Shown here one piece after another: positions 1 to 64,000 of a DNA stretch of 64,000 bases. Source of the stretch: Thermoanaerobaculia bacterium (GTDB lineage Bacteria > Acidobacteriota > Thermoanaerobaculia > Multivoradales > J023); assembly GCA_030431255.1 (NCBI GenBank), contig JAUIJL010000010.1, positions 186,001-250,000 of the forward strand, in the 5' to 3' direction. The position numbers and the translations under genes are program-made. Positions within the stretch are counted from its first letter, which is position 1. The number at the start of each line of letters is the position of its first letter. Below the pieces are notes generated by a model. That model searched no databases. It was not told where the DNA came from and was given only the letters and a program-made list of their open reading frames with translations.

Positions 1-725
1 AGCGCGACCGCCGTGGCCCGTCCGAGGATCTCTTTGCGTTTCACGTACCCGAAGTAACGGGAATCGCGGCTATTGCCTCGGTTGTCACCCATCACGAAGA
101 AATGGCCCTCGGGCACTACGAACGGACCCGACGGTGAGACGGATCCGCGAATCGAGCTCATGATCGGATGGCTACGTCCTTCGATCTCCTCCGCCGCAAA
201 GAGATATCCGGGCTGCTGGTCCTTGGCGATTTGGTTGACGATCTCGGGATCCAATCGATCGTAAATCGCGCGTTTTCCGTTGCGGAAGAGGTAGATTCCC
301 CGCACTTCCAAGGTATCTCCGGGCAGACCCACCACCCGTTTGACCAAGCGCTTGCTGTCTTCAGGAGACCGCAACACCACCACGTCTCCCCAGGATGGAT
401 CTTCCCATTGGGCGATTCGGATCGTGGTAAACGGAACTTTCAGATCGTAGGCGACTTTGTTGATGAAAATCCGATCCCCTTCGAGGATCGTCGGTTTCAT
501 CGATCCAGTCGGCACATCGTTCCAATCCGCCACCGCGGAGCGGAAGCTGAACATCACCAAACCGATCACCAACAGGGGTTTAACCCACTCGCGCCAAAAG
601 AGCCGTCCATGTCGCTTCCAGCCCTTGGGCTCCGGCCGGCTCGGGCCCGCCTGTCCGCCTTGGGTATCGACGGCCTCAGATGTATCCGCCTGAGGGGCGT
701 TTGTTTGTGTGCGTGCTTCCATCAT
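1..725 (-). CDS. lepB: Signal peptidase I (3' end cut by window edge)
   Basis: Membrane-bound type I signal peptidase, which removes signal peptides from exported proteins on the outer face of the inner membrane. The reading frame is open to base 1, so the C-terminus is missing. A cytoplasmic tail of about 45 residues leads into a hydrophobic segment (KPLLVIGLVMFSFRSAVADW). The catalytic serine motif VPTGSMKPT follows, then the lysine motif SKRLVKRVVGLPGD and the conserved GDNRGNSRDSRYFG box. The start at 725 has GAGG six bases upstream; a second ATG follows at 722. It lies 77 bp downstream of korB on the same strand and may be co-transcribed with it. The family call is secure. Confidence 0.93.
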   Translation of the reverse strand, partial: MMEARTQTNAPQADTSEAVDTQGGQAGPSRPEPKGWKRHGRLFWREWVKPLLVIGLVMFSFRSAVADWNDVPTGSMKPTILEGDRIFINKVAYDLKVPFTTIRIAQWEDPSWGDVVVLRSPEDSKRLVKRVVGLPGDTLEVRGIYLFRNGKRAIYDRLDPEIVNQIAKDQQPGYLFAAEEIEGRSHPIMSSIRGSVSPSGPFVVPEGHFFVMGDNRGNSRDSRYFGYVKRKEILGRATAVA

Positions 726-802
726 CTCGATCCTCAGCGATCCGGTGTCTGAATTGAGCACCGGATCTCAGATTGCGCCGTGCTCGGCGGCCGGCTTGGG
801 CG

Positions 803-1807
803 TCAGCCGACCTTCCACGTATCCCCGGCGCTGAGCAGCTCTTCGAGACTGCCCGTGCCCTGCCGGTCGATCTCATTCTGGATCTGAGCGCCCACGGACT
901 GCTCAAAGACCGGCTGCTCCACCGCTCGTAACACCCCGAGTGGGGTCGGAAATTCCGGCGGCAAGAGCTGGGTCGCCATTTGTGCCAGCAGAGGGTTGGT
1001 TTCGTCCCAAACCAGGCAGTCTTCTTCGGTCAATCCGTTGCCGAGGTCTTTCACCTCGAGACGCATGCCGTTGAGGACGATGCCCTGGGCGCCGCCGTTG
1101 AAGACCAACGGCTTGCCGTGCTCCAGGTATACCGCCTGGGATTCACGGTTGGCCTTGTCGGTCATGTATGCAAACGCGTGGTCGTTGAAAATGTTGCAGT
1201 TCTGATAGATCTCGACGAAAGCCGAGCCGCGATGCTCCGCCGCTCGACGCAGGGTATCCACCAAGTGTTGTTGGAAGATGTCGACGCTGCGGGCGACGAA
1301 AGAAGCGCCCGCGCCGAGAGTCAGCGCCAGGGGATTGAACGGCGGATCGATGGAGCCCACCGGGGTCGACGAGGTCCGCTTGCCCACCTCACTGGTGGGG
1401 GAATACTGACCCTTGGTCAAACCGTAGATGCGATTGTTGAACATCAAGATCTTGATGCCCACGTTGCGCCGCAGGGCGTGGATCAGATGATTGCCACCGA
1501 TCGACATAGAATCGCCGTCACCGGTGATCACCCAAACATCGAGATCCGGACGTGAGGTCTTCAGCCCGGTAGCGATCGCCGGCGCGCGTCCATGGATGGT
1601 GTGGAAGCCGAAGGTATCCATGTAATACGGGAAGCGGCTCGAGCAGCCGATACCCGACACCACGACGAATTTTTCCTTCGGGATGCCGAGCTCGGGCAAT
1701 AGGGATTGAACCGCCTTGAGGATGGCGTAATCCCCGCATCCCGGGCACCAGCGGACATCTTGATCGCTCTGAAAGTCTTTGCGGGTCAGTGTGGCCGTTT
1801 CAGTCAT
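803..1807 (-). CDS. korB: 2-oxoacid:ferredoxin oxidoreductase, beta subunit
   Basis: Thiamine-diphosphate-binding beta subunit of a 2-oxoglutarate (or related 2-oxoacid):ferredoxin oxidoreductase, 334 aa. It catalyses CoA-dependent oxidative decarboxylation with reduction of ferredoxin. The N-terminal RWCPGCGDYAIL and the ThDP/Mg motif GDGDSMSIGGNHLIHALRRN, followed by NNRIYGLTKGQYSPTS, are typical of KorB. The start overlaps the end of korA by 8 bp, so translation is probably coupled. Substrate choice between 2-oxoglutarate and other 2-oxoacids cannot be fixed from motifs alone. The two-gene arrangement with a fused gamma-alpha partner is the common aerobic/Actinobacteria-like KorAB layout. 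Confidence 0.93.
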   Translation of the reverse strand: MTETATLTRKDFQSDQDVRWCPGCGDYAILKAVQSLLPELGIPKEKFVVVSGIGCSSRFPYYMDTFGFHTIHGRAPAIATGLKTSRPDLDVWVITGDGDSMSIGGNHLIHALRRNVGIKILMFNNRIYGLTKGQYSPTSEVGKRTSSTPVGSIDPPFNPLALTLGAGASFVARSVDIFQQHLVDTLRRAAEHRGSAFVEIYQNCNIFNDHAFAYMTDKANRESQAVYLEHGKPLVFNGGAQGIVLNGMRLEVKDLGNGLTEEDCLVWDETNPLLAQMATQLLPPEFPTPLGVLRAVEQPVFEQSVGAQIQNEIDRQGTGSLEELLSAGDTWKVG

Positions 1808-3698
1808 TGCCGACCTCCATCATCTCTTCGATCTTGGCGAGAATCTCATTGCGGGTAAACGGCTTGCCCTGCACCTTGCTGTAGGTCACGATGTCTTTGA
1901 GGAATTTGCCCCGCAGGAGCAAAGCCAATTGTCCGGTATTCATTTCCGGCATCAGGACCTTGTCGAAGCGCGACAACACGTCGCCGAGGTTTTTCGGGAA
2001 AGGATTCAAATGGCGGAGGTGAGCGCGGCTCACCTTGAGACCATTGTCACACGCTGTGTTGACCGCGCCGGTGATCGCGCCCAGGGTGCTGCCCCAGCCC
2101 ATCACCAAAAGCTCGCCGCCTTCCGGATCCCCGTGCACTTCCAGATCGCCGATAGTGTCGGCTACCCGCGCGACTTTCTCGGCCCGCAGATGGGTCATCA
2201 GCTCGTGATTTTCCGGGTCGTAGGACACATTGCCCGTGCCGTCTTGTTTTTCCAAGCCACCGATTCGGTGCTCGAGACCCGGGGTTCCGGGTACCGCCCA
2301 CGGGCGCGCCAGGGTCTCGGCATCTCGACGATAGGGCAGAAATTGACCATCGTCGTCGAGGTCGTCCCCCGAAGCGAAATTACCTCGCAAATCGGGCAGA
2401 TCTTCCACCGTCGGCAGCTTCCAAGGCTCCGAGCCGTTAGCCAGATAGCCGTCGGAGAGGAAGATCACCGGAACCATATGACGCAAAGCGATCCGGCAGG
2501 CCTCCACCGCAGCGTCGAAGCAATCCGCCGGTGACGACGGTGCCACCACCGGCATGGGCGACTCACCGTTGCGGCCGAAGAGCACTTGCAGCAAGTCGGA
2601 TTGCTCGGTTTTGGTCGGCAAACCCGTGGAAGGGCCGCCCCGTTGAATATTGACCACCACCATGGGCAGCTCGGTCATCACCGCCAGGTTCATGCCCTCG
2701 GATTTGAGCGCGATGCCCGGACCACTGGTCGTGGTGATGGCCAAGGAGCCACCGAATGCGGCACCGATCGAGGCACAGATGGCGGCGATCTCGTCCTCGG
2801 CTTGGAAGGTGGTGACGTTGAAATGCTTGTAGCGGGCCAGCTCGTGCAAAAGGCTCGACGCCGGAGTGATCGGGTAGGAGCCGAGGAATAGGGGTAGGCC
2901 GCTGCGTCGGCTGCCCGCCACGAAGCCCAAGGCCGCGGCCGAGTTGCCGTTGATGTTGCGGTAGGTGCCCGGCTCGAGCTTGGCCGGCATCACCTCGTAC
3001 CGGACCTGGAACGCCCCGGTGATGTCGCAATAATTCCAGCCCGCGTTCATGGCCCGGATGTTGGCCGCCGCGATGTCGGGCTTTTTGGCGAATTTCTTGC
3101 CCAACCACTCGATGGTGTTGTCCATGGTGCGGCTGAACAGCCAATAGATCATGCCCAGGGCGAAAAGATTCTTGCAACGATCTTTGTCGCGGTTGCCCAG
3201 CTCCGTTTCGGCCAAGGCTTCCCGGGTCAGGCGCGTGAGCTCGACCTCGAAGACCCGGAAGCCGTCGAGGCTGCCGTCCTCTCGCGGATCGACCTCGTAT
3301 TTGGCTTTTTTGAAATTGACCTTCTTGAACTCATTGGAGTTGAGAATCAAGATGCCGTTGGGCTTCAAGTCTCCGATATTGGTCTTGAGCGCGGCAGGGT
3401 TCATCGCCACCAGCACGTCGGGAACGTCTCCCGGCGTGTGGATGTCGTAGTCGGCGATGCGCACTTGGAATGCGGAGACCCCGGGAAGGGTGCCGGCGGG
3501 CGCGCGGATCTCCGCGGGAAAATCCGGCAACGTAGAAAGATCGTTACCGAGAATTGCAGAGGTATTGGTAAATTGGCTGCCGGTCAGCTGCATGCCGTCG
3601 CCGCTGTCACCCGCGAAACGGATCACAACATCTGACAGCTGCTCAGGAGCGACATCGGCGCCGTCGGTCCCGTCGTGGACGGACGCGGTGCTCGTCAT
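1800..3698 (-). CDS. korA: 2-oxoacid:ferredoxin oxidoreductase, fused gamma-alpha subunit
   Basis: A 632-aa fusion. Residues about 20-210 are the gamma domain (VIRFAGDSGDGMQLTGSQFT start). From about 240 comes the alpha pyrimidine-binding domain (PLFLGSYPITPASSLLHELA, FQAEDEIAAICASIGAAFGG, TTTSGPGIALKSEGMNLAV, PTKTEQSDL). These are the standard motifs of KorA/PorA-type subunits. With KorB it forms an alpha-beta enzyme feeding electrons to ferredoxin, probably in a TCA-cycle variant. The 402-bp gap upstream separates it from a divergent phosphatase gene. An AAGG sequence lies about 11 bases before the ATG. Confidence 0.93.
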   Translation of the reverse strand: MTSTASVHDGTDGADVAPEQLSDVVIRFAGDSGDGMQLTGSQFTNTSAILGNDLSTLPDFPAEIRAPAGTLPGVSAFQVRIADYDIHTPGDVPDVLVAMNPAALKTNIGDLKPNGILILNSNEFKKVNFKKAKYEVDPREDGSLDGFRVFEVELTRLTREALAETELGNRDKDRCKNLFALGMIYWLFSRTMDNTIEWLGKKFAKKPDIAAANIRAMNAGWNYCDITGAFQVRYEVMPAKLEPGTYRNINGNSAAALGFVAGSRRSGLPLFLGSYPITPASSLLHELARYKHFNVTTFQAEDEIAAICASIGAAFGGSLAITTTSGPGIALKSEGMNLAVMTELPMVVVNIQRGGPSTGLPTKTEQSDLLQVLFGRNGESPMPVVAPSSPADCFDAAVEACRIALRHMVPVIFLSDGYLANGSEPWKLPTVEDLPDLRGNFASGDDLDDDGQFLPYRRDAETLARPWAVPGTPGLEHRIGGLEKQDGTGNVSYDPENHELMTHLRAEKVARVADTIGDLEVHGDPEGGELLVMGWGSTLGAITGAVNTACDNGLKVSRAHLRHLNPFPKNLGDVLSRFDKVLMPEMNTGQLALLLRGKFLKDIVTYSKVQGKPFTRNEILAKIEEMMEVGND

Positions 3699-4027
3699 GG
3701 ATGGACTACCTTTCTATGGAAACCCTGGGATCGAGACCCGATCGGAGGGCGGCAAGCTCCCTGGCGACATCGCGAAAGCCTCGGACGAGGCCTGCGGTGC
3801 CGGGAGACGTGAGGGCGAGTGGAGACCGGTGGGCGGGCGCTCTATGCACCCTTCCATGGTACCAGATGGCCTCTATTTCTGTCATCGAGCGACGACTGCG
3901 GCCGCCTACGAATCCACCTCGTTTTTACCATCGCCGGGCCCTGCCGGAGGTCATAATCCGGTCAAATCCCCCCTCGGCAACCCCGCCCACAGAAATCCGT
4001 ATAGAAACTTGCGCATCCGCTAAACTC

Positions 4028-4061
4028 GGGTGGCCGGGCACCTCGAGGTGCTCGGCCACCC
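4028..4061. promoter_or_regulatory. Strong stem-loop in the korA / phosphatase intergenic region
   Basis: The 402-bp spacer between the divergent korA and the phosphatase gene holds a 16-bp stem (GGGTGGCCGGGCACCT paired with AGGTGCTCGGCCACCC, one G-T wobble) with a 2-nt loop. It ends 39 bases before the phosphatase ATG at 4101. The stretch after it is pyrimidine-rich but has no clean T-run. It could be an attenuator, a transcript-stabilising 5' hairpin or a terminator isolating the two units. I found no convincing sigma-70 promoter in the rest of the spacer. Confidence 0.5.
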
Positions 4062-4100
4062 AGACTTCTTGCCCCCGGCCCCTAGATAGCCCGTCTTCAC

Positions 4101-6119
4101 ATGAGCAAAAGACGAAAGATCCTCTTCCTGACGGGCATTCCAGCGCTGTGCATTTTGCTCTGGTGGATCTTGGCATCGGCCGGCGCGGGTCCTCCTTTGG
4201 CGCTCAAGATTCTGGCCCTAGTCTGGACGACCGTCGCGACTCTTTGGGCCTTGCGCCAAGTCTTCCGCGTTCTGCTTTGGAGGGTCAGCGGACGCCTCGC
4301 TTTCTCCTATTTCTTGATCGGCGTGGTGCCGATTCCCTTGGTTGCCCTCTTGGTCGGTGTCGGGCTCTACGTCCTGGCGGGATTCTTCCTCGGGCATCTC
4401 TACCGCAACGCCGCCGTCACCCTGCAGTCGGACCTTCAATACATGGCCCGTTCCGAGCTCGATCGTATGCTCGGACGCAAGGGTAAGGACGAGACCTACG
4501 AGCCCGTCGCCGCCACCTTCGCCTACTACAAGGACGGCGCCAAGCTGGCCGGCGACCCGGATCTACCGGAGCGTTGGCGCGACTTCTGGCCCTGCCCGGG
4601 AAACGGGCCGACCCTGCTCGGCGTCACGTTCTTTGCCGGCCGCGACGGCCGACCGAGCCTAGTGGGCGGAGCGCGTTCCGGCTCGTTGGCGGTGCTGGCC
4701 AGATTCGACGGCGAGCTCGACGCCGAGCTCTCCCACCGCTCCGGCATCTGGACGGAGGTGTCGCGGGCGGACCAAGCGCGGGAGAAGGAGCGCTGGACCT
4801 TCGTCATGTCCGGGCGCGAGTACCCCCTCGAATCTCTTAAACCCACGGCTCCCTACGAAGAGATCCAAAAATTCTTCTGGCACGAGGAAGGGGAGCCCAC
4901 CTGGCAATTTCGGCCGTGGTTGGTGTGGCTCGAGCTGACCCGCCCCTTCCTCGATCTGGAAACCGGCGGCAATGCGGACGAATTTGTCTCCGCGACCTTG
5001 ACCTCCAGCCTAGACGCCCTCAGCTACGACCTGATTCCGGGATCGGCAGAGGTCGGCTTCTGGGTCTATTTGGTCTTTGCCGGAGTCTTCTTGGGAGCCC
5101 TCAACCTTTACATCATCGCCGTCCTGGTGGCCTTGATGATGATCTTCAGCCTGTCGCGAGCGGTCAATCGGCTGACCGAGGCCACGCGCAAGATTCAGAA
5201 GGGTGACTTCTCAACCCGCATCCAGATCTACCGAGAGGATCAAATCGGCGCCCTGCAGAAGAGCTTCAACGCCATGGCGGGCAATTTGGAGACCCTGGTG
5301 GCCGATGCCGCCGACAAAGAAATCTTCGAGCGCGAGCTGGAAATCGCCCGACAAATGCAGCACGGTTTGTTGCCGGACACACTTCACGCCCCGGCTCCGC
5401 TGAGCTTCGCCACCTACTTTCAACCCAGCCGCGCCATCGGCGGAGACTATTACGATCTCCTCACCTTGGCGGACGGACGGCACGCGGTGGTCATCGCCGA
5501 CGTCTCCGGTCATGGCCTGCCGGCGGGCCTGCGCATGGCGATGGTCAAATCGGCCTTCGAGCTGCTGTGCGAGGAATCCAGCAACCCCATTCACATCCTG
5601 CGACGTCTGCACCATCTCCTGCTGCAACGGCTCCAGCAACGAGACAACCGCCGAGCGTTCGTCACCGCCACCTTGGCCGCCATCGATCGAGAGACCGGCG
5701 AGATGGAGATCGTCAACGCCGGCCACACCCCGACCTATCGCTTGCGGGGCGATGAGGTGCTCGAAATCCAGCTGCCCGGACCTCCCCTCGGCGCCCTCAA
5801 ACCCAACTATCCCAGCGAGCGTTTTCACATCGAAGAGGGCGATATTTGGGTCTGGCTGTCGGACGGCATCATCGAGGCGGTGAATCGCCAGGGAGAGGTC
5901 TTCGGCTACGAGCGCGTGATGGAGGTCATCCAATCCTGCGCCGGCGAATCCGTCGGCGCCCTCACCGTCAAACGGGCGATTCTCGCCGCCGTCGCCGAGC
6001 ACAAAGGCTCCGCCGCGGTCGACGATGATCTCACCCTGGTGGTTTTGTGCTGGGATCCCGACGCCAAGCCCGGCGAGGTCGCCGAGGAGCAGGATGGATC
6101 ACCGGAAGTCCCGGGGTAG
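4101..6119 (+). CDS. Membrane SpoIIE/RsbU-type PP2C serine phosphatase with HAMP domain
   Basis: A 672-aa membrane sensor phosphatase. Two N-terminal hydrophobic stretches (about residues 7-55 and 75-100) are followed by a roughly 200-residue extracytoplasmic region. A third membrane span (WVYLVFAGVFLGALNLYIIA) leads into a HAMP domain (RAVNRLTEATRKIQKGDF) and a C-terminal SpoIIE domain. Catalytic metal motifs are IGGDYYDLL, ADVSGHGLPAGLRMAMVKS, NAGHTPTYRL, LSDGIIEA and the final DDLTLVVL. The family dephosphorylates phospho-anti-anti-sigma factors or similar STAS proteins in partner-switching pathways. No STAS or kinase gene lies next to it, so the target is unknown. Confidence 0.9.
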   Translation: MSKRRKILFLTGIPALCILLWWILASAGAGPPLALKILALVWTTVATLWALRQVFRVLLWRVSGRLAFSYFLIGVVPIPLVALLVGVGLYVLAGFFLGHLYRNAAVTLQSDLQYMARSELDRMLGRKGKDETYEPVAATFAYYKDGAKLAGDPDLPERWRDFWPCPGNGPTLLGVTFFAGRDGRPSLVGGARSGSLAVLARFDGELDAELSHRSGIWTEVSRADQAREKERWTFVMSGREYPLESLKPTAPYEEIQKFFWHEEGEPTWQFRPWLVWLELTRPFLDLETGGNADEFVSATLTSSLDALSYDLIPGSAEVGFWVYLVFAGVFLGALNLYIIAVLVALMMIFSLSRAVNRLTEATRKIQKGDFSTRIQIYREDQIGALQKSFNAMAGNLETLVADAADKEIFERELEIARQMQHGLLPDTLHAPAPLSFATYFQPSRAIGGDYYDLLTLADGRHAVVIADVSGHGLPAGLRMAMVKSAFELLCEESSNPIHILRRLHHLLLQRLQQRDNRRAFVTATLAAIDRETGEMEIVNAGHTPTYRLRGDEVLEIQLPGPPLGALKPNYPSERFHIEEGDIWVWLSDGIIEAVNRQGEVFGYERVMEVIQSCAGESVGALTVKRAILAAVAEHKGSAAVDDDLTLVVLCWDPDAKPGEVAEEQDGSPEVPG

Positions 6120-6156
6120 CTCCGCGCGTCGCCCACGCGAAGGCGTTCCTGAAGAA

Positions 6157-6201
6157 CCCTCACCCCCCCAACCTCCCTCTCCCGGGACGGGAGAGGGGGG
6201 G
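6157..6201. repeat. REPIN-like intergenic repeat, copy A
   Basis: A C-rich then G-rich palindromic unit in the gap between the phosphatase and aminopeptidase genes. It begins CCCTCACC, then has a C-tract, CCCTCTCCCGGGACGGGAGA and a G-tract. The same unit recurs at 40448, 40593 (inverted), 43071, 43110 and 43259 (inverted). Folding through CTCTCCCG/CGGGAGAG gives a strong hairpin that may also act as a terminator for the convergent genes. Confidence 0.75.
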
Positions 6202-6254
6202 AAATGACTGCATGCGCGTCGCCCACGCCCCACGAGCGCGACGCCGAGATCGGA

Positions 6255-8900
6255 TCAGCCGCCGTAGGCTTCCAGGAACGCGGAGACCGCCTCGCTTTCC
6301 CGCTCCCGCAACGCCACGCAATCGCGCACGGTTTCGCGCACCCGCTCCATGGAGCGTTCGACCCCGGGACCTTGGTGCTCGGGTTTGGAGAAGAAGTCCT
6401 CCGCCACCTGAAGCCGCTCCTTGGAGCAGCCGCCGGCCATACCCGGCATGAAGGAGCGGAATTGGGCCGGTAGCTTCTCACCCAGGGCGTCCCAATTGTC
6501 CATGACGAATTGGAAGAGCCGATCCTGCCCCTCCTCATTTCGAGCGATTCCGCCCACGACATTGAAGATTTCGTTCGGCCGGATGGGTCCTTCCAGGGCG
6601 TAGGTCATGGCTCGATTCTGGAGGGCCGGATCCTCAAACGCCCCCAGGGCGCTGAGGTAGCGAGAGCGCAGGGTCGGGGTTTCCGCCGTTTCCGCCCGCT
6701 TTTGCATTTCGTCGAACATCTCGGCGTCGCCGTCCTTCACCACCGCCCACAGGGCCAAGCCGGCCAGGGTCGGATCCACGGCCGACGGCTCTTTCAACAG
6801 GGTCTTGCCCATCTTCCGAAAATGGTCGAGAACCTCTTGGTCCTCAGCCTCCCGGGCCATCAGACGCAGCAGCATGGGACGCACCAAAGCGACGGTTTCC
6901 GCCTCACCGCTTTGTTTTTCCTTGCCGAAACGGTCTAAGGCCGGGCTGAACGCGGCGTCGATCCAGGAACCGTAGGCGTCCTGAAGGGAATCGGGCACGA
7001 AGGCGACATCCACCAATCCCAGCTCGCCCACCACCGCGCTGACCACCATCGGCTCGGGATCCCCGGCCAGCTGGGTAAGCACCTCGAGGAACGTGCCCCC
7101 GTCGATTTCGCCCGCTTGCAGCAGGGCCGAGGAGTTGGTGACCAGGTTGATGCGCTCGACGGCGCTCAAATGGGGCAAGCCGTCCGTGGTCAGCGCCTTC
7201 AGCGCGTCGGCGGAAACGCTCCAGCGATAGTAGCCGCGGGTCTCACCGTTCGGGTGCAGCCATTGCAGCGGCCCATCGACCCCCAAATCCACCTCCAGGG
7301 TCGGTCGATCCAACAGCACGGCTTTGGTGTGAGCCATGTCCCCAGAGCCGAATCGCAAGATCACCGGCACCTTCCACTGCAGATCCTTGGAATTGGCGCC
7401 GAAGTTACGGAAGCGCTCCTGGCTCAGCCGCACCTTGCCCTCGCCGATCGATTCCACCGAGATCCTCGGCACACCCGGCTGGTCGATGAACGTGGCCAAG
7501 GCTTGGTCGATGGGTTGCCCCGAGGCCTTAGAAAGCGCGCGCCACAAATCGTCGGCGGTGGCGTTTTTCCACTCGCGGGCTTTCAAATAATCCAGCACAC
7601 CTTTGCGGAAGGTTTCTTCCCCGAGCCGGCTCTCGAACATGGCGAGCACGTTCTTGCCCTTGGAATAAGCCAAACCCAGGTCCTGCATGATCTTCTCGGT
7701 CTTGGTGATCGGCTGGCGGATGGCAACACTGGTCTCGCGGGCATCGGCGACCATGATCCGCTGCCCGGCCATGGTGCTGCTGATGTCGACGCCGAGCTCC
7801 GGGAACAGCTGATGGGTGATCTTGTCGCCCATCCAATCGGCGAACGACTCGTTGAGCCAGAGATCGTCCCACCACTCCATGGTCACCAGGTTGCCGAACC
7901 ACTGGTGGGCCAGCTCATGGGCGATGACCCCCGCTTGGGATCGACGCTGGCGGATGGTAGCGGTCTCGGGATCGATCACCAGAAGACGGTCCACGTAGGT
8001 GATGAGGCCCGGGTTTTCCATCGCCCCCGGCCAGAATTCGGGCACCGCGACGAAGTCGAGCTTGCGATACGGGTACGGGCTGCCGAAATAGGCTTCCAGG
8101 GCCTTCAGAATCGGCGGGGTCACCTCCACCGCCATGGAGGTCAGGCCGATCTGCCCTTGGACGGTGAGAATGCGCGCGGGCACCCCGAGGCCGGGCATGT
8201 CCACTTGCTCGAAGGGACCCGTGGCCAAGGCCAGCAGATACGAAGGCATGGGCGGGGATTTGGCGAAGACGGTGGTCCGCCAGCCGTCGGCCTCCGACTC
8301 CGATTCCACCGGCATATTGGCCACAGCCAGGTGCTTTTCCGGCACCGTGAGGGTCATTTGGTAAGGAAACTTAAAGCGCGGCTCGTCCCAGCACGGGAAG
8401 GCCTCACGGGCATCGGTGGCCTCGAATTGGGTGAAGGTGTAGGCGTGCTCGCCGGCCGTTGCTCGATAGAGGCTAGTGGCCTTGGTGTCGAAGGGATTGG
8501 TGAAGTCGATCTCGAGCAAATACTTCCCCTCCACGAGCGGCGTCTTCGAGCTCACCTCCACCACATCGTCACCCAAGGGGGCGTGCTCGACTTCCACCGT
8601 CTCCCCACCGGTGCTCAGGCGCAACGACGTAAGCTCCGGCCCTTCGGAGTGAAAATGGAAGACGTCCACCGGAGCCTTGACCTGCAGCTCGATGGCCACC
8701 GAGCCGCGGTAGGTTTCCTGATCCGCGTCCACGGTAAGGTGGATCGCTTGAAAGACGGGAACGACATCGTCACCCAATCGCAGGTCGGCGGCTTCTTCGG
8801 GAGCCGGAGAAGCGCCGGCGGCCCCAGAGCCCAGGCCCCACAAAACGGCAAGGATGAAAAGGCGAAAAAATGACGAAACACAGCAGTATCGCTGCAACAT
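6255..8900 (-). CDS. Secreted M1-family zinc aminopeptidase
   Basis: An exported metallopeptidase of 881 aa that removes N-terminal residues from peptides, probably in the periplasm. The start at 8900 is chosen because CAGGAG lies eight bases upstream and it begins a clear signal peptide (MLQRYCCVSSFFRLFILAVL, then a small-residue cleavage site); the longer frame from 8969 has no such support. The exopeptidase motif GAMENPGL, the zinc motif HELAHQW and the third ligand in LWLNESFADW, 18 residues on, are all present. The C-terminal half is the helical ERAP1-like domain. Length matches the family. The gene stands alone, ending next to repeat copy A. Confidence 0.93.
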   Translation of the reverse strand: MLQRYCCVSSFFRLFILAVLWGLGSGAAGASPAPEEAADLRLGDDVVPVFQAIHLTVDADQETYRGSVAIELQVKAPVDVFHFHSEGPELTSLRLSTGGETVEVEHAPLGDDVVEVSSKTPLVEGKYLLEIDFTNPFDTKATSLYRATAGEHAYTFTQFEATDAREAFPCWDEPRFKFPYQMTLTVPEKHLAVANMPVESESEADGWRTTVFAKSPPMPSYLLALATGPFEQVDMPGLGVPARILTVQGQIGLTSMAVEVTPPILKALEAYFGSPYPYRKLDFVAVPEFWPGAMENPGLITYVDRLLVIDPETATIRQRRSQAGVIAHELAHQWFGNLVTMEWWDDLWLNESFADWMGDKITHQLFPELGVDISSTMAGQRIMVADARETSVAIRQPITKTEKIMQDLGLAYSKGKNVLAMFESRLGEETFRKGVLDYLKAREWKNATADDLWRALSKASGQPIDQALATFIDQPGVPRISVESIGEGKVRLSQERFRNFGANSKDLQWKVPVILRFGSGDMAHTKAVLLDRPTLEVDLGVDGPLQWLHPNGETRGYYRWSVSADALKALTTDGLPHLSAVERINLVTNSSALLQAGEIDGGTFLEVLTQLAGDPEPMVVSAVVGELGLVDVAFVPDSLQDAYGSWIDAAFSPALDRFGKEKQSGEAETVALVRPMLLRLMAREAEDQEVLDHFRKMGKTLLKEPSAVDPTLAGLALWAVVKDGDAEMFDEMQKRAETAETPTLRSRYLSALGAFEDPALQNRAMTYALEGPIRPNEIFNVVGGIARNEEGQDRLFQFVMDNWDALGEKLPAQFRSFMPGMAGGCSKERLQVAEDFFSKPEHQGPGVERSMERVRETVRDCVALRERESEAVSAFLEAYGG

Positions 8901-9103
8901 AGGCGTATCTCCTGAGCTGGGATCGGTGGAACCGAAGGAATCTGCGGAATCGGGTTTCTTTTCCGGCACAGCTCATACGATCCGGCGCGGCAAAGGTTGT
9001 AGCCGGCCTTGGCTTTGCGTCCGAAAACGGGAGAGAATCCCCCTTCCATCCCTCGTTTGTGCCCGATGGTCCTTTTCTCGAAGCGACACCCGGAAAGAAG
9101 GTC

Positions 9104-10402
9104 ATGACGACTGAGAATCAATATGCCTTGATCGGTGCCGGCCCCATGGGTTTGGCCATGGCCCGCAATCTCCAGCGCTTCAACATTCCCTTTCAGGGGT
9201 TCGAGCTCCATTCCGACGTCGGAGGTTTGTGGGATATCCACGGGCCGAAGAGCACCATGTATCAATCGGCGCACCTTATTTCGTCGAAGCGCATGACCGA
9301 ATTCGACGAATTCCCCATGGCGGACCACGTGGCCGATTACCCGTCCCACCAGGAGGTCGGCCGATACTTCAAAGATTTCGCCGACCGCTTCGAGCTGCGT
9401 CCCCACTACCGATTCGAGACCGAGGTGGTGCGGGTCGCGCGGCGCACCGACGGCGGTGGCTGGTCGGTGAGCTTCAAAAAAGGCTCGACCCCGGAGACCC
9501 AGATCTTTCGCGGAGTGCTGATCGCCAACGGCACCCTTTCCGAGCCCAATCGGCCGAGCTTTGTGGGCGCTTTCGACGGCGAGATGCTGCATTCTGCTTC
9601 CTATAAGGATCCGGCGATCTTCGAGGGCAAGCGGGTGCTGATCGTCGGTGCCGGCAACTCCGGTTGCGATATCGCCGTCGACGCCGTGCACCGAGCCCGA
9701 CGGGTGGCCATGTCCGTGCGCCGCGGTTACCACTTCGTGCCCAAATACGTTTTCGGCAAACCCGCGGACGCCATCGGCGGCAAGGTCAAATTACCGCGCC
9801 GGGTCAAACAAAAGCTCGATAGCTTCCTGCTCAAGTGGTTCAACCCCGATCCCCAACGGCTGGGTTTTCCCAAACCGGACCACGCCCTCTACGAATCCCA
9901 CCCGATCGTCAATTCCATGGTGCTCTACCACGCCGGCCACGGCGACCTGAGCTTCAAGACGGATATCGAGCGTTTCGATGGATTGACCGCCCACTTTGTC
10001 GACGGCACCCGCGAGGACTTCGATCTGGTGCTCCTGGCCACCGGCTACAAGCTGCATTATCCGTTCATCAGCCGGGAGGAGCTGAATTGGCGCGGCAGCT
10101 CACCCCAGCTCTATTTGAATTGCTTCCACCCCAAACGGGACGATCTTTTCTTGCTCGGCATGATCGAGGCCACCGGCCTGGGCTGGCAAGGGCGCTACGA
10201 GCAGGCCGAGCTCGTCGCTCGATTCCTGCACGCCGTGCAAGAAAAGGATCCCAAGGCGGAACGATTCCGCCGGGTCAAGGAAGAGCCGTTCCCGGACATG
10301 CGCGGGGGTTGGCGGTATATCCAACTCGATCGCATGGCTTATTACGTCCACAAAGACACTTACCGAAACACCTTGCGTCGGCATATCCGCGAGCTCTCCT
10401 GA
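9104..10402 (+). CDS. Flavin-containing monooxygenase (FMO family)
   Basis: A 432-aa NADPH/FAD monooxygenase that oxygenates soft nucleophiles (N, S) or acts in a Baeyer-Villiger manner. It has the FAD motif IGAGPMGLAMA, an FMO-like fingerprint FDGEMLHSASYKDP, the NADPH motif VGAGNSGCDIAVDA and the C-terminal LATGY. The ATG at 9104 follows GAAAGAAGG and starts just before the FAD motif; a longer frame from 9059 lacks a comparable ribosome site. It is first in a four-gene operon (gap of 13 bp, then two ATGA overlaps) with a BASS transporter, an epimerase-like enzyme and an SDR. That context suggests oxidation of an imported or exported hydrophobic or organic-acid compound; the substrate is unknown. 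Confidence 0.88.
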   Translation: MTTENQYALIGAGPMGLAMARNLQRFNIPFQGFELHSDVGGLWDIHGPKSTMYQSAHLISSKRMTEFDEFPMADHVADYPSHQEVGRYFKDFADRFELRPHYRFETEVVRVARRTDGGGWSVSFKKGSTPETQIFRGVLIANGTLSEPNRPSFVGAFDGEMLHSASYKDPAIFEGKRVLIVGAGNSGCDIAVDAVHRARRVAMSVRRGYHFVPKYVFGKPADAIGGKVKLPRRVKQKLDSFLLKWFNPDPQRLGFPKPDHALYESHPIVNSMVLYHAGHGDLSFKTDIERFDGLTAHFVDGTREDFDLVLLATGYKLHYPFISREELNWRGSSPQLYLNCFHPKRDDLFLLGMIEATGLGWQGRYEQAELVARFLHAVQEKDPKAERFRRVKEEPFPDMRGGWRYIQLDRMAYYVHKDTYRNTLRRHIRELS

Positions 10403-10415
10403 GCCGAGGCATACC

Positions 10416-11324
10416 TTGGACCCCACCAACGCCGTCGACCAATTGAGCCTGCACTTCGACAGCAGCCGCCTGCTGCTGTTGAACGGCGCGATCGGTTTGG
10501 TGATGTTCGGCATTGCCCTCGACATGCGGGTCGACGACTTTCGCCGGGTTTGGGTCAACAAACGCCCGGTGGCGATCGGCCTGGGCTGCCAATTCGTGCT
10601 GCTGCCCGCCTTCACGTGGGTCCTGGTGCAGCTGATCGAGCCGCCTCCGTCTATGGCCTTGGGCATGATGCTCGTGGCCTCGTGCCCCGGCGGCACCCTG
10701 TCGAATTTCCTCACCCACTTGGCCCAGGGCAATACGGCTCTCAGTGTCAGCCTGTCGGCAGTCTCGACCCTCGCCGCGGTGGTGATGACCCCCTTCAACC
10801 TGGCCCTTTGGGCGGGTCTGTACCCTCCGACCGCTCAGATTCTGCGCCAAGTCGCCCTCGACCCGGCTCAATTGGCCGCGACCGTGGGTTTGATCCTCGG
10901 CCTGCCGATCGTGCTCGGCATGACCGTCGCCGCCCGGAAACCCGAGCTCGCCGAACGATTGCGAGGGCCGCTCAAGAAGCTGTCGCTGTTGATCTTCGCC
11001 GGGGTCGTGCTCGGCGCCTTGGCCGCCAACCTCGACCACTTCCAACGCTGGATCGGCGCTGTGGCGGGATTGGTGCTGATCCACAACGCCACCGCCCTGG
11101 GCATCGGTTACTGCAGCTCCTGGCTGGCGGGCTTGAATGAGCGGGATCGCCGGGCGGTGAGCCTCGAAATCGGCATCCAAAACTCAGCCCTCGGCCTGAT
11201 CCTGATTTTCGACTACTTCAACGGCCTCGGAGGCATGGCCTTGGTCGCCGCTTGGTGGGGAATTTGGCATATCCTTGCGGGTCTATCTCTGGGTTGGTGG
11301 TGGTCCAAGCGAGCGACGACATGA
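10416..11324 (+). CDS. Bile acid:sodium symporter (BASS) family transporter
   Basis: A 302-aa polytopic membrane protein with about nine hydrophobic segments. It has the BASS/SBF hallmark motifs SCPGGTLSNFLTHLAQGNTA and the cross-over EIGIQNSALGLIL. Members move organic anions such as bile acids, pantoate or 2-keto acids with sodium. The predicted start is TTG, preceded by a weak GAGG, 13 bp after the FMO stop. It overlaps the next gene by 4 bp (ATGA). Its place between an FMO and two NAD(P)-dependent dehydrogenase-like genes points to transport of the substrate or product of that pathway. Confidence 0.88.
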   Translation: MDPTNAVDQLSLHFDSSRLLLLNGAIGLVMFGIALDMRVDDFRRVWVNKRPVAIGLGCQFVLLPAFTWVLVQLIEPPPSMALGMMLVASCPGGTLSNFLTHLAQGNTALSVSLSAVSTLAAVVMTPFNLALWAGLYPPTAQILRQVALDPAQLAATVGLILGLPIVLGMTVAARKPELAERLRGPLKKLSLLIFAGVVLGALAANLDHFQRWIGAVAGLVLIHNATALGIGYCSSWLAGLNERDRRAVSLEIGIQNSALGLILIFDYFNGLGGMALVAAWWGIWHILAGLSLGWWWSKRATT

Positions 11325-12373
11325 GCGACAATAAAGACGGCGAGAACAGCGGCGAGAGCACGGACGACGCCATAGACAGCGACCAGGGCGAAGCGGGCCG
11401 GCGCGTTCCTCGGTCGGTGTTGATCACCGGTGGCGCCGGATATTTGGGCGGCAAGCTGGTGCGTCGCTTGAGCCGTAGAAACGGCATGGACGGCAGGGAC
11501 GGCGATTTCCGACTCGTGGTGACGGACATCCGGCTGCCCACGGAGCAGGAGCGCTTGCCCGGGGTCTCCTACGAGCAGGTGGATATTCGGGACCCGGCGC
11601 TGGCGGAGGTGATCGGGCGCCACCGTATCGACACCGTGGTCCACTTGGCGGCGGTGGTCTCCCCCGGGCGCGACCGAGACCTCGAGCACTCGGTGGACGT
11701 CGGCGGTACCCGCAACCTGTTGGACGCCTGTCTCGCCCACCGGGTCCGACGATTGATCGTCACCTCGAGCGGAGCCGCCTACGGCTACTTCGCCGACCAC
11801 CCGGAGTGGCTCGACGAAGATCACGAGCTGCGGGCCGACGAGACCTTTTCCTACGCTTGGCACAAACGTCAGGTGGAGGAGATGCTGGCCACGGCCCGTC
11901 GCCAGGCACCCCACCTGGAGCAGGTGATCTTCCGGCCGTGCACGATCCTCGGTCGGGGCGTCGACAATCGCATCACCCAGCTCTTCGATCGCCCTTGGCT
12001 GGTGGGAGTGCGTGGAGGTGACGATCGCTTCGTTCTGGTCTGGGACGAGGACGTGGCCCGGGCCCTCGAGGTGGCCATCGACAGCCACACCACGGGCATC
12101 TTCAACCTCGCCGGAGACGGCGCCTTGGGCATGGACGAGCTGGCGCGACGCATGGGCAAGGCCTACCGTCCCCTACCCGCCTGGATGCTCAAGTCGGCCC
12201 TGTGGTTGGGACGAAAGCTCGGCCTCACCGACTACGGCCCGGAGCAGGTCCGCTTCCTTCAATATCGGCCCGTTTTGTCGAACCGTAGGCTGAAGGAAGA
12301 GCTCGGCTTTCAGCCGGAAAAGTCCAGCTCAGAGGTGTTCGACCTCTTCTTGGAAGATCGGGGTTTGCAATGA
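11321..12373 (+). CDS. NAD-dependent epimerase/dehydratase (extended SDR)
   Basis: A 350-aa extended short-chain dehydrogenase. After an acidic, Ser/Asp-rich N-terminal extension of about 25 residues comes the Rossmann motif TGGAGYLGGKLVRRL, then HLAAVVSP, the catalytic YAWHK (YxxxK) and FRPCTILG. The overall pattern resembles 3-beta-hydroxysteroid dehydrogenase/NDP-sugar epimerases. The ATG at 11321 overlaps the BASS stop codon (ATGA) and the stop overlaps the next start in the same way, so it is translationally coupled on both sides. A GTG further upstream at 11252 lies within the transporter gene and is rejected. The substrate is not known. Confidence 0.87.
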   Translation: MSDNKDGENSGESTDDAIDSDQGEAGRRVPRSVLITGGAGYLGGKLVRRLSRRNGMDGRDGDFRLVVTDIRLPTEQERLPGVSYEQVDIRDPALAEVIGRHRIDTVVHLAAVVSPGRDRDLEHSVDVGGTRNLLDACLAHRVRRLIVTSSGAAYGYFADHPEWLDEDHELRADETFSYAWHKRQVEEMLATARRQAPHLEQVIFRPCTILGRGVDNRITQLFDRPWLVGVRGGDDRFVLVWDEDVARALEVAIDSHTTGIFNLAGDGALGMDELARRMGKAYRPLPAWMLKSALWLGRKLGLTDYGPEQVRFLQYRPVLSNRRLKEELGFQPEKSSSEVFDLFLEDRGLQ

Positions 12374-13182
12374 AACCCAGGGATTTCTCCGGACGCACCG
12401 TCCTGATCACCGGCGCAGCCGGCGGCTTGGGACGTGCTCTCTGCCACCGCTTTGCCGAAGCCGGCGCCCGCGTCGCAGCCGTCGACGTCGATGCCTCGGC
12501 CCTCTCGGAGCTGAAGGAAGAGCTGCGGGCCCTGGACGCCGTGGCCGCCTTTGCCGAAGCCGATCTCACCGACGAGCCCGCCATTCGCCAAGCCGTCGAG
12601 CTGTTGGAAATGGAGCTGGGGCCGGTCGACACCTTGATTTGCAACGCCGGCATCACCCACCTGAAGAATTTCGCCCCGGATCAATGCGAAGCCGTGCGAC
12701 GGGTGATGGAAGTGAATTTCCTCGGTAGCGTCCACTGCACCGCCGCCTGCCTGGGCTCGATCCGAGCCAACCGCGGGGCGATCATCGTGTTGTCGAGCGT
12801 CGCCGGCTATGCGCCCCTGGTCGGACGAACCGGCTACTGCGCCTCCAAGCACGCCCTTCACGGCTTCTTCGATACCTTGCGTTGTGAGCTCCGAGGCACC
12901 GGCATCGACATCTCGATGATCTGCCCGTCGTATATCGCCACCGGCATCCGCAAGCGCTACGAGCAAAGTGCTGATGCGGCTCCCTCGGCCGGTGACAAAG
13001 GCCGGACCGTGGGTCCGGAGGCAAGCCCAGAATGGGTGGCGGGGCAGATCTTCGACGCGGCACGCTCCCGTCGACGCGAGATCGCCCTGGGCGGCGTCGG
13101 TCGATTCTCCTGGTGGTGTCGTCGCTTGGCGCCTCGGCTCTACGAACGGTTGATGCTTCGCTCCATTCAGTCCGAGCCCTGA
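12370..13182 (+). CDS. Classical SDR-family oxidoreductase
   Basis: A 270-aa NAD(P)-dependent dehydrogenase/reductase. It has the cofactor motif [15 protein letters not shown], the acidic DVD after beta-2, CNAGI, the catalytic serine in VLSSVAGYAP and YCASKHAL (YxxxK). The C-terminal tail is basic and aromatic (RRLAPRLYERLMLRS), possibly membrane-associated as in some lipid-acting SDRs. It is last in the FMO-BASS-epimerase-SDR operon and starts by ATGA overlap. Together with the preceding epimerase-like enzyme it could carry out successive keto/hydroxy conversions on one metabolite. Confidence 0.9.
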   Translation: MKPRDFSGRTVLITGAAGGLGRALCHRFAEAGARVAAVDVDASALSELKEELRALDAVAAFAEADLTDEPAIRQAVELLEMELGPVDTLICNAGITHLKNFAPDQCEAVRRVMEVNFLGSVHCTAACLGSIRANRGAIIVLSSVAGYAPLVGRTGYCASKHALHGFFDTLRCELRGTGIDISMICPSYIATGIRKRYEQSADAAPSAGDKGRTVGPEASPEWVAGQIFDAARSRRREIALGGVGRFSWWCRRLAPRLYERLMLRSIQSEP

Positions 13183-13269
13183 TCGGAGCCTGCACACACC
13201 GCCGTCACAGGGTAAGGCCCTCGGCACCTGCTCCACTCGCGGCTCCACACCCACGTTCGGCCCCAGCGG

Positions 13270-13300
13270 TTGGAGCCCAGACCGGCGACCGTGATATACA
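13270..13300 (+). promoter_or_regulatory. Candidate sigma-70 promoter for the AGCS symporter
   Basis: TTGGAG at 13270-13275 and TATACA at 13295-13300, spacer 19 bp, lie about 50 bp before the symporter ATG, which has its own AAGGGAGA ribosome site. The spacer is longer than ideal, so this is a tentative call. Confidence 0.35.
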
Positions 13301-13351
13301 CTCCCGGTTCACACCCCTGCCCCTATCTCACCGCTCGCCAAGGGAGAGCCT

Positions 13352-15046
13352 ATGTTCGCCAATATCGTCAGCACCCTCAATTCCTGGGTCTGGGACTTCG
13401 GAATTCCGGTGGGTGACCAGACCGTGCCCTTCATCGTCATCGCGTTGCTCGGCACCGGCATGCTGTTCACCTTCCGCCTCGGTTTCATTCAGATCCGCCG
13501 CTTCGGTCATGGAGTCGGTGTCGCCACCGGCCGCTACGACGATCCCGACGAGCCCGGTGACGTCTCCCACTTCCAAGCCCTGACCACGGCCCTTTCCGCC
13601 ACCGTCGGCATCGGCAATATCGCCGGTGTGGCAATCGCCATCCATTGGGGTGGCCCCGGCGCCCTTTTCTGGATGTGGATGACCGCCTTTTTCGGCATGG
13701 CGCTGAAATATGCCGAGGTCACCATGGCCCAGCAATATCGCGTGGTCGAATTCCCGGACAAAGATCCCCACGCTTGGGAAGGCTCGGTGTCCGGCGGACC
13801 CATGTATTACATCGAAAAGGGCCTCGGCCCGGCCTGGAAACCGGTCGCGATTTTCTTCGCCCTGGCCCTGATCTGCACCTCTTTCCTCACCGGCAACGCG
13901 GTGCAAGCTAATACGGTTTCCGACACCATGTCGAAAACCTTCGGCGTCGCCCCTTGGATGACCGGCTTGGTCACCGCGATTTTGGTCGCTGCGGTAATTC
14001 TCGGCGGCATCAAACGAATCGGAAAGGTCACGGGCATCCTGGCACCGCTGATGGCCGGCATCTACGTCACCGGCGCGCTGATCATCTTGATCATGAACGC
14101 CGGCGCCATCGCCCCGACCTTCGCCATGATTTTCCGCGAGGCTTTCAACCCCACCGCCGGTGTCGCCGGCGGCGGTGTCGGCGCGGTGCTCGTCACCATG
14201 ATGTGGGGCGTCAAACGCGGCCTGTTTTCCAATGAGGCGGGCCAAGGCTCGGCGCCGATCGCCCACGCCGCGGCGAAAACCGACGAGCCCGTGTCCGAGG
14301 GTGCGGTCGCCCTGCTCGAGCCCTTCATCGACACCCTGGTGATCTGCACCATGACCGGCTTGGTGATCATGATCACCGGCGTCTGGACCGACCGGGTGCC
14401 GACCGAAATCGTCGTCGGTGGCGATATTTCCTGGGTCGACATCGAGAACGAGCAAGTCTTCATGACTTCCCCTCCCGAATCCCTGACCTTTGTCGACGGT
14501 GTGCAAACCGCCCCCGCCGGCATCAAGCTCGGTTGGCACGAAGCCCCGGTAGACAAATTGTTCCTCGATCAGGCGATGACCCAACCCTTCTCCGGCACCA
14601 TCAAACCCGGAGAGTCCTCGATGGTCACCAGCGGAGGCGATGCCGTGACCAGCCTGTGGGGCGGCGCGGTGGAAAACGGCGCGCCTCTCACCAAATACGC
14701 GTTCGAGAAAGGTCTCGGCAAAGTAGGGGGTTATATCGTCCTGCTCTCGGTGCTGCTCTTCGGCATCTCGACGGCGATCTCTTGGAGCTATTACGGCGAC
14801 CGCTGCGCCAATTACATTTGGGGCGCCAAGGCCATCCTGCCCTTCAAGATCGCGTTCGTCACCATGCACTTCGTGGGAGCGGTGTTGAACCTGACCACGG
14901 TTTGGGCCTTAGGAGATATCGCCTTGGGTCTGGTGACCTTCCCCAATCTGGTGGCCCTGGTGGTGCTCTCCGGCACGGTGGTGAAAGTCACCGACAGCTA
15001 CTTCGAGCGCAAACCTTGGGAGAGCCAACCCGGCGCCAAGAAATAA
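13352..15046 (+). CDS. Alanine/glycine:cation symporter (AGCS family)
   Basis: A 564-aa sodium- or proton-coupled small amino-acid importer of the inner membrane. Family motifs include TALSATVGIGNIAGVA, GGPGALFWMWMTAFFGMALKYAE, GGPMYYIEKGLG, WGVKRGLFSNEAGQGSAPIAHA and the late SWSYYGDRC. Between about residues 345 and 450, after the TMs that follow the SNEAGQG helix, it carries a hydrophilic insertion of about 100 residues that ordinary AGCS proteins (about 450-500 aa) lack. Monocistronic, ending at a tandem hairpin terminator. Confidence 0.92.
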   Translation: MFANIVSTLNSWVWDFGIPVGDQTVPFIVIALLGTGMLFTFRLGFIQIRRFGHGVGVATGRYDDPDEPGDVSHFQALTTALSATVGIGNIAGVAIAIHWGGPGALFWMWMTAFFGMALKYAEVTMAQQYRVVEFPDKDPHAWEGSVSGGPMYYIEKGLGPAWKPVAIFFALALICTSFLTGNAVQANTVSDTMSKTFGVAPWMTGLVTAILVAAVILGGIKRIGKVTGILAPLMAGIYVTGALIILIMNAGAIAPTFAMIFREAFNPTAGVAGGGVGAVLVTMMWGVKRGLFSNEAGQGSAPIAHAAAKTDEPVSEGAVALLEPFIDTLVICTMTGLVIMITGVWTDRVPTEIVVGGDISWVDIENEQVFMTSPPESLTFVDGVQTAPAGIKLGWHEAPVDKLFLDQAMTQPFSGTIKPGESSMVTSGGDAVTSLWGGAVENGAPLTKYAFEKGLGKVGGYIVLLSVLLFGISTAISWSYYGDRCANYIWGAKAILPFKIAFVTMHFVGAVLNLTTVWALGDIALGLVTFPNLVALVVLSGTVVKVTDSYFERKPWESQPGAKK

Positions 15047-15096
15047 GCTCGGGTCAGAGCCCGCCATGCGGGGCTCGGTCCCAGAAAAGCCGAAAC

Positions 15097-15153
15097 GGCG
15101 GATGCCCGGAATCCGCCCTGCTTGTCTGCGGATTCTTCGGAATCCGCCCTTTT
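15097..15153. terminator. Tandem hairpin terminator between convergent genes
   Basis: Two successive hairpins with related sequence. GGCGGAT pairs with ATCCGCC at 15097-15117. A perfect 8-bp stem GCGGATTC/GAATCCGC closed by a TTCG tetraloop lies at 15128-15147, followed by CCTTTT. It sits between the convergent AGCS and FHA genes. Confidence 0.8.
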
Positions 15154-15175
15154 CGTTTCGAGGCCCCCGCTCAGG

Positions 15176-15739
15176 TCAGTTCTTTTTTAGCAGGCGGGCG
15201 TAGAGGCTTTCCGGCGTGTGGAATTGAAAGGAGGTGTCCGATCCGAGCTGAAGGACCGCGCCATCCGCTAGTGAAGTCTTTGAATTCGCGGAAAGTTTCT
15301 TTTTATTTAGTTTCGAGCCGTTGGTGGAGCCGTGGTCGGTAAATTTCCATCCCTCTTCATCGGAAACGAAATAGCCGTGGACCTTGGACACGGAGCTGAC
15401 CGCGACCGTAATGTCGTTGGTCTTAGAGCGGCCGATCGAAATCAGGTGGGGATAAGGATTTCCCGGCCTTTTGGCGACGAAGGCGAGCTTTCCCAAGTAG
15501 CGTAGCCCTTCTACGCCGTCGACCATTTGGGTCAACAGCTGCACCCCTTCGTCCCTGACCGGCAAGAGCTTTCGGATGCCGGTGGACGAGTCACTGGGGT
15601 CGATGCTGCGCAGGGCCGGATGGGGAAACGCCTCGACGAAGTCCTCTAGGCTCATGATCGAAGCTTGTTTCCGCATTCTGCTGATGGCGACGAACCCATC
15701 GCTGTTGGCGTCCGGACTGGCCCAACTCATCTGGCTCAT
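15176..15739 (-). CDS. FHA-domain protein
   Basis: A 187-aa soluble protein whose C-terminal half (about residues 90-175) is a forkhead-associated phosphothreonine-binding domain: ISIGRSKTNDITV, SSVSKVHGYF and DHGSTNGSKLN carry the conserved Gly-Arg, Ser-x-x-His and Asn residues. The N-terminal half has no recognised domain. The start at 15739 has GGAG seven bases upstream; the longer TTG-initiated frame from 15778 does not. FHA proteins read Ser/Thr phosphorylation, but no kinase gene is adjacent. A run of lysines (KLNKKKL) and slightly lower GC set it apart from its neighbours. Confidence 0.85.
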   Translation of the reverse strand: MSQMSWASPDANSDGFVAISRMRKQASIMSLEDFVEAFPHPALRSIDPSDSSTGIRKLLPVRDEGVQLLTQMVDGVEGLRYLGKLAFVAKRPGNPYPHLISIGRSKTNDITVAVSSVSKVHGYFVSDEEGWKFTDHGSTNGSKLNKKKLSANSKTSLADGAVLQLGSDTSFQFHTPESLYARLLKKN

Positions 15740-15875
15740 AGGGATGCTCCATGCTGACGAGTCCCGATCCACAAACAAATAGAGTCGGCACGGCCTACCA
15801 CCGACCGGCCGATGAAAAAGTGAGAAGGTAATTTATCACAATCAGCATCCGTCGCTATCCCCTAAACACTATCGC

Positions 15876-17273
15876 CTAAAAAGCAGACCCATCCGTGCCG
15901 GCATCTCCAGCCTCGGAATGCCCCGAAGCTTCCGGGACCGCCGAGGACAGCTGAGCGGCTGCCTCGACCGATCCTTCGAAATCGATTCGATCGACCTCGG
16001 ACCACGGCAGGTATTGCAGCTGGTCACCGTCTCCCACCACCATCACACCGCTATTTCCTTCACCGACATCCGAGGAATCCCCCAGCTCCACGGAAGCACC
16101 CGAGGTCACCGTGATGCGGCTCGCGTGGTCGGAAAGGCGCTCAATCGAGGTGATCAAGCTGAAGGGAATGTCGTACGTCAGGTCTTTAGTCTCGCCGTTT
16201 AAAAACTCCCAGCCGGCCTGCTCGTCGATGTCGAAAATCACGCGCCCGCGAAGGGTCTTGCCACCCGCGCCGCGCACGGTGCCCACCAGGGGACGGGGAA
16301 GCGTGAAATCTTCGTAGGAGGGTCCCGAGCCGGGTGGGGTGACGAAATCGAGTCGCTCGAACGCCCGCCACGACACGGCCACGCGCCCCCATTCCGGGGT
16401 TTCCACCCAAATCCCGCGGTTCTCGTGGTTGACGTCGTTGGTGCCGTAGAGATCTACGGTCTTGCCGTCGCGAAGCACCCACCGGGAGGTGTCCCGATCC
16501 AGCTTCTCCACGCTCTGAACCCGGCCGAGGGGAATCTCCATCTCGTCACCGGTTTTCCGGTCAAAACCATCGATGACGTCGGTGCTGATGCACTCTTGTT
16601 TGTCCCATTGGATATAACCGGTCAAGGGACCGATGGAGGTGGTCACCGTCCCATACGCTCGAAACACGTCGACACTGAGCTCCGCGGGGGTCGGCAGGAA
16701 TCGGATCCGCAAGATCCGCTCCCACTCGAGCCGGGTTTCGGTTCCGTCGGCAGCGAAGATCAACACGTCGCTACGAAGATCCCAGCCGCCTTCCACGTCG
16801 ATCTCCGTGCCGTCCCGCAGCACCACCGTCGACCAGCTCGTGCCGTGCACCTCGATCCGCTGCACATCGCCGTAGCGGGCCATAAAACCCCGCCCGCGCC
16901 GCGCTAAGCTACGCTTGGTCATGGTCTTGCCGAAGATCTCCACCTCGGAGGTCCGAATCTGGTCGGCCACGGGCACCGAGGTCCAATAGGGTCGATCCTC
17001 TTTATTCGACTCCAGGAAGTCGCTCCAAAACGCGTCCCGCCGATGCCATTTCAATCGTCCTTCGAAGTGGCCCTTGCGGGTCTCAACCACCCCGTAGATG
17101 AATCCGGACCCGTCGATCGACCCCGGATCGACCTCGGCCGGGTCCGCGCTCGCCGCGGGCTCGTCGGAGGCGTCGAGGGGCGCTTGGAGGATCAGCCCCA
17201 ACGACAAGCACAACACCGATACGACCACCTGGAGAGTGGGTCGAACGTGGGCCGCCGTCGCCGGAGAGCTCAT
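15876..17273 (-). CDS. Exported protein with three beta-rich internal repeats, function unknown
   Basis: About 465 aa. A hydrophobic signal segment (LQVVVSVLCLSLGLILQA) is followed by three related units at roughly residues 55-195, 200-305 and 310-420. Each unit starts with a G-x-V/GxI element (YGVVETRKGHFEGRLKW; YGTVTTSIGPLTGYIQW; VGTVRGAGGKTLRGRVIF). It then passes through a basic or neutral IPF/IPL...V..IE.L core, a VLRDG-like strand and a closing W/F-R-x-DF strand. The C-terminus is Ala/Ser/acidic. I do not recognise the family; it may be a periplasmic or surface beta-repeat protein. A start at 17324 is also possible. Confidence 0.65.
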   Translation of the reverse strand: MSSPATAAHVRPTLQVVVSVLCLSLGLILQAPLDASDEPAASADPAEVDPGSIDGSGFIYGVVETRKGHFEGRLKWHRRDAFWSDFLESNKEDRPYWTSVPVADQIRTSEVEIFGKTMTKRSLARRGRGFMARYGDVQRIEVHGTSWSTVVLRDGTEIDVEGGWDLRSDVLIFAADGTETRLEWERILRIRFLPTPAELSVDVFRAYGTVTTSIGPLTGYIQWDKQECISTDVIDGFDRKTGDEMEIPLGRVQSVEKLDRDTSRWVLRDGKTVDLYGTNDVNHENRGIWVETPEWGRVAVSWRAFERLDFVTPPGSGPSYEDFTLPRPLVGTVRGAGGKTLRGRVIFDIDEQAGWEFLNGETKDLTYDIPFSLITSIERLSDHASRITVTSGASVELGDSSDVGEGNSGVMVVGDGDQLQYLPWSEVDRIDFEGSVEAAAQLSSAVPEASGHSEAGDAGTDGSAF

Positions 17274-17367
17274 GGGTGTTTGGGAAGACAAAGATGATGG
17301 GATGCACAAAGCCGGAATCGACATTTCTCCGCCTCGCTGGGAATGGCTAAGGGTCTACACCCTGTCC

Positions 17368-17397
17368 CGACATGATTACAGTGACTCGACATGATTA
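17368..17397. promoter_or_regulatory. 11-bp direct repeat in the asnS upstream region
   Basis: CGACATGATTA occurs twice, at 17368-17378 and 17387-17397, 19 bp start to start (nearly two helical turns). This fits a tandem operator for a dimeric regulator. The surrounding 355-bp spacer between the divergent exported-protein gene and asnS shows no other gene. Confidence 0.3.
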
Positions 17398-17628
17398 AAG
17401 AACCTACGCGCCAACGGGCAAGTCGTTACAGACGAAGTGCCCGGCGGCTGATTTCTCCGCGTTTTTCCTCGGCTTCGGTGTGCAGATGGTCCAATAGGTG
17501 AGATAGATTCACCGTTCCGACGACCCGAGTCGTCTCAAGCTGAATCCCTATTTCCACTGCGCTCCCGCGTTCCGGCGCATTTCAGCTCGGGCAGGTGCCC
17601 GAGATATCGATCGACGAGGAGGTCGAGC

Positions 17629-19035
<1,407 letters not shown>

Positions 19036-19037
19036 GC

Positions 19038-21182
19038 ATGGCTTGGACGGCATCGCTCGCCGCATTGATCCTGGGGATTGCATATATCCACCTGTGGCGA
19101 GCGCGCCGCTCGCAGGTTCAAGAGCTGGCAGCAGAGCAGCACCGGCTTCAAGAGCTGTGCCGCCTGCGCGAGCAGACTTTGGCCGACACTTGCCTCGAGC
19201 TGCGGGCGCCCCTCTACGGCATGGTGGCGTTGGCGGAAGCCCTGCTCAACGCCGAAGCCGCCGGCTTTTCCGAAGAGGGGCGCGCCCACTTGGCCATGAT
19301 CGGGGCCACCGGTCGACGGCTGGGGGATGTGGTCAGCGAGGTGGTCGACACCTCCAAGGTCAAAGAGGGGCGGCTAGTGCTCGATCGCCGCTCGACCGAT
19401 CTCAGAATCTGCCTGGAAATGGTGGTCACGCTGTCGCGCCCCTTGGCGGAACAGAAGGGTTTGACCCTGATCAGCGAGCTGCCCCGCGACCTGCCACCGG
19501 CCCACGCAGACCGCGTCCGGCTGTTGCAAATCCTGCAGAATCTCATTTCGGGTGCCATCGAGGCCACCCATGAAGGATGGATCGAGGTCTCGGCAAAGGT
19601 CGAGCACCGTGACCTGATGGTGATCGTCTCCACCCCTTCCGCTACCTCCCAGCTTTCACCTCAGAATCAACACTTGGCTGACGGCTCTCCAGCGAGCCAG
19701 GGGTCCGGAACGGGCGGCAAGAGTCCCGTAGCGCCGACCCGCTCGGGGCCCTCCCGCGCTGAAACCGGGTCGGAATCCATCGGTCGAGGCTCGTTCATCC
19801 ATCAGCTGGTGACCCTGCACGACGGATGGATCTGGTCGGAATCGGGGCCTCCGGGTCGCCGCTATCTCATTCTCACCTTGCCCATGTCCGACGTCAGCCC
19901 GGTGCCCTTCCAACACTCGGAGATTCTCAGTCGGCTCCGCAGCGGCTCCACCGCGCGCCCAGGCCTTGCGCCACCCACCTCTCTTCAAACGACGGCCCCG
20001 GCGATTGGAGAGACCGACAGCCAAAGGTCCGACACGGGGATCTCCGCGCCGGTTGGGCTCAGCCACCAGATCTTGCCGGCCGACCTCGGGGGGCCCGACA
20101 CCATCCTGGTGATCGACGATGACCCCGGCGTCCGCAACATCCTGTGCAGCCAGCTCGGTGCGTCCGGGCTCAACACCGTTCAAGCCGCCGACGGTCAAAG
20201 CGCCCTCGAGCTGCTCGCGGACTGCTCCTTTGACCTGGTGATCCTCGACGTGCGCATGCCGGGCATGTCCGGTTTCGATGTGTGCCGCTCGATCCGTGGC
20301 CAAGAAGCCTTGCAGGATCTGCCGATCATTTTTCTCACCGGTTTGGGTCAGGCCGAAGACCTCATCGCCGGCTTCGCAGTGGGGGCCAACGATTATCTGG
20401 TCAAACCGGTCTCCCACGGCGACCTGCTGGCGCGGGTCAAAATCCATCTCACCAGCGCTTCCGCCACCTCCTACCGTCGCCGGTTGCGGCTCGCCGTCCA
20501 GACCTACCAAGAAGAACGAGAGCTGCGCCGTCAGCTTTTCGAGGTCCGCGAGCGGGAACGCCGACGTTTGGCCCAGGAGCTACACGATGGGCCGATTCAA
20601 GATCTCCACGCACTGGCCCTACGGCTCAAAGGCGCCGACTCGACGCCCGAAGCCACGGACCTAAAAACCGTCACCGCCGATCTTCGGTCGATTTGCACCG
20701 AGCTTCGTCCCCCCGCGCTCATGGTCGGCGGATTGGCCAGCTCGATTCGCGCCCACGTCGCCAAAATTCTGGAGCGGGAGCCCGACCGGGTCATTGCGCT
20801 CGACTTGATGGACGACCGGCAGCAGCTCACCGAGGACACCCGCCTCCACCTGTTCAGAATCTGCCAGGAGACCCTCTCTAACGCCATCCAACATGCCGAC
20901 GCGCAGCGCATCGAGCTGTGCTTCGAGCTCGATGCCGAGGGCTGCACCTTGGAGATTCGCGACGACGGATGCGGCTTCGAGGTGCCGAAGCGGTGGGTCG
21001 ACCTGGCCCGACGAGAGCGCTTCGGGCTGGTGGGAATCGTCGAGCGCACGGAGGCCATCGGCGGCAACCTCGACCTCCGCTCCAGCCCGGGCGAAGGCAC
21101 CACCATTCGAATCGACATCTCCCACGGCGCTCTCGACATGATGGAAGACGAGCCGTCCTCGATATCCGAGCTGGAGCATTGA
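19038..21182 (+). CDS. Hybrid sensor kinase: degenerate HisKA unit, receiver, NarL-type kinase
   Basis: 714 aa with one N-terminal membrane helix (residues about 2-20). Residues 40-280 look like a HisKA/HATPase unit but the phospho-acceptor region reads [11 protein letters not shown], where families have SHELRTPL. The N-box is also altered ([16 protein letters not shown]). A receiver follows ([24 protein letters not shown] with acceptor Asp, DYLVKPVS). The C-terminus is an apparently intact NarX/LiaS-type kinase: [54 protein letters not shown]. The cognate regulator gene starts one base after the stop. The intact C-terminal kinase probably signals, with the front half as input. Confidence 0.85.
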
Positions 21183-21183
21183 C

Positions 21184-21837
21184 ATGAAATCCATTCGAGT
21201 CTTGATGGCCGACGACCACCCGGTATTCCGCGCCGGCATGCGCTCGCTGCTCGAAACCCCGGACGACATCGAGGTGGTGGGCGAAGCCAACGACGGCGAG
21301 GAGGCCTTGCGGCTGGTCGCCGAGCTCCGACCCGACATCTTGTTGTTGGATATCGAAATGCCGGGGCTCAACGGCGTGGAGGTGGTGGATCGCCTCAACC
21401 GAGAGCCGGCCGCCTTCAGAGTCTTGGTCTTGAGCGCCTTCGACGATGAAGCCTATATTTCGAATCTGCTCGCCAAGGGAGTGTCCGGCTATCTCACCAA
21501 GGCCGAGGCCGGCGACGTCATCGTCGACGCCGTGCGCCAGGTGGCTCAGGGTGAGGAAGGTTGGCTGAGCCGCAGCATCCGCACCAAAGTGATGGCCCTG
21601 CACCGTCAACGGGAGTCGAGCCCGGAGCGCCTGCTCAGCGGGCGTGAGCTCGATGTGCTACGCCTTCTGGCCGCCGGTCAGAGCAACAAGGAAATCGCGT
21701 CCGAGCTCAACATCTCGTCCAGCACGGTCAAAAACCACCTCTCCAACATCTATCCCAAGCTCGGTGTCCACTCCCGGGTCGAAGCCGTGCTCCAAGTCCA
21801 ACGCCACGGCCTCGACAAATACACCGGGTCCAGCTGA
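21184..21837 (+). CDS. LuxR/NarL-family response regulator
   Basis: 217 aa with an N-terminal receiver ([13 protein letters not shown], acceptor Asp in [30 protein letters not shown]). A C-terminal LuxR-type helix-turn-helix follows ([40 protein letters not shown]). It is the likely partner of the overlapping-operon hybrid kinase. The last seven codons (DKYTGSS) and the stop lie in a 31-bp sequence repeated at 28330-28360 on the far side of the Rhs element. The usual family end would be close to RHGL, so the tail may have been altered when that element arrived. Confidence 0.93.
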
Positions 21838-21842
21838 TCCGC
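21812..21842. repeat. Left copy of 31-bp direct repeat bracketing the Rhs element
   Basis: Matches 28330-28360 at 30 of 31 positions in the same orientation; the only difference is A versus G at the eighth base. This copy covers the last codons and stop of the response-regulator gene. The arrangement resembles attL/attR or a target duplication at the 3' end of a gene, but no integrase or transposase is present. Confidence 0.75.
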
Positions 21843-21884
21843 AGGTGATCTCTCCTCGGCCGGTTAAACCGGACAGAATCACCA

Positions 21885-22005
21885 GCCCAACTATTTATCG
21901 ACAAGAACCGCCCCAACCCAGGATCCAACCAGCGGGCGCGGTGATACCCAGGCACACTGCCAACCTCGGCTCGCCGGTAAATCCATAGTTCCGGCTCGGC
22001 GCCTC
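21885..22005 (-). pseudogene. Decayed remnant of an rhs core end
   Basis: Read on the minus strand this short stretch gives NYGFTGEPRLAVCLG and then, after a one-base deletion, GYHRARWLDPGLGRFLSIN. The intact rhs gene encodes the near-identical AYGFTGEPRIAAGLG and GYHRARWLDFGAGRFLSVD at its core end (about 23350-23460). It is therefore a frameshifted fragment of a second Rhs core end, lying beyond the tip/GTPase module, as expected if a new tip module was inserted into an older rhs gene. No toxin tip remains attached to it. Confidence 0.75.
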
Positions 22006-22027
22006 CTCCTGAGCCCTTGTAATTCGG

Positions 22028-22630
22028 CTACGGCCTACGTGACTTCCCCTTGTCTACGTCGGCCAGGACACCAAGCAAGCGCGATTTGAATGTTGAAATC
22101 CCTTGACGCGTCTTACAAGACACCGTCAACATTTTCATTGGAGGAATCTCCAAGGCTACAGCTAGTTCGTCGAAAGAACAGATGTTCGGCAAATCCGACT
22201 TATTGGCTACAAATAGAAATTCTTCCGGCTGCCAAGATCGCCCAATTTCAGTAAAAAGAGCTTTCCACTGTTGGAGAGAACGTTTGTTTTGATCTAACAT
22301 CGCTCGTTGGTGATCGAGAATGAAAATAACGACATCTGCTGCTGACAGAAAATGCTGCTGTTCAAGATACCCTTTGTTGATTTTCACGAGCTGTTCGAAG
22401 GTGCTAACGTGGCGCGCTCCTGCCAAACCGATCCGTGCGAACACAATCGCTCGGCCCTCTATTTTCGGATCATGGACCCGGAGATATAGCATGTTCGACG
22501 ATGGCTCGTTCTGGGTTTCAGTTTCCCAAATGCCCGAGAGGGCATCGAGAAAAGTGGTCTTCCCGGAAAGAATAGTCCCTATGACAGCGACATTGTATTC
22601 CTTGTTCTCTTCCAATTTATTGCCACTCAT
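22028..22630 (-). CDS. MglA-like small GTPase linked to the Rhs tip
   Basis: A 200-aa Ras-superfamily-like G protein. It has the P-loop GTILSGKTT (residues 18-26), ADVVIFILDHQ as in MglA-type proteins, the G4 motif NKSDLPN (143-149) and a G5-like TVSCKT. Switch II (IGLAGARHV) lacks the usual Asp and catalytic Gln, so hydrolysis may be unusual. The ATG overlaps the rhs stop (ATGA) with GGAGG nine bases upstream, so it is translated with the toxin tip. Its AT-rich composition matches that tip and not the rest of the window. Position fits an immunity or partner gene; direct evidence for immunity is lacking. An independent MglA-like regulator is the alternative. Confidence 0.8.
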   Translation of the reverse strand: MSGNKLEENKEYNVAVIGTILSGKTTFLDALSGIWETETQNEPSSNMLYLRVHDPKIEGRAIVFARIGLAGARHVSTFEQLVKINKGYLEQQHFLSAADVVIFILDHQRAMLDQNKRSLQQWKALFTEIGRSWQPEEFLFVANKSDLPNICSFDELAVALEIPPMKMLTVSCKTRQGISTFKSRLLGVLADVDKGKSRRP

Positions 22631-25600
22631 TTGATAGCACCTCCGATCATCAAAAGGACTTCATCTGCGCCGCCTGAGATCGATTCCTTAAACAGATCCA
22701 CTGAGTCGAACACTCTATTGAGAAGCGGATCTATGACTGTTCCATCTTTCATAAGAACTCCAGCGTGAAAATCAAATCCTTCTCCTGAAACGACTACTCC
22801 CTTGGAAGTGGGTAAGAACCTGTCGGATTTAGGAAGGAGATAGATAACTTCATTCGCATCAGGAAGCTGAGAGAGCACTTTTTGAGCAAGAAGCCGGCAA
22901 TCAATTGAGCAAGTTTCAGAGGCCACTCGTATGGCATTCGCCCTTGCAGAATCTCGAACCGGACTACCCAATCGAAACAGACGTGCAGACAATCGGGTAG
23001 TTAGCCTGATTATCGAGCTGGGACTTCCAGACTTAAGGACCTGCAGGATAAAGCGAGCAAATCCGAGGAGCGCCAAACCAGATACAACCAGACCACTGAG
23101 AAGAATCGGCAGTATGTTGGCAAAAAGTACATCTTGAAGAGAAAGATCCCCCTTTCTCTCCGCCCCCTGCAACAGCAAACCTCCAATACCCCCCTGAATC
23201 GAAACAAGGGCTGAGCGGATGCCGTTTACAATCGATAGCTCAGCTAAACCAACAGAGAACAACCCGCTTGGATCCACAAGGGATGATGGAATTTGCTGAG
23301 AATAGACGTATCGATTAAGAGTAGCCGGCTGGTTTCGGATTCCTGTAAAAGCATCCACCGACAAAAATCTACCCGCCCCGAAATCCAACCATCTCGCCCG
23401 GTGATAGCCCAAACCCGCCGCGATCCTCGGTTCGCCAGTGAATCCATACGCTCGGCTTGACGCTCCCAAGCTTCTCCCGAACGCCGAGTAGTCCAACCGC
23501 TCGACCATCCCACCCGACGCATCCGTTAGACCGCGCACGCTCCCCAGGCCGTCCCGGAGGTAATAGCGCTCCTCAGGACCGTCTCGGCTGAGGCCGAGCA
23601 GCTGGTCGCCTGCTCGCACATAGACAGCTTCCGCGCCCGCGCCGCTGAGCTCCGTGACGACATGACTCAGCCAACCGCTGTCGTCCACCAGATAGCCCGT
23701 GGTGTCGGTCTGACCGCCGACCGTCTCCGTGCTTTTCACCCGATTGCCGTTGACGTCGTAGGTGGTCTCGACTTTGACGCCTTTGGTGGTCTCCACTTCC
23801 AGTAGGCGATCCTCGGACCACCATTGATAGGACCGTCCCGGCTCCGGCCAGATCTCCGGCTGTTTCTTGATCCGACCGCCGCGATCCCACTCGACCCGCT
23901 GGCCGTTGTGTTGGACCATGCGGTCCCGGCTGTCGTAGGCGTAGCCCTGGATCAGCGGCGGGCCACTGGATTCTTGGAGGTTGGAGAGCAGACGATTTCC
24001 TACCGGGTCGTATTGGAAATCTTCTTGGTAGACCAGACCGTCGGCATTGGTCACTTTGTCCTGGGTTAATCGCCAAAGATCGTCGTAGCGGTAAGCGCGG
24101 ACGGTGCCGTCAAACTCGTCGATTTGGGTGCGATGGCCGGTCTTGGCCATGGTGTAGTGGTAGCTCTGGAGAATCTGCCCCACCGGGTCCCGGGTGATCA
24201 GGTCTTCGAGACGGCTCTGGCTGTCGTAGATCCAGGTGGTGGTAACGCCGTTGGGATATTCCAGATGCTCGGCTTGGCTGTTGCCGTTGTATTGGTAGGT
24301 GTAGACCCCGCCGTTCGGATCGGTGACGGTTCGGATTCGGTTGAGGACGTCGTGGGTGTAGCTGGTGGTGAAGGTCTGATCGCCGATGTTGGCGGTGAGG
24401 GACGCTCGGTTTCCCGCCGCGTCGTACCCGTATTCAAGGCTATGGCCGGTGGGGTCGGTTTTCTTCGTAAGGCGATCCCGATCGTCGTAAGAGTAGAGGG
24501 TGAGGCCTCGCGGATCCTGGGCTGTGGCTTGGCGGCCGGTTTTGGTGTAGGTGAACGAGTGGACGGTGTCGTCGGAGTATTTGCGCTCCAACAAGCGGCC
24601 GAGCTCGTCGTAGGTGAATTTCTTCACCGCGCCCGTGAACGACTGATGAACCTTCAGGGTGCCGTCGAGGTCGTAGGAGAAGTGCTCTTTGGCCCCGTCG
24701 GGCAAGATGCGGGTGATCTGCCGGCCCCGGTTGTCATACTCGAAACGAGTGGTGTGGCCGTTGGCGTCGGTTTGGGCGATGAAATTTCCCAGCTCGTCAT
24801 AGCCGTAGCTGGTGATCTGGTTGAGGGCGTCTTTGACCGACTTCAACCTGCCGACGTCGTCGTAGAAATATTCGGTTTTCTTGCGTTCTTGATCCCAGAC
24901 CTCCTTGCGGCGGCCCAGGGCGTCGTAGACGGTCTCGACCTTGCTTTGATCGTGGGAGATCACGAACCGCTGACGGCCGACTTCGTCATATTGATAGGTG
25001 GTGGTGAATTCCCGCGGGTCGGTGACCGATTCTAGACGGCCCGCATCGTCGTAGACGTAGATGGTCTCCTGATCGAGCGCGTCGATCACCTTGGTCCGGC
25101 GGCCGGCGTCGTCGTAGACGTAGCGCGTCGGGTGGCCTCGCTCGTCGATGACCTTCACTAAGCGGCCGGCACGGTCGTATTCGTTCGTGACTGTTGGCTC
25201 GTCTGGGCCGGGATAGGTGGTGGTTAGCAGGCGACCCGCCGGGTCGTAGGTATAGCGGGTGATCCGGCCCAGCTGGTCGACGGAGGCGATGGTGCGGCCC
25301 TCGGCGTCGAAATGGTTACGGGTGTGCGTGCGGTCGGCGTAGATCACCTGCGCTAAGCGACCCTGCTCGTCGTATTCCTGAATCGTCGTCCGGCCCCGTT
25401 CGTCGATTTGCTGGGTGACCCGGCCAAGCAGGTCGTACACGGTTTTCGTGGAAGTGCCGTCCGGGGCGGTGACGGTGACCACCCGGTCTAAATCATCATA
25501 TTGGTAGCGGGTGACTAGGGTTTCGAGCCCGCCGTTCCGCAGGGTGCGGGTGGTGGTGGAGGTCAGCCGATTGCCGTGGTCGTCGTAGGTGTGACTGGTG

Positions 25601-28272
25601 GAATGACCGAGGGCGTCGGTTTCCTTCTCCAAGTTGCCGTATGCGTCAACTTTGAACGAGGTCACGTGATCCAAGGCATCGGTGATGGAGCTCAGCTCGC
25701 CGCGGCTGTTGTAGGCGAAATCTGTCTGAATATCCAACGCGTCGCGCGTCCATTCCAGCTCGCCGTTGGCCTTGTAGAGATTGGTGGTCGTGTGATTCAG
25801 CGGATCCGTGATCGTTTCCGGTAGGCCGAGGTCGTGGTAGGTGAACGACGTGACCTCGTTGAGGGGGTCTTTGATCGATTTCAGGTCGTTGGAGCCGAAA
25901 TACTCATAGGTCGTGGTGTGACCCAGGTCGTTCTTTTCCGTGCGCAGGAGATCGCGGTCGTAGGTGCGGGTGGTTTTCTCGCCGTTCTCGTTGATCTCTA
26001 GCGTCACGTTGCCGCGCGGGTCGTATTCCATCACCCGGGTGAAGCCGAGCCGGTTGGTGATCACCTCGCGACGACCTTCCAGGTCGTGATCGAAGAGCAT
26101 CTCGCGACCGGAAGCGTCGATCATTTTCACCATGCGGCCGTTTTCGCCGTATTCCGTGCGCACGGCTCGGATGCCGTAAGCATTGTGGATGTTTTCGAGG
26201 TAGTGATCTCGGTAGGTGAAGCTGGTTTCGGCGCCGGCTCGGTCGGTGTGTTGGATTAGGTCGTTCTGCGAGTCATAGCTGTAGACGTTGCGGTTGCCCC
26301 TGGGATCGATGATCTCTTCGATTTTGCCGTCCGCGTCGCGGATGAATTCCACTCCGCGCCCGCTGGAATGGGTGATGCCGTCCGGCGTGATGTCCAGGGT
26401 GTTGCCGTGTAGGTCTTCCAGGTGGGTGACGCCGTCCTGGAGGTCCAGGTGGAAAATTCGGCCATCGCGGGTGGTGAGCTTGACGTCGTCGGGCACGAAG
26501 GGCTCTTGGGTATGGCGATCGAGCACGCCGTCGCTGTTGTTGGGGTAGAAAACCTCGGCATTGCCGAGGATTTCGAGGGTGGTGCCCGGCAACGGACCGT
26601 CGACCCACTCGAATTCCGCGTCGGCGATGCAGCCGCCGATCAGGGTGCTGGGGCGTTTGAGCGCTAGGCGGAAGCGATAGACCTCTTGATCGGAGAGTCG
26701 AATCGTCGTGAGGTGGCTTTTGGTCTCTTGGACCACCGAGCACGGCAGGCCCCACGGACCCGAGGTCGCCGGGATTTGCCAGCCGTCGCCCGGTGGACGG
26801 TTGTTTTGGTAGAAGCCTTGTCGGATGTCCAGCGTCCAGCCCACGCCGAAGTCACCGAGGCGCTGGTCGCGGCTGTCGTAGGTGCGGAGGATGCGGACGT
26901 CGAGACCTGACAAGGGGATCTGTAGATCTACGAAGCTGAGGGTGAAGTGGCCGATTTTCATCTGCCCATCGACGACGACGGAGATGCGGTCCTCGACGAT
27001 GCGTCCCAGACTGTCGACGGCTTCGAGCTTGATCTCGTGCAGGCCGTTGAGCAGCAGGGTCGGATCGAAGGGGGCAAGCTTCTCGCCCGCCCGAGGCTGG
27101 GAGCCGCGGGCCAGCTCTTGCCAATCGGTTTGACCGATCAGGCGGCTGGATACGCGCCAGAAATCGAGCATGGGGCTCGACACGTCGCCCAGTAAATCCG
27201 TGGGCTCGGTGACCTCGCTGAGGTCGATCGGTGTGGTGAACGCGACCGTCGGGGCGTCGCCCTGGTTGGGAATTTCTAGAGTCACGTCCTCGGTGACCAG
27301 AATCCAATAGCCCTTGCCGACCTCGAAGATTTGCAGGTCGTTGGCCCAATCCGGCACGGTGACGTCGTGGATGGCCCAGGGGTCCTCGGTGTCGGACGGA
27401 TCGTAGCCGTAGACCATCGAGTATTTGCCCCTGATGTCCTGGAGGGCGGTCTTGATGTGTCGGTCTTGGCCCGCTGGGAAGCCGATCAGATTCCAACCCG
27501 TGCACAGCTGCCACGACGTGGTGGCCGGGAGCTCACCCGTGGACGGCAGAGACCCGGCCGTAGTGGCGTCGAACCAGAGGCCTTGGGTCGGGCTGATGGT
27601 GGTGAGGGTCGAGCCGCCCGGGTTAGACGGATCGTAGAGCTTCCATTTGTCGACCGAGGGGTCGCAGGCGTCGTAGAACCAGACGGTCGAATAGCTACCG
27701 TCGATGGGTGCGAAGACGTCGGACGGGGAGCTCGGGGACGGCGTTTCTGGGATCGAGATCAGGTTCCACGACGGCAGGAACGGGATCGTGTCCAGATCGG
27801 CTTTGGTGAAGGCAGTCGGTCTGGTGGCCTTGCTGACCGTCCTGGTGCCGTCCGTGCCGGAATCGACGCTCGGGGGCGATGGTGGCGTCGGTCGGTCCGC
27901 CGGGACTTGGACGGCGAAGACCGTGGACGCGAGGGCTGCCGGAATGGGTGCCAGGTGTTTGGACGGGGTCAGGCGTGTCGACGGACCCTCCGTTTTGGAC
28001 GAGTGAGCTGGTGCCGGGTGTTTCGACGGGGCCCCCGTCGACGACGACCCAATCAGATCGTCCAGATGCTCGGCGATCTGACGCTCGATCCTCTTTTGCT
28101 CCCGCGTCTTCTCGTCGGCCACGGCTTGAGCACGGGCTTCAATGGCTTGCCGCTCACCGGCGATTTCCTGAAGGGCGAGGATCGGCGGACCGTAGAGTCC
28201 CAACCACAGGCAGAAGAGCTGCACGGCGAATGGTTTCAGCTGTTGTCCAGAATCCGAGGGCATCATATCCAT
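22627..28272 (-). CDS. Rhs/YD-repeat polymorphic toxin with papain-like C-terminal tip
   Basis: 1881 aa. Residues 14-35 are hydrophobic (signal-like), followed by a Pro/Ser/Thr-rich linker and a globular region to about 480. A long array of YD repeats (DELGR, YDDAGR types) runs to about 1650, ending with the Rhs core-closing motif VDPSGLF near 1670. The 209-residue tip has a hydrophobic stretch (ILPILLSGLVVSGLALLGFA) and a candidate papain-fold catalytic set: Cys1792 (or Cys1788) in CSIDCRLLAQ, His1836 in FDFHAGVLMKDG and Asp1848 in VIDPLL. Such tips act as proteases or deamidases. GC drops sharply at the tip, typical of exchanged Rhs tips. The start has no clear ribosome site; ATGs at 28266 and 28263 are alternatives. 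Confidence 0.87.
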   Translation of the reverse strand: MDMMPSDSGQQLKPFAVQLFCLWLGLYGPPILALQEIAGERQAIEARAQAVADEKTREQKRIERQIAEHLDDLIGSSSTGAPSKHPAPAHSSKTEGPSTRLTPSKHLAPIPAALASTVFAVQVPADRPTPPSPPSVDSGTDGTRTVSKATRPTAFTKADLDTIPFLPSWNLISIPETPSPSSPSDVFAPIDGSYSTVWFYDACDPSVDKWKLYDPSNPGGSTLTTISPTQGLWFDATTAGSLPSTGELPATTSWQLCTGWNLIGFPAGQDRHIKTALQDIRGKYSMVYGYDPSDTEDPWAIHDVTVPDWANDLQIFEVGKGYWILVTEDVTLEIPNQGDAPTVAFTTPIDLSEVTEPTDLLGDVSSPMLDFWRVSSRLIGQTDWQELARGSQPRAGEKLAPFDPTLLLNGLHEIKLEAVDSLGRIVEDRISVVVDGQMKIGHFTLSFVDLQIPLSGLDVRILRTYDSRDQRLGDFGVGWTLDIRQGFYQNNRPPGDGWQIPATSGPWGLPCSVVQETKSHLTTIRLSDQEVYRFRLALKRPSTLIGGCIADAEFEWVDGPLPGTTLEILGNAEVFYPNNSDGVLDRHTQEPFVPDDVKLTTRDGRIFHLDLQDGVTHLEDLHGNTLDITPDGITHSSGRGVEFIRDADGKIEEIIDPRGNRNVYSYDSQNDLIQHTDRAGAETSFTYRDHYLENIHNAYGIRAVRTEYGENGRMVKMIDASGREMLFDHDLEGRREVITNRLGFTRVMEYDPRGNVTLEINENGEKTTRTYDRDLLRTEKNDLGHTTTYEYFGSNDLKSIKDPLNEVTSFTYHDLGLPETITDPLNHTTTNLYKANGELEWTRDALDIQTDFAYNSRGELSSITDALDHVTSFKVDAYGNLEKETDALGHSTSHTYDDHGNRLTSTTTRTLRNGGLETLVTRYQYDDLDRVVTVTAPDGTSTKTVYDLLGRVTQQIDERGRTTIQEYDEQGRLAQVIYADRTHTRNHFDAEGRTIASVDQLGRITRYTYDPAGRLLTTTYPGPDEPTVTNEYDRAGRLVKVIDERGHPTRYVYDDAGRRTKVIDALDQETIYVYDDAGRLESVTDPREFTTTYQYDEVGRQRFVISHDQSKVETVYDALGRRKEVWDQERKKTEYFYDDVGRLKSVKDALNQITSYGYDELGNFIAQTDANGHTTRFEYDNRGRQITRILPDGAKEHFSYDLDGTLKVHQSFTGAVKKFTYDELGRLLERKYSDDTVHSFTYTKTGRQATAQDPRGLTLYSYDDRDRLTKKTDPTGHSLEYGYDAAGNRASLTANIGDQTFTTSYTHDVLNRIRTVTDPNGGVYTYQYNGNSQAEHLEYPNGVTTTWIYDSQSRLEDLITRDPVGQILQSYHYTMAKTGHRTQIDEFDGTVRAYRYDDLWRLTQDKVTNADGLVYQEDFQYDPVGNRLLSNLQESSGPPLIQGYAYDSRDRMVQHNGQRVEWDRGGRIKKQPEIWPEPGRSYQWWSEDRLLEVETTKGVKVETTYDVNGNRVKSTETVGGQTDTTGYLVDDSGWLSHVVTELSGAGAEAVYVRAGDQLLGLSRDGPEERYYLRDGLGSVRGLTDASGGMVERLDYSAFGRSLGASSRAYGFTGEPRIAAGLGYHRARWLDFGAGRFLSVDAFTGIRNQPATLNRYVYSQQIPSSLVDPSGLFSVGLAELSIVNGIRSALVSIQGGIGGLLLQGAERKGDLSLQDVLFANILPILLSGLVVSGLALLGFARFILQVLKSGSPSSIIRLTTRLSARLFRLGSPVRDSARANAIRVASETCSIDCRLLAQKVLSQLPDANEVIYLLPKSDRFLPTSKGVVVSGEGFDFHAGVLMKDGTVIDPLLNRVFDSVDLFKESISGGADEVLLMIGGAIK

Positions 28273-28329
28273 CCACGAATTTTATCCGGCTAGGAAGACC
28301 AGGGTTAGCAGGCTCCACGGAATCTGAAA

Positions 28330-28360
28330 TCGACAAGTACACCGGGTCCAGCTGATCCGC
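28330..28360. repeat. Right copy of 31-bp direct repeat bracketing the Rhs element
   Basis: Same orientation as 21812-21842, 30/31 identical. It lies between the rhs start and the CHAT gene stop, in non-coding sequence. The pair delimits a segment of about 6.5 kb that holds the rhs gene, the GTPase gene and the rhs remnant. Confidence 0.75.
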
Positions 28361-28365
28361 CCGCC

Positions 28366-31020
28366 TCAGAGCTTGCCGCGCTGCTTGCCGAGCCCCCAAG
28401 CCGCGAGCACCATCACCAGCGCTCCCAGCGCCCACCACCACCAGAGGGGGGGCCGACGTCCGCCGGGTACGGGCGTCCATCCGCCGTCCCCCAACACCAC
28501 CACCCCGGCCCACGCGGACGGGCGCGCACCGGAGTCGCGCAGCTGTGTGCGCGTGGCGGTGATCGCTCCTTGAATCGATGCTCCGGCGGCCAGATGGCGG
28601 TAGAAGACGTCGAAGAAGGCGGCGGCCTCGTCGTCCCGCAATCGCCAAAGACTCGCCACGACCGTTCGTGCCCCGGCGTGGAAGAACGATCGCGCCAAGC
28701 TGTCGACCCCTTCGCCCAAGCGCGCCTTGCCCGACGCGCTCTGACAGGCGGAGAGCACCACCAATTTGCCCCCTAGGGTCAAATCGGCCACTTCCTTCGG
28801 ATGCACCAGACCGTCCTCCTCGCCGACCTCGGGGGCCAGCAGAATCGCGGAACGATGGGGACGGCGAGCGTCGAGGACCGCGTGGGTGGCGAAATGCAAG
28901 ATGCCGTATCGACTCAGATCTGTTTGTTTTAGGAAGCGCTCACCGGCCTCTGTGTCGTAGAGGGCTCGGCTCGCTCCCCCCATGCGGCGCACCGCTCGGC
29001 GGCCCTCCTCACGGGCGAAGGGCAGTCGGCCGAGCTCGACACCGCGGGTCGCCTCCGCGGACAACCCGTCCACCAGATCAGCGCTTTGGGTTTCGGGATC
29101 GGCGAATGCCAGGACGGCGGCCGAGCCCGAGCTCGGCGCTCGGCGCCAGTGGCTCCACAAAGTCGCCGACGGCACCGCCGACAGCCGCGTATTCGGAGCG
29201 AGAAGGCCGAAGGGCAGCATGTGTAAGAGGCCGTCGGGAATCACGACCCATCGTTCGATGCCGGGCTCCAGATCCGCCACGGCGGGTCCCAGGAGCTCGT
29301 CGAGCAGCGCCGTCGAGACCTCCTCGATCAGCGCGGTGTTGGGAGAGCTTTCCTCGAAGAGGCCGAGCAGCAGGGAAATCTTACTTTCCACGTCGGGACC
29401 ATGGGGCAGTCGATAAGACCGTGTGCCGGAGCGGGTCACCGCCATCACCCAGGATCCTCCGCCCGCGATACCGAAAAGATCCCGGTCGGGTGCCAGCTGA
29501 AAGACGAAAGCCACCTCATCTTGCGCCAGCGATTGCTCGAAAGTCTCCAATTCGACAAAGCTGCCCGGCAAGATCCGAGCCTCTTCCTCGACCGCCTTTT
29601 CGGCCTCGGTTCCGATCGAGGTCAAATGATCCAACAACACCCGCGCCCGCATCTGCTCGCTGACGGCAAAGGCACGCTCCAGATCGACCCGCCGCGGCTC
29701 GCCTCCGGCATCCAGCACATAACCCGTGAGCGCGTGATAAGCCTGAGTGGTCGCGGCAAAGAAATCGGCCCGACCTTCTAAAGCTTGCCGGGACCGCGTG
29801 GCCTCGATGTGATCCAGCACCTCCAACGAGCTCAGCAGCGCCCGCTCCCGAGCGGCTTCAAAGTCCTCGGCTTGGCGGCTTTGCGCCCAGATGACCCGGA
29901 ATTGCTCCGCCCAGCTGTAGATGGGGGCCCAAATATTCTCGGAGCCCAAGGCGGCTTCGAGCGCCTCGGCGAGCAGCTGCGACGCTTGCTCGGGGTCTTC
30001 GTCGGCCCACGACCCCGCCAAGGCGAATTGGCAGAGGGAACGCGCAAGACTTCCCGCCGGTGCGTCCCTCAAACAGCGCTCGAGGTGCTCGCGCCCCTCC
30101 GGCCCTCGGATCAGCTTGCCCAGCAAGAGCAACGCCTCGAGCTCGGCGTATTTCTGCCCGGCTTGCTCGGCGATGTGTAGAGCTTCCTCCGCCAGCTGCA
30201 GGGCTCGCTCCCGGGCCCCTTCCCGCCACGACATCTCGCTCCAGCATGCCGCCATATTGGTCTGTGCGGTGGCCTCGTCGTAGCCGTCCCCCCGCTCTCG
30301 GGCCATCAAGGCCCATCGCCGGTTGACGGCAAAGGCCTCTTCCAGCCGGTGAAGATCCATCAGGATGCCGCCGAGCTGAAAAAGCCATGCCTTCTGCACG
30401 CGGTAACCGAGGCCCTGACCGTCGTCGCCGACGAAGATCCCGTGCTCCATCTCCAACAGCTCGAGACGAGCCCCTTCGAGATCCCAACCCCGGGCGCGGT
30501 GGATCTGCAGTCGACTGAGCCGGCTTTGGGCGACCAAGCTCGGTCGCCCCGCTTTCTCAGCCAGATCGGCTGCCAGCTCCAATTGCTCGACCGCCGGCTC
30601 CAAACGGCCCGTGAGCTGCAAATACTTACCCAAATTGAGTCGAGCCAGGGCTTCGTAGAGCTGGTCACCGGAGCCGGCGAAACCTTCCGCCGCTCGCGTC
30701 AACAACTCACCGCCGCTTTCCGCCTCGCCGGTGTCCAGCTGAATCCGAGCCAGATTGAACACAGCGTAGAAGTCTCCGGGGTCTTCCTCGAGCAGGGTCG
30801 TCAGATGCCGCTTACCTTCTTGCCACTTGGTGACTTTTTTCGCGACTCCGTAGATACAGCCGGACCGCTTGGCCCCCTCTCGCTCGAAACAACGATCGAA
30901 GTCGTCTCCCCGAGCCGGGCCGGCTCCCGGCACCGACGCCAAGAAAGCGATGGTGACCGAGGCCGCCCAGAGCCCGGGGTTACGAAAAGTGGTAGCTATC
31001 TCCAAGGGGTTCCTCGCCAA
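28366..31020 (-). CDS. TPR-CHAT caspase-like protease, predicted exported and membrane-anchored
   Basis: About 880 aa. A signal-like N-terminus (LWAASVTIAFLASVPGAGPA) is followed by helical TPR repeats to about residue 400. A C-terminal CHAT peptidase domain has its His in HFATHAV (His713) and Cys in LSACQSASG (Cys759), and a final membrane span (PLWWWWALGALVMVLAAWGL) with a basic tail. Initiation is TTG; a second TTG at 31005 has GAGGAA just upstream and may be the true start. It closes an operon with ECF sigma, anti-sigma and an 82-aa protein (35-bp gap). If exported, the protease would face the periplasmic side of the anti-sigma factor and could cleave it; this is inference. Confidence 0.87.
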   Translation of the reverse strand: MARNPLEIATTFRNPGLWAASVTIAFLASVPGAGPARGDDFDRCFEREGAKRSGCIYGVAKKVTKWQEGKRHLTTLLEEDPGDFYAVFNLARIQLDTGEAESGGELLTRAAEGFAGSGDQLYEALARLNLGKYLQLTGRLEPAVEQLELAADLAEKAGRPSLVAQSRLSRLQIHRARGWDLEGARLELLEMEHGIFVGDDGQGLGYRVQKAWLFQLGGILMDLHRLEEAFAVNRRWALMARERGDGYDEATAQTNMAACWSEMSWREGARERALQLAEEALHIAEQAGQKYAELEALLLLGKLIRGPEGREHLERCLRDAPAGSLARSLCQFALAGSWADEDPEQASQLLAEALEAALGSENIWAPIYSWAEQFRVIWAQSRQAEDFEAARERALLSSLEVLDHIEATRSRQALEGRADFFAATTQAYHALTGYVLDAGGEPRRVDLERAFAVSEQMRARVLLDHLTSIGTEAEKAVEEEARILPGSFVELETFEQSLAQDEVAFVFQLAPDRDLFGIAGGGSWVMAVTRSGTRSYRLPHGPDVESKISLLLGLFEESSPNTALIEEVSTALLDELLGPAVADLEPGIERWVVIPDGLLHMLPFGLLAPNTRLSAVPSATLWSHWRRAPSSGSAAVLAFADPETQSADLVDGLSAEATRGVELGRLPFAREEGRRAVRRMGGASRALYDTEAGERFLKQTDLSRYGILHFATHAVLDARRPHRSAILLAPEVGEEDGLVHPKEVADLTLGGKLVVLSACQSASGKARLGEGVDSLARSFFHAGARTVVASLWRLRDDEAAAFFDVFYRHLAAGASIQGAITATRTQLRDSGARPSAWAGVVVLGDGGWTPVPGGRRPPLWWWWALGALVMVLAAWGLGKQRGKL

Positions 31021-31055
31021 CTAATTTCTCAGGTGTTCCCTCAGCTCCGACCGCT

Positions 31056-31304
31056 TTAGGGACGCCGCAGTCGACGATTTCTCCGATGCCCGCCCTTGTC
31101 GGGACAAGGCTCATCGCCGGTGCCGCCGGTGCCACCGTCGTCATCTTCACCGACGGTGCCGTCGAATCCGGTCCCGCCCGTCTGATTGCACAGGTCGTCT
31201 TTGTCTCTCTTGGGACGTCTTCCTAAATTGGACAACATAGGCACCGCCGTGACCGGCCCGGTCGGATCTCGCTCATCGTCGATTCGTTTTTTGCGAAGGG
31301 TCAT
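31056..31304 (-). CDS. Small Gly/Asp-rich hydrophilic protein in the sigma-CHAT operon
   Basis: 82 aa, unrecognised. A basic N-terminus (MTLRKKRIDDERDP), a middle with one Cys (DDLCNQTGG), an acidic Gly/Thr-rich run (VGEDDDGGTGGTGDEPCP) and a basic end (RRNRRLRRP). No signal peptide, so probably cytoplasmic and disordered. Its ATG overlaps the anti-sigma stop (ATGA), which argues that it is a real gene. Lying between anti-sigma and CHAT-TPR, it could be a protease substrate or regulatory linker, but no function is shown by sequence. Confidence 0.55.
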   Translation of the reverse strand: MTLRKKRIDDERDPTGPVTAVPMLSNLGRRPKRDKDDLCNQTGGTGFDGTVGEDDDGGTGGTGDEPCPDKGGHRRNRRLRRP

Positions 31305-32041
31305 GGTTTCTCCTCTCCTGAAGCGGCTCCGGCTTCAGCCAGAGTCACGTGAAATGTTGCGGACACTTCTCTCTCACCATCGGCGCTCACGGCTTCGACT
31401 CGCCAAAGAAGACGAGCTCCTACCGGTAGCTCGGAAAACACCTCTTTCGGAACCTGATACACCTCCTCCGTCAGATTCTCGGCTTGATGCAAGCTTTCTA
31501 AGTCGGTGGTTGAAACTCGAACGGAATACACCGGCGCTGGAGCTCCTTCCGGCGAGCTCCAACGCAGCAAGAAGCTCTCCGGGTGCAAGGCCTCTCCCGG
31601 GGGGATCAGGGATTGGATTCCACGGGTCTGCTCGCCGGCGCGATGCACGACTTGAGGAGGATCCGGCGAGCGAAAGACCAAGCTACCGAGCCCCACGGCG
31701 AGCACCAACACGGCGGCCAGCTGCCAAGCTGTCCGAGACCCACCCCAAAACCTTCGTCCGGAAGCAAGCTCCGGCCGGACCGGCCGTGGCCGAATCTGCT
31801 CAGGCTCGTTTTCAATGGCGCTCAACAAACGTTGGATACCGGCTTCACCGGGCAGGTCCTCTTCCGACGGCTCCGCGACGTCTTTTATCTCCCGTCTCAG
31901 GGCGCGCAGCGCTTGGACCTCCTCACGACAGCTTGGGCATTGATCGAGATGGGCCTCGACCCTCTGGAGCTCTTGGGGACCGAGGGTCCCGTTGACATAC
32001 CAAGGCAGAAGCTCTTCAGGATGGTCTGAAGCCAGACTCAT
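31301..32041 (-). CDS. Transmembrane anti-sigma factor with zinc-finger (ZAS-like) domain
   Basis: 246 aa. The N-terminal anti-sigma domain has HPEELLPWYVNGTL and the zinc motif HLDQCPSC (HxxxCxxC). A linker leads to one membrane span (AWQLAAVLVLAVGLGSLVF). The extracytoplasmic part is about 130 residues with an FN3/beta-sandwich look (LLRWSSPEG, PVYSVRVSTTDLESL, LLWRVEAVS). It should bind the adjacent ECF sigma factor in the cytoplasm and sense a periplasmic signal. The ATG at 32041 overlaps the sigma stop by 4 bp; the earlier in-frame start at 32062 lies inside the sigma gene and is not preferred. It also overlaps the 82-aa gene at its 3' end. Confidence 0.87.
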   Translation of the reverse strand: MSLASDHPEELLPWYVNGTLGPQELQRVEAHLDQCPSCREEVQALRALRREIKDVAEPSEEDLPGEAGIQRLLSAIENEPEQIRPRPVRPELASGRRFWGGSRTAWQLAAVLVLAVGLGSLVFRSPDPPQVVHRAGEQTRGIQSLIPPGEALHPESFLLRWSSPEGAPAPVYSVRVSTTDLESLHQAENLTEEVYQVPKEVFSELPVGARLLWRVEAVSADGEREVSATFHVTLAEAGAASGEEKP

Positions 32042-32634
32042 TTCCAATCTCCTTCGAAACAAGGCCCCAGCTGCCGCTGCAACAATTTCTTCGCATGAAA
32101 CATACGGGTCTTTACGGTTCCTGTGGGGATATCCAAAACCCGGGCGATCTCCGGGTAGGAAAGATCTTCAAAAAAGGTCAGATACACCACTTGTCGGTGC
32201 GAATCGGACAGGGCTCGCAGCGCTTCTTGCACGGCCTCCCGGCGTTGCGCTCCGAAGGTGGCTTCGAACGGGCTCGGTGATTCCTCGTCGAGCGTCTCCT
32301 CGTCGGGAAGCTCCTCCCGCCAGCGACCGGCGCGCCTGAGCCGATCGAGGATTTTGTGATGAGCAATGCCGAGGATCCAGGTCAGTGCTCGCGATTCGCG
32401 CTTGAACGAGGAAGCCTGGCGCCAAACCACCAACATGACCTCGTGCACCAAATCCGCCGCCGCCTCCGTATCGCCGAGGCGGCTCAAGGCAAAGGCGTAA
32501 ATCTTCTTTTCGACTTTTTGGTAAAGCCGCGCCAAGGAGTCGGTGTCACCGTGCGCCACCCGGCGCAATAAAACGGTAAGCCCCGCCTCCGGCATCCTAG
32601 ATTTCATAGGTGGGAGCGTAGCAGACAGTGACAT
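32038..32634 (-). CDS. ECF-family RNA polymerase sigma factor
   Basis: 198 aa with sigma region 2 (SLARLYQKVEKKIYAFALSR, AADLVHEVMLVVWRQASSF, RALTWILGIAHHKILDRLRR) and region 4 (EALRALSDSHRQVVYLTFFE, YPEIARVLDIPTGTVKTRMF). The start at 32634 has a perfect GGGAGG five bases upstream; a TTG at 32670 and ATGs at 32607 and 32595 are less supported. It heads the sigma / anti-sigma / small protein / CHAT-TPR operon. A GAACC-N16-CGAC element about 66 bp upstream is a likely autoregulated ECF promoter. Confidence 0.93.
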   Translation of the reverse strand: MSLSATLPPMKSRMPEAGLTVLLRRVAHGDTDSLARLYQKVEKKIYAFALSRLGDTEAAADLVHEVMLVVWRQASSFKRESRALTWILGIAHHKILDRLRRAGRWREELPDEETLDEESPSPFEATFGAQRREAVQEALRALSDSHRQVVYLTFFEDLSYPEIARVLDIPTGTVKTRMFHAKKLLQRQLGPCFEGDWK

Positions 32635-32699
32635 CGATCCTCCCGATAGCTTCAAGGGTCCAAGGTTCAACCCGCCTCTCGTGCGGCTTCGGGACGTAC

Positions 32700-32724
32700 G
32701 TCGAACGACTTTCGGAAACGGTTC
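32700..32724 (-). promoter_or_regulatory. Candidate ECF promoter for the sigma operon
   Basis: On the minus strand GAACC (32724-32720) is followed after exactly 16 bases by CGAC (32703-32700). ECF sigma factors typically recognise GAAC-like -35 and CG-containing -10 boxes. The element lies about 66 bp before the sigma start and mirrors an identical element on the plus strand. Confidence 0.55.
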
Positions 32725-32770
32725 AAAAAAATTCCGACTTCTTTCGAGCCTTGGTTAAAAAACAATTTTT

Positions 32771-32795
32771 GAACCGAAATCTCCCCAACGTCGAC
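32771..32795 (+). promoter_or_regulatory. Candidate ECF promoter for the V8-like protease
   Basis: GAACC at 32771-32775, 16 bases, then CGAC at 32792-32795, about 63 bp before the protease ATG. The -35 boxes of this and the divergent element lie at the outer ends of an inverted repeat (CGGTTCAAAAA at 32719, TTTTTGAACCG at 32766). A further GAACC-N15-CGAC occurs at 32804-32827. Confidence 0.55.
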
Positions 32796-32858
32796 TGACG
32801 GCGGAACCTGGGCGGCAACGCCCCGACCCTAAGACATAAACCTGAGGAGATCCTTCAC

Positions 32859-34049
32859 ATGAAAACCCCAAACCCGCGCTTCCCGACCCAAAAACGCTTC
32901 GTCATCTCAGCCTTTACCGTCCTGGTGATTTCCGCTCTCAGCCACTCAGCGCTCGCTCAGCAGAGCTCCGAGCCCGGACGTGCTCAACAGCCGGCTCGCC
33001 AGGGTTGGACCGAGGTGGGTCACGTGACCAGCCACCGGGTCGGATCCGCCGAAGGCAGCGCCTTCATGGTGCTAGAAGACGGCACGGTGCTCGAATCGAA
33101 ACGTCCTGCCGACGAGAGCGTGCCCGAAGTCATTTTGAAGGCCATAGAGAGGATGTCGAAAAACGGAGGAGATTCGAGCTTTTCATTCGGCGCCTCCGAA
33201 GGCCCCACTTTTGATCCGGACCTCTCGAACGAGCTCACCGCTCCCGGCTCCACCGGGCCATCGAGCGTCGTGCTGGGCAATCAGGACGACCGATTTCTCG
33301 TCAGCTCGAAGGCTTTGTTGACCGGCTATCCCCTGCGCACCATCGGCTCCCTTTCCCGCAACTCGGATGGAGCTACCGGCTGTACCGGCACCTTGGTGGG
33401 GCCCCGCCACGTGTTGACCGCCGCCCATTGCCTCTACAACGACGAGGGATGGTTCTACGGCGAAGAAACCCCGGCCTACTTTTCACCCGGCCAAATGGGC
33501 AATGGCGAGACCCCGAACGGCGCGCCCCGCAGGGCCATTCAATACTTCGCCCGGCTTTGGAACAACAAATCGTGGGACTACGGTTTGGTGATCTTGGAAG
33601 ATGAGAAACGGACCGCCAAGCTGGGCTGGATGGGCATGGGCTGGTACTCGCCGATCCACCACTACGAAGGCACCGACGTCAACAACCACGGCTATCCGCT
33701 TGCCGGCCAGAGCTGCTCCGCATCGCCCCTACCCTCGGGCCAATGTGGCGGCTTCATGTACGGCGATCGATGTGAGATCGCCCACGCGGCGTCCGGTTAT
33801 TTGATGTACGACTGTGACACGACCGGAGGTCACAGCGGCAGCCCGATCTGGCAGAAATGGGGCACCGCGCCGGTGGTGCTGGGGGTCCACAAACGGGGGA
33901 ACGAGCCTTCTTCGAATGCTGAGATCGTTTCGACTCCCGCCACCCTCAACCTCGGACCACGCATGCGCCCGGTGATGTGGAACGATATCTGCGATTGGAT
34001 GAAAGAGTGGCCCAGCGCTTTCGCAAGCCATAGCCTGTGCTCCCCCTGA
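32859..34049 (+). CDS. Secreted trypsin/V8-like serine protease
   Basis: A 396-aa exported S1-fold endopeptidase. The signal peptide (RFVISAFTVLVISALSHSAL, then AQQ) is followed by a prosegment of about 120 residues and the catalytic domain. The triad is His190 in LTAAHCLY, Asp240 in SWDYGLVIL and Ser326 in TGGHSGSPIW, which is the glutamyl-endopeptidase/V8 style of active site. Several Cys pairs suggest disulfides. A GAGGAG ribosome site precedes the ATG. It diverges from the ECF sigma operon and shares its promoter type, so it is probably a target of that sigma factor. Confidence 0.9.
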   Translation: MKTPNPRFPTQKRFVISAFTVLVISALSHSALAQQSSEPGRAQQPARQGWTEVGHVTSHRVGSAEGSAFMVLEDGTVLESKRPADESVPEVILKAIERMSKNGGDSSFSFGASEGPTFDPDLSNELTAPGSTGPSSVVLGNQDDRFLVSSKALLTGYPLRTIGSLSRNSDGATGCTGTLVGPRHVLTAAHCLYNDEGWFYGEETPAYFSPGQMGNGETPNGAPRRAIQYFARLWNNKSWDYGLVILEDEKRTAKLGWMGMGWYSPIHHYEGTDVNNHGYPLAGQSCSASPLPSGQCGGFMYGDRCEIAHAASGYLMYDCDTTGGHSGSPIWQKWGTAPVVLGVHKRGNEPSSNAEIVSTPATLNLGPRMRPVMWNDICDWMKEWPSAFASHSLCSP

Positions 34050-34059
34050 GCCGATCCCA

Positions 34060-34090
34060 CCGAAGGCTCGGGATGCTCTCGGGCCTTCGG
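34060..34090 (+). terminator. Hairpin after the protease gene
   Basis: CCGAAGGC (34060-34067) pairs with GCCTTCGG (34083-34090), with a G/C-rich loop and then GCGCTTTCG. The T-run is poor, so this is a weak terminator call. A 14-bp tandem duplication (GCTGAGGCTTCGGA twice) follows near 34117-34146. Confidence 0.4.
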
Positions 34091-34187
34091 GCGCTTTCGA
34101 TTAGCAGAGCCGGCGCAGCTGAGGCTTCGGAGCTGAGGCTTCGGATCCGGGGCTGGGACTACCTGGTCTGGAATAGCTGGTCTCTGG

Positions 34188-35198
34188 TCAGGAGCACCAA
34201 GTCTTGGGAGGCTCCGCGGGATCTGAAACCCCTTCTTCGAATACCGAGCGATATCCGGGAACGGACATCAACATGGACCACAGGGACTTCCCCTTATCTG
34301 CCTCAGCCTCTTTGGAGCCGCGGGTCGGCTCTGGGCTACCGAGCAGCTCGAGGCTGGCGGATTCAGCCCGTTGCCAGTCGGCGGAAACGGGTTTGCCCGC
34401 CGATAAGTCCTCGCTGAGGCTTTCGCGGACGTAGAACAATGCTTCCTCGTAGCTGGGGAAAGGCTCGCGATAAGTGAGCTTGGGGCTGGAAGCCTTTTCG
34501 ATCGAAACCCAAAAACCCTCGTGATCCACCTCGATCCGCACGCGCTCTCCGGAAGCGAGCACCGTAGGACGGCAGGTTGCGACCCGGGTAGCGGTATCGG
34601 TTTGGCCCAAGGCGGTTTCGTCGCGCTCCAATTGCTCCAACAGCTCGTAAGCCCGCACCTCGTCCACCGGCGCCGCGGTGATCTGCAACCCGGCGACCGT
34701 GCGCCGGAAGACGTAGAGATAGTCCGGTGAGTAGCTCATCAGCCCTTTGTTCTGGCTGCTTTGGGCGAGCTGACGGGCGGCTTCCAGCAGGATTCCGTCG
34801 GATCGACGTCGTGGGTCCAGCTCGGAGAGGCGGGCGGCGTGCTCTTGCGCCTGGCGGGAGCATTCACCCCATTTTTCGACCGCTTTTTCCAGGGCGGCGC
34901 GATGGAATCGAGCTTCGGCGGCCACATCCTCGAAGCTCGGCAGCTCCCTCAGCTGCTTGCCGAGCTCTTGGAAGCTCGACTCCAACTCCTCGCGATAAGG
35001 GTGATGGGTCGACAAAAGCGGCAAGCGTTGGCGAATCCAAGCCCGTTCGGCAAGCTTCCGAAAGCGCACCATGCGCAAGGGGCGGCGTACCGAGCCGGCC
35101 CCGACCGGTGAGCCCACCGGAGTTTTTTTCGTGGAGCCGCCGAGCCCACGCAGCATGGATGGGCCTCGGTCGGGCTGAGAGAGCGGATCAGAATGCAT
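34188..35198 (-). CDS. Uncharacterised cytoplasmic protein with helical N-terminal half
   Basis: 336 aa, not recognised. A basic low-complexity N-terminus (about 40 residues) is followed by a charged helical, probably coiled-coil stretch (YREELESSFQELGKQLRELP, QEHAARLSELDPRRRSDGIL). A mixed alpha/beta C-terminal part follows (VRIEVDHEGFWVSIEKA). No signal peptide or membrane span. The start at 35198 has GGAGAGG six bases upstream and a near-consensus sigma-70 promoter, so the gene is likely expressed on its own. It ends toward the secreted protease gene; no functional link is visible. Confidence 0.7.
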   Translation of the reverse strand: MHSDPLSQPDRGPSMLRGLGGSTKKTPVGSPVGAGSVRRPLRMVRFRKLAERAWIRQRLPLLSTHHPYREELESSFQELGKQLRELPSFEDVAAEARFHRAALEKAVEKWGECSRQAQEHAARLSELDPRRRSDGILLEAARQLAQSSQNKGLMSYSPDYLYVFRRTVAGLQITAAPVDEVRAYELLEQLERDETALGQTDTATRVATCRPTVLASGERVRIEVDHEGFWVSIEKASSPKLTYREPFPSYEEALFYVRESLSEDLSAGKPVSADWQRAESASLELLGSPEPTRGSKEAEADKGKSLWSMLMSVPGYRSVFEEGVSDPAEPPKTWCS

Positions 35199-35242
35199 CT
35201 TTCACCTCTCCAGAGGTTTCTGAGGATCGAAGGTATAAAAAT

Positions 35243-35271
35243 ATTATTTTTCCCGTGCTGCCCAGCGTCAA
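35243..35271 (-). promoter_or_regulatory. Sigma-70-like promoter for the 336-aa protein
   Basis: On the minus strand TTGACG (35271-35266), a 17-bp spacer and AATAAT (35248-35243) lie about 45 bp before the start codon. This is the best -35/-10 match in the window. A 9-bp direct repeat GAATGTCCT (35278-35286 and 35301-35309) sits just upstream and may be an operator. Confidence 0.6.
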
Positions 35272-35478
35272 TGGAACGAATGTCCTTCGGCCGATAGGAA
35301 GAATGTCCTATTGACATCTCCCGGATCTACCGAGCGATTCGAGTCGACGAAAGTTGAGAGATTTCGATCAGGTCGTGCTCCACGCCCGGCCGACTTCCCA
35401 TGACTGCACCGGGGCATAGAGCTCAAATCGACCCTTTTCGGGCGCGACGGAATCCGCTAGGCTCTCTTCAAGAGATCT

Positions 35479-35507
35479 CATACGGCCGGCGAGGAGCCGG
35501 CCGTATG
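35479..35507 (+). promoter_or_regulatory. Perfect 12-bp stem-loop upstream of the glutamate dehydrogenase gene
   Basis: CATACGGCCGGC and GCCGGCCGTATG form a perfect 12-bp stem with a GAGGA loop, 66 bp before the chosen start. There is no T-run after it, so it is more likely a leader structure or operator than a terminator. The loop could mask or mimic a ribosome site. Confidence 0.5.
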
Positions 35508-35573
35508 GCGTTCAACCTGACCGGGCTCGGTCTCACAGAGCCCATTCCCCTCCATCGCGAGGAGACCTCCCAC

Positions 35574-38500
35574 ATGCGGGCCCTACCCGAAAAGAAGCGT
35601 CAGCTGATTGAGAAGCTCATCACCCGAGCCCGAGAGCTTTCCGAATCCCGGGGTGAAGAAGATTGGAACGTCGCCGAGCCCTTTGTGCGTTACTGCTTCG
35701 AAGAAGTCGGCTTGGACGAGCTCGAAGAGCTCGAAATCGACGATTTGGCCAAAGTCGCCCTTTCCCTCTTTGATCGGATCCGCCGGCGACCGGTGGGTGA
35801 AATCGATATTCGGCTGTTCAATCCCGGCGACGAGGGTATGGATTGGGGCTCCGACCGGACGGTGATCGAGGTGGTCTCCGACGATATGCCCTTCCTCGTC
35901 GGCTCCGTGACCGGGGAAATTGCGCGCCGCAAGCTCACCATCTACCTGGCGGTGCATCCCCAGATCGCTTGCCGACGGGCGGAGGACGGTCTGCTCGAAG
36001 AGGTGGTGCCCCTCGGCACCAAAGGCAAGGACATCACCCAGGAATCGGTGATGCAATTCCAGATCGACAAGCAGATTGCCCAGGCGGATATGGTCGAGCT
36101 GGAGACCGCCCTCCGCAAGGTGCTCAACGACGTCAAGATGTCGGTGTCGGACTGGCGCCCCATGCGCAAGGCCGGGGTGCGGGCGATCGAGGACCTCAAG
36201 GTCCAACGGAAGCATCTTAAGGTCGAAGAGCTCGACGAAACCGTCGAATTTATGGAATGGGTGGTGGCGGACCACTTCACCTTCCTCGGCTATATCGAAT
36301 ACGACCTGGTCGACGACGACGGCAACGAATACCTGCGCCCGGATCGAGAATCCGGCCTCGGGCTCTTGCGCCACCTGCCGTTGCAAGAGATGGCATCCAG
36401 CCGCCAACCGGTGTCCGAAGACGCCCGCCGTTTCCTGCACGGTGACCGCCTGGTGCTGGTGTCGAAAAGCACCCACCAATCCACCGTGCACCGCAATGTG
36501 CACATGGACGTCATCTCCCTCAAACGCTTCGACGCCGAGGGACAGGTCAACGGCGAGGTGCGCTTCGTCGGCCTGTTCACCTCCATGGCTTACAGCATTG
36601 CCTCGCGCAACATCCCCTTGGTCCGGAAAAAGGTGTTGTGGGTGATGGAAAACACCCGCTTCCTACCGTCCAGCCACGACGCCAAAGTGCTTCGGCATAT
36701 CGTCGAGCACTATCCGCGCGACGAGCTGTTCCAGATCTCAAAGGAAGACCTCTACCGCTTCTCCATGCGCATTCTCGAGCTACAGCTCAGGCCACGGCTC
36801 GCTCTGTTATTGCGGCGGGACGAGGACGAGCGGTTCGTCAGCTGTTTGGTCTTTGTGCCCCGGGAGCGTTACAACACCCAGGTGCGGGAGACGATCCAAG
36901 CCACCCTTCAAGAAGCGTTCGAAGGCGAGGTCAGTGCCTATTCCACCCGAATTTCCGAGCGCCCGCTGGCCCAGCTACACCTCATCGTTCAAACCCGACC
37001 CGGTCATCTTCCCGCCTACAATCCGGAAGAGCTGGAACAGAAGCTGGAAGCAGCGACCCAAAGCTGGGCCGAGTGTTTGCACCAGCTGATGATCAGGGAC
37101 TCCGGCTCCGTGGAGGGCTTGACCCAATGGCGCCGTTATTCCGACTCCTTCCCGGGCGCCTACCAACAGCACAACATTCCCCAAGACGCGCTCAACGATA
37201 TTCCCCACATCGAGAACACCCTCCAATCCGGTGATCTGGGTCTGAGGCTGTATCGTCGCTCCGGAGCGGCGGCGGGGCGTTTCCACCTCAGGACCTTCGA
37301 GCTGGCGGTACCCAGACCCCTGTCCGAGCTCCTACCGATCCTGGAAAATATGGGCCTGCGGGTGGTCAGCGAATACCCATTCGAGGTCCGTCCGACCGAT
37401 GCCCCCAATCCGGTTTGGATCCGCGACTTCGAGGTCAGCGCGGAAAGAGATGTCGACCTCAACGAGACCAGCGATTCGTTCAAAGAGGCCCTCAGGCGGG
37501 TCTACATCGGTGACGCCGAGAACGACGGCTTCAACCGCTTGGTGCTGCAAGCGGAGCTCAACTGGCGGCAGGTGGTGGTGCTCCGCGCCTATTGCAAATA
37601 CCTGCGTCAGACGGGCATCGCCTTCAGCCAGTCGTATATGGCTCAGACGCTGGCCGCTAACGCCGACGTCGCCCGACACCTTCTAAGCCTCTTCTTCGAG
37701 CTCTTCGACCCCGCGCACCAAGACGGGGTCGACCGCGAGCAGCTGATCCTGGCAGAGATCCACCAGGCTTTAGAATCGGTGCACAGTCTCGACCAGGATC
37801 GCATCCTGCGCCGATTCTTGAACCTGGTCCAATCGACCCTGCGCACGAACTTCTTCCAGACCGACTCAAACGGCAACCCCAAGACCTACGTCTCTTTCAA
37901 ATTCGACGCCAAGCACATTCTCGAGCTGCCCAGCCCGCGGCCGGCTTACGAGATCTTCGTCTACTCGCCTAAGATGGAAGCCGTGCATCTGCGCGGCGGC
38001 AAAGTCGCCCGCGGTGGTATCCGTTGGTCCGACCGGCTCGAAGACTTCCGCACGGAAATCCTCGGCTTGGTCAAGAGCCAGATGGTGAAGAACGCGGTCA
38101 TCGTGCCGGTGGGTGCCAAGGGTGGCTTCATCGTCAAGCAGCCGCCGGCGCCGGGGGATCGCGAGGCCTGGTTGGCGGAAGGAGTGGCCTGCTACCAAAC
38201 CATGATCCGCGGGTTGTTGGACATCACCGACAATTTGGTGGCCGGTGAGCTGGTGCCGGCGGAGCAGGTAGTCCGCCGGGACTCCGACGACCCTTATTTG
38301 GTGGTCGCCGCCGACAAAGGCACCGCCACGTTCTCGGACATCGCCAACGGCGTGGCCGCGGAATACGATTTCTGGCTCGGCGACGCGTTCGCTTCCGGTG
38401 GCTCCGTGGGTTACGACCACAAGAAGATGGGCATCACCGCCCGTGGCGCCTGGGAATCGGTCAAACGCCATTTCCGCGAGGTGGGTCGTGACATCCAACA

Positions 38501-40409
38501 CGAGGCGTTCACCTGCGTCGGCGTCGGCGACATGGCCGGCGACGTGTTCGGCAACGGCATGTTGCGCTCAGAGCACACCCGCTTGATCGCCGCGTTCAAC
38601 CACATGCACATCTTCGTCGATCCCCATCCGCCGGCGTCCATGTCGTACGTGGAGCGTCAGCGCCTCTTCGACCTACCCCGCTCGACCTGGGACGACTACA
38701 ACCGGGATCTGCTGTCCGAAGGCGGCGACATCTTCGATCGCCACGCCAAACGCCTGACGGTCAGCCCTCAGGTCAAGGAACGGTTCGGCTTGCCGTCCCA
38801 AACCCTGACCCCCAACGAGCTGATTCAAGCCATCCTTCGAGCCAAAGTCGACCTGCTCTGGTTCGGCGGCATCGGCACCTACATCAAGGCCTCCGGCGAG
38901 ACCCACGCCGACGCGGGGGATCGATCCAACGACGAGGTCCGAGTCTCGGCGGACGAGCTGGGCTGCCTGGTCATCGGCGAAGGTGCCAACCTCGGGGTCA
39001 CCCAACGGGGCCGGATCGAGCTGGCGCTGCGGGGCGGCCGGCTCAACACGGATTTCATCGACAACTCGGGCGGCGTGGATTGCTCCGACCACGAGGTGAA
39101 CATCAAAATCGCTCTGCGCGAGGCGGTGCTGGCGGGAGATCTTCCCCTCGCCGAGCGCGACGTGCTGCTGGCGTCGATGACCGACGAGGTGGCGGAGCTG
39201 GTGCTGCGGGACAACTACCTCCAATCCCAGGCCATCACCCTCGAGCAAACCCAAGGGCATGCTCTGGTGGACGACCAAGCCCGGCTGATGCGCTTGCTCG
39301 AACGCCTGGATCAATTGGATCGGCGGCTCGAGTTCCTGCCCGACGACTCCACCCTGGCGGAGCGCAAGGAGTCGAAAGGAGGGCTTACCCGGCCCGAGAT
39401 CGCGGTGCTCTTCGCCTACGCCAAGATCTTCCTCTACAACCATCTCTTGGATTCGGACCTGCCGGACGACCCGTTGCTCGAGCAAGACCTGCTGCGCTAC
39501 TTCCCGGAGCCCATGCGCGAGGGTTACGCGGCCCAAATCACCGACCATCGTCTGCGTCGGGAGATCATCGCCACCCACGTCACCAACTCGATCGTCAACC
39601 GCATGGGCACGACCTTCGTCACCCGCATGCGGGAGGAAACCGGCCGCCGGGTGTCGGAAGTCGCTCGCGCCTATATCGCCGCCCGCGACGTCTTCGAGAT
39701 CCGCGCGATCTGGGACACGGTGGAATCCCTGGACAACAACGTCTCGGCGGACCAGCAGCACCGCATGTTGCACATTGTGATGCGCACCATTGCCGACGTC
39801 TCCCGTTGGTTCCTGCGCTACGGCGGACACCCTTTCAATCTCGGGGCCTGCTTGGAGAAATACGAAAGTGGCATGGTGGTAGTCGCCGCTCAGCTGGAAG
39901 ACCTCCTGCCCCCCAACTTGAAGGCCAAGGTCCGCCGACGATTCCGTCGCCTGCGGGATCAAGGGGTTTCCGAGGATCTGGCCATGCGCATCGCCGGCAT
40001 GGACATCCTGCCCTTCTCCTGCGACGTGGCTCGTACCGCCTACGAGTCGGGAGTGGCCGTGGAGCGGGTCGGCAAGGTGTATTTCACCGTCGGCGAGCGC
40101 TTCGGCTTCGATCGGCTTCGCCGGGCGGGGGAGCAGCTCAAGGAAGAAGGGTCCTACATGCAAGCCGCGGTCACCGCCGTGCTCGACGATCTTTCCACCC
40201 ATCAATCGGAAATCACCCGTCAGGTGGTCGTGCATCCCGGGCGGGCCAATGCGGCGATCAAAAGCTGGATTGCCGAGCGGCACGATGCCGTCGCCCGCCT
40301 GGAACAGCTGCGCACGGATTTCGACGCCTCACCGCGCATCGACATCGCCATGTTGACCGTCGCCGAACGGGAGCTGCGCCGGGTGGTGGCCCTTCAGCCC
40401 CACAGCTAG
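35574..40409 (+). CDS. gdhB: NAD-specific glutamate dehydrogenase, large (180-kDa) type
   Basis: A 1611-aa enzyme converting glutamate to 2-oxoglutarate and ammonium with NAD. It has an N-terminal ACT-like regulatory region (EVVSDDMPFLVGSVTGEIAR). The catalytic domain lies around residues 790-1200 (MEAVHLRGGKVARGGIRWSD, LGLVKSQMVKNAVIVPVGAK, GIGTYIKAS, EGANLGVTQRGRIE), with a long helical C-terminal region. Length and motifs match the large GDH family. The ATG at 35574 follows GCGAGGAG and starts a typical N-terminus; the longer frame from 35400 runs through the leader stem-loop and is rejected. With KorAB it would feed 2-oxoglutarate into ferredoxin-linked metabolism. The symbol is used by analogy. 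Confidence 0.93.
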   Translation: MRALPEKKRQLIEKLITRARELSESRGEEDWNVAEPFVRYCFEEVGLDELEELEIDDLAKVALSLFDRIRRRPVGEIDIRLFNPGDEGMDWGSDRTVIEVVSDDMPFLVGSVTGEIARRKLTIYLAVHPQIACRRAEDGLLEEVVPLGTKGKDITQESVMQFQIDKQIAQADMVELETALRKVLNDVKMSVSDWRPMRKAGVRAIEDLKVQRKHLKVEELDETVEFMEWVVADHFTFLGYIEYDLVDDDGNEYLRPDRESGLGLLRHLPLQEMASSRQPVSEDARRFLHGDRLVLVSKSTHQSTVHRNVHMDVISLKRFDAEGQVNGEVRFVGLFTSMAYSIASRNIPLVRKKVLWVMENTRFLPSSHDAKVLRHIVEHYPRDELFQISKEDLYRFSMRILELQLRPRLALLLRRDEDERFVSCLVFVPRERYNTQVRETIQATLQEAFEGEVSAYSTRISERPLAQLHLIVQTRPGHLPAYNPEELEQKLEAATQSWAECLHQLMIRDSGSVEGLTQWRRYSDSFPGAYQQHNIPQDALNDIPHIENTLQSGDLGLRLYRRSGAAAGRFHLRTFELAVPRPLSELLPILENMGLRVVSEYPFEVRPTDAPNPVWIRDFEVSAERDVDLNETSDSFKEALRRVYIGDAENDGFNRLVLQAELNWRQVVVLRAYCKYLRQTGIAFSQSYMAQTLAANADVARHLLSLFFELFDPAHQDGVDREQLILAEIHQALESVHSLDQDRILRRFLNLVQSTLRTNFFQTDSNGNPKTYVSFKFDAKHILELPSPRPAYEIFVYSPKMEAVHLRGGKVARGGIRWSDRLEDFRTEILGLVKSQMVKNAVIVPVGAKGGFIVKQPPAPGDREAWLAEGVACYQTMIRGLLDITDNLVAGELVPAEQVVRRDSDDPYLVVAADKGTATFSDIANGVAAEYDFWLGDAFASGGSVGYDHKKMGITARGAWESVKRHFREVGRDIQHEAFTCVGVGDMAGDVFGNGMLRSEHTRLIAAFNHMHIFVDPHPPASMSYVERQRLFDLPRSTWDDYNRDLLSEGGDIFDRHAKRLTVSPQVKERFGLPSQTLTPNELIQAILRAKVDLLWFGGIGTYIKASGETHADAGDRSNDEVRVSADELGCLVIGEGANLGVTQRGRIELALRGGRLNTDFIDNSGGVDCSDHEVNIKIALREAVLAGDLPLAERDVLLASMTDEVAELVLRDNYLQSQAITLEQTQGHALVDDQARLMRLLERLDQLDRRLEFLPDDSTLAERKESKGGLTRPEIAVLFAYAKIFLYNHLLDSDLPDDPLLEQDLLRYFPEPMREGYAAQITDHRLRREIIATHVTNSIVNRMGTTFVTRMREETGRRVSEVARAYIAARDVFEIRAIWDTVESLDNNVSADQQHRMLHIVMRTIADVSRWFLRYGGHPFNLGACLEKYESGMVVVAAQLEDLLPPNLKAKVRRRFRRLRDQGVSEDLAMRIAGMDILPFSCDVARTAYESGVAVERVGKVYFTVGERFGFDRLRRAGEQLKEEGSYMQAAVTAVLDDLSTHQSEITRQVVVHPGRANAAIKSWIAERHDAVARLEQLRTDFDASPRIDIAMLTVAERELRRVVALQPHS

Positions 40410-40447
40410 CGCCACAAACGGGTGACTCGCCCTTGTGTAATTCTTCC

Positions 40448-40637
40448 CCCTCACCCCCCAGCCCCCTCTCCCGCACACGGGAGAGGGGGAGCCGGAGAGC
40501 CCGCTCAACTTACTCGGTTTACTGGAACAGTATTTTACGCCCAAACGGCTCAAAATCACCTCCGACGCGCGCGCGGAGCGCAAGCATAGATTCCCCCCTC
40601 TCCCGTCCCGGGAGAGGGGGGTTAGGGGGGTGAGGGT
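40448..40637. repeat. REPIN-like inverted pair (copies B and C)
   Basis: The 567-bp spacer between the glutamate dehydrogenase gene and htpG contains a forward repeat unit (about 40448-40489) and an inverted unit (about 40593-40637) separated by about 100 bp. The unit is the same CCCTCACC...CCCTCTCCCG...CGGGAGAGGGGG seen at 6157. The internal segment next to the inverted unit (GCTTGCGCTCCGCGCGCGCG on the minus strand) also occurs beside the copy at 43110, showing that the whole composite is the repeated element. The remainder of the spacer holds the htpG regulatory region. Confidence 0.75.
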
Positions 40638-40796
40638 TCTCCGGCTTGAGAAATGCGACAGATAAAAATCTCTCAAGTTAGCCCCCGAGGGGCTTGCCCC
40701 CGCCAGTCCGAAGAACGGGAGGGCACAAGGCCCTCCTCTACGTTGGCGCCGCCGCATGGGTTTGGCTTATCGGGAATGCGATGAGCTAGAATTGTG

Positions 40797-40823
40797 TTAG
40801 CACTCATTGCAGGGCTTTGCTGA
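40797..40823. promoter_or_regulatory. CIRCE-like half-site upstream of htpG
   Basis: TTAGCACTC (40797-40805), nine bases, then CTTTGCTGA (40815-40823). The left arm is a perfect CIRCE half-site and the spacing is exact; the right arm matches GAGTGCTAA at only 5 of 9 bases. TAGAAT at 40787 could be the -10 box just before it. HrcA control of htpG is possible. Confidence 0.45.
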
Positions 40824-40976
40824 CGATCGATGACCACGGACCCGCACAAGGAACGTCTCGGTCGTCGCGGGCATTTGCCCCGCCCCAAAAAACTTCTAGA
40901 GACGATTACAGCTCGAACGGCCCGAGGGCCATAAGATCGCCCACTGCAGGGTGGGCTCTGTCAGAGGAGAAACTCG

Positions 40977-42944
40977 ATGACCACTACCGCCGATCCGAAA
41001 GAAGCACAAACATACGATTTTCAAGCCGAAACTCGTCAGCTTCTCGACATCGTCATTCACTCCCTTTATTCGAATAAAGAAATCTTTCTTCGGGAGCTGA
41101 TCTCCAACGCCTCCGACGCCCTGGATCGCCTGCGCTTCGAGGCCTTGAGCGATGAGAGCCTGATGGGTGACGACGATCATCTGCACATTCGCCTCGACGC
41201 CAACCCCGACGCCCGAACCCTGACCGTCAGCGACAACGGCATCGGCATGAGCCGCGACGAGGTGATCGAAAATATCGGCACGATCGCGAAGTCCGGCACC
41301 CGCGAGCTGATGAAACAGCTCAAAGAGAATCCCAACCCCGAAGCCACCGCCGAGCTGATCGGCCAATTCGGTGTCGGTTTCTATTCCGCGTTCATGGCCG
41401 CGGACAAAGTCACCTTGGTCACCCGCCGCGCCGGCCAAGACTCCGCCGTGCGCTGGTCCTCGGAGGGCGACGGCTCCTACACCCTGGAAGACGCCGAGCG
41501 CGACGGTCGGGGCACCACCATTACCTTGCACCTCAAACCCACGGACGAGGAGAACGGCCTAGCGGACTTCACCAGCTTCCACACCCTCCAGGATGTGGTG
41601 AAGAAACACTCCGACTTCGTCGCCTACCCGATCCTCACCAAGCACTCCCGCGAGGAGGCGGTGAAGGACGAGGAAGGCAACCCCATCGAGGGCAAGACCG
41701 AGACCATCGTCGAGGAGAAAACCCTCAACTCCCAGGAGCCCATCTGGACCCGGCCGTCGGATCAAGTCACCGACGAGGAATACGCGGAGTTCTATCGGCA
41801 CATCTCCAGGGATTGGAACGCACCGCTGGAAACCCTCTCGCTGCGGGCCGAGGGTCGGATCGAATATCGCTCCCTGCTCTTCTTCCCGGAAAAGGCACCC
41901 TTCGACCTCTTTTACCGGGATCAACAATGGGGCCTGCGCCTCTACGTGCGCCGGGTCCTCATCATGGAAGCCTGTGAGGAGCTGCTGCCCGTCTACTTGC
42001 GCTTCGTGCGCGGTATCGTCGACTCCTCGGATCTGCCCCTCAACATCTCACGTGAGATGGTGCAACAGGATCGCCACATCAGCCAGATGCGCAAATGGCT
42101 GACCAAGAAAGTCCTCGACCACCTCGCTAAGCTCAAAAACGACGATCACGAAAAGTACATGACCCTGTGGAGCCAATTCGGCCGGGTGCTCAAAGAAGGC
42201 GTGTCCTCGGATTTCGAGAACCGCGACAAGCTCCTGCCTTTGCTCTACTTCCAGTCGTCCCACGACGCCGAGAAGCTCACCAGCCTCGACGAGTACATCG
42301 AGCGGATGAAGGACGGCCAGGACGAGATCTACTACCTCACCGGTGACAGCCGCGCGGCGATCGAAAGCTCCCCACATCTCGAAGCCTTCACCGAGAAGGG
42401 TTACGAGGTCCTCTACCTCTCCGACCCAGTGGACGAGCTGTTGGCCCAATCGGTCTTCGAATACCAGGATAAGAAGCTCAAATCCGTGGGCAAGGGCTCC
42501 GTGGAGCTGGGCACGGAAGAGGAGAAGAAGGAAGCCGAGAAGGAGCTGGAGGAGAAGAGCAAAGCCCACGGCGATCTGATGGGCCGGTTGCAGAAGAGCC
42601 TCGACGATCACGTCAAAGAGGTGCGTCTCTCCACCCGCCTCACCACCTCGCCGGTCTGCTTGGTGGCTGACGAATTCGACATGAGCCCGCACCTCGAAAG
42701 ACTGCTGCGGCAAACCGAAGGCGCGTCGGGCATGCCGAGCCAGAAGCGGATCATGGAGATCAACCCCAAGCACGAGCTGCTGGAGAAGCTGCAAGCCCGC
42801 TTCGACGCCGATGCCGACGATGCGCTGCTCGACGAATACGCCCAGCTGCTGCTCGGATACGGCCTGCTGGCGGAGGGCTCCGACCTACCGGACCCCGCGG
42901 CCTTCAACCAATTGGTCGCCAAGCTGATGCTTCAAGGCATCTGA
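40977..42944 (+). CDS. htpG: Molecular chaperone HtpG (Hsp90)
   Basis: 655-aa ATP-dependent cytosolic chaperone. The N-terminal GHKL ATPase domain is clear: FQAETRQLLDIVIHSLYSNK, FLRELISNASDALDRLRFEA, VSDNGIGMSRDEV, GTIAKSGTREL and GQFGVGFYSAFMAADKV. The middle domain motif (YVRRVLIMEACEELLPVYLR, SSDLPLNISREMVQQ) follows, then a dimerisation domain (LLRQTEGASGMPSQKRIMEI). Length is typical. A GAGGAG site precedes the ATG, and the upstream spacer carries a CIRCE-like element. Monocistronic, followed by repeat elements. Confidence 0.96.
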   Translation: MTTTADPKEAQTYDFQAETRQLLDIVIHSLYSNKEIFLRELISNASDALDRLRFEALSDESLMGDDDHLHIRLDANPDARTLTVSDNGIGMSRDEVIENIGTIAKSGTRELMKQLKENPNPEATAELIGQFGVGFYSAFMAADKVTLVTRRAGQDSAVRWSSEGDGSYTLEDAERDGRGTTITLHLKPTDEENGLADFTSFHTLQDVVKKHSDFVAYPILTKHSREEAVKDEEGNPIEGKTETIVEEKTLNSQEPIWTRPSDQVTDEEYAEFYRHISRDWNAPLETLSLRAEGRIEYRSLLFFPEKAPFDLFYRDQQWGLRLYVRRVLIMEACEELLPVYLRFVRGIVDSSDLPLNISREMVQQDRHISQMRKWLTKKVLDHLAKLKNDDHEKYMTLWSQFGRVLKEGVSSDFENRDKLLPLLYFQSSHDAEKLTSLDEYIERMKDGQDEIYYLTGDSRAAIESSPHLEAFTEKGYEVLYLSDPVDELLAQSVFEYQDKKLKSVGKGSVELGTEEEKKEAEKELEEKSKAHGDLMGRLQKSLDDHVKEVRLSTRLTTSPVCLVADEFDMSPHLERLLRQTEGASGMPSQKRIMEINPKHELLEKLQARFDADADDALLDEYAQLLLGYGLLAEGSDLPDPAAFNQLVAKLMLQGI

Positions 42945-43070
42945 TCCTCGAGACCCGACCCGTCGTCCGGCTCACGGACCCGTGAGCTCCCGGACGGCCT
43001 CCGAGGGACCGCTTCTCGCGTTAGACTCGCGTGATGAAGCGGTCCCTTTTTTCTGGCTGGAACAGCCCAA

Positions 43071-43298
43071 CCCTAACCCTCCCCTCCCGAAACGGGAGAA
43101 GGGATAGGACCCTCACCCCCCTAACCCCCCTCTCCCGAAACGGAAAAGAGGGGAATGATTGCTTGCGCTTCGCGCGCGCGTTTAAAGGTGCTTCGGAATC
43201 GGTCGTGCGTAGAGCATCTCCCCAAATGACCAAGAAGGTTGGGCGTGCATTCCGGCTCCCCCTCTCCCGGGACGGGAGAGGGGACGGGGGGGTGAGGG
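43071..43298. repeat. REPIN-like repeat cluster (copies D, E forward, F inverted)
   Basis: Three units between htpG and the PBP gene: D at about 43071-43107 (shortened), E at about 43110-43154 and F, inverted, at about 43259-43298. E and F with their roughly 100-bp interior repeat the B/C composite near 40.5 kb. F overlaps the predicted N-terminal coding region of the PBP gene. Confidence 0.72.
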
Positions 43299-45535
43299 TG
43301 TATCTCCCCCTAGTCCTCCTCCTGCTGACCCTCACGTCCGCGGGCTTCGAAGCCTCGGCAAATCCCCTCTTGGAAGAGCTCGGGCGCAGTGAATCCCGCA
43401 TTTATTCCGCCCCATTCAAGATTCCCCTCGGCGCCCGGATCAACGAGCTGGCGTTGGAGCCGCGGCTCCAACGCTTGGGTTATTCCCGGGTTCAAGATCG
43501 GCCGTCGGAGCCCGGTGAGTATTTCTGGGGACACGACGTCTTTTGGATCTTTCGCCGAGCCTGTCGGGTCGGGGGTGACGACTACCTTCCGACCCTAATC
43601 GGTCTCGATCTCGACCGGACCGACGGTCGCATCGTGAGCACGAGAAACGCGGATTTCGCTCCCATCGATGCCGACGATCTGTGGCTGGAGCCCGAGCTGC
43701 TGGCCGAGTCTTTGGCCGGCGACCGCGCCACTCGCATCCCCACCCGCCTGGACGACCTGCCGGAGCACGTTTGGCGACCGCTCCTGGCCGCCGAGGACTC
43801 CCGCTTCTTCGACCATCTCGGCGTCGACAGCCGTTCCGTGGCTCGCGCTCTCCTCGCCAACGTCAAGGCCGGCAAGGTCGCCCAAGGTGGCAGCACGATC
43901 ACCCAGCAGCTGATCAAAAATCGCGACCTCACCCCGAAGCGGTCCCTGGGCCGCAAGGCCTCCGAGGCGGTGAGGTCCCTGGCCCTGGAGGCGACCTACA
44001 CCAAAGAAGACATTCTCGAAGCGTATTTGGACCAGGTTTATCTGGGTCATGTGGACGGTCTGGCTGTCCACGGCTTTGCTACCGCTGCCCATGTCTACTT
44101 CGGCAAGCGGCCGGAAAACCTCTCGCTCGCGGAATCCTCGTTGTTGGCCGCGATCATCCAAGGCCCCAATCGACTTTCACCGATCCGCAACCTCGACGCC
44201 GCCGAAGAACGCCGCCAATGGGTGCTCGATCGAATGGAGAGCTTGGGGTGGGCGACGGAATCCGAGCTCAAACGGGCCAAATCCACCCGCATCCGCTTGC
44301 ATCGCCGTCGACCCGAGGCGCCGGTCGGCATCCCCGCCCTGGGTTGGATTCGTGCGGAAGCCACAGCCAAGGCCAAGAAGCGGCTGAGCCGCGGCCGGGG
44401 CGTGGTGATCTGGAGCACCCTCGACCCCTTGCTTCAAATCTGGACCGAGCAGGAGGCGGCACGATGGCTGCAAAGCCTGCGACGGGAGCATCGGCATTTG
44501 AAGAAGGCTCCGCTCTCCCTGGCGATCGTCAGCCTCGACGCCCGATCCGGCGACGTGCTCGCCTTGGTGGGTGGGGATCCGACCCAGCGGGGTGGATTCG
44601 ACCGCTCCCGCCGGGCTCGCCGCCAACCGGGCTCAGCGATCAAACCCCTGCTCTTGCTGGAAGCCTTTGAGCGCTGCGGCAGCCGCGAGCCCGTTTACCC
44701 AGCTCGCCGAATCGCCGACGAGCCCTTGGAGATCCAGCTCCCCTCGGGCTCGTGGCAGCCCGCCAATTCGGACGGCAAATTCCGCGGCGTGGTCAGCATT
44801 CGGGATGCCTTGCGCCTTTCTCTCAACGTACCGTTCGCGCGTCTCGGCCGTTGGTGCGGTGAGAAGGCGATCGGCCAACGTTTGCGCCGTGCGGGATTGG
44901 AAGTCCCCGAAGATCCACCCCCTTCTTTCGTGCTCGGCTCGTTGGAGGTCTCTCCCCTCGAGCTGGCTGGCGCCTACACCGCCCTCGCCAACGGCGGGGT
45001 CGCCTCCAAGCCGCGCCCCATTCGCCGGATGGAAAAACCCGGAGGCCGCAGAATCGGACGATTTCGGTCGGATCAAACACGGGTTGCCGACGACTCGACC
45101 ACTTTCCTGGTCCACGATCTTTTGCTCGACGCGGCCCGGGACGGAACCGCCAAAGCCGCTGCGATCGACGGCTTGGTGGTGGCCGCCAAAACCGGCACCT
45201 CGTCAGATCGGCGGGACGCCTGGCTCGCGGGTTATGCCAACGGCATCGTGACCGTCGTGTGGGTGGGTCGGGACGACGGCAAGCCCTTGCGGCTCACCGG
45301 CGCCCAGGGGGCCGCCCCCTTGTGGCGGGAGCTGATGTCCAAGGCAGCCAAAGCCCGAGCCGCGAGCACGATCCGGCGGCCCAGCGGCGTGGTGACCCGA
45401 TATTTCGACCCCGAGAGCGGCCTTTTGGTGACCCGCTTCAACGGCCGGGCTCGACCGGAAATCTTCCGTAAGCGGGCCGTGCCCCCGAGGAAACGCTTCT
45501 GGCGTCACGACCCCCACATCGAGGTCATTCGTTAG
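43226..45535 (+). CDS. mrcB: Class A penicillin-binding protein, PBP1B type
   Basis: Bifunctional murein glycosyltransferase/transpeptidase of about 769 aa. A membrane anchor (VYLPLVLLLLTLTSAGFEA) is followed by a UB2H-like domain (IYSAPFKIPLGARINELALE). The GT51 domain has EDSRFFDHLGVD and QGGSTITQQLIKN; the transpeptidase has PGSAIKP (SxxK, Ser nucleophile), SLNVPF (SxN) and AKTGTSSD (KTG). The start is uncertain. ATG 43226 gives a basic tail encoded by repeat copy F, GTG 43292 starts just before the anchor, and an upstream frame to 43031 would translate all the repeats. The UB2H domain suggests regulation by an outer-membrane lipoprotein like LpoB, not seen here. Confidence 0.9.
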   Translation: MTKKVGRAFRLPLSRDGRGDGGVRVYLPLVLLLLTLTSAGFEASANPLLEELGRSESRIYSAPFKIPLGARINELALEPRLQRLGYSRVQDRPSEPGEYFWGHDVFWIFRRACRVGGDDYLPTLIGLDLDRTDGRIVSTRNADFAPIDADDLWLEPELLAESLAGDRATRIPTRLDDLPEHVWRPLLAAEDSRFFDHLGVDSRSVARALLANVKAGKVAQGGSTITQQLIKNRDLTPKRSLGRKASEAVRSLALEATYTKEDILEAYLDQVYLGHVDGLAVHGFATAAHVYFGKRPENLSLAESSLLAAIIQGPNRLSPIRNLDAAEERRQWVLDRMESLGWATESELKRAKSTRIRLHRRRPEAPVGIPALGWIRAEATAKAKKRLSRGRGVVIWSTLDPLLQIWTEQEAARWLQSLRREHRHLKKAPLSLAIVSLDARSGDVLALVGGDPTQRGGFDRSRRARRQPGSAIKPLLLLEAFERCGSREPVYPARRIADEPLEIQLPSGSWQPANSDGKFRGVVSIRDALRLSLNVPFARLGRWCGEKAIGQRLRRAGLEVPEDPPPSFVLGSLEVSPLELAGAYTALANGGVASKPRPIRRMEKPGGRRIGRFRSDQTRVADDSTTFLVHDLLLDAARDGTAKAAAIDGLVVAAKTGTSSDRRDAWLAGYANGIVTVVWVGRDDGKPLRLTGAQGAAPLWRELMSKAAKARAASTIRRPSGVVTRYFDPESGLLVTRFNGRARPEIFRKRAVPPRKRFWRHDPHIEVIR

Positions 45536-45708
45536 GGGTCGGCCGGGCGGCCTTGGTCGGAAAAATCTGCCGCGAAGGCGAAAACGTAGGCACTAGGGTC
45601 GTCGAATTTACCGATATTGCCGAGAAATCGCCTAAATGTGTCCTCTAGCTCCGATAATTCCAAGACGAATCCGCGCAATGGAGCGCGGATCGATCTCGGA
45701 GAAGAGCT

Positions 45709-45768
45709 ATGAACGTTCAAACCACTGTGATCGCCGGCTTGCCCGGGCTCATCATCCCCAACGGATGA
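45709..45768 (+). CDS. Possible 19-aa hydrophobic peptide
   Basis: ATG with GGAG seven bases upstream opens a 19-codon frame, MNVQTTVIAGLPGLIIPNG, then TGA. It is directly followed by two strong hairpins (45777-45827). The 325-bp spacer holds nothing else I can identify. It could be a leader peptide or a spurious frame. Confidence 0.3.
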   Translation: MNVQTTVIAGLPGLIIPNG

Positions 45769-45776
45769 CGACCATG

Positions 45777-45827
45777 CCCCGGGGGGTGACCCCGGGGAGC
45801 GCCGGTCGCTCCCGAAGCGTCCGGCGC
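45777..45827. terminator. Two tandem GC-rich hairpins
   Basis: CCCCGGGG / CCCCGGGG (45777-45784 and 45790-45797, 5-nt loop) is followed one base later by GCGCCGG-T-CGCT / AGCG-T-CCGGCGC (45799-45827, 5-nt loop). No T-run follows. They lie between the plus-strand PBP gene and the end of a minus-strand gene and may end both transcripts or belong to a small RNA. Confidence 0.5.
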
Positions 45828-45860
45828 GTCATCTGAACGGCGCCTCTTCTGAACGATGCC

Positions 45861-46988
45861 TCAGCGGAAGGTATCGCCGACCCGACGTCTGCCCGAGCTG
45901 CACAGCGCGAGACTCATCTCCTGCCGGCACCGATCCCATTTGACCGAAGAATTACCCACCTGGCCCCAAGTCTTCACCAGAGGCACCAAATCCCCGGCCC
46001 AAGCCTGGTCGAGGGCCAGGGTTTCGAGCCGACGGCGGGTTTCCTCGACCACTGCCTGGGCTTCCGCCAGGTCCCCGTCCAGCAGGTGGATGCCCACCAA
46101 ATCCATAGAGCAAGCCACGAAATCCGCCACCGCCTCGAGCTCGAAGAGGTGAAGCCGGGAGCGCTCCAACAAACGAATCGCGTAGCGGACCGAGCCCAGC
46201 TCAGCGCTGAACACCGCCTCCATCCAAGCCACGCGCAGCTTGTTCACCGACCGCGGCAGACGCGCCATGCGCTTCTTGATGCGGGCCAGCCACCGGGTCG
46301 CCTCGGCTCGATTTCCCGCACGCAGAGCACCATGGGAAATATTGAATAGGCCGGCATCGAAGGTGCGTCGTCCACGCGGTTGTTTGAGATCGGCGATCGA
46401 CAAACCACGGACCACGTCCTCCACACCGCCCCGCTCGGCATGGGCCAAGAAGGTGCCGCGCATCACCAAGGCGTCGGCCAGATTCTCGCGCTCATCCAAC
46501 CTTTCCGCCAAAGCCACCGCCTGCTCCACCCAGGCCTCTGCGTCGGCCTCGGTCCGGGTGACTTTTAGCGCCGCGTAACGCCGCACCAGCTCGCAAGCGG
46601 CCCTGGGGCTGAGGGGCGCGCCGAGGGCCAAATCCTGAGCCCACAAAATCGCCAGCTCCGCTTCCCGCAGCTTGCCCCAGCTGCGGCAGCAGCTGCTCAG
46701 CACCGCCGCGGCGGTCACCCTGGCGGAGAGCTTCTCCGCCTCGGCGGCGAACTCCCCCTCCCCCTCGCCCACGCGAATGCGCGACGCCAGCTCCGGCGCC
46801 TGGCGGGCCAAAACATATCCTTCCGCCGGCAAGTGCAAGCCGGCCTCGTCGCAACGGTCGAGGTAAAGCTCTAGGAAGTCCGTGGTCCAATACGTGGCCC
46901 TCGCCAAGACCTTGCCACAATTCTCGGCAGTCACGCTGGAAAGTCGCCGCCGGGCGGCTTTTTGGGCGGTGGTACGTCGCGGACGCAT
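45861..46988 (-). CDS. Helical TPR-like protein of unknown function
   Basis: 375 aa, rich in Ala, Leu, Arg and Glu, made of repeated helix pairs resembling TPR units (AEAWVEQAVALAERLDEREN, AGNRAEATRWLARIKKRMAR, LLDGDLAEAQAVVEETRRRL). The basic N-terminus (MRPRRTTAQKAARRRLSS) could bind nucleic acid, but no HTH is evident. The ATG at 46988 follows GGGAG at seven bases; an upstream start at 47051 is less likely. It is divergent from the lanthipeptide genes across a 454-bp AT-rich spacer and might be a regulator of them; only position supports that. Confidence 0.6.
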   Translation of the reverse strand: MRPRRTTAQKAARRRLSSVTAENCGKVLARATYWTTDFLELYLDRCDEAGLHLPAEGYVLARQAPELASRIRVGEGEGEFAAEAEKLSARVTAAAVLSSCCRSWGKLREAELAILWAQDLALGAPLSPRAACELVRRYAALKVTRTEADAEAWVEQAVALAERLDERENLADALVMRGTFLAHAERGGVEDVVRGLSIADLKQPRGRRTFDAGLFNISHGALRAGNRAEATRWLARIKKRMARLPRSVNKLRVAWMEAVFSAELGSVRYAIRLLERSRLHLFELEAVADFVACSMDLVGIHLLDGDLAEAQAVVEETRRRLETLALDQAWAGDLVPLVKTWGQVGNSSVKWDRCRQEMSLALCSSGRRRVGDTFR

Positions 46989-47176
46989 GGCGAGGCTCCC
47001 TCTTGATAACTTCTTGGAAGCATTGTGCCATTTCTCCGAAACAAATTGCACGCTTTCTAGGGCCCCGATTCCCTACGCCGAGAATCACCAGGCCGCCGCT
47101 GCCTCGCATCCCGACGTCGACAAATGAGCCGACTGATAAACAGACACATGCAGATGTAAAAATTATATTTTCCCAC

Positions 47177-47205
47177 TTGCCTATTCAGCCATTATCGCCT
47201 ATTCT
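47177..47205 (+). promoter_or_regulatory. Candidate promoter for lanA
   Basis: TTGCCT at 47177-47182 and TATTCT at 47200-47205 with a 17-bp spacer, in the AT-rich spacer between the TPR-like gene and lanA. It would give a leader of about 230 nt that includes the two hairpins below. Other start sites nearer lanA cannot be excluded. Confidence 0.4.
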
Positions 47206-47340
47206 TCCTTCCGCAGAATCGTTAAATAAGAACAATTCACTCAAAGATACTGATAGATCAACTTTTCTTCTGCTGGACCCTGCCACTGAACCCAGCCGAA
47301 TTCAAAAGCTGAACGCCAAAGCATCCAACAGCTGTCCGTC

Positions 47341-47364
47341 GGTCGATCGGTTGTCCGATCGACC
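47341..47364 (+). promoter_or_regulatory. Perfect palindromic hairpin 1 in the lanA leader
   Basis: GGTCGATCGG, loop TTGT, CCGATCGACC: a perfect 10-bp stem about 80 bp before lanA. It may be an operator palindrome or an RNA structure. Confidence 0.5.
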
Positions 47365-47386
47365 CTTCAGATGCCTCTCTTCTCGG

Positions 47387-47422
47387 GTGAGCCGGGGGAG
47401 GAGGGGTAACATCCCGGCTCAC
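47387..47422 (+). promoter_or_regulatory. Hairpin 2 in the lanA leader
   Basis: GTGAGCCGGG and CCCGGCTCAC form a perfect 10-bp stem around a 16-nt purine-rich loop (GGAGGAGGGG...). It ends 20 bp before the lanA start, just ahead of the ribosome site AAAGGA, so it could tune translation or mRNA stability. Confidence 0.5.
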
Positions 47423-47442
47423 AACCGCCGAAAGGAAACACA

Positions 47443-47640
47443 ATGAAAAAGATCGACATCGCCCGTGCCCTGCGTGATGAGGACTACCGCTCCAGCTTGA
47501 GCGCCGAAGAGCAGGCTTCCCTGCCCTCTCCCGCCGGCAACGTCAATCTCGACGACAAGGCGCTGCTCAGCATCACCGGCGGTTGCGCCTGGACCACCCC
47601 CGCGACTTCCTGCGTTCCGCCGGGCACCTACTGCCCCTGA
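47443..47640 (+). CDS. lanA: Class II lanthipeptide precursor, mersacidin/lichenicidin-like leader
   Basis: 65-aa precursor. The leader (residues 1-47) has the mersacidin/lichenicidin-type pattern (ALRDEDYRSSLSAEEQASLP, then PAG) and ends with the double-glycine site SITGG. The 18-residue core is CAWTTPATSCVPPGTYCP: three Cys (48, 57, 64), four Thr and one Ser, so up to three thioether rings. AAAGGA lies seven bases before the ATG. A strong terminator separates it from lanM, which is the usual way to make precursor mRNA in excess. The core does not resemble a lantibiotic I know. Confidence 0.92.
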   Translation: MKKIDIARALRDEDYRSSLSAEEQASLPSPAGNVNLDDKALLSITGGCAWTTPATSCVPPGTYCP

Positions 47641-47680
47641 GGCATCGCTTTCCGAAAGGCCTCATCCCTGCGAGGCCGAA

Positions 47681-47710
47681 GAGGCGGGTCCAAAAGGCCC
47701 GCCTCTTTTT
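47681..47710 (+). terminator. Rho-independent terminator between lanA and lanM
   Basis: GAGGCGGG (47681-47688) pairs with CCCGCCTC (47698-47705) and is followed by TTTTT. Partial read-through would set a high lanA to lanM ratio. Confidence 0.9.
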
Positions 47711-47741
47711 ATGCCCGCCGTTTCGATTGCGGCATGGAAGA

Positions 47742-50700
47742 ATGGCCTCGAGCCGCGACCCCTTCTCTCCGATCACTCTCCGCCGAAAGCCGACAAGCTC
47801 CTTGACCTCCGCCACATCCCCATCCCGATCCAGCCCATTCCGATCCAACCCATTCCGATCCAGTGCCTGGTTCCGCGCCCTGACCCTCGAGGAACGAGCG
47901 ATCGGCGCAGACTTCGAATCTCCTGAGCTGCAATCGGATGCCCAGCGGGCGGAGCGGCGGCTGGACCGATACCGCCGAGAAACCGGCCTGCTCGACGAGG
48001 CGCTTTACCGCCGACGCTTGGATCAGCTCGGCGTGACCCAATCGACTCTCCAAGCACTCTTCGGCGAATCCGACGCCTCCCTCGCCGCACGGGGCCCTCG
48101 GCAGGGCTGGCTGGATCACCTCGAATCGATTTATCGTCCGTGGCTCGACCGGCGGTCGAGCTGGATCCCAACGCTCCGGTCCTCAAAGCTGCCGGGCTTG
48201 GACCTTTCCGATCTTCCCGACCGCGATTTCGCAGCCCTCTTTTTGCCCCTCTTGATCGACGCGGAGCGGCGGCTGGCGGACGGCTTGAGGCATTTGGCCG
48301 CGGTCCACAGCTCGGCCGACGCCGCTGACGGACCCGCCTGGGACCCTCCGGCACTCTCGGCCTCGCTTTTTCGTCCCCTACCTCGAGATGTGGTTTGGAT
48401 GACAGGTCGCACGGTGGTGTTGGAGCTGCATGCCGCCGCTTTGGGCGGCGAGCTGGGTGGGGAGTCTCCCGAGGCCCGTTTCGAGGAATTCATGGAGCAC
48501 CTCGGCTCCCCCCGCGGAGCCGTCTCATTCCTCGAGAGCTATCCCGTGCTCGCCCGCGCGGTGGTCGAACACATCGAGCTCTGGCTGCGCTTCTCCCTCG
48601 ACTTGGCACGCCATCTGATGGAGGACCGGCGGGTGATCGTCGACACCTTCTTCGCCGGGCACGACCCCGGCACGCCTTCCGAGGTGGAGGCGGGGCTCTC
48701 GGATCGCCACGACCGGGGTCGCACCGTGGCTCGGATCACCTTCGCCCCCGAGGCCGAGCCCGGCCGTCCTGAGCATCCCCCCCGGAAGCTGATCTACAAA
48801 CCCCGCTCCCTGGGCCTCGAACGGGCTTTCGTCGATCTGGCACAGGGGGTGGGTGTCCCTGCCCACGTGCCCCAATCCCTTGATCGAGGAGACCATGCCT
48901 ACATGCGCTTCGTAACCCCGGCTCCTTGCGACCGTCCGCAAGGCGTCGAGCGCTTCTATCGGCAGCAGGGCCGACATCTCGCCCTGCTCTACGCTTTCGA
49001 AGCCACGGACCTGCACTACGAAAACGTCATCGCCGAGGGCGAGACCCCCCAGCTCTTGGATTTGGAAACCCTCTTCCAGCCCCTGGTGCGCGAAGAAGCC
49101 TCGGCCGGCTCAACGCTGCCTCCCGCCAAGCCGGAGTCCCACACGGTGTTGCGCAGCGACTTCCTGCCGCGCAGGATCTGGCCCGAGGCCGGCAGCCCCG
49201 GCCTGGATTTGAGCGGTCTCGGTGCCGGAGCCGGCCAACGCACACCCATGACCCGCTTGGTGGATGCCGGCACGGACCGAGCACGCTACGAAGCCGCCTG
49301 GACCGAGATTCCCGCCGGCGCCAACCGACCCAGGATCGGCGACGAGGTCCCGCCCCTTTGGCCCTTCGAGGACGCCATCGACCAGGGTTTTCGGGAAGCC
49401 TACGGGCAATTGCTCGAGCACCATGAAGGACTGCTGGCGGACGACGGTCCCTTGAATCGTCTCAAGGAGCTGGAAATCCGCAGCTTGCTCCGGGGCACCG
49501 CGGTCTACACCCGCCTGCTGCACACCTCTTTTCATCCCGACCTGATGCGCGATGCCCTCGATCGGGATCGTCTTTTCGACAAGCTCTGGCTAGAAGCCAA
49601 GCAACGTCCCAGCCTCTGCCGTGCAATCCCCGCTGAACGCGAGGCCTTGCAACGTGGAGACGTGCCCCGCTTCACGACCCTCGTCGGCAGTGATCAAGTG
49701 ATCGATCAGGGGGTCCAAGCTGAAGTCCACGCTGGAACCCACTCTGGAACCCACACTGGAACCCACAGTGCGGGCCGCTTCTTTCAAAGCAGTGGGCTCG
49801 ACCAAGTGCGTCGACGGCTTCGCCGGCTCAGTCTCGAAGACCTGGAAAAGCAAAGCCGTCTGATCCGAGAGTCGATCCGCGCCGGCCGTCCCCAGGGCAC
49901 TTCACCTCCCCCGTTGCCGAGTCATAACCTCCAGATCCAGGAACCTGCTCCGCGCGGCGCCTTGGTCGCGGAAGCTCTTCGCTTGGCCCGCAAGCTCGAA
50001 GCGTCGATGATCGTCTGCGGCACCGACGAAGCCGATTCCCCGTCTACTGCCGACCTAGCCTGGTTTCACCTCGCCTTGGCCGGCCCCGGCGCCTGGGGTC
50101 TGGAGCCGGTCGGCCCGGATCTCTACAGCGGCCTGCCCGGCATCGCCCTCTTCTTCGCCCACGCCGGCGACCTGGCTCCCGAGCCGGAGACCTCCAAACA
50201 CTTGAAGCGCTTGGCCCGCGCAACCCTCGACACCGCTCGACGCCGCATCGCTCACAACCCACTCGCCCTGACCAAAGTCGGCGCCTTTGCCGGCTGGGGC
50301 GGCTGGATCTACACTCTGTGTCGGCTGGGCCGCCTGTGGCGCGACCCAAAGCTGATCGCCGAAGCGGAAGCCGCCGTCGACCTCCTCGGTGATCGCCTGC
50401 CTACGGATCGCGACTTCGACTTGACGGGCGGCGCGGCCGGCGCCGTGCTCGCCCTGCTCACCCTGCCCGAGCCCCATCCCGCGACCCGTCTTGAAACGCT
50501 CAGGGCCTGCGGCGAGCACTTGCTGGCGCACGCCGTCGAGATGCCGCTCGACGACGACGCATCGTCATTGGCTTGGCCGCCACCCCGAGGCGGGGGCGAT
50601 ATCCCTCTGACCGGTTTGGCCCATGGCTCCACTGGATTCGCGTGGGCCTTGACCCGGCTCGCCGACGTCACCGGCAATGAGCGCTTTCGGCAAGCGGCGG

Positions 50701-51233
50701 AGCGAGCCCTCGCCTACGAGCGAAGCACTCTCGACCCTGAAACCGGCCTCTGGCGCGACGTCCGCCTCGACCGTCAAGCCTCCGACGGCGAGCACCCCCA
50801 CTTCTTCGCCTGGTGTCATGGAGCGCCGGGCATCGCCCTCGGACGCCTCGTCCTGCTCAACGACGAAAACGATCCGCGATCACCCCACCGCTCCGAGCTC
50901 GAGATTGCCCTCAAGGCCACCGAGGATCAAGGCTTCGGCGGCGGCCACTGCCTGTGCCACGGGGATTGGGGCCACATCGACCTCCTGCTCGAAGCCGCCC
51001 GCCGGCTGGATCGACCGGAGCTCGGCGAGCGAGCCGCCATCTGGGCCCACCGACTCTTACGGCAAGGCCAGTCCACGGGCTGGCGTAGCGGCATCAGCTT
51101 CGACACCGAGCTGCCGGGGCTAATGACCGGCCTAGCCGGCATCGGCCTGGGTCTCCTGCGAGCCGCCTACCCCGACCGCGTGCCTTCAGTCCTCGCGTTG
51201 GACCTGCCGTCGACCTGCAGCAGCGAAAGCTGA
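47742..51233 (+). CDS. lanM: Class II lanthionine synthetase LanM
   Basis: 1163-aa bifunctional enzyme that dehydrates Ser/Thr and cyclises with Cys on LanA. The N-terminal DUF4135 dehydratase has LSDRHDRGRTVARITF, KLIYKPRSLGLERAF, ATDLHYENVIAEG and LLDLETLFQPLV. The C-terminal LanC-like cyclase carries the zinc ligands in WCHGAPGIALG (Cys1025) and CLCHGDWGH (Cys1072/His1073), and GLAHGSTGFAWAL. The ATG at 47742 follows GGAAG; a longer frame reaching into lanA is not used. Small tandem repeats occur at 47821-47865 (15 nt x3) and 49731-49766 (12 nt x3, encoding Gly-Thr-His units). No LanT protease-transporter or immunity gene is adjacent. Confidence 0.95.
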   Translation: MASSRDPFSPITLRRKPTSSLTSATSPSRSSPFRSNPFRSSAWFRALTLEERAIGADFESPELQSDAQRAERRLDRYRRETGLLDEALYRRRLDQLGVTQSTLQALFGESDASLAARGPRQGWLDHLESIYRPWLDRRSSWIPTLRSSKLPGLDLSDLPDRDFAALFLPLLIDAERRLADGLRHLAAVHSSADAADGPAWDPPALSASLFRPLPRDVVWMTGRTVVLELHAAALGGELGGESPEARFEEFMEHLGSPRGAVSFLESYPVLARAVVEHIELWLRFSLDLARHLMEDRRVIVDTFFAGHDPGTPSEVEAGLSDRHDRGRTVARITFAPEAEPGRPEHPPRKLIYKPRSLGLERAFVDLAQGVGVPAHVPQSLDRGDHAYMRFVTPAPCDRPQGVERFYRQQGRHLALLYAFEATDLHYENVIAEGETPQLLDLETLFQPLVREEASAGSTLPPAKPESHTVLRSDFLPRRIWPEAGSPGLDLSGLGAGAGQRTPMTRLVDAGTDRARYEAAWTEIPAGANRPRIGDEVPPLWPFEDAIDQGFREAYGQLLEHHEGLLADDGPLNRLKELEIRSLLRGTAVYTRLLHTSFHPDLMRDALDRDRLFDKLWLEAKQRPSLCRAIPAEREALQRGDVPRFTTLVGSDQVIDQGVQAEVHAGTHSGTHTGTHSAGRFFQSSGLDQVRRRLRRLSLEDLEKQSRLIRESIRAGRPQGTSPPPLPSHNLQIQEPAPRGALVAEALRLARKLEASMIVCGTDEADSPSTADLAWFHLALAGPGAWGLEPVGPDLYSGLPGIALFFAHAGDLAPEPETSKHLKRLARATLDTARRRIAHNPLALTKVGAFAGWGGWIYTLCRLGRLWRDPKLIAEAEAAVDLLGDRLPTDRDFDLTGGAAGAVLALLTLPEPHPATRLETLRACGEHLLAHAVEMPLDDDASSLAWPPPRGGGDIPLTGLAHGSTGFAWALTRLADVTGNERFRQAAERALAYERSTLDPETGLWRDVRLDRQASDGEHPHFFAWCHGAPGIALGRLVLLNDENDPRSPHRSELEIALKATEDQGFGGGHCLCHGDWGHIDLLLEAARRLDRPELGERAAIWAHRLLRQGQSTGWRSGISFDTELPGLMTGLAGIGLGLLRAAYPDRVPSVLALDLPSTCSSES

Positions 51234-51367
51234 CCCGCCACGGTTTTCACCCCCGCGGTTGTCCAGCATGTACCGTTGAGTAATTTTTGACCGATCAGAC
51301 CAAAATTCGGAATAGACGGGCTGTTTCGTTTGTTGCCCCTCGACAGGACAAGAGCTTCCCTTCCCAG

Positions 51368-51396
51368 GGCTGGGCTCACTGGACGTGAGCCCAGCC
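51368..51396. terminator. Perfect 12-bp hairpin between lanM and the Old Yellow Enzyme gene
   Basis: GGCTGGGCTCAC, loop TGGAC, GTGAGCCCAGCC, then GACGGAATTTT. It can end lanM transcripts or act in the leader of the next gene, whose ATG is 37 bp on. Confidence 0.6.
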
Positions 51397-51433
51397 GACG
51401 GAATTTTCAGCCTCTTCGAGACAAGGACCCGAT

Positions 51434-52513
51434 ATGAGCCGTTCCACCACTGCTGCCGAGCCATCAATTACCCAAGAGCTTCTACAGCCGTTTGCTCTTA
51501 CCCCGAGCCTTGAGCTGAGCAATCGCATTTTGATGGCTCCCATGACCCGATCCATGGCTGACGACGACTTGGTGCCCACCGAGGACATGGCCGAGTACTA
51601 CGCGCGCCGGGCCGCTGCCGGCTTGATCATCACCGAAGCGACCATTGTGCGTGCAGACGGCCAGGGCTATCCCAACACACCGGGCATCTTCACCGACGCC
51701 CAGGTGGAAGGTTGGCGTCGGGTCACGGATCGGGTGCACCAGGAGGGCGGCAAGATCTTCCTCCAGATCTGGCACGTGGGCCGCGTTTCCCACCCCTCTT
51801 TCCTCGATGGCGCCGACCCCATCGCCCCTTCCGCGGTTCCCTTGGAAGGTCGCGTCAATCGCACCAAGGATCTCTACTACGGCACACCCCGCGCTCTTGA
51901 AACGGACGAAATCCCAGGGTTGGTACAAGCCTTCGCCGACGGCGCGGCCAACGCCATTCGGGCCGGCTTCGACGGCGTCGAGATCCACGGCGCCAACGGT
52001 TATTTGCTCGACCAATTCTTGCACTACCACACCAATCTGCGGGACGACGTCTACGGTGGCCCCGTGGGGAATCACCTGCGCTTTCCGTTGGAGGTGGTGG
52101 ACGCTGTGATTGCGGCCGTCGGCGCCGAAAGGACGGCGATCCGGCTCTCCCCGGGCGCTTACTTCCACATGTCGGGGGACCCCCGCGACGCGGAAGTCTT
52201 CAAAGCGCTGCTGAAACAACTCGAAGGCCGCCGTGTAGCCTACGTGCACGCGGGCATTTTCGACGACAGCCAAACCTTTGACGAGCTCGATGGGCAGACC
52301 GCGAGTGGGTTTCTGCGCACCAACTACAACGGCACCTTAGTGGGCTGTGGCAGCTATTCACCCGAAACAGGGGCTCGGGCGGTGCGGGACCAACGATTCG
52401 ACCTGCTGGCCATCGGCCGACCGTTCATTGCCAACGCCGATCTCGTCGAGCGGGTGAGGTCGGACGAGCCGCTTAAGGAGTACCACGCCGATATGCTCGA
52501 CACCTTGGAGTGA
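51434..52513 (+). CDS. Old Yellow Enzyme family alkene reductase
   Basis: A 359-aa FMN-dependent, NAD(P)H-using ene-reductase (NemA/OYE class) that reduces activated C=C bonds and nitro compounds. Family features are SNRILMAPMTRSMADDD, EATIVRADGQGYPNTPGIFT, FLQIWHVGRVSHPSF (FMN/substrate pocket), FDGVEIHGANGYLLDQFLHY, RLSPGAYFHM and the closing LAIGRPFIANADLVERV. AAGGA precedes the ATG by six bases. It follows lanM on the same strand after a 200-bp spacer with a hairpin, so it is probably a separate unit; a role in lanthipeptide tailoring (reduction of dehydroamino acids) is only a speculation from position. Confidence 0.93.
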   Translation: MSRSTTAAEPSITQELLQPFALTPSLELSNRILMAPMTRSMADDDLVPTEDMAEYYARRAAAGLIITEATIVRADGQGYPNTPGIFTDAQVEGWRRVTDRVHQEGGKIFLQIWHVGRVSHPSFLDGADPIAPSAVPLEGRVNRTKDLYYGTPRALETDEIPGLVQAFADGAANAIRAGFDGVEIHGANGYLLDQFLHYHTNLRDDVYGGPVGNHLRFPLEVVDAVIAAVGAERTAIRLSPGAYFHMSGDPRDAEVFKALLKQLEGRRVAYVHAGIFDDSQTFDELDGQTASGFLRTNYNGTLVGCGSYSPETGARAVRDQRFDLLAIGRPFIANADLVERVRSDEPLKEYHADMLDTLE

Positions 52514-52538
52514 GATGAGACCAGCGGAGTGAAGCCAC

Positions 52539-53225
52539 TCAGCGACGGGATTTCAACACGATCCGTCGCGCCGTCGGTGACAATCCAAGGGGCTCGAGAT
52601 CGTCCTCGGTCAAGCCTTGGGTGCGCGCTCCGCCTAGGTAGCCGTTGAGCCGGGCCGCGGCGGTGGAGTCGACGAAATCCCGAAATTCCGGATAGGGAGC
52701 CCGCAGCTCCGCCATCAGCTCGCCGTGGCGCTGGAGGTAGTATTTTTGATGGTAGTCCTCGGCGCGATAGAAGGAGTCGGCGGGTAGGATCTCGACGAAG
52801 ATTTCAGCGCCTACGGACTCCGAAACCCGACGATGGGTCTCCTTTGCTTGCAGCAGCTGGGACTCATCGGCATAGAAAATAGCCGACATGTACTGCCGCT
52901 TCCACGCCGGACGGGTGGGTCGGCGGGCGGCCCAGAACAGCTCCAGCAGGTCTGCGTAGGTGATCTGGCTCGGATCGTAGTCGATCTGCACCGCCTCGGC
53001 GTGGTCGCCGATCTCGTGGTAGGTGGGCCGCAGGCTGGTGCCACCCGCATATCCCACCCGCGTCCTAAACACCGAGCCGAGACTCCCGAACCGGGAGTCG
53101 GGTCCCCAGAATCAACCCAAGGCGAAAGTCGCCGTCTCCAGGGTTTCCGGCACTTGAAGATCGATGGCGGGGGGTGACGCCGAGGCACGGTCGTGGCCGG
53201 ACTCTCGGGGCAAGATGGCTTTCAT
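52539..53225 (-). CDS. msrA: Peptide-methionine (S)-S-oxide reductase MsrA, selenocysteine-containing
   Basis: 228-aa repair enzyme reducing methionine-S-sulfoxide in proteins. The frame from ATG 53225 (AAGGAG seven bases upstream) runs ETATFALG, in-frame TGA at codon 38 (53114-53112), then FWGPDSRFG, RTRVGYAGG, GDHAEAVQIDYDP and EDYHQKYYLQRHG. MsrA has GCFWG here, so TGA replaces the catalytic Cys codon. Twelve bases after the TGA a perfect 8-bp hairpin with a GTT loop fits the bacterial SECIS model. I therefore read the TGA as selenocysteine. Automatic calling would start at GTG 53072 and lose the active site. A nonsense mutation is the alternative, less likely given the hairpin and intact flanks. 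No sel genes lie in this window. Confidence 0.85.
53081..53114 (-). promoter_or_regulatory. Candidate bacterial SECIS element in msrA
   Basis: On the minus strand, UGA at 53114-53112 is followed by 12 bases, then GACTCCCG (53099-53092), loop GTT (53091-53089) and CGGGAGTC (53088-53081). The distance from UGA to the apical loop is 20 nt and the loop begins with G, both within the published bSECIS limits. Confidence 0.75.
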
Positions 53226-53349
53226 GGGAGGCTCCTTCGCTCGGGGTCGACTGAGTTGGCTGACGTCGAGATCAACAAATTCCGCCGTCCCTTCATTCCC
53301 CGGCTCTCGAGGCGCAGGGGTCTAGCCCAGAATCCCTTACAATTCCGAC

Positions 53350-54105
53350 GTGAATTCAAAGATCCCAACCCTCTTGATCACCGGCGGCGGCCGTGGCATC
53401 GGCGCGGCCACCGCTCGGATGGCCGGCCAACGCGGATTTCAGGTCTGCGTCAACTATGTGCGGGACGCGGGCTCCGCCCGAGAAGTCGTCCAGGATATCG
53501 AAGCCGCAGGCGCCAAGGCGATCGCCGTGCAGGCCGATGTGGCTGACGAGGACGCCGTGCTCCGACTCTTCGAGACCGTGGACCGCGAGCTCGGTCCCTT
53601 GACGGCTCTGGTCAACAACGCCGGCATCTTGGAAACCCAAATGCGGGTGGAGGAGATGGGGGCCGACCGTCTCGCGCGCATCTTCAACACCAATGTGGTC
53701 GGCAGCATGCTCTGCGCCCGGGAAGCGATTCGTCGCATGTCCCAACGTCACGGCGGAGTCGGCGGCGTGATCGTCAACGTGTCGTCGGCAGCGGCTCGCT
53801 TGGGCTCACCCGGCGAATACGTGGACTATGCCGCGTCGAAGGGAGCGATCGATACCTTGACCCTCGGCCTAGCCCAGGAAGTCGCCCGCGACGGTATTCG
53901 AGTGGCCGGGGTTCGACCCGGATTCATCGATACCGACATCCACGGCGACGGCGGCGAGCCGGATCGGCTCGAGCGGGTCAAACATGCCATCCCCATGGGT
54001 CGGGGAGGCCGACCCGAGGAGGTCGCCCAGGCCATCCTTTGGCTTTTGTCCGACGAGGCTTCTTATGCCACCGGCAGCATATTGGACGTGGCCGGCGGGC
54101 GATGA
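53350..54105 (+). CDS. SDR-family oxidoreductase (FabG-like)
   Basis: 251-aa NAD(P)-dependent reductase. Cofactor motif TGGGRGIGAATARMA, NNAGI, active-site Ser in VNVSSAAARLG, YVDYAASKGAIDT (YxxxK) and the closing YATGSILDVAGGR typical of FabG/glucose-dehydrogenase-like SDRs. The start is GTG without a clear ribosome site; the signature glycine motif begins only eight residues in, so the true start cannot be much later. It diverges from msrA across 124 bp. Substrate unknown. Confidence 0.88.
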   Translation: MNSKIPTLLITGGGRGIGAATARMAGQRGFQVCVNYVRDAGSAREVVQDIEAAGAKAIAVQADVADEDAVLRLFETVDRELGPLTALVNNAGILETQMRVEEMGADRLARIFNTNVVGSMLCAREAIRRMSQRHGGVGGVIVNVSSAAARLGSPGEYVDYAASKGAIDTLTLGLAQEVARDGIRVAGVRPGFIDTDIHGDGGEPDRLERVKHAIPMGRGGRPEEVAQAILWLLSDEASYATGSILDVAGGR

Positions 54106-54185
54106 GCCGACCCACCGCAAATCCTTTGGGCCCTATTTGCGTATCTCCCATGACATGAATTCCCATGTCACCAGCCAAGGAGATC

Positions 54186-54290
54186 ATGATGAAGACTAAA
54201 TCCGAGCTGAGAGCGGGATGCCCCAGCGACCCTCCGGACAACGACAGCGGCGGTGCTTCGAATGGTGACTCCGGCGGGCCGCTCAACTGA
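54186..54290 (+). CDS. Possible 34-aa Gly/Ser/Asp-rich peptide
   Basis: Two successive ATGs (54186, 54189) sit behind a perfect AAGGAG. The product starts MMKTKSELRAGCPSDPPDND and ends in a Gly/Ser/Asp-rich tail finishing SGGPLN. It has a basic start, a single Cys and no hydrophobic segment. Degenerate tandem repeats of GAGGGTT type follow at about 54300-54345, then a long inverted repeat. It recalls in style the 82-aa protein at 31056. Function unknown; it could be a RiPP-like or regulatory peptide. Confidence 0.4.
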   Translation: MMKTKSELRAGCPSDPPDNDSGGASNGDSGGPLN

Positions 54291-54371
54291 CGACGTCACT
54301 GAGGGTTTTCCAAGAGAGGGTTCCAGGAGAGGGTTCTAAGCGGGGCTTCTAAGAGGTAGGGCCTCTAAGAA

Positions 54372-54413
54372 GATTCAGTGTCGGACGCGGGCATCAGCTT
54401 CCGACACTGAATC
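54372..54413. terminator. Perfect 14-bp inverted repeat overlapping a gene end
   Basis: GATTCAGTGTCGGA (54372-54385) and TCCGACACTGAATC (54400-54413), 14-nt loop. It covers the last codons of the minus-strand membrane protein gene and probably terminates both converging transcripts, though T-runs are short. Confidence 0.55.
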
Positions 54414-54810
54414 GATAGACGACTTGGCCGTCGTCTCGAAGATCCGAAACGCAATAGCCACCCAGCACCAGCTCGTCGAGGGTCGCTTTCGCCTCACTTA
54501 GGGTCAGCTCCGTTTCTCGTGCGACGTGGGACGGAGTCAAGATGCCCCCGGCTTCGGCAGCCAGGCCCAAAAGCTTGCGCTCCAACGCTTCTTTGCGCCG
54601 CCGACCCCGATTCTTAAACGGCAGCCACACCAGCAGACATCCGATGCCGACGGGAACCACGCCCACCAACAAGGCCAAGGACAGGTGCATGGCTATCCCG
54701 CCTTCCACCTCCCCCTCGTTGAGGGAAATCAACGAGCCGATGATGATGATCCAACCAAAAATTCCGATGGCGAGCCCAATGAGAATCGATCCGATCTCGG
54801 TCCAACGCAT
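54394..54810 (-). CDS. Small membrane protein with a winged-helix-like tail
   Basis: 138 aa. Two membrane spans (IGLAIGIFGWIIIIGSLISL and LSLALLVGVVPVGIGCLLVW) are followed by a basic segment (KNRGRRRKEALERKLLG). The cytoplasmic C-terminal domain looks like a small winged helix (ILTPSHVARETELTLSEAKA, LDELVLGGYCVSDLRDDG). It could sense membrane state and bind DNA or protein, but I do not recognise a characterised family. Confidence 0.65.
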   Translation of the reverse strand: MRWTEIGSILIGLAIGIFGWIIIIGSLISLNEGEVEGGIAMHLSLALLVGVVPVGIGCLLVWLPFKNRGRRRKEALERKLLGLAAEAGGILTPSHVARETELTLSEAKATLDELVLGGYCVSDLRDDGQVVYRFSVGS

Positions 54811-54877
54811 GCATTTGCTCCTTGTGGAGATTCGTTGAGCCGATTGTATCCGAATCGAAATCGGTCTCGGGTCGAGC

Positions 54878-55444
54878 TCAGAGGCGCTTTCCGTCCACTG
54901 AGGCGGCGATCAGCTTGGCCAGCCGACTCTCTCGAGTCTGCTCTCGCTTAGCGCTCACCACCCACCAAATCGTCTTCTTGCGATACCAAGGGGCTTGGTC
55001 GGAGAAAAACTTCCAGGCCTCGGGCTGCTGCCGAAATCGGCTCTCGTAGGCTTCCCCCAGGCTCAGATCTTCCGGCTGCTCGTAGGCGTATGTCTTGGAC
55101 TTCGCTTCGGTCCGTCGCTCGTACGCCGCGGCACCCGCCGGTCGGACTCGCCCTTCCTCTTGCAAGACCGCCATCCGCTCCATATTGACCGCGCTCCAGA
55201 TGCTGTCCGCCTTGCGCGGGGTGAATCGAATGCTGTAACTCTCATCATCGATGCGCCGACGCACACCGTCGATCCATCCGAAGCAAAGGGCTTCGTCTAC
55301 GGATTCCGGCCAAGTCATGCTCGGGCGTCCCGTGTGCTTCTTGAAATAACCCACCAACAGCTCGGTTTCCTGATCGTGGCTCGATTCCAGCCAGTTGCGA
55401 AAATCCTCGGCGGTGGCGAAAAAAGTCGCTTGAAGGTCTGCCAA
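54878..55444 (-). CDS. YdeI/OmpD-associated family protein
   Basis: 188 aa, soluble. The N-terminal half has the family pattern FRNWLESSHDQETELLVGYF, KKHTGRPSMTWPESVDEAL, CFGWIDGVRRRIDDESYSIR and FTPRKADSIWSAVN. The C-terminal helical part ends with TRESRLAKLIAASVDGKRL, which is the bacteriocin-protection YdeI-like ending. The biochemical function of the family is unclear. A short spacer separates it from the small membrane protein gene on the same strand. Confidence 0.87.
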   Translation of the reverse strand: MADLQATFFATAEDFRNWLESSHDQETELLVGYFKKHTGRPSMTWPESVDEALCFGWIDGVRRRIDDESYSIRFTPRKADSIWSAVNMERMAVLQEEGRVRPAGAAAYERRTEAKSKTYAYEQPEDLSLGEAYESRFRQQPEAWKFFSDQAPWYRKKTIWWVVSAKREQTRESRLAKLIAASVDGKRL

Positions 55445-55566
55445 TCCTCATCTCCTGGATTCAGCACTTTTCGGCCCGGGTCGGCTTGGCCCGGACGTCT
55501 TGGACCAGGACGTTTCGACCCAACCAGGTCGGTCTCTCGAGCCACATCATCTCATTGCCATCCAAT

Positions 55567-55606
55567 TCAAACGAAAAACCCGGCCGAAGCCGGGTTTTTC
55601 GTTTGA
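55567..55606. terminator. Bidirectional intrinsic terminator
   Basis: A perfect 18-bp stem (TCAAACGAAAAACCCGGC / GCCGGGTTTTTCGTTTGA) with a CGAA loop. The A-run and T-run make it efficient on both strands. It lies downstream of the OmpA-like gene. Confidence 0.9.
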
Positions 55607-55682
55607 CTGGGTCTTCACCTGACCGAGTCTTCACCTGATCTTTTGATGGAGACAGGGTCTATGGGTGGAGACGAGGGAGCTG

Positions 55683-56390
55683 CTACTTAGCTTTGGCGCG
55701 CAGGTAAATCTCCACTCGACGGTTCAGGCTGCGCCCCGAGGCGGTGTTGTTGGAGGCGATGGGTCGGGCCTCGCCCGAACCCAGGGCGGTGAGGCGAGCC
55801 GGGCTCACTCCATAGTCCACCAGGGTGTTGTTGACCGCTTTGGCGCGGCGCTCGGAAAGCGCTTGGTTATGCGATTCAGAACCGGTGGAGTCGGTGTGGC
55901 CGTGAACCACCGCCGAGGTCTTCGGAAAGTCCACCATCACCCCGGCCACTTGGCCGATATTCGAACGGGCTGAGCCCGATAGCTGGGAAGAGTCCACTTG
56001 GAATAAGACGTCCGAATCGAAACGGACTTTCAACGTGTCCCGAGAAACTCGTTCGACCGAAGTCCCTGGGATCCGCGCCAGTCGCTCTTCTTGGGCGTCT
56101 AAGTAGGCGCCCACACCACCACCCACCAGGGCCCCAATTGCGGCTCCCGCCAGCAGCTCGTCGCCTTCTCGCTTACCTTTGGCATAAGCGGCCGCCGCTC
56201 CGGCGGCGGCACCGATACCGGCACCCTTAGCTGTCTTGTCACGACGGGTTTCATAGGGTCCGGAATAGTCCGACGGCGCGGTAGCGCAGCCGACCAGAGC
56301 GGCGACCGTGAACAGCGCGACACTTGCGGTCAACCCGCGGACGGTTCGGGTTGTATGAAATCTATGAGTCTTGAAATTCTGTAGGGTCAT
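55683..56390 (-). CDS. OmpA-family lipoprotein with glycine-zipper segment
   Basis: 235 aa. The signal peptide ends in the lipobox ALVGC, giving an outer-membrane lipoprotein. A glycine-zipper region (GAGIGAAAGAAAAYAKGKRE, AAIGALVGGGVGAYLDA) precedes a C-terminal OmpA peptidoglycan-binding domain. There the conserved Asp and Arg lie in VVHGHTDSTGSESHNQALSE, RRAKAV and GRSLNRRVEIYL. The ATG at 56390 has AAGGAG eight bases upstream; an earlier in-frame start at 56435 is not preferred. It tethers the outer membrane to murein. A strong terminator follows. Confidence 0.9.
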   Translation of the reverse strand: MTLQNFKTHRFHTTRTVRGLTASVALFTVAALVGCATAPSDYSGPYETRRDKTAKGAGIGAAAGAAAAYAKGKREGDELLAGAAIGALVGGGVGAYLDAQEERLARIPGTSVERVSRDTLKVRFDSDVLFQVDSSQLSGSARSNIGQVAGVMVDFPKTSAVVHGHTDSTGSESHNQALSERRAKAVNNTLVDYGVSPARLTALGSGEARPIASNNTASGRSLNRRVEIYLRAKAK

Positions 56391-56649
56391 GACGGGTCTC
56401 CTTTTACCATTCGATACCCGACTAAGTAGTAGCAAACCCGATGCCGGCCCGACTTGCAGTCTTCGAAAAAGGCCGAGCTTCTGGTTCGAATAGGCCTCAA
56501 AGGCTTGAATTCAGGGAGATTCGTATCGACACGGAGGAAAAGAGGCATCGGCGGCTCGACCGGAACATGCCATCGACATCGACGAGCTGAAGAAGCAATT
56601 ACAATGGCCGTGTAATTTTTTCAACGCCAGGACGGCCCCATGGGCTGCT

Positions 56650-56675
56650 GCGCAGGCGGTTTTTTCCGCCTGCGC
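56650..56675. terminator. Perfect 10-bp palindrome with a T6 loop
   Basis: GCGCAGGCGG, loop TTTTTT, CCGCCTGCGC, in the 401-bp spacer upstream of the FG-GAP genes. There is no T-run after the stem. The rest of the spacer shows no gene or clear promoter. Confidence 0.4.
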
Positions 56676-56791
56676 GGTAACGAAACCCGGCGGCGAACGT
56701 TTACTGCATCGAAGGCCTCCATTTCGATCGTCGACGTCCTCTCACGGCGACGAGACCCGACCTACTGCCGCGACATCCCGAAAGTGAGCCC

Positions 56792-58489
56792 ATGCATCTC
56801 CGTTTCCTGCTCTGCTCTACCCTTCTGGCCGTCTACTGCTTTCTTGCGCCACCCGCGGAAGCGCGCCGCGACCGGCTCGACTTGCGTTTGACCTCGGTCG
56901 ATCTGCCGGGCGCGCCGTCCACCGTGGTGTCCACGGATCTGAACGGCGATGGTCTCCGAGATTTGGTGGTCGCCATCGTTTACACCGAATGGGATCAGAT
57001 GGCGGTGGAAGAATTCGCCGAAATGGACAATATCGAAGGTTTGGTGGAGGTGCTCACCATCGTGCCCGCCCTCACCGATCGACGGGAGCTGAGGGTCTAC
57101 CTCGGCACCGAGGACGGCAGCTTTCGGGCGGTGGACCACGTCTTACCCTTGGAAAAGGACGTCCTGGCCTTGGAAAGGGGATACGGAGCCGTGCCACTGG
57201 TGGCGGTCACCGACCGAGGCGTCTCGGCCCTGCGGTTGGAAGATGGGCGTCTGCGTTTCGAGCCCCTGATTGAAGACCGGCCCGTGCTCGCGGGCTCGGG
57301 CAACTTCGTGCCCCGGCTCGGCATGACCCACGATCTCAACGGGGACGGTCGGAACGATTTGCTCTTCCCGTCCGTCGACGGCGCCGCGGTCTATCTGGCG
57401 GAGCCTGAAAGCTATGCCCGAGCACCGGCGGACAAGCTTTCCCTGCCCACCGACCGCCGGTCCGCCGGTCGCAGCTTGAGCCGTTTCTATCCCATGCCGG
57501 AAACCCGGGACATCGACGGGGATCGACGACCGGATTTGGTCTTCCCCGATTCCGAGAAAGGGCTCGCGTTCCACGTGATGCGCAATCTCGGGGACGGCTC
57601 ATTCGCCGCGCCGGGCGATCCGTTGAGCCTACCCAACCCGAAGCCGTGCGAAGGCAGCCGTGAGGATGGGGAAGGCGAAGACGATGAAAACGACTCTTGC
57701 TCTCCGACCCACCCGGATTTTGCCTACTTCGGCGATTTGGACGGTGACGGCCGGGCGGAATACGTCACCCAAGAATCCCTGGAGACCGAAGACGCCGGGG
57801 TGCGCCAGGAGCTCCAGGAAGCCAAGCGTCCGCCCTTCCGTTATCAGCTCTTCCACAGCCGCGACGACCTCTCCCCCGAGCCCACACCCTATGTCCGCTT
57901 CGATGCCCTCGGGTACACCTTCCAAAACGATTCGGACGACGATATCTCGATCCCCGGAGGATTCCAGGATCTCGACGGCGACGGCCGCCAGGATCTCCTG
58001 GCCCTGACCCTCGATTTCTCGATCTTCCAAGCAATTCGCATCATGACCACCCAAACCATCTCGATCGGGCTCGATTTTCACGTTTATTGCCAACAACCGG
58101 ACGGCACGTTCCGCGCGGTCGAAGGCCTGGACCTATCGGGAAAATTCAAGCTCGACCTGAACAACGTGCAAATGCGACAGCTCTCACTCTTCGACGGCGA
58201 TTTCGACGGTGACGGTCGCGCCGACTTCGTGCAGCTCGGCCGCGGGCGCACCGTCAGCATCCACCGGGGTCGAGCCGGGTGCTCCTATCCCAGCCAGCCG
58301 GATTTGATCCTCAAGCTCGAAGAGGAGCCTCGAAATTTGGCCTTGGTCCACATCGAAGACTACGACGCCGATGGATTTTCCGACCTGATGATTGTGCAAC
58401 CCAACAAGATCAAAGAGGCCGGGGTCACTCCACCCGTGCGGCTCGACCTCTACCTGAGCGGCAAAGCCGGAACCAAGGAGGCTCGCTGA
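56792..58489 (+). CDS. Secreted FG-GAP/VCBS-repeat protein 1
   Basis: 565 aa with a signal peptide (FLLCSTLLAVYCFLAPPAEA) and at least six calcium-binding loops of FG-GAP type: TDLNGDGLRDLVV, HDLNGDGRNDLLF, RDIDGDRRPDLVF, GDLDGDGRAEYV, QDLDGDGRQDLLA and GDFDGDGRADFV. It should fold as a beta-propeller outside the cytoplasm, in adhesion or binding. An acidic insert (EGEDDENDSC) sits mid-protein. Two base pairs separate its stop from the start of a related gene, so they form an operon and probably a complex. Confidence 0.87.
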   Translation: MHLRFLLCSTLLAVYCFLAPPAEARRDRLDLRLTSVDLPGAPSTVVSTDLNGDGLRDLVVAIVYTEWDQMAVEEFAEMDNIEGLVEVLTIVPALTDRRELRVYLGTEDGSFRAVDHVLPLEKDVLALERGYGAVPLVAVTDRGVSALRLEDGRLRFEPLIEDRPVLAGSGNFVPRLGMTHDLNGDGRNDLLFPSVDGAAVYLAEPESYARAPADKLSLPTDRRSAGRSLSRFYPMPETRDIDGDRRPDLVFPDSEKGLAFHVMRNLGDGSFAAPGDPLSLPNPKPCEGSREDGEGEDDENDSCSPTHPDFAYFGDLDGDGRAEYVTQESLETEDAGVRQELQEAKRPPFRYQLFHSRDDLSPEPTPYVRFDALGYTFQNDSDDDISIPGGFQDLDGDGRQDLLALTLDFSIFQAIRIMTTQTISIGLDFHVYCQQPDGTFRAVEGLDLSGKFKLDLNNVQMRQLSLFDGDFDGDGRADFVQLGRGRTVSIHRGRAGCSYPSQPDLILKLEEEPRNLALVHIEDYDADGFSDLMIVQPNKIKEAGVTPPVRLDLYLSGKAGTKEAR

Positions 58490-58491
58490 CC

Positions 58492-59970
58492 ATGGCCCGC
58501 ACCTCGATCCTTCTGCTTCTGGCGGCCGTCTTGGGTTTGCCGGCACTGCTCGTCTTCGCCGACGACGAGCCCCCTCCGCAGGTGCTGTCCCGTCACCTTG
58601 CGCTGGCCGACGGTGAGGTCCACGACGCCATTCTGCCGGGTGAGCCGCTGGACGTCGCCCCCTATCCAGGCGGCGGCGTGGCGGTCTTGATCGTGCCCGA
58701 AAACGGCACCCGCAACACCGACGGCCGGATTCCGAGAGCCCTTTACCGCATTCAGGGCACTGAGACCGACACCACGCCGGTGGTCGAGGGGTTGCCGGAG
58801 CATGTAGACGCCTTGCTCGGACGGGGCGATCTCCTCTGGCTCGGGGGTGAGGACCGAATCTTCGGCTGGCCCCGCGACGGACGCTCCAAAGCTGACCTCA
58901 AGGTCTTGTTGGACTTGGAAGGGGTGGATTTGCGGGTGCTCAGGGCCCGAGGTCTGGTGGCCGACCGAGCGGGCACGCCGATTCTGATTCCGGAGGTGGG
59001 TCGCTTGAATCGCTATGCCGAATCCGCCGACGGCCTCAAGCTGCTCGGCGGGGTCGATCTACCCGTTCTAGCTCGGCGGCAGTCCAGGGGTTTCGAGCTC
59101 TGGAGCCCCGTGGTCGTCGCGGTGGACCCTGGCGCGGAGACCCCGACGGGATTGTGGGCGACCCGCACCGAAGCCCTCGGAGCCCAGCGGCTTCGCGCCT
59201 TGCTCATCCGCCCGGACGCGGCCGAAGACGAGCGCATCCAAGAAAATTGGTTTCGCTTCGAAGCCCCCGAGGACGTGGAGCAACATCGTTGGGTGCAGGT
59301 GGACGGACGCCCCGCTTTGATCGTCGCCACCACCCCCGGCGACAAGCTCGGCATCTTCCAAAAGCTCAAATTGCGGGTCTTCTACACCGGCGCCGACCGC
59401 ACCCGCGCGGGCCGTCGACCGACCCTTGCGGTGCAGACCGTCAGCCGCCGATGGTATGCCGTGGACCCCTCCATCCACGAGGTCACGGGCGACGGCAAGG
59501 ACGATCTGGTGTTGATTCAGCAGGAGGGCATGGGCGGCAACGACCTGGTCATCGACGTCTTTCCCGGCAAAGGCACGGGACGATTCGAGGATCGACGTCC
59601 CAAGCGCACCAAGCTCAAGGACCAAGGGGGCGATTGGGATTTCGGCAACGATTTCAACGGGGACGGCTCTCCGGATCTGGCGGTGGTGGCCGGCGGAACC
59701 CTGCGGATTTATGCCGTCGACCCAGAGCACAAACGTAAAGTCCTGCGCAAGGATCCCTACTTCACCCTGAGCCGCGAGTCGGAACAGGGCGGCTCCGCCC
59801 AAGTCACGATCACCGTTTCCGCCGACGCCGAGGGCACCGAGGTGGATTCCTTCAGCGCCCGAGGTCGACTGAGGGTCTTCGACACCGACGGTGACGGCGA
59901 CAAGGAGCTGGTGCTCATGCGCAGCGTGCGTGGTCGGGCCGTGATCCGGGTCATTGCCCCACGGGTTTAG
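58492..59970 (+). CDS. Secreted FG-GAP/VCBS-repeat protein 2
   Basis: 492 aa with a signal peptide (SILLLLAAVLGLPALLVFA). The N-terminal half is a beta-rich propeller-like region without clear calcium loops. The C-terminal part has EVTGDGKDDLVLIQ, NDFNGDGSPDLAVV and FDTDGDGDKELVLM. The ATG at 58492 follows AAGGAGG and starts the signal peptide; a longer frame reaching back to 58279 lies inside the previous gene and is rejected. It is the operon partner of FG-GAP protein 1. Confidence 0.86.
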   Translation: MARTSILLLLAAVLGLPALLVFADDEPPPQVLSRHLALADGEVHDAILPGEPLDVAPYPGGGVAVLIVPENGTRNTDGRIPRALYRIQGTETDTTPVVEGLPEHVDALLGRGDLLWLGGEDRIFGWPRDGRSKADLKVLLDLEGVDLRVLRARGLVADRAGTPILIPEVGRLNRYAESADGLKLLGGVDLPVLARRQSRGFELWSPVVVAVDPGAETPTGLWATRTEALGAQRLRALLIRPDAAEDERIQENWFRFEAPEDVEQHRWVQVDGRPALIVATTPGDKLGIFQKLKLRVFYTGADRTRAGRRPTLAVQTVSRRWYAVDPSIHEVTGDGKDDLVLIQQEGMGGNDLVIDVFPGKGTGRFEDRRPKRTKLKDQGGDWDFGNDFNGDGSPDLAVVAGGTLRIYAVDPEHKRKVLRKDPYFTLSRESEQGGSAQVTITVSADAEGTEVDSFSARGRLRVFDTDGDGDKELVLMRSVRGRAVIRVIAPRV

Positions 59971-59998
59971 GCCGGATCCAGCTCCCGGGCGGATCGGT

Positions 59999-60583
59999 TC
60001 AGTGAATGAGCGCTCGGAAAAGCTCTTGGGCGATTGCCGACGGGCTTTGACCGGTCATGGACACGCGCGTAGCCGCTTCCTCTAGGCCCGGCCGGCGGGC
60101 CTCGTAAAAGGGACGAATCTGCTCGTAGGTCTGCAGTCGGCCGCTGAATAGGGGATGCCAGAAATCCATCTCCGCGGTCTCAATGGATCGATAATGCCAG
60201 TAGCAGCCGGCCAGATCCCGATCCAAGGCGACCAGATGGCAGAAAGACGACACTTTGGCCCGCGTGCCGGGATGGATCAAAGCGCCGTCGCCGAGGGTGA
60301 TCACCCCGAACGGACGGGCCGAGATCGCACGGTATAAGTGTTTTCGTTCGAGCCCACGGTAGTGGGCCTCGCCTTCGCGCCAAATGAGATTCCAAACCGA
60401 CGTCCCCACCTCATGCTCGATGAGGCGGTCGGAATCCAGCGCCGGCGTCCCGAGCAATCCAGCCAGACGGAATCCCACGGTCCGCGTCTCTTTCCCGCAC
60501 AATCCGATCAAGGCAATGTGCCGATCGAGCTGTGCCACGGGGTAAGGATCGTAGTAGCCCTGGTCTGGGTTGATCTTAAACAT
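59999..60583 (-). CDS. Shikimate-kinase-like P-loop protein with altered Walker A
   Basis: 194 aa. It follows the shikimate kinase layout: HIALIGLCGKETRTVGFRLA (Walker A region), LDSDRLIEHEVGTSVWNLIW, REGEAHYRGLERKHL and GVITLGDGALIHPGTRA. Where shikimate kinase has GxxGxGKST the sequence is GLCGKETRT, so the usual lysine position is not conserved. Residues about 110-194 differ from shikimate kinase. It may be a kinase with another substrate or an inactive relative. The start at 60583 lacks a clear ribosome site; the frame extends to 60700 but that would overlap the divergent Nudix gene. Confidence 0.65.
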   Translation of the reverse strand: MFKINPDQGYYDPYPVAQLDRHIALIGLCGKETRTVGFRLAGLLGTPALDSDRLIEHEVGTSVWNLIWREGEAHYRGLERKHLYRAISARPFGVITLGDGALIHPGTRAKVSSFCHLVALDRDLAGCYWHYRSIETAEMDFWHPLFSGRLQTYEQIRPFYEARRPGLEEAATRVSMTGQSPSAIAQELFRALIH

Positions 60584-60679
60584 ATTGGGTAGTACGCGGT
60601 TGGGCGACAAATGGATGAACGCATTCCAGCGAGTGAGATTTCCGACTAAGATCCAGGCTCCAACCCGAGGATTCCGAAC

Positions 60680-61138
60680 ATGACCGACGAAACCCCGCAT
60701 CCTCCCCGACGGCTGATTGTCGTGCCCGTTGCAAAGGATTCCTTGAATCGGGTTCTACTGTGTCGAATGGCCCCGGACCGAGGCGTTTTTCCCGGTCGAT
60801 GGGCACTGCCCGGTGGCGGCGTCGAAGACGGGGAACGGATTGAGGACGCCCTTCGGCGCGAAATCATCGAGGAGCTAGGGGTCGAGCTCGAGTCCGCCGA
60901 GCCCCTTTTCTTCAAAGATGCCGTGCTGCCCAAGACCCTAGCCGACGGCAGCGTCACGAAGCTTCAGATGGTATTCCTGATCTATGGATGCCGACTCAGC
61001 TCGCAGACCCTCGAGCTCAACGACGAGCTCGATCGCTACGATTGGGTCGCGGTCGAAGATGTCGACAACTACGGTTTGACCGATCTCACGCGCGAAACCC
61101 TGATTGAGATCGGATGGTTGAGCGCGGGCTCCGACTAA
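60680..61138 (+). CDS. nudI: Nudix hydrolase, NudI-like nucleoside triphosphatase
   Basis: 152 aa. The Nudix box GGVEDGERIEDALRREIIEE, then LGV, is intact, with the metal-binding Glu residues. The flanks (LLCRMAPDRGVFPGRWALPG, TLADGSVTKLQMVFLIYGC, DWVAVEDVDNYGLTDLTRET) resemble NudI, which hydrolyses pyrimidine (deoxy)nucleoside triphosphates and cleans the nucleotide pool. It is divergent from the shikimate-kinase-like gene. The subfamily call is by pattern only. Confidence 0.85.
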   Translation: MTDETPHPPRRLIVVPVAKDSLNRVLLCRMAPDRGVFPGRWALPGGGVEDGERIEDALRREIIEELGVELESAEPLFFKDAVLPKTLADGSVTKLQMVFLIYGCRLSSQTLELNDELDRYDWVAVEDVDNYGLTDLTRETLIEIGWLSAGSD

Positions 61139-61157
61139 GATCGATCGCCCAAAACGC

Positions 61158-62621
61158 CTAGCCCGAAGCGCGGGTCGCTCGACGGACCGCCCAAGCGCGA
61201 ATCTTTTTGATTTGCTCCGCCATGGTCTTCGACAGGGGCACCATCGACGAGGTGTTGATGGCGATATCGTCCATGTTGAGCACCCGCCCCTCGCTGTAGG
61301 CGTCGACCCGGGCGGCGATCACGGCCTGCTCGATCTCCGCTCCGTTCCAACCTTCGGTGGAGATGCTGAGGAAGTTGAAGTCGAAATTCTTTGGATCCAC
61401 ACCATTGCGCTTCAGGTGGATTCTGAAGATTTCCTGCCGTTCGTCGGGCTCCGGTAGATCGACGAAATAGATCTGATCGAATCGGCCCTTGCGCAGGATT
61501 TCAGCCGGCAGCGCCTCGATGCGGTTGGCGGTGGCGGCGACGAAAATCAGCGGCGGCTTCTCCTGCATCCAAGTGAGGAACGTGGAAAAGATCTGCGAGT
61601 TGATCTGGCCCGGAGCCTCGTCCATGCCCAGACTGTTCTCGATCTCGTCGATCCACAAAATCGCCGGTGCCAACGATTCGATGGTCCGCAGGGTGGTCTG
61701 GAACGTCGCTTCCGGGGAGCCGAAGGTTCCGGAGAACACCATGCTCATATCCAGCCGGAAGAGGGGCACCTTCCACAACGCGGACACAGCTTTCACTGCG
61801 AAGCTTTTACCACAGCCGCTGATGCCCATCACCAACATGCCCTTGGGCACCGGAATGCCGTCCTCGAGCGCCTTGTGGGAGAAGAGCTCGCGACGACGGA
61901 TCAACCAATCTTTCAGATTGTTGAGCCCCCCCATATCCTCGATCGAGGTAGTGGGTGGCACAAATTCGAGCACACCGGACTTCTTGACGATGTTCGCCTT
62001 CTCGACGAAGACCTCGTCCAAAATCTCCTTGGGTGAGGCGTCGGGAGCTCGGAAAATACGTTCCAAGGAATGACGGGCTTCGTTCAGCGTCAAGCCCTTA
62101 AAGGCCACGGGCAGCTCTTCCAACAGCCGCGGGTCGAGCTGTGGAGAACCGTAGGCACGCCCCACCGCCGGAATCAACCGGCTGAACTCCTGCTCTCCCG
62201 GGGGTGGCATCTCAATCAGAAAGATCTCTTTGGTCAAGATCCGGGGGATGTCCACCAAGGGCGCCATGACGAAAAGATATTTGTCGGTGCGCTGAAGCGC
62301 TTGGTAGGCATCACGCAGCGCCCGAAGCACCACGGGATCGTCCATGAAGGCCCTGAAGTCCTTGAGAACGAAGAAACCCCTTTCCGTCCAGTTGATCACC
62401 GCATTGACGGCATCCACCGGATTCACCAAACCCTGGTCTTCGATCGCGCCCGTAAACCCGCCGGTACAGCTCCAAACCGCCAGCGATGTGTCGTTCTTGA
62501 ATACCTTGGCGGCAAAGCTGTCGAGCAGCTGAATCGCCCGACCTTCTTCCCAGGTCTGGAAGTACACCAAGGGAACCTTTCCCAACACCACACGGCGGAT
62601 ATCTTGCGCGACTGACGACAT
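61158..62621 (-). CDS. Ycf46-like AAA ATPase
   Basis: 487 aa. An N-terminal non-catalytic region (residues 1-220) precedes the AAA module: Walker A GISGCGKSFAVKAVSALW, Walker B ILWIDEIENSL, sensor-1 VAATANRIEALP and the arginine region RKGRFDQIYFVDLPEPDER. The pattern matches Ycf46-type ATPases known from plastids and cyanobacteria and scattered in other bacteria, of uncertain function. It has no partner in its operon. A 191-bp spacer upstream is featureless. Confidence 0.87.
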   Translation of the reverse strand: MSSVAQDIRRVVLGKVPLVYFQTWEEGRAIQLLDSFAAKVFKNDTSLAVWSCTGGFTGAIEDQGLVNPVDAVNAVINWTERGFFVLKDFRAFMDDPVVLRALRDAYQALQRTDKYLFVMAPLVDIPRILTKEIFLIEMPPPGEQEFSRLIPAVGRAYGSPQLDPRLLEELPVAFKGLTLNEARHSLERIFRAPDASPKEILDEVFVEKANIVKKSGVLEFVPPTTSIEDMGGLNNLKDWLIRRRELFSHKALEDGIPVPKGMLVMGISGCGKSFAVKAVSALWKVPLFRLDMSMVFSGTFGSPEATFQTTLRTIESLAPAILWIDEIENSLGMDEAPGQINSQIFSTFLTWMQEKPPLIFVAATANRIEALPAEILRKGRFDQIYFVDLPEPDERQEIFRIHLKRNGVDPKNFDFNFLSISTEGWNGAEIEQAVIAARVDAYSEGRVLNMDDIAINTSSMVPLSKTMAEQIKKIRAWAVRRATRASG

Positions 62622-62812
62622 ATAAAGTCTCCGATTCTCTGCTCAGGTCCGTCGGCTGCCATCCGAGAGCTCAGGGTCGATCGTCTGGGACCGGGCCTTG
62701 GACCGCTCTAAACCCCTTCGCAGGAGCAACATCCATGGGTTCACCGCCGGCAGTCTACAGCCTCCATTGGCGGCCGTAAACCTCGCCCCGGATCGGACCG
62801 GCCCGCCCATCC

Positions 62813-64000
62813 CTATCCGCTGGAATCCTGAGACAGGCTCGCCAGCAGCGACTGGATTTGCTCGGGTCTGCTCACATTCTGCGCCCCATGCCGCAGCAGA
62901 ACGTCCGCTTCTCCACCGCGGTCGGTCTCGAGCAACAATCGGCCCAGATGCAAGTACGCATGCTCCAAAGTCGGATCCACGGAGAGGGCCCGTCGATAGG
63001 CCCCCTCGGCTTCCTCCGGTTTGCGGTCCAGCTCCAGGGCTTGCCCCAAGTAGCTCCAGCCCACCGCCAGATTGGGTCGCAGCTCCACAGCCCTGCGCAG
63101 TGAGGACACTGCCAGTCGGGGCTCGTCCGGCCGATGCTTGACCAACAAATTGCCCAGGTTGTAGTGCAGCTCGGCCCGTTCCGGTGCCTTCTCGATGGCC
63201 CACTCCATGAGCAATTGGGCTTGCTCGAATCGGTCGAGCTGCGCCAAGGCCAACGCCCACCATTCGAGGATCAACGGATCCTCAAAACGGGCGTAGAGCT
63301 CCGACGCCGTGACGCTCGCTTGTTGAAAGCGTAGGGTGTGCAGCTGGGTCCGCAAGACCGATAAATAGGGTGCCGGATCTTCGATCGACAGCTGTGCGAG
63401 CTGCTTTTCGAGGTGGTCCAGGGCATCGGCACCGCCCCCCGCCTTGATCACCGCCACCGCCCGATAGGCCTCACCCAAAGCGCCCTGGGGAGCCTCCTCC
63501 GGTCGGTGAAATTTGAGATCCACGAGCACGGATTGGCTCTCTTCCAACGGATCGAGACGGCTCGGATCCGGTGGACCTTTTTGGATCTTGTGATCGGTCA
63601 TGGCCACGTGCACCACGTCACGGGTTCGACGTCGCGGCATATGACACGACACACAATCGAGCGCTTCGAGATCGACGATGCCCCGCTCGTCGGCGTGCCG
63701 GGTCGCGCTCAAGGCCGTGCCCTCGTGGCAGCCCAGGCAAGCGTTGCGGTAATGGGCGGGTCGCAGTTCCACGGGCACTTTGCGGTGGGGATCGTGGCAG
63801 CTCAAACAGGACAGCTCACCGGCGCTCTGCACGAAGCACTCGCTCTGCTCCATGCGGTAGGGGTGGTGGTTGATTTCGAATCGGTCGTCGGCCTCCAGAT
63901 TCTGCGCCACCACGTCCATCAGCACCATGTAGTCCGAGAGGGCCTCGCCCGGCCGAAAGGAATAATCGGCGCGCTCGAATCGGCGCACACCCATCAGCTC
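62813..64000 (-). CDS. Multihaem cytochrome c with TPR region (5' end beyond window)
   Basis: The frame is open to base 64000, so the N-terminus is missing; at least 395 aa are present. Three c-type haem motifs occur: CLSCH, CLGCH and CVSCH. They are followed by a DHKIQKG segment and a series of TPR repeats (LDRFEQAQLLMEWAIEKAPE, AELHYNLGNLLVKH, AVGWSYLGQALELDRKPEEA, LEHAYLHLGRLLLETDRGGE). Such cytochrome/TPR fusions are periplasmic electron-transfer proteins, often near nitrite- or other reductases. The Met at 63994 is an internal codon, not the start. Confidence 0.87.
   Translation of the reverse strand, partial: ELMGVRRFERADYSFRPGEALSDYMVLMDVVAQNLEADDRFEINHHPYRMEQSECFVQSAGELSCLSCHDPHRKVPVELRPAHYRNACLGCHEGTALSATRHADERGIVDLEALDCVSCHMPRRRTRDVVHVAMTDHKIQKGPPDPSRLDPLEESQSVLVDLKFHRPEEAPQGALGEAYRAVAVIKAGGGADALDHLEKQLAQLSIEDPAPYLSVLRTQLHTLRFQQASVTASELYARFEDPLILEWWALALAQLDRFEQAQLLMEWAIEKAPERAELHYNLGNLLVKHRPDEPRLAVSSLRRAVELRPNLAVGWSYLGQALELDRKPEEAEGAYRRALSVDPTLEHAYLHLGRLLLETDRGGEADVLLRHGAQNVSRPEQIQSLLASLSQDSSG

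Follow-up and report, generated by a model that had tools for sequence, protein, structure and literature searches.

The msrA locus and its in-frame TGA

The window, by which we mean the whole stretch of 64,000 nucleotides that was analysed, corresponds to positions 186001-250000 of contig C29 in a Thermoanaerobaculia genome (G000 in our numbering; 10,192,622 bases, 98.83% complete). Its minus strand carries a gene for a methionine-S-sulfoxide reductase (MsrA) with the following features:

52539..53225, minus strand: msrA, predicted selenoprotein methionine-S-sulfoxide reductase of 228 aa with selenocysteine (Sec) at residue 38 and no Cys (reading frame, TIGR00401, phmmer, alignment)
53112..53114, minus strand: TGA codon predicted to be read as Sec, at the catalytic position within GUFWG (TGA there in 77 of the best 80 of 294 relatives)
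53232..53237, minus strand: ribosome-binding site AAGGAG, spaced 6 nt from the ATG that follows (sequence)
53081..53099, minus strand: bSECIS-type hairpin with an 8-bp stem and a GTT loop, the loop 20 nt after the TGA (codon conservation across 84 TGA loci)
52542..52727, minus strand: helical domain at the C-terminus, spanning roughly residues 167-228 and modelled as five helices (AlphaFold model, Foldseek)

The frame runs from the ATG at 53225-53223 to a terminal TGA at 52541-52539, and its single internal TGA is codon 38 (53114-53112), in the context ALG-U-FWGPDS. Cys codons are absent from the frame. The product scores above the cut-offs of TIGR00401 (114.7 bits, cut-off 108.1) and PF01625 (130.5 bits, cut-off 23.7), and reaches 34.1 bits with NF041383, far under its cut-off of 275. 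What the original prediction had described, a frame from ATG 53225 with a strong AAGGAG and a single TGA precisely where the catalytic Cys is expected, is borne out by the sequence, and the frame from 53225 to 52539 reads, as it had stated, as a whole MsrA on both sides of the TGA. Its warning that standard calling would truncate the gene is right for simple gene calling, since the mechanical ORF list offers in this frame only 52539-53072 (GTG start, 177 aa), in which the active site is missing.

That ORF, open over its 177 codons from 53072, and the presence of two further stop-free MsrA genes in the same genome could be taken to mean that the TGA is a true stop, either in a pseudogene or ahead of a shorter gene starting at GTG 53072. 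However, the shorter product would miss the GUFWG active site, the relatives conserve the protein sequence surrounding the TGA and immediately before it, a ribosome-binding site stands at 53237-53232 and the genome possesses the Sec machinery, all of which makes a genuine stop extremely improbable.

By ORF reading, the product of the convergent neighbour (51434-52513, plus strand) looks like a flavin oxidoreductase and that of the divergent neighbour (53350-54105, plus strand) looks like a short-chain dehydrogenase. Also on the plus strand, a 1216-aa ORF at 47583-51233 looks, judging from its residues, like a LanM-type lanthipeptide synthetase.

TGA and Cys codons among relatives

Public genomes were scanned with six peptide patterns that all avoid the Sec site, and the best 80 of 294 relatives were kept. 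Compared for Cys versus TGA, as the original prediction had proposed, these have TGA at the Sec position in 77 cases and Cys in 3, namely TGT in the two Microcoleus loci (L093, L128) and TGC in one from Syntrophobacterales (L070); because the 80 are the most similar relatives, this share does not apply to MsrA at large. Each of the 77 TGA relatives comes from another species' genome. The same codon is TGA in three genomes of the window's own family (G003, G004, G005), whose proteins are 53-58% identical; the G004 locus (L025), identical at 100% over 3651 bases, is the same record as the relative L058 (JAJCXO010000276.1). The set of 84 Sec members, or TGA loci, used below consists of the 77 named relatives plus L023-L029, L025 again being the L058 record.

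A TGA is one base away from the Cys codons, and MsrA generally has Cys at the catalytic place, including the products of the two stop-free genes of this genome (L020, L021), which would fit an ordinary Cys-MsrA gene with a sequencing or assembly error. Since the same-codon TGA recurs across other assemblies, both in the 77 relatives and in G003, G004 and G005, a misread TGC or TGT at 53112-53114, the error that the original prediction had singled out as fatal to it, is refuted in practice; the strict retention of a GGG codon in the downstream hairpin at all 84 TGA loci (see below) speaks against it as well, and we give it practically no weight. An in-frame TGA at the position of a redox-active Cys, with Cys homologues in L070, L093, L128, L020 and L021, is what is found here. 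The recurrence of TGA in relatives, together with the sel genes of the same genome, supports the original claim that msrA is a selenoprotein gene.

Within the order, some MsrA match at E<=0.001 is present in 65 of the 72 genomes, and MsrA with TGA at the catalytic codon in 7 of the 72 (G000, G002-G006 and G042), a count in which matches without an extracted locus were judged by the presence of an in-frame stop alone. G019, which had also been listed with TGA, was rejected as a further TGA genome: its catalytic codon is TGC (L031). At E<=1e-28, 25 of the 148 genomes of the class were matched, including the same seven TGA genomes, and the loci added by this class-wide search (L150-L159) contain no stops.

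By tree labels the named Sec rows span nine phyla (Acidobacteriota, Bacillota, Calditrichota, Chloroflexota, Myxococcota, Planctomycetota, Spirochaetota, Synergistota and Thermodesulfobacteriota), a few rows being without a phylum label. On a tree with 99 rows (86 Sec), the Sec label needs at least three changes; no deep branching is drawn from this tree because the branch of L029 is very long, 20 forks stay open and the bootstrap had not settled. Sec-MsrA had been described in the original prediction as known but rare. It is indeed known, but "rare" understates its distribution, because the nearest relatives within this MsrA subtype have Sec as a rule (77 of the best 80 of 294) and the named Sec rows extend over nine phyla.

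Downstream of the Sec site, Cys is absent from 55 of the 84 Sec members, occurs once in 18, twice in 8 and three times in 3; the three Cys members L070, L093 and L128 carry 2 or 3 Cys after the catalytic site. A Cys-containing C-terminal tail such as CPVP is seen in 7 of 37 aligned sequences (L061, L062, L072, L090, L099, L117 and L121) and could act as a source of a resolving Cys; the window MsrA has no such tail.

A hairpin kept at synonymous sites

On the minus strand the TGA is followed by a 12-nt spacer (53111-53100), a stem formed by 53099-53092 and 53088-53081 and a GTT loop (53091-53089), and the energy of the folded stretch is -18.5 kcal/mol. The excerpted text of PMC13188914 gives as criteria for a bacterial SECIS element (bSECIS) a loop of 3-9 nt, a stem of 4-16 bp, a G in the first two loop positions, a distance of 16-37 nt from the UGA and an energy <= -7.5. 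The window hairpin, with a 3-nt loop starting in G, a stem of 8 bp, 20 nt to the UGA and an energy of -18.5, lies within all printed ranges and is like that model on every one of these points, with no difference. The geometry originally reported (8 bp, G loop, 12-base spacer, 20 nt) is also correct.

To what degree such a hairpin is meaningful in a single gene is another matter. Our screening script was slightly looser than the printed criteria (3-14 nt in the loop, a stem with 4 or more pairs, a G as first or second loop base, a distance of 16-37 nt and no bound on energy), and 27% of 1000 synonymous recodings of the window also pass it. The energy of the window hairpin does not exceed that of the recodings (z -0.57, p 0.273); as single-sequence evidence hairpin energy was therefore rejected, and only the comparative codon test counts. 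The original statement that the bSECIS criteria apply to this hairpin thus holds, but the hairpin is not convincing alone (p=0.27) and becomes so only across the 84 TGA loci. Nor does energy separate TGA rows (n=84) from Cys rows (n=5): the mean z is -0.70 in the former versus -1.16 in the latter, with p<=0.05 in 11/84 and 2/5, respectively.

The comparison of codons is more informative. The criteria of the script are passed by 71 of the 84 TGA loci versus 28.6 expected, and by none of the five Cys rows versus 1.8 expected. The Gly codon of the stem core is GGG in 84/84 TGA loci (15.0 expected), the loop G is present in 82/84 (39.5 expected) and a Ser/Ala codon has C as its third base in 83/83 (36.1 expected); at the tenth codon, the third base of Ser/Ala is T in 27/38 (6.2 expected). 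The TGA loci show no bias at the Asp codon (45/82 versus 41.1 expected) or at the Gly codon of the spacer (14/79 versus 18.3 expected). The 84 loci correspond to 82 distinct 40-mers, in which 84% of the stem cells are paired; the figure is 75% for 500 shuffles, never above 78%, and 21-56% when the positions are slid. Of the 82 distinct rows, 35 have T-A and another 35 have G-C at the stem pair TGA+16/+28, and the two outer pairs are poorly kept (62% and 48%). Judged from these codon choices, the hairpin is selected at synonymous sites across the TGA loci.

Two further observations concern this region. The Phe codon right after the TGA (53109-53111 in the window) is TTC in 68/84 loci versus 47.4 expected, a preference that lies outside the hairpin and is unexplained by it, and that perhaps reflects a context effect on UGA decoding. 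The TGC member L070 (559-1290, plus strand) keeps the hairpin core codons GCC CGG TTC GGG after its active site and is perhaps a recent Sec-to-Cys reversion; its minimum-energy fold differs from the hairpin.

Selenocysteine machinery of the genome

The Sec machinery that the original prediction took to be implied is found in full in the same genome, each component over its cut-off: tRNA-Sec (RF01852, 72.7 bits, over the Rfam cut-off; called as SeC with anticodon tca by ARAGORN), SelB (358.7 bits), SelA (458.7 bits) and SelD (359.6 bits), so that the lack of sel genes, named at the outset as an argument against a selenoprotein, did not materialise. Seven further RF01852 matches are all under the cut-off. 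The selA gene is over the cut-off in 63 of the 72 genomes of the order and matched at E<=0.001 in 67 of them; the Sec trait is therefore general in the order.

The SelD match itself includes one TGA, in the context TCGUAAK, which we take to be the catalytic place of SelD. The sole match to the formate dehydrogenase alpha subunit (FdhA) over the cut-off also contains one TGA; this locus (L164, C15:800826-802841, plus strand) is a further probable selenoprotein gene. Because SelD and FdhA matches also hold a TGA, the genome likely has three selenoprotein genes (MsrA, SelD and FdhA). An acidobacterium with three known selenoprotein genes is listed in the excerpts of PMC12013277.

One might still suppose that ribosomes read past the UGA by inserting Cys or Trp in place of Sec, independently of the Sec machinery. 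The genome has a Sec pathway, however, and plain misreading would not need a hairpin selected at synonymous sites; such a readthrough is accordingly most improbable, and decoding as Sec is the reading retained in what follows.

Likeness to the Clostridium oremlandii enzyme

With phmmer, residues 27-210 align without gaps to the MsrA of C. oremlandii (Alkaliphilus) at E 3.3e-57. An AlphaFold model built from 37 of 89 collected rows has a mean pLDDT of 94 and a pTM of 0.88, and its best seven Foldseek matches in the PDB are all oremlandii MsrA chains (E 9.9e-22 to 1.4e-20, identity 44-46%), compared with 7e-13 for the best match to another MsrA kind, the E. coli enzyme. One PDB entry, 7c13, is titled as a glutaredoxin entry; its chain A is named MsrA in the phmmer result. 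The match to 4lwj covers 201 columns.

Like the C. oremlandii enzyme in 4lwj, the window MsrA has Sec at the catalytic place within GUFWG, no Cys and about equal length. With an offset of 22, Sec16, Trp18, Tyr47, Glu55 and Tyr90 of the clostridial protein correspond to residues 38, 40, 69, 77 and 112, so that Glu55 and Tyr47/Tyr90 have counterparts here; across 37 aligned sequences there is no variation at the first four (apart from Sec or Cys at 38), and residue 112 is at least 90% conserved. The C-terminal helical domain is likewise shared: the predicted helices 168-175, 181-185, 188-197, 207-213 and 217-225 fit, in the model, the helical domain that the oremlandii MsrA possesses according to the part of PMC4333827 available. 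The hosts differ, an Acidobacteriota genome in one case and an anaerobic clostridium in the other. One catalytic Sec and no resolving Cys is the arrangement of the 1-Cys type, and the window gene almost certainly encodes a Sec enzyme of this known type, that of C. oremlandii, with UGA 38 decoded via SelB and tRNA-Sec with the help of the hairpin. In the excerpts of PMC4333827 and PMC4479559, the Sec form of the oremlandii MsrA is 20-fold more active than the Cys form.

Other MsrA forms in the genome and its relatives

The same genome also has the two Cys-MsrA genes without stops (L020, L021), and because of these two ordinary genes the window msrA is not strictly needed. Ordinary Cys-MsrA, of E. 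coli type, shares the catalytic domain fold and the chemistry, but has Cys in place of Sec, and in L020 and L021 three further Cys follow the catalytic one; the excerpted PMC4333827 describes this kind as lacking the C-terminal helical domain. NF041383 yields four matches in the genome, none at the cut-off. A partial match under the cut-off is the short MsrA-like protein L146 (C35:405709-406152, minus strand), in which YCYWTGEATLG replaces GCFWG and which is possibly a non-catalytic relative of MsrA.

L028:1333-2220 and L027:1315-1998 (both minus strand, the latter from G002), found in two genomes of which one belongs to the window's genus and the other to its family, encode a divergent Sec-MsrA that is 37% identical, has TGA as its catalytic codon and is accompanied by a bSECIS-like hairpin. 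Its N-terminus looks hydrophobic on reading the sequence, as in an exported or membrane-anchored protein, and a stretch with IPPGP stands where the RQYM loop is expected. The two form one clade on a long branch. A search for this type in 396 genomes drawn from the phylum (E<=1e-30) matched four, namely L028's own genome, the window's genome, G187 and G210, the proteins of the last two being of the ordinary oremlandii type, and revealed no wider spread.

A proposed mechanism and its reductant

Taken together, these elements suggest the following scheme. The hairpin that follows UGA 38 would direct SelB and tRNA-Sec to insert Sec there, with Sec-tRNA made by SelA using selenophosphate from SelD. 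The Sec selenolate would then reduce protein methionine-S-sulfoxide, and Glu77, the equivalent of Glu55 in the oremlandii enzyme, would protonate the sulfoxide. Because a resolving Cys is absent, a glutaredoxin, in this genome probably of the Cys kind, would most likely restore the oxidised Sec.

A selenoprotein glutaredoxin is reportedly the reductant of the C. oremlandii MsrA, going by the title of a paper. C. oremlandii would in this respect differ from the window's genome, where a search for a Sec-glutaredoxin with PF00462 gave three matches, none with a stop inside, with the motifs CPDC (L143), CGYC (L144) and CGDC (L145); because no match has an in-frame stop, the partner is probably of the Cys type. 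These Cys-type glutaredoxins are, from their sequences, candidate reductants of the window MsrA. The frame of L145 appears to continue into thioredoxin-reductase-like sequence. That the reductant of the oremlandii MsrA is glutaredoxin and not thioredoxin is stated in the excerpts of PMC4333827 and PMC4479559.

A wider reading, which we regard as having an even chance of being right, is that the oremlandii-type MsrA is primarily a Sec lineage extending over at least nine phyla, that its few Cys members are later reversions carrying other Cys, and that the enzyme of the window's genome works with an ordinary Cys partner and no Sec-glutaredoxin.

Significance

Both the enzyme type and its mechanism are already known from C. 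oremlandii, and the window gene is another member. Sec-MsrA with the GUFWG motif is listed among prokaryotic selenoproteins in the excerpted part of PMC13188914, and the string "Acidobacteri" has 0 occurrences in the text of that source. No paper joining selenoprotein, MsrA and Acidobacteriota was found; the older name Acidobacteria, in a looser match, does return papers, and we make no claim to a first report of an acidobacterial Sec-MsrA. The finding adds a Sec-MsrA in a large Acidobacteriota genome and makes plain that the active site of the enzyme is lost when ORFs are called in a simple way. Moreover, the 84 TGA loci with their strictly kept hairpin core form a useful test set for selenoprotein gene finders.
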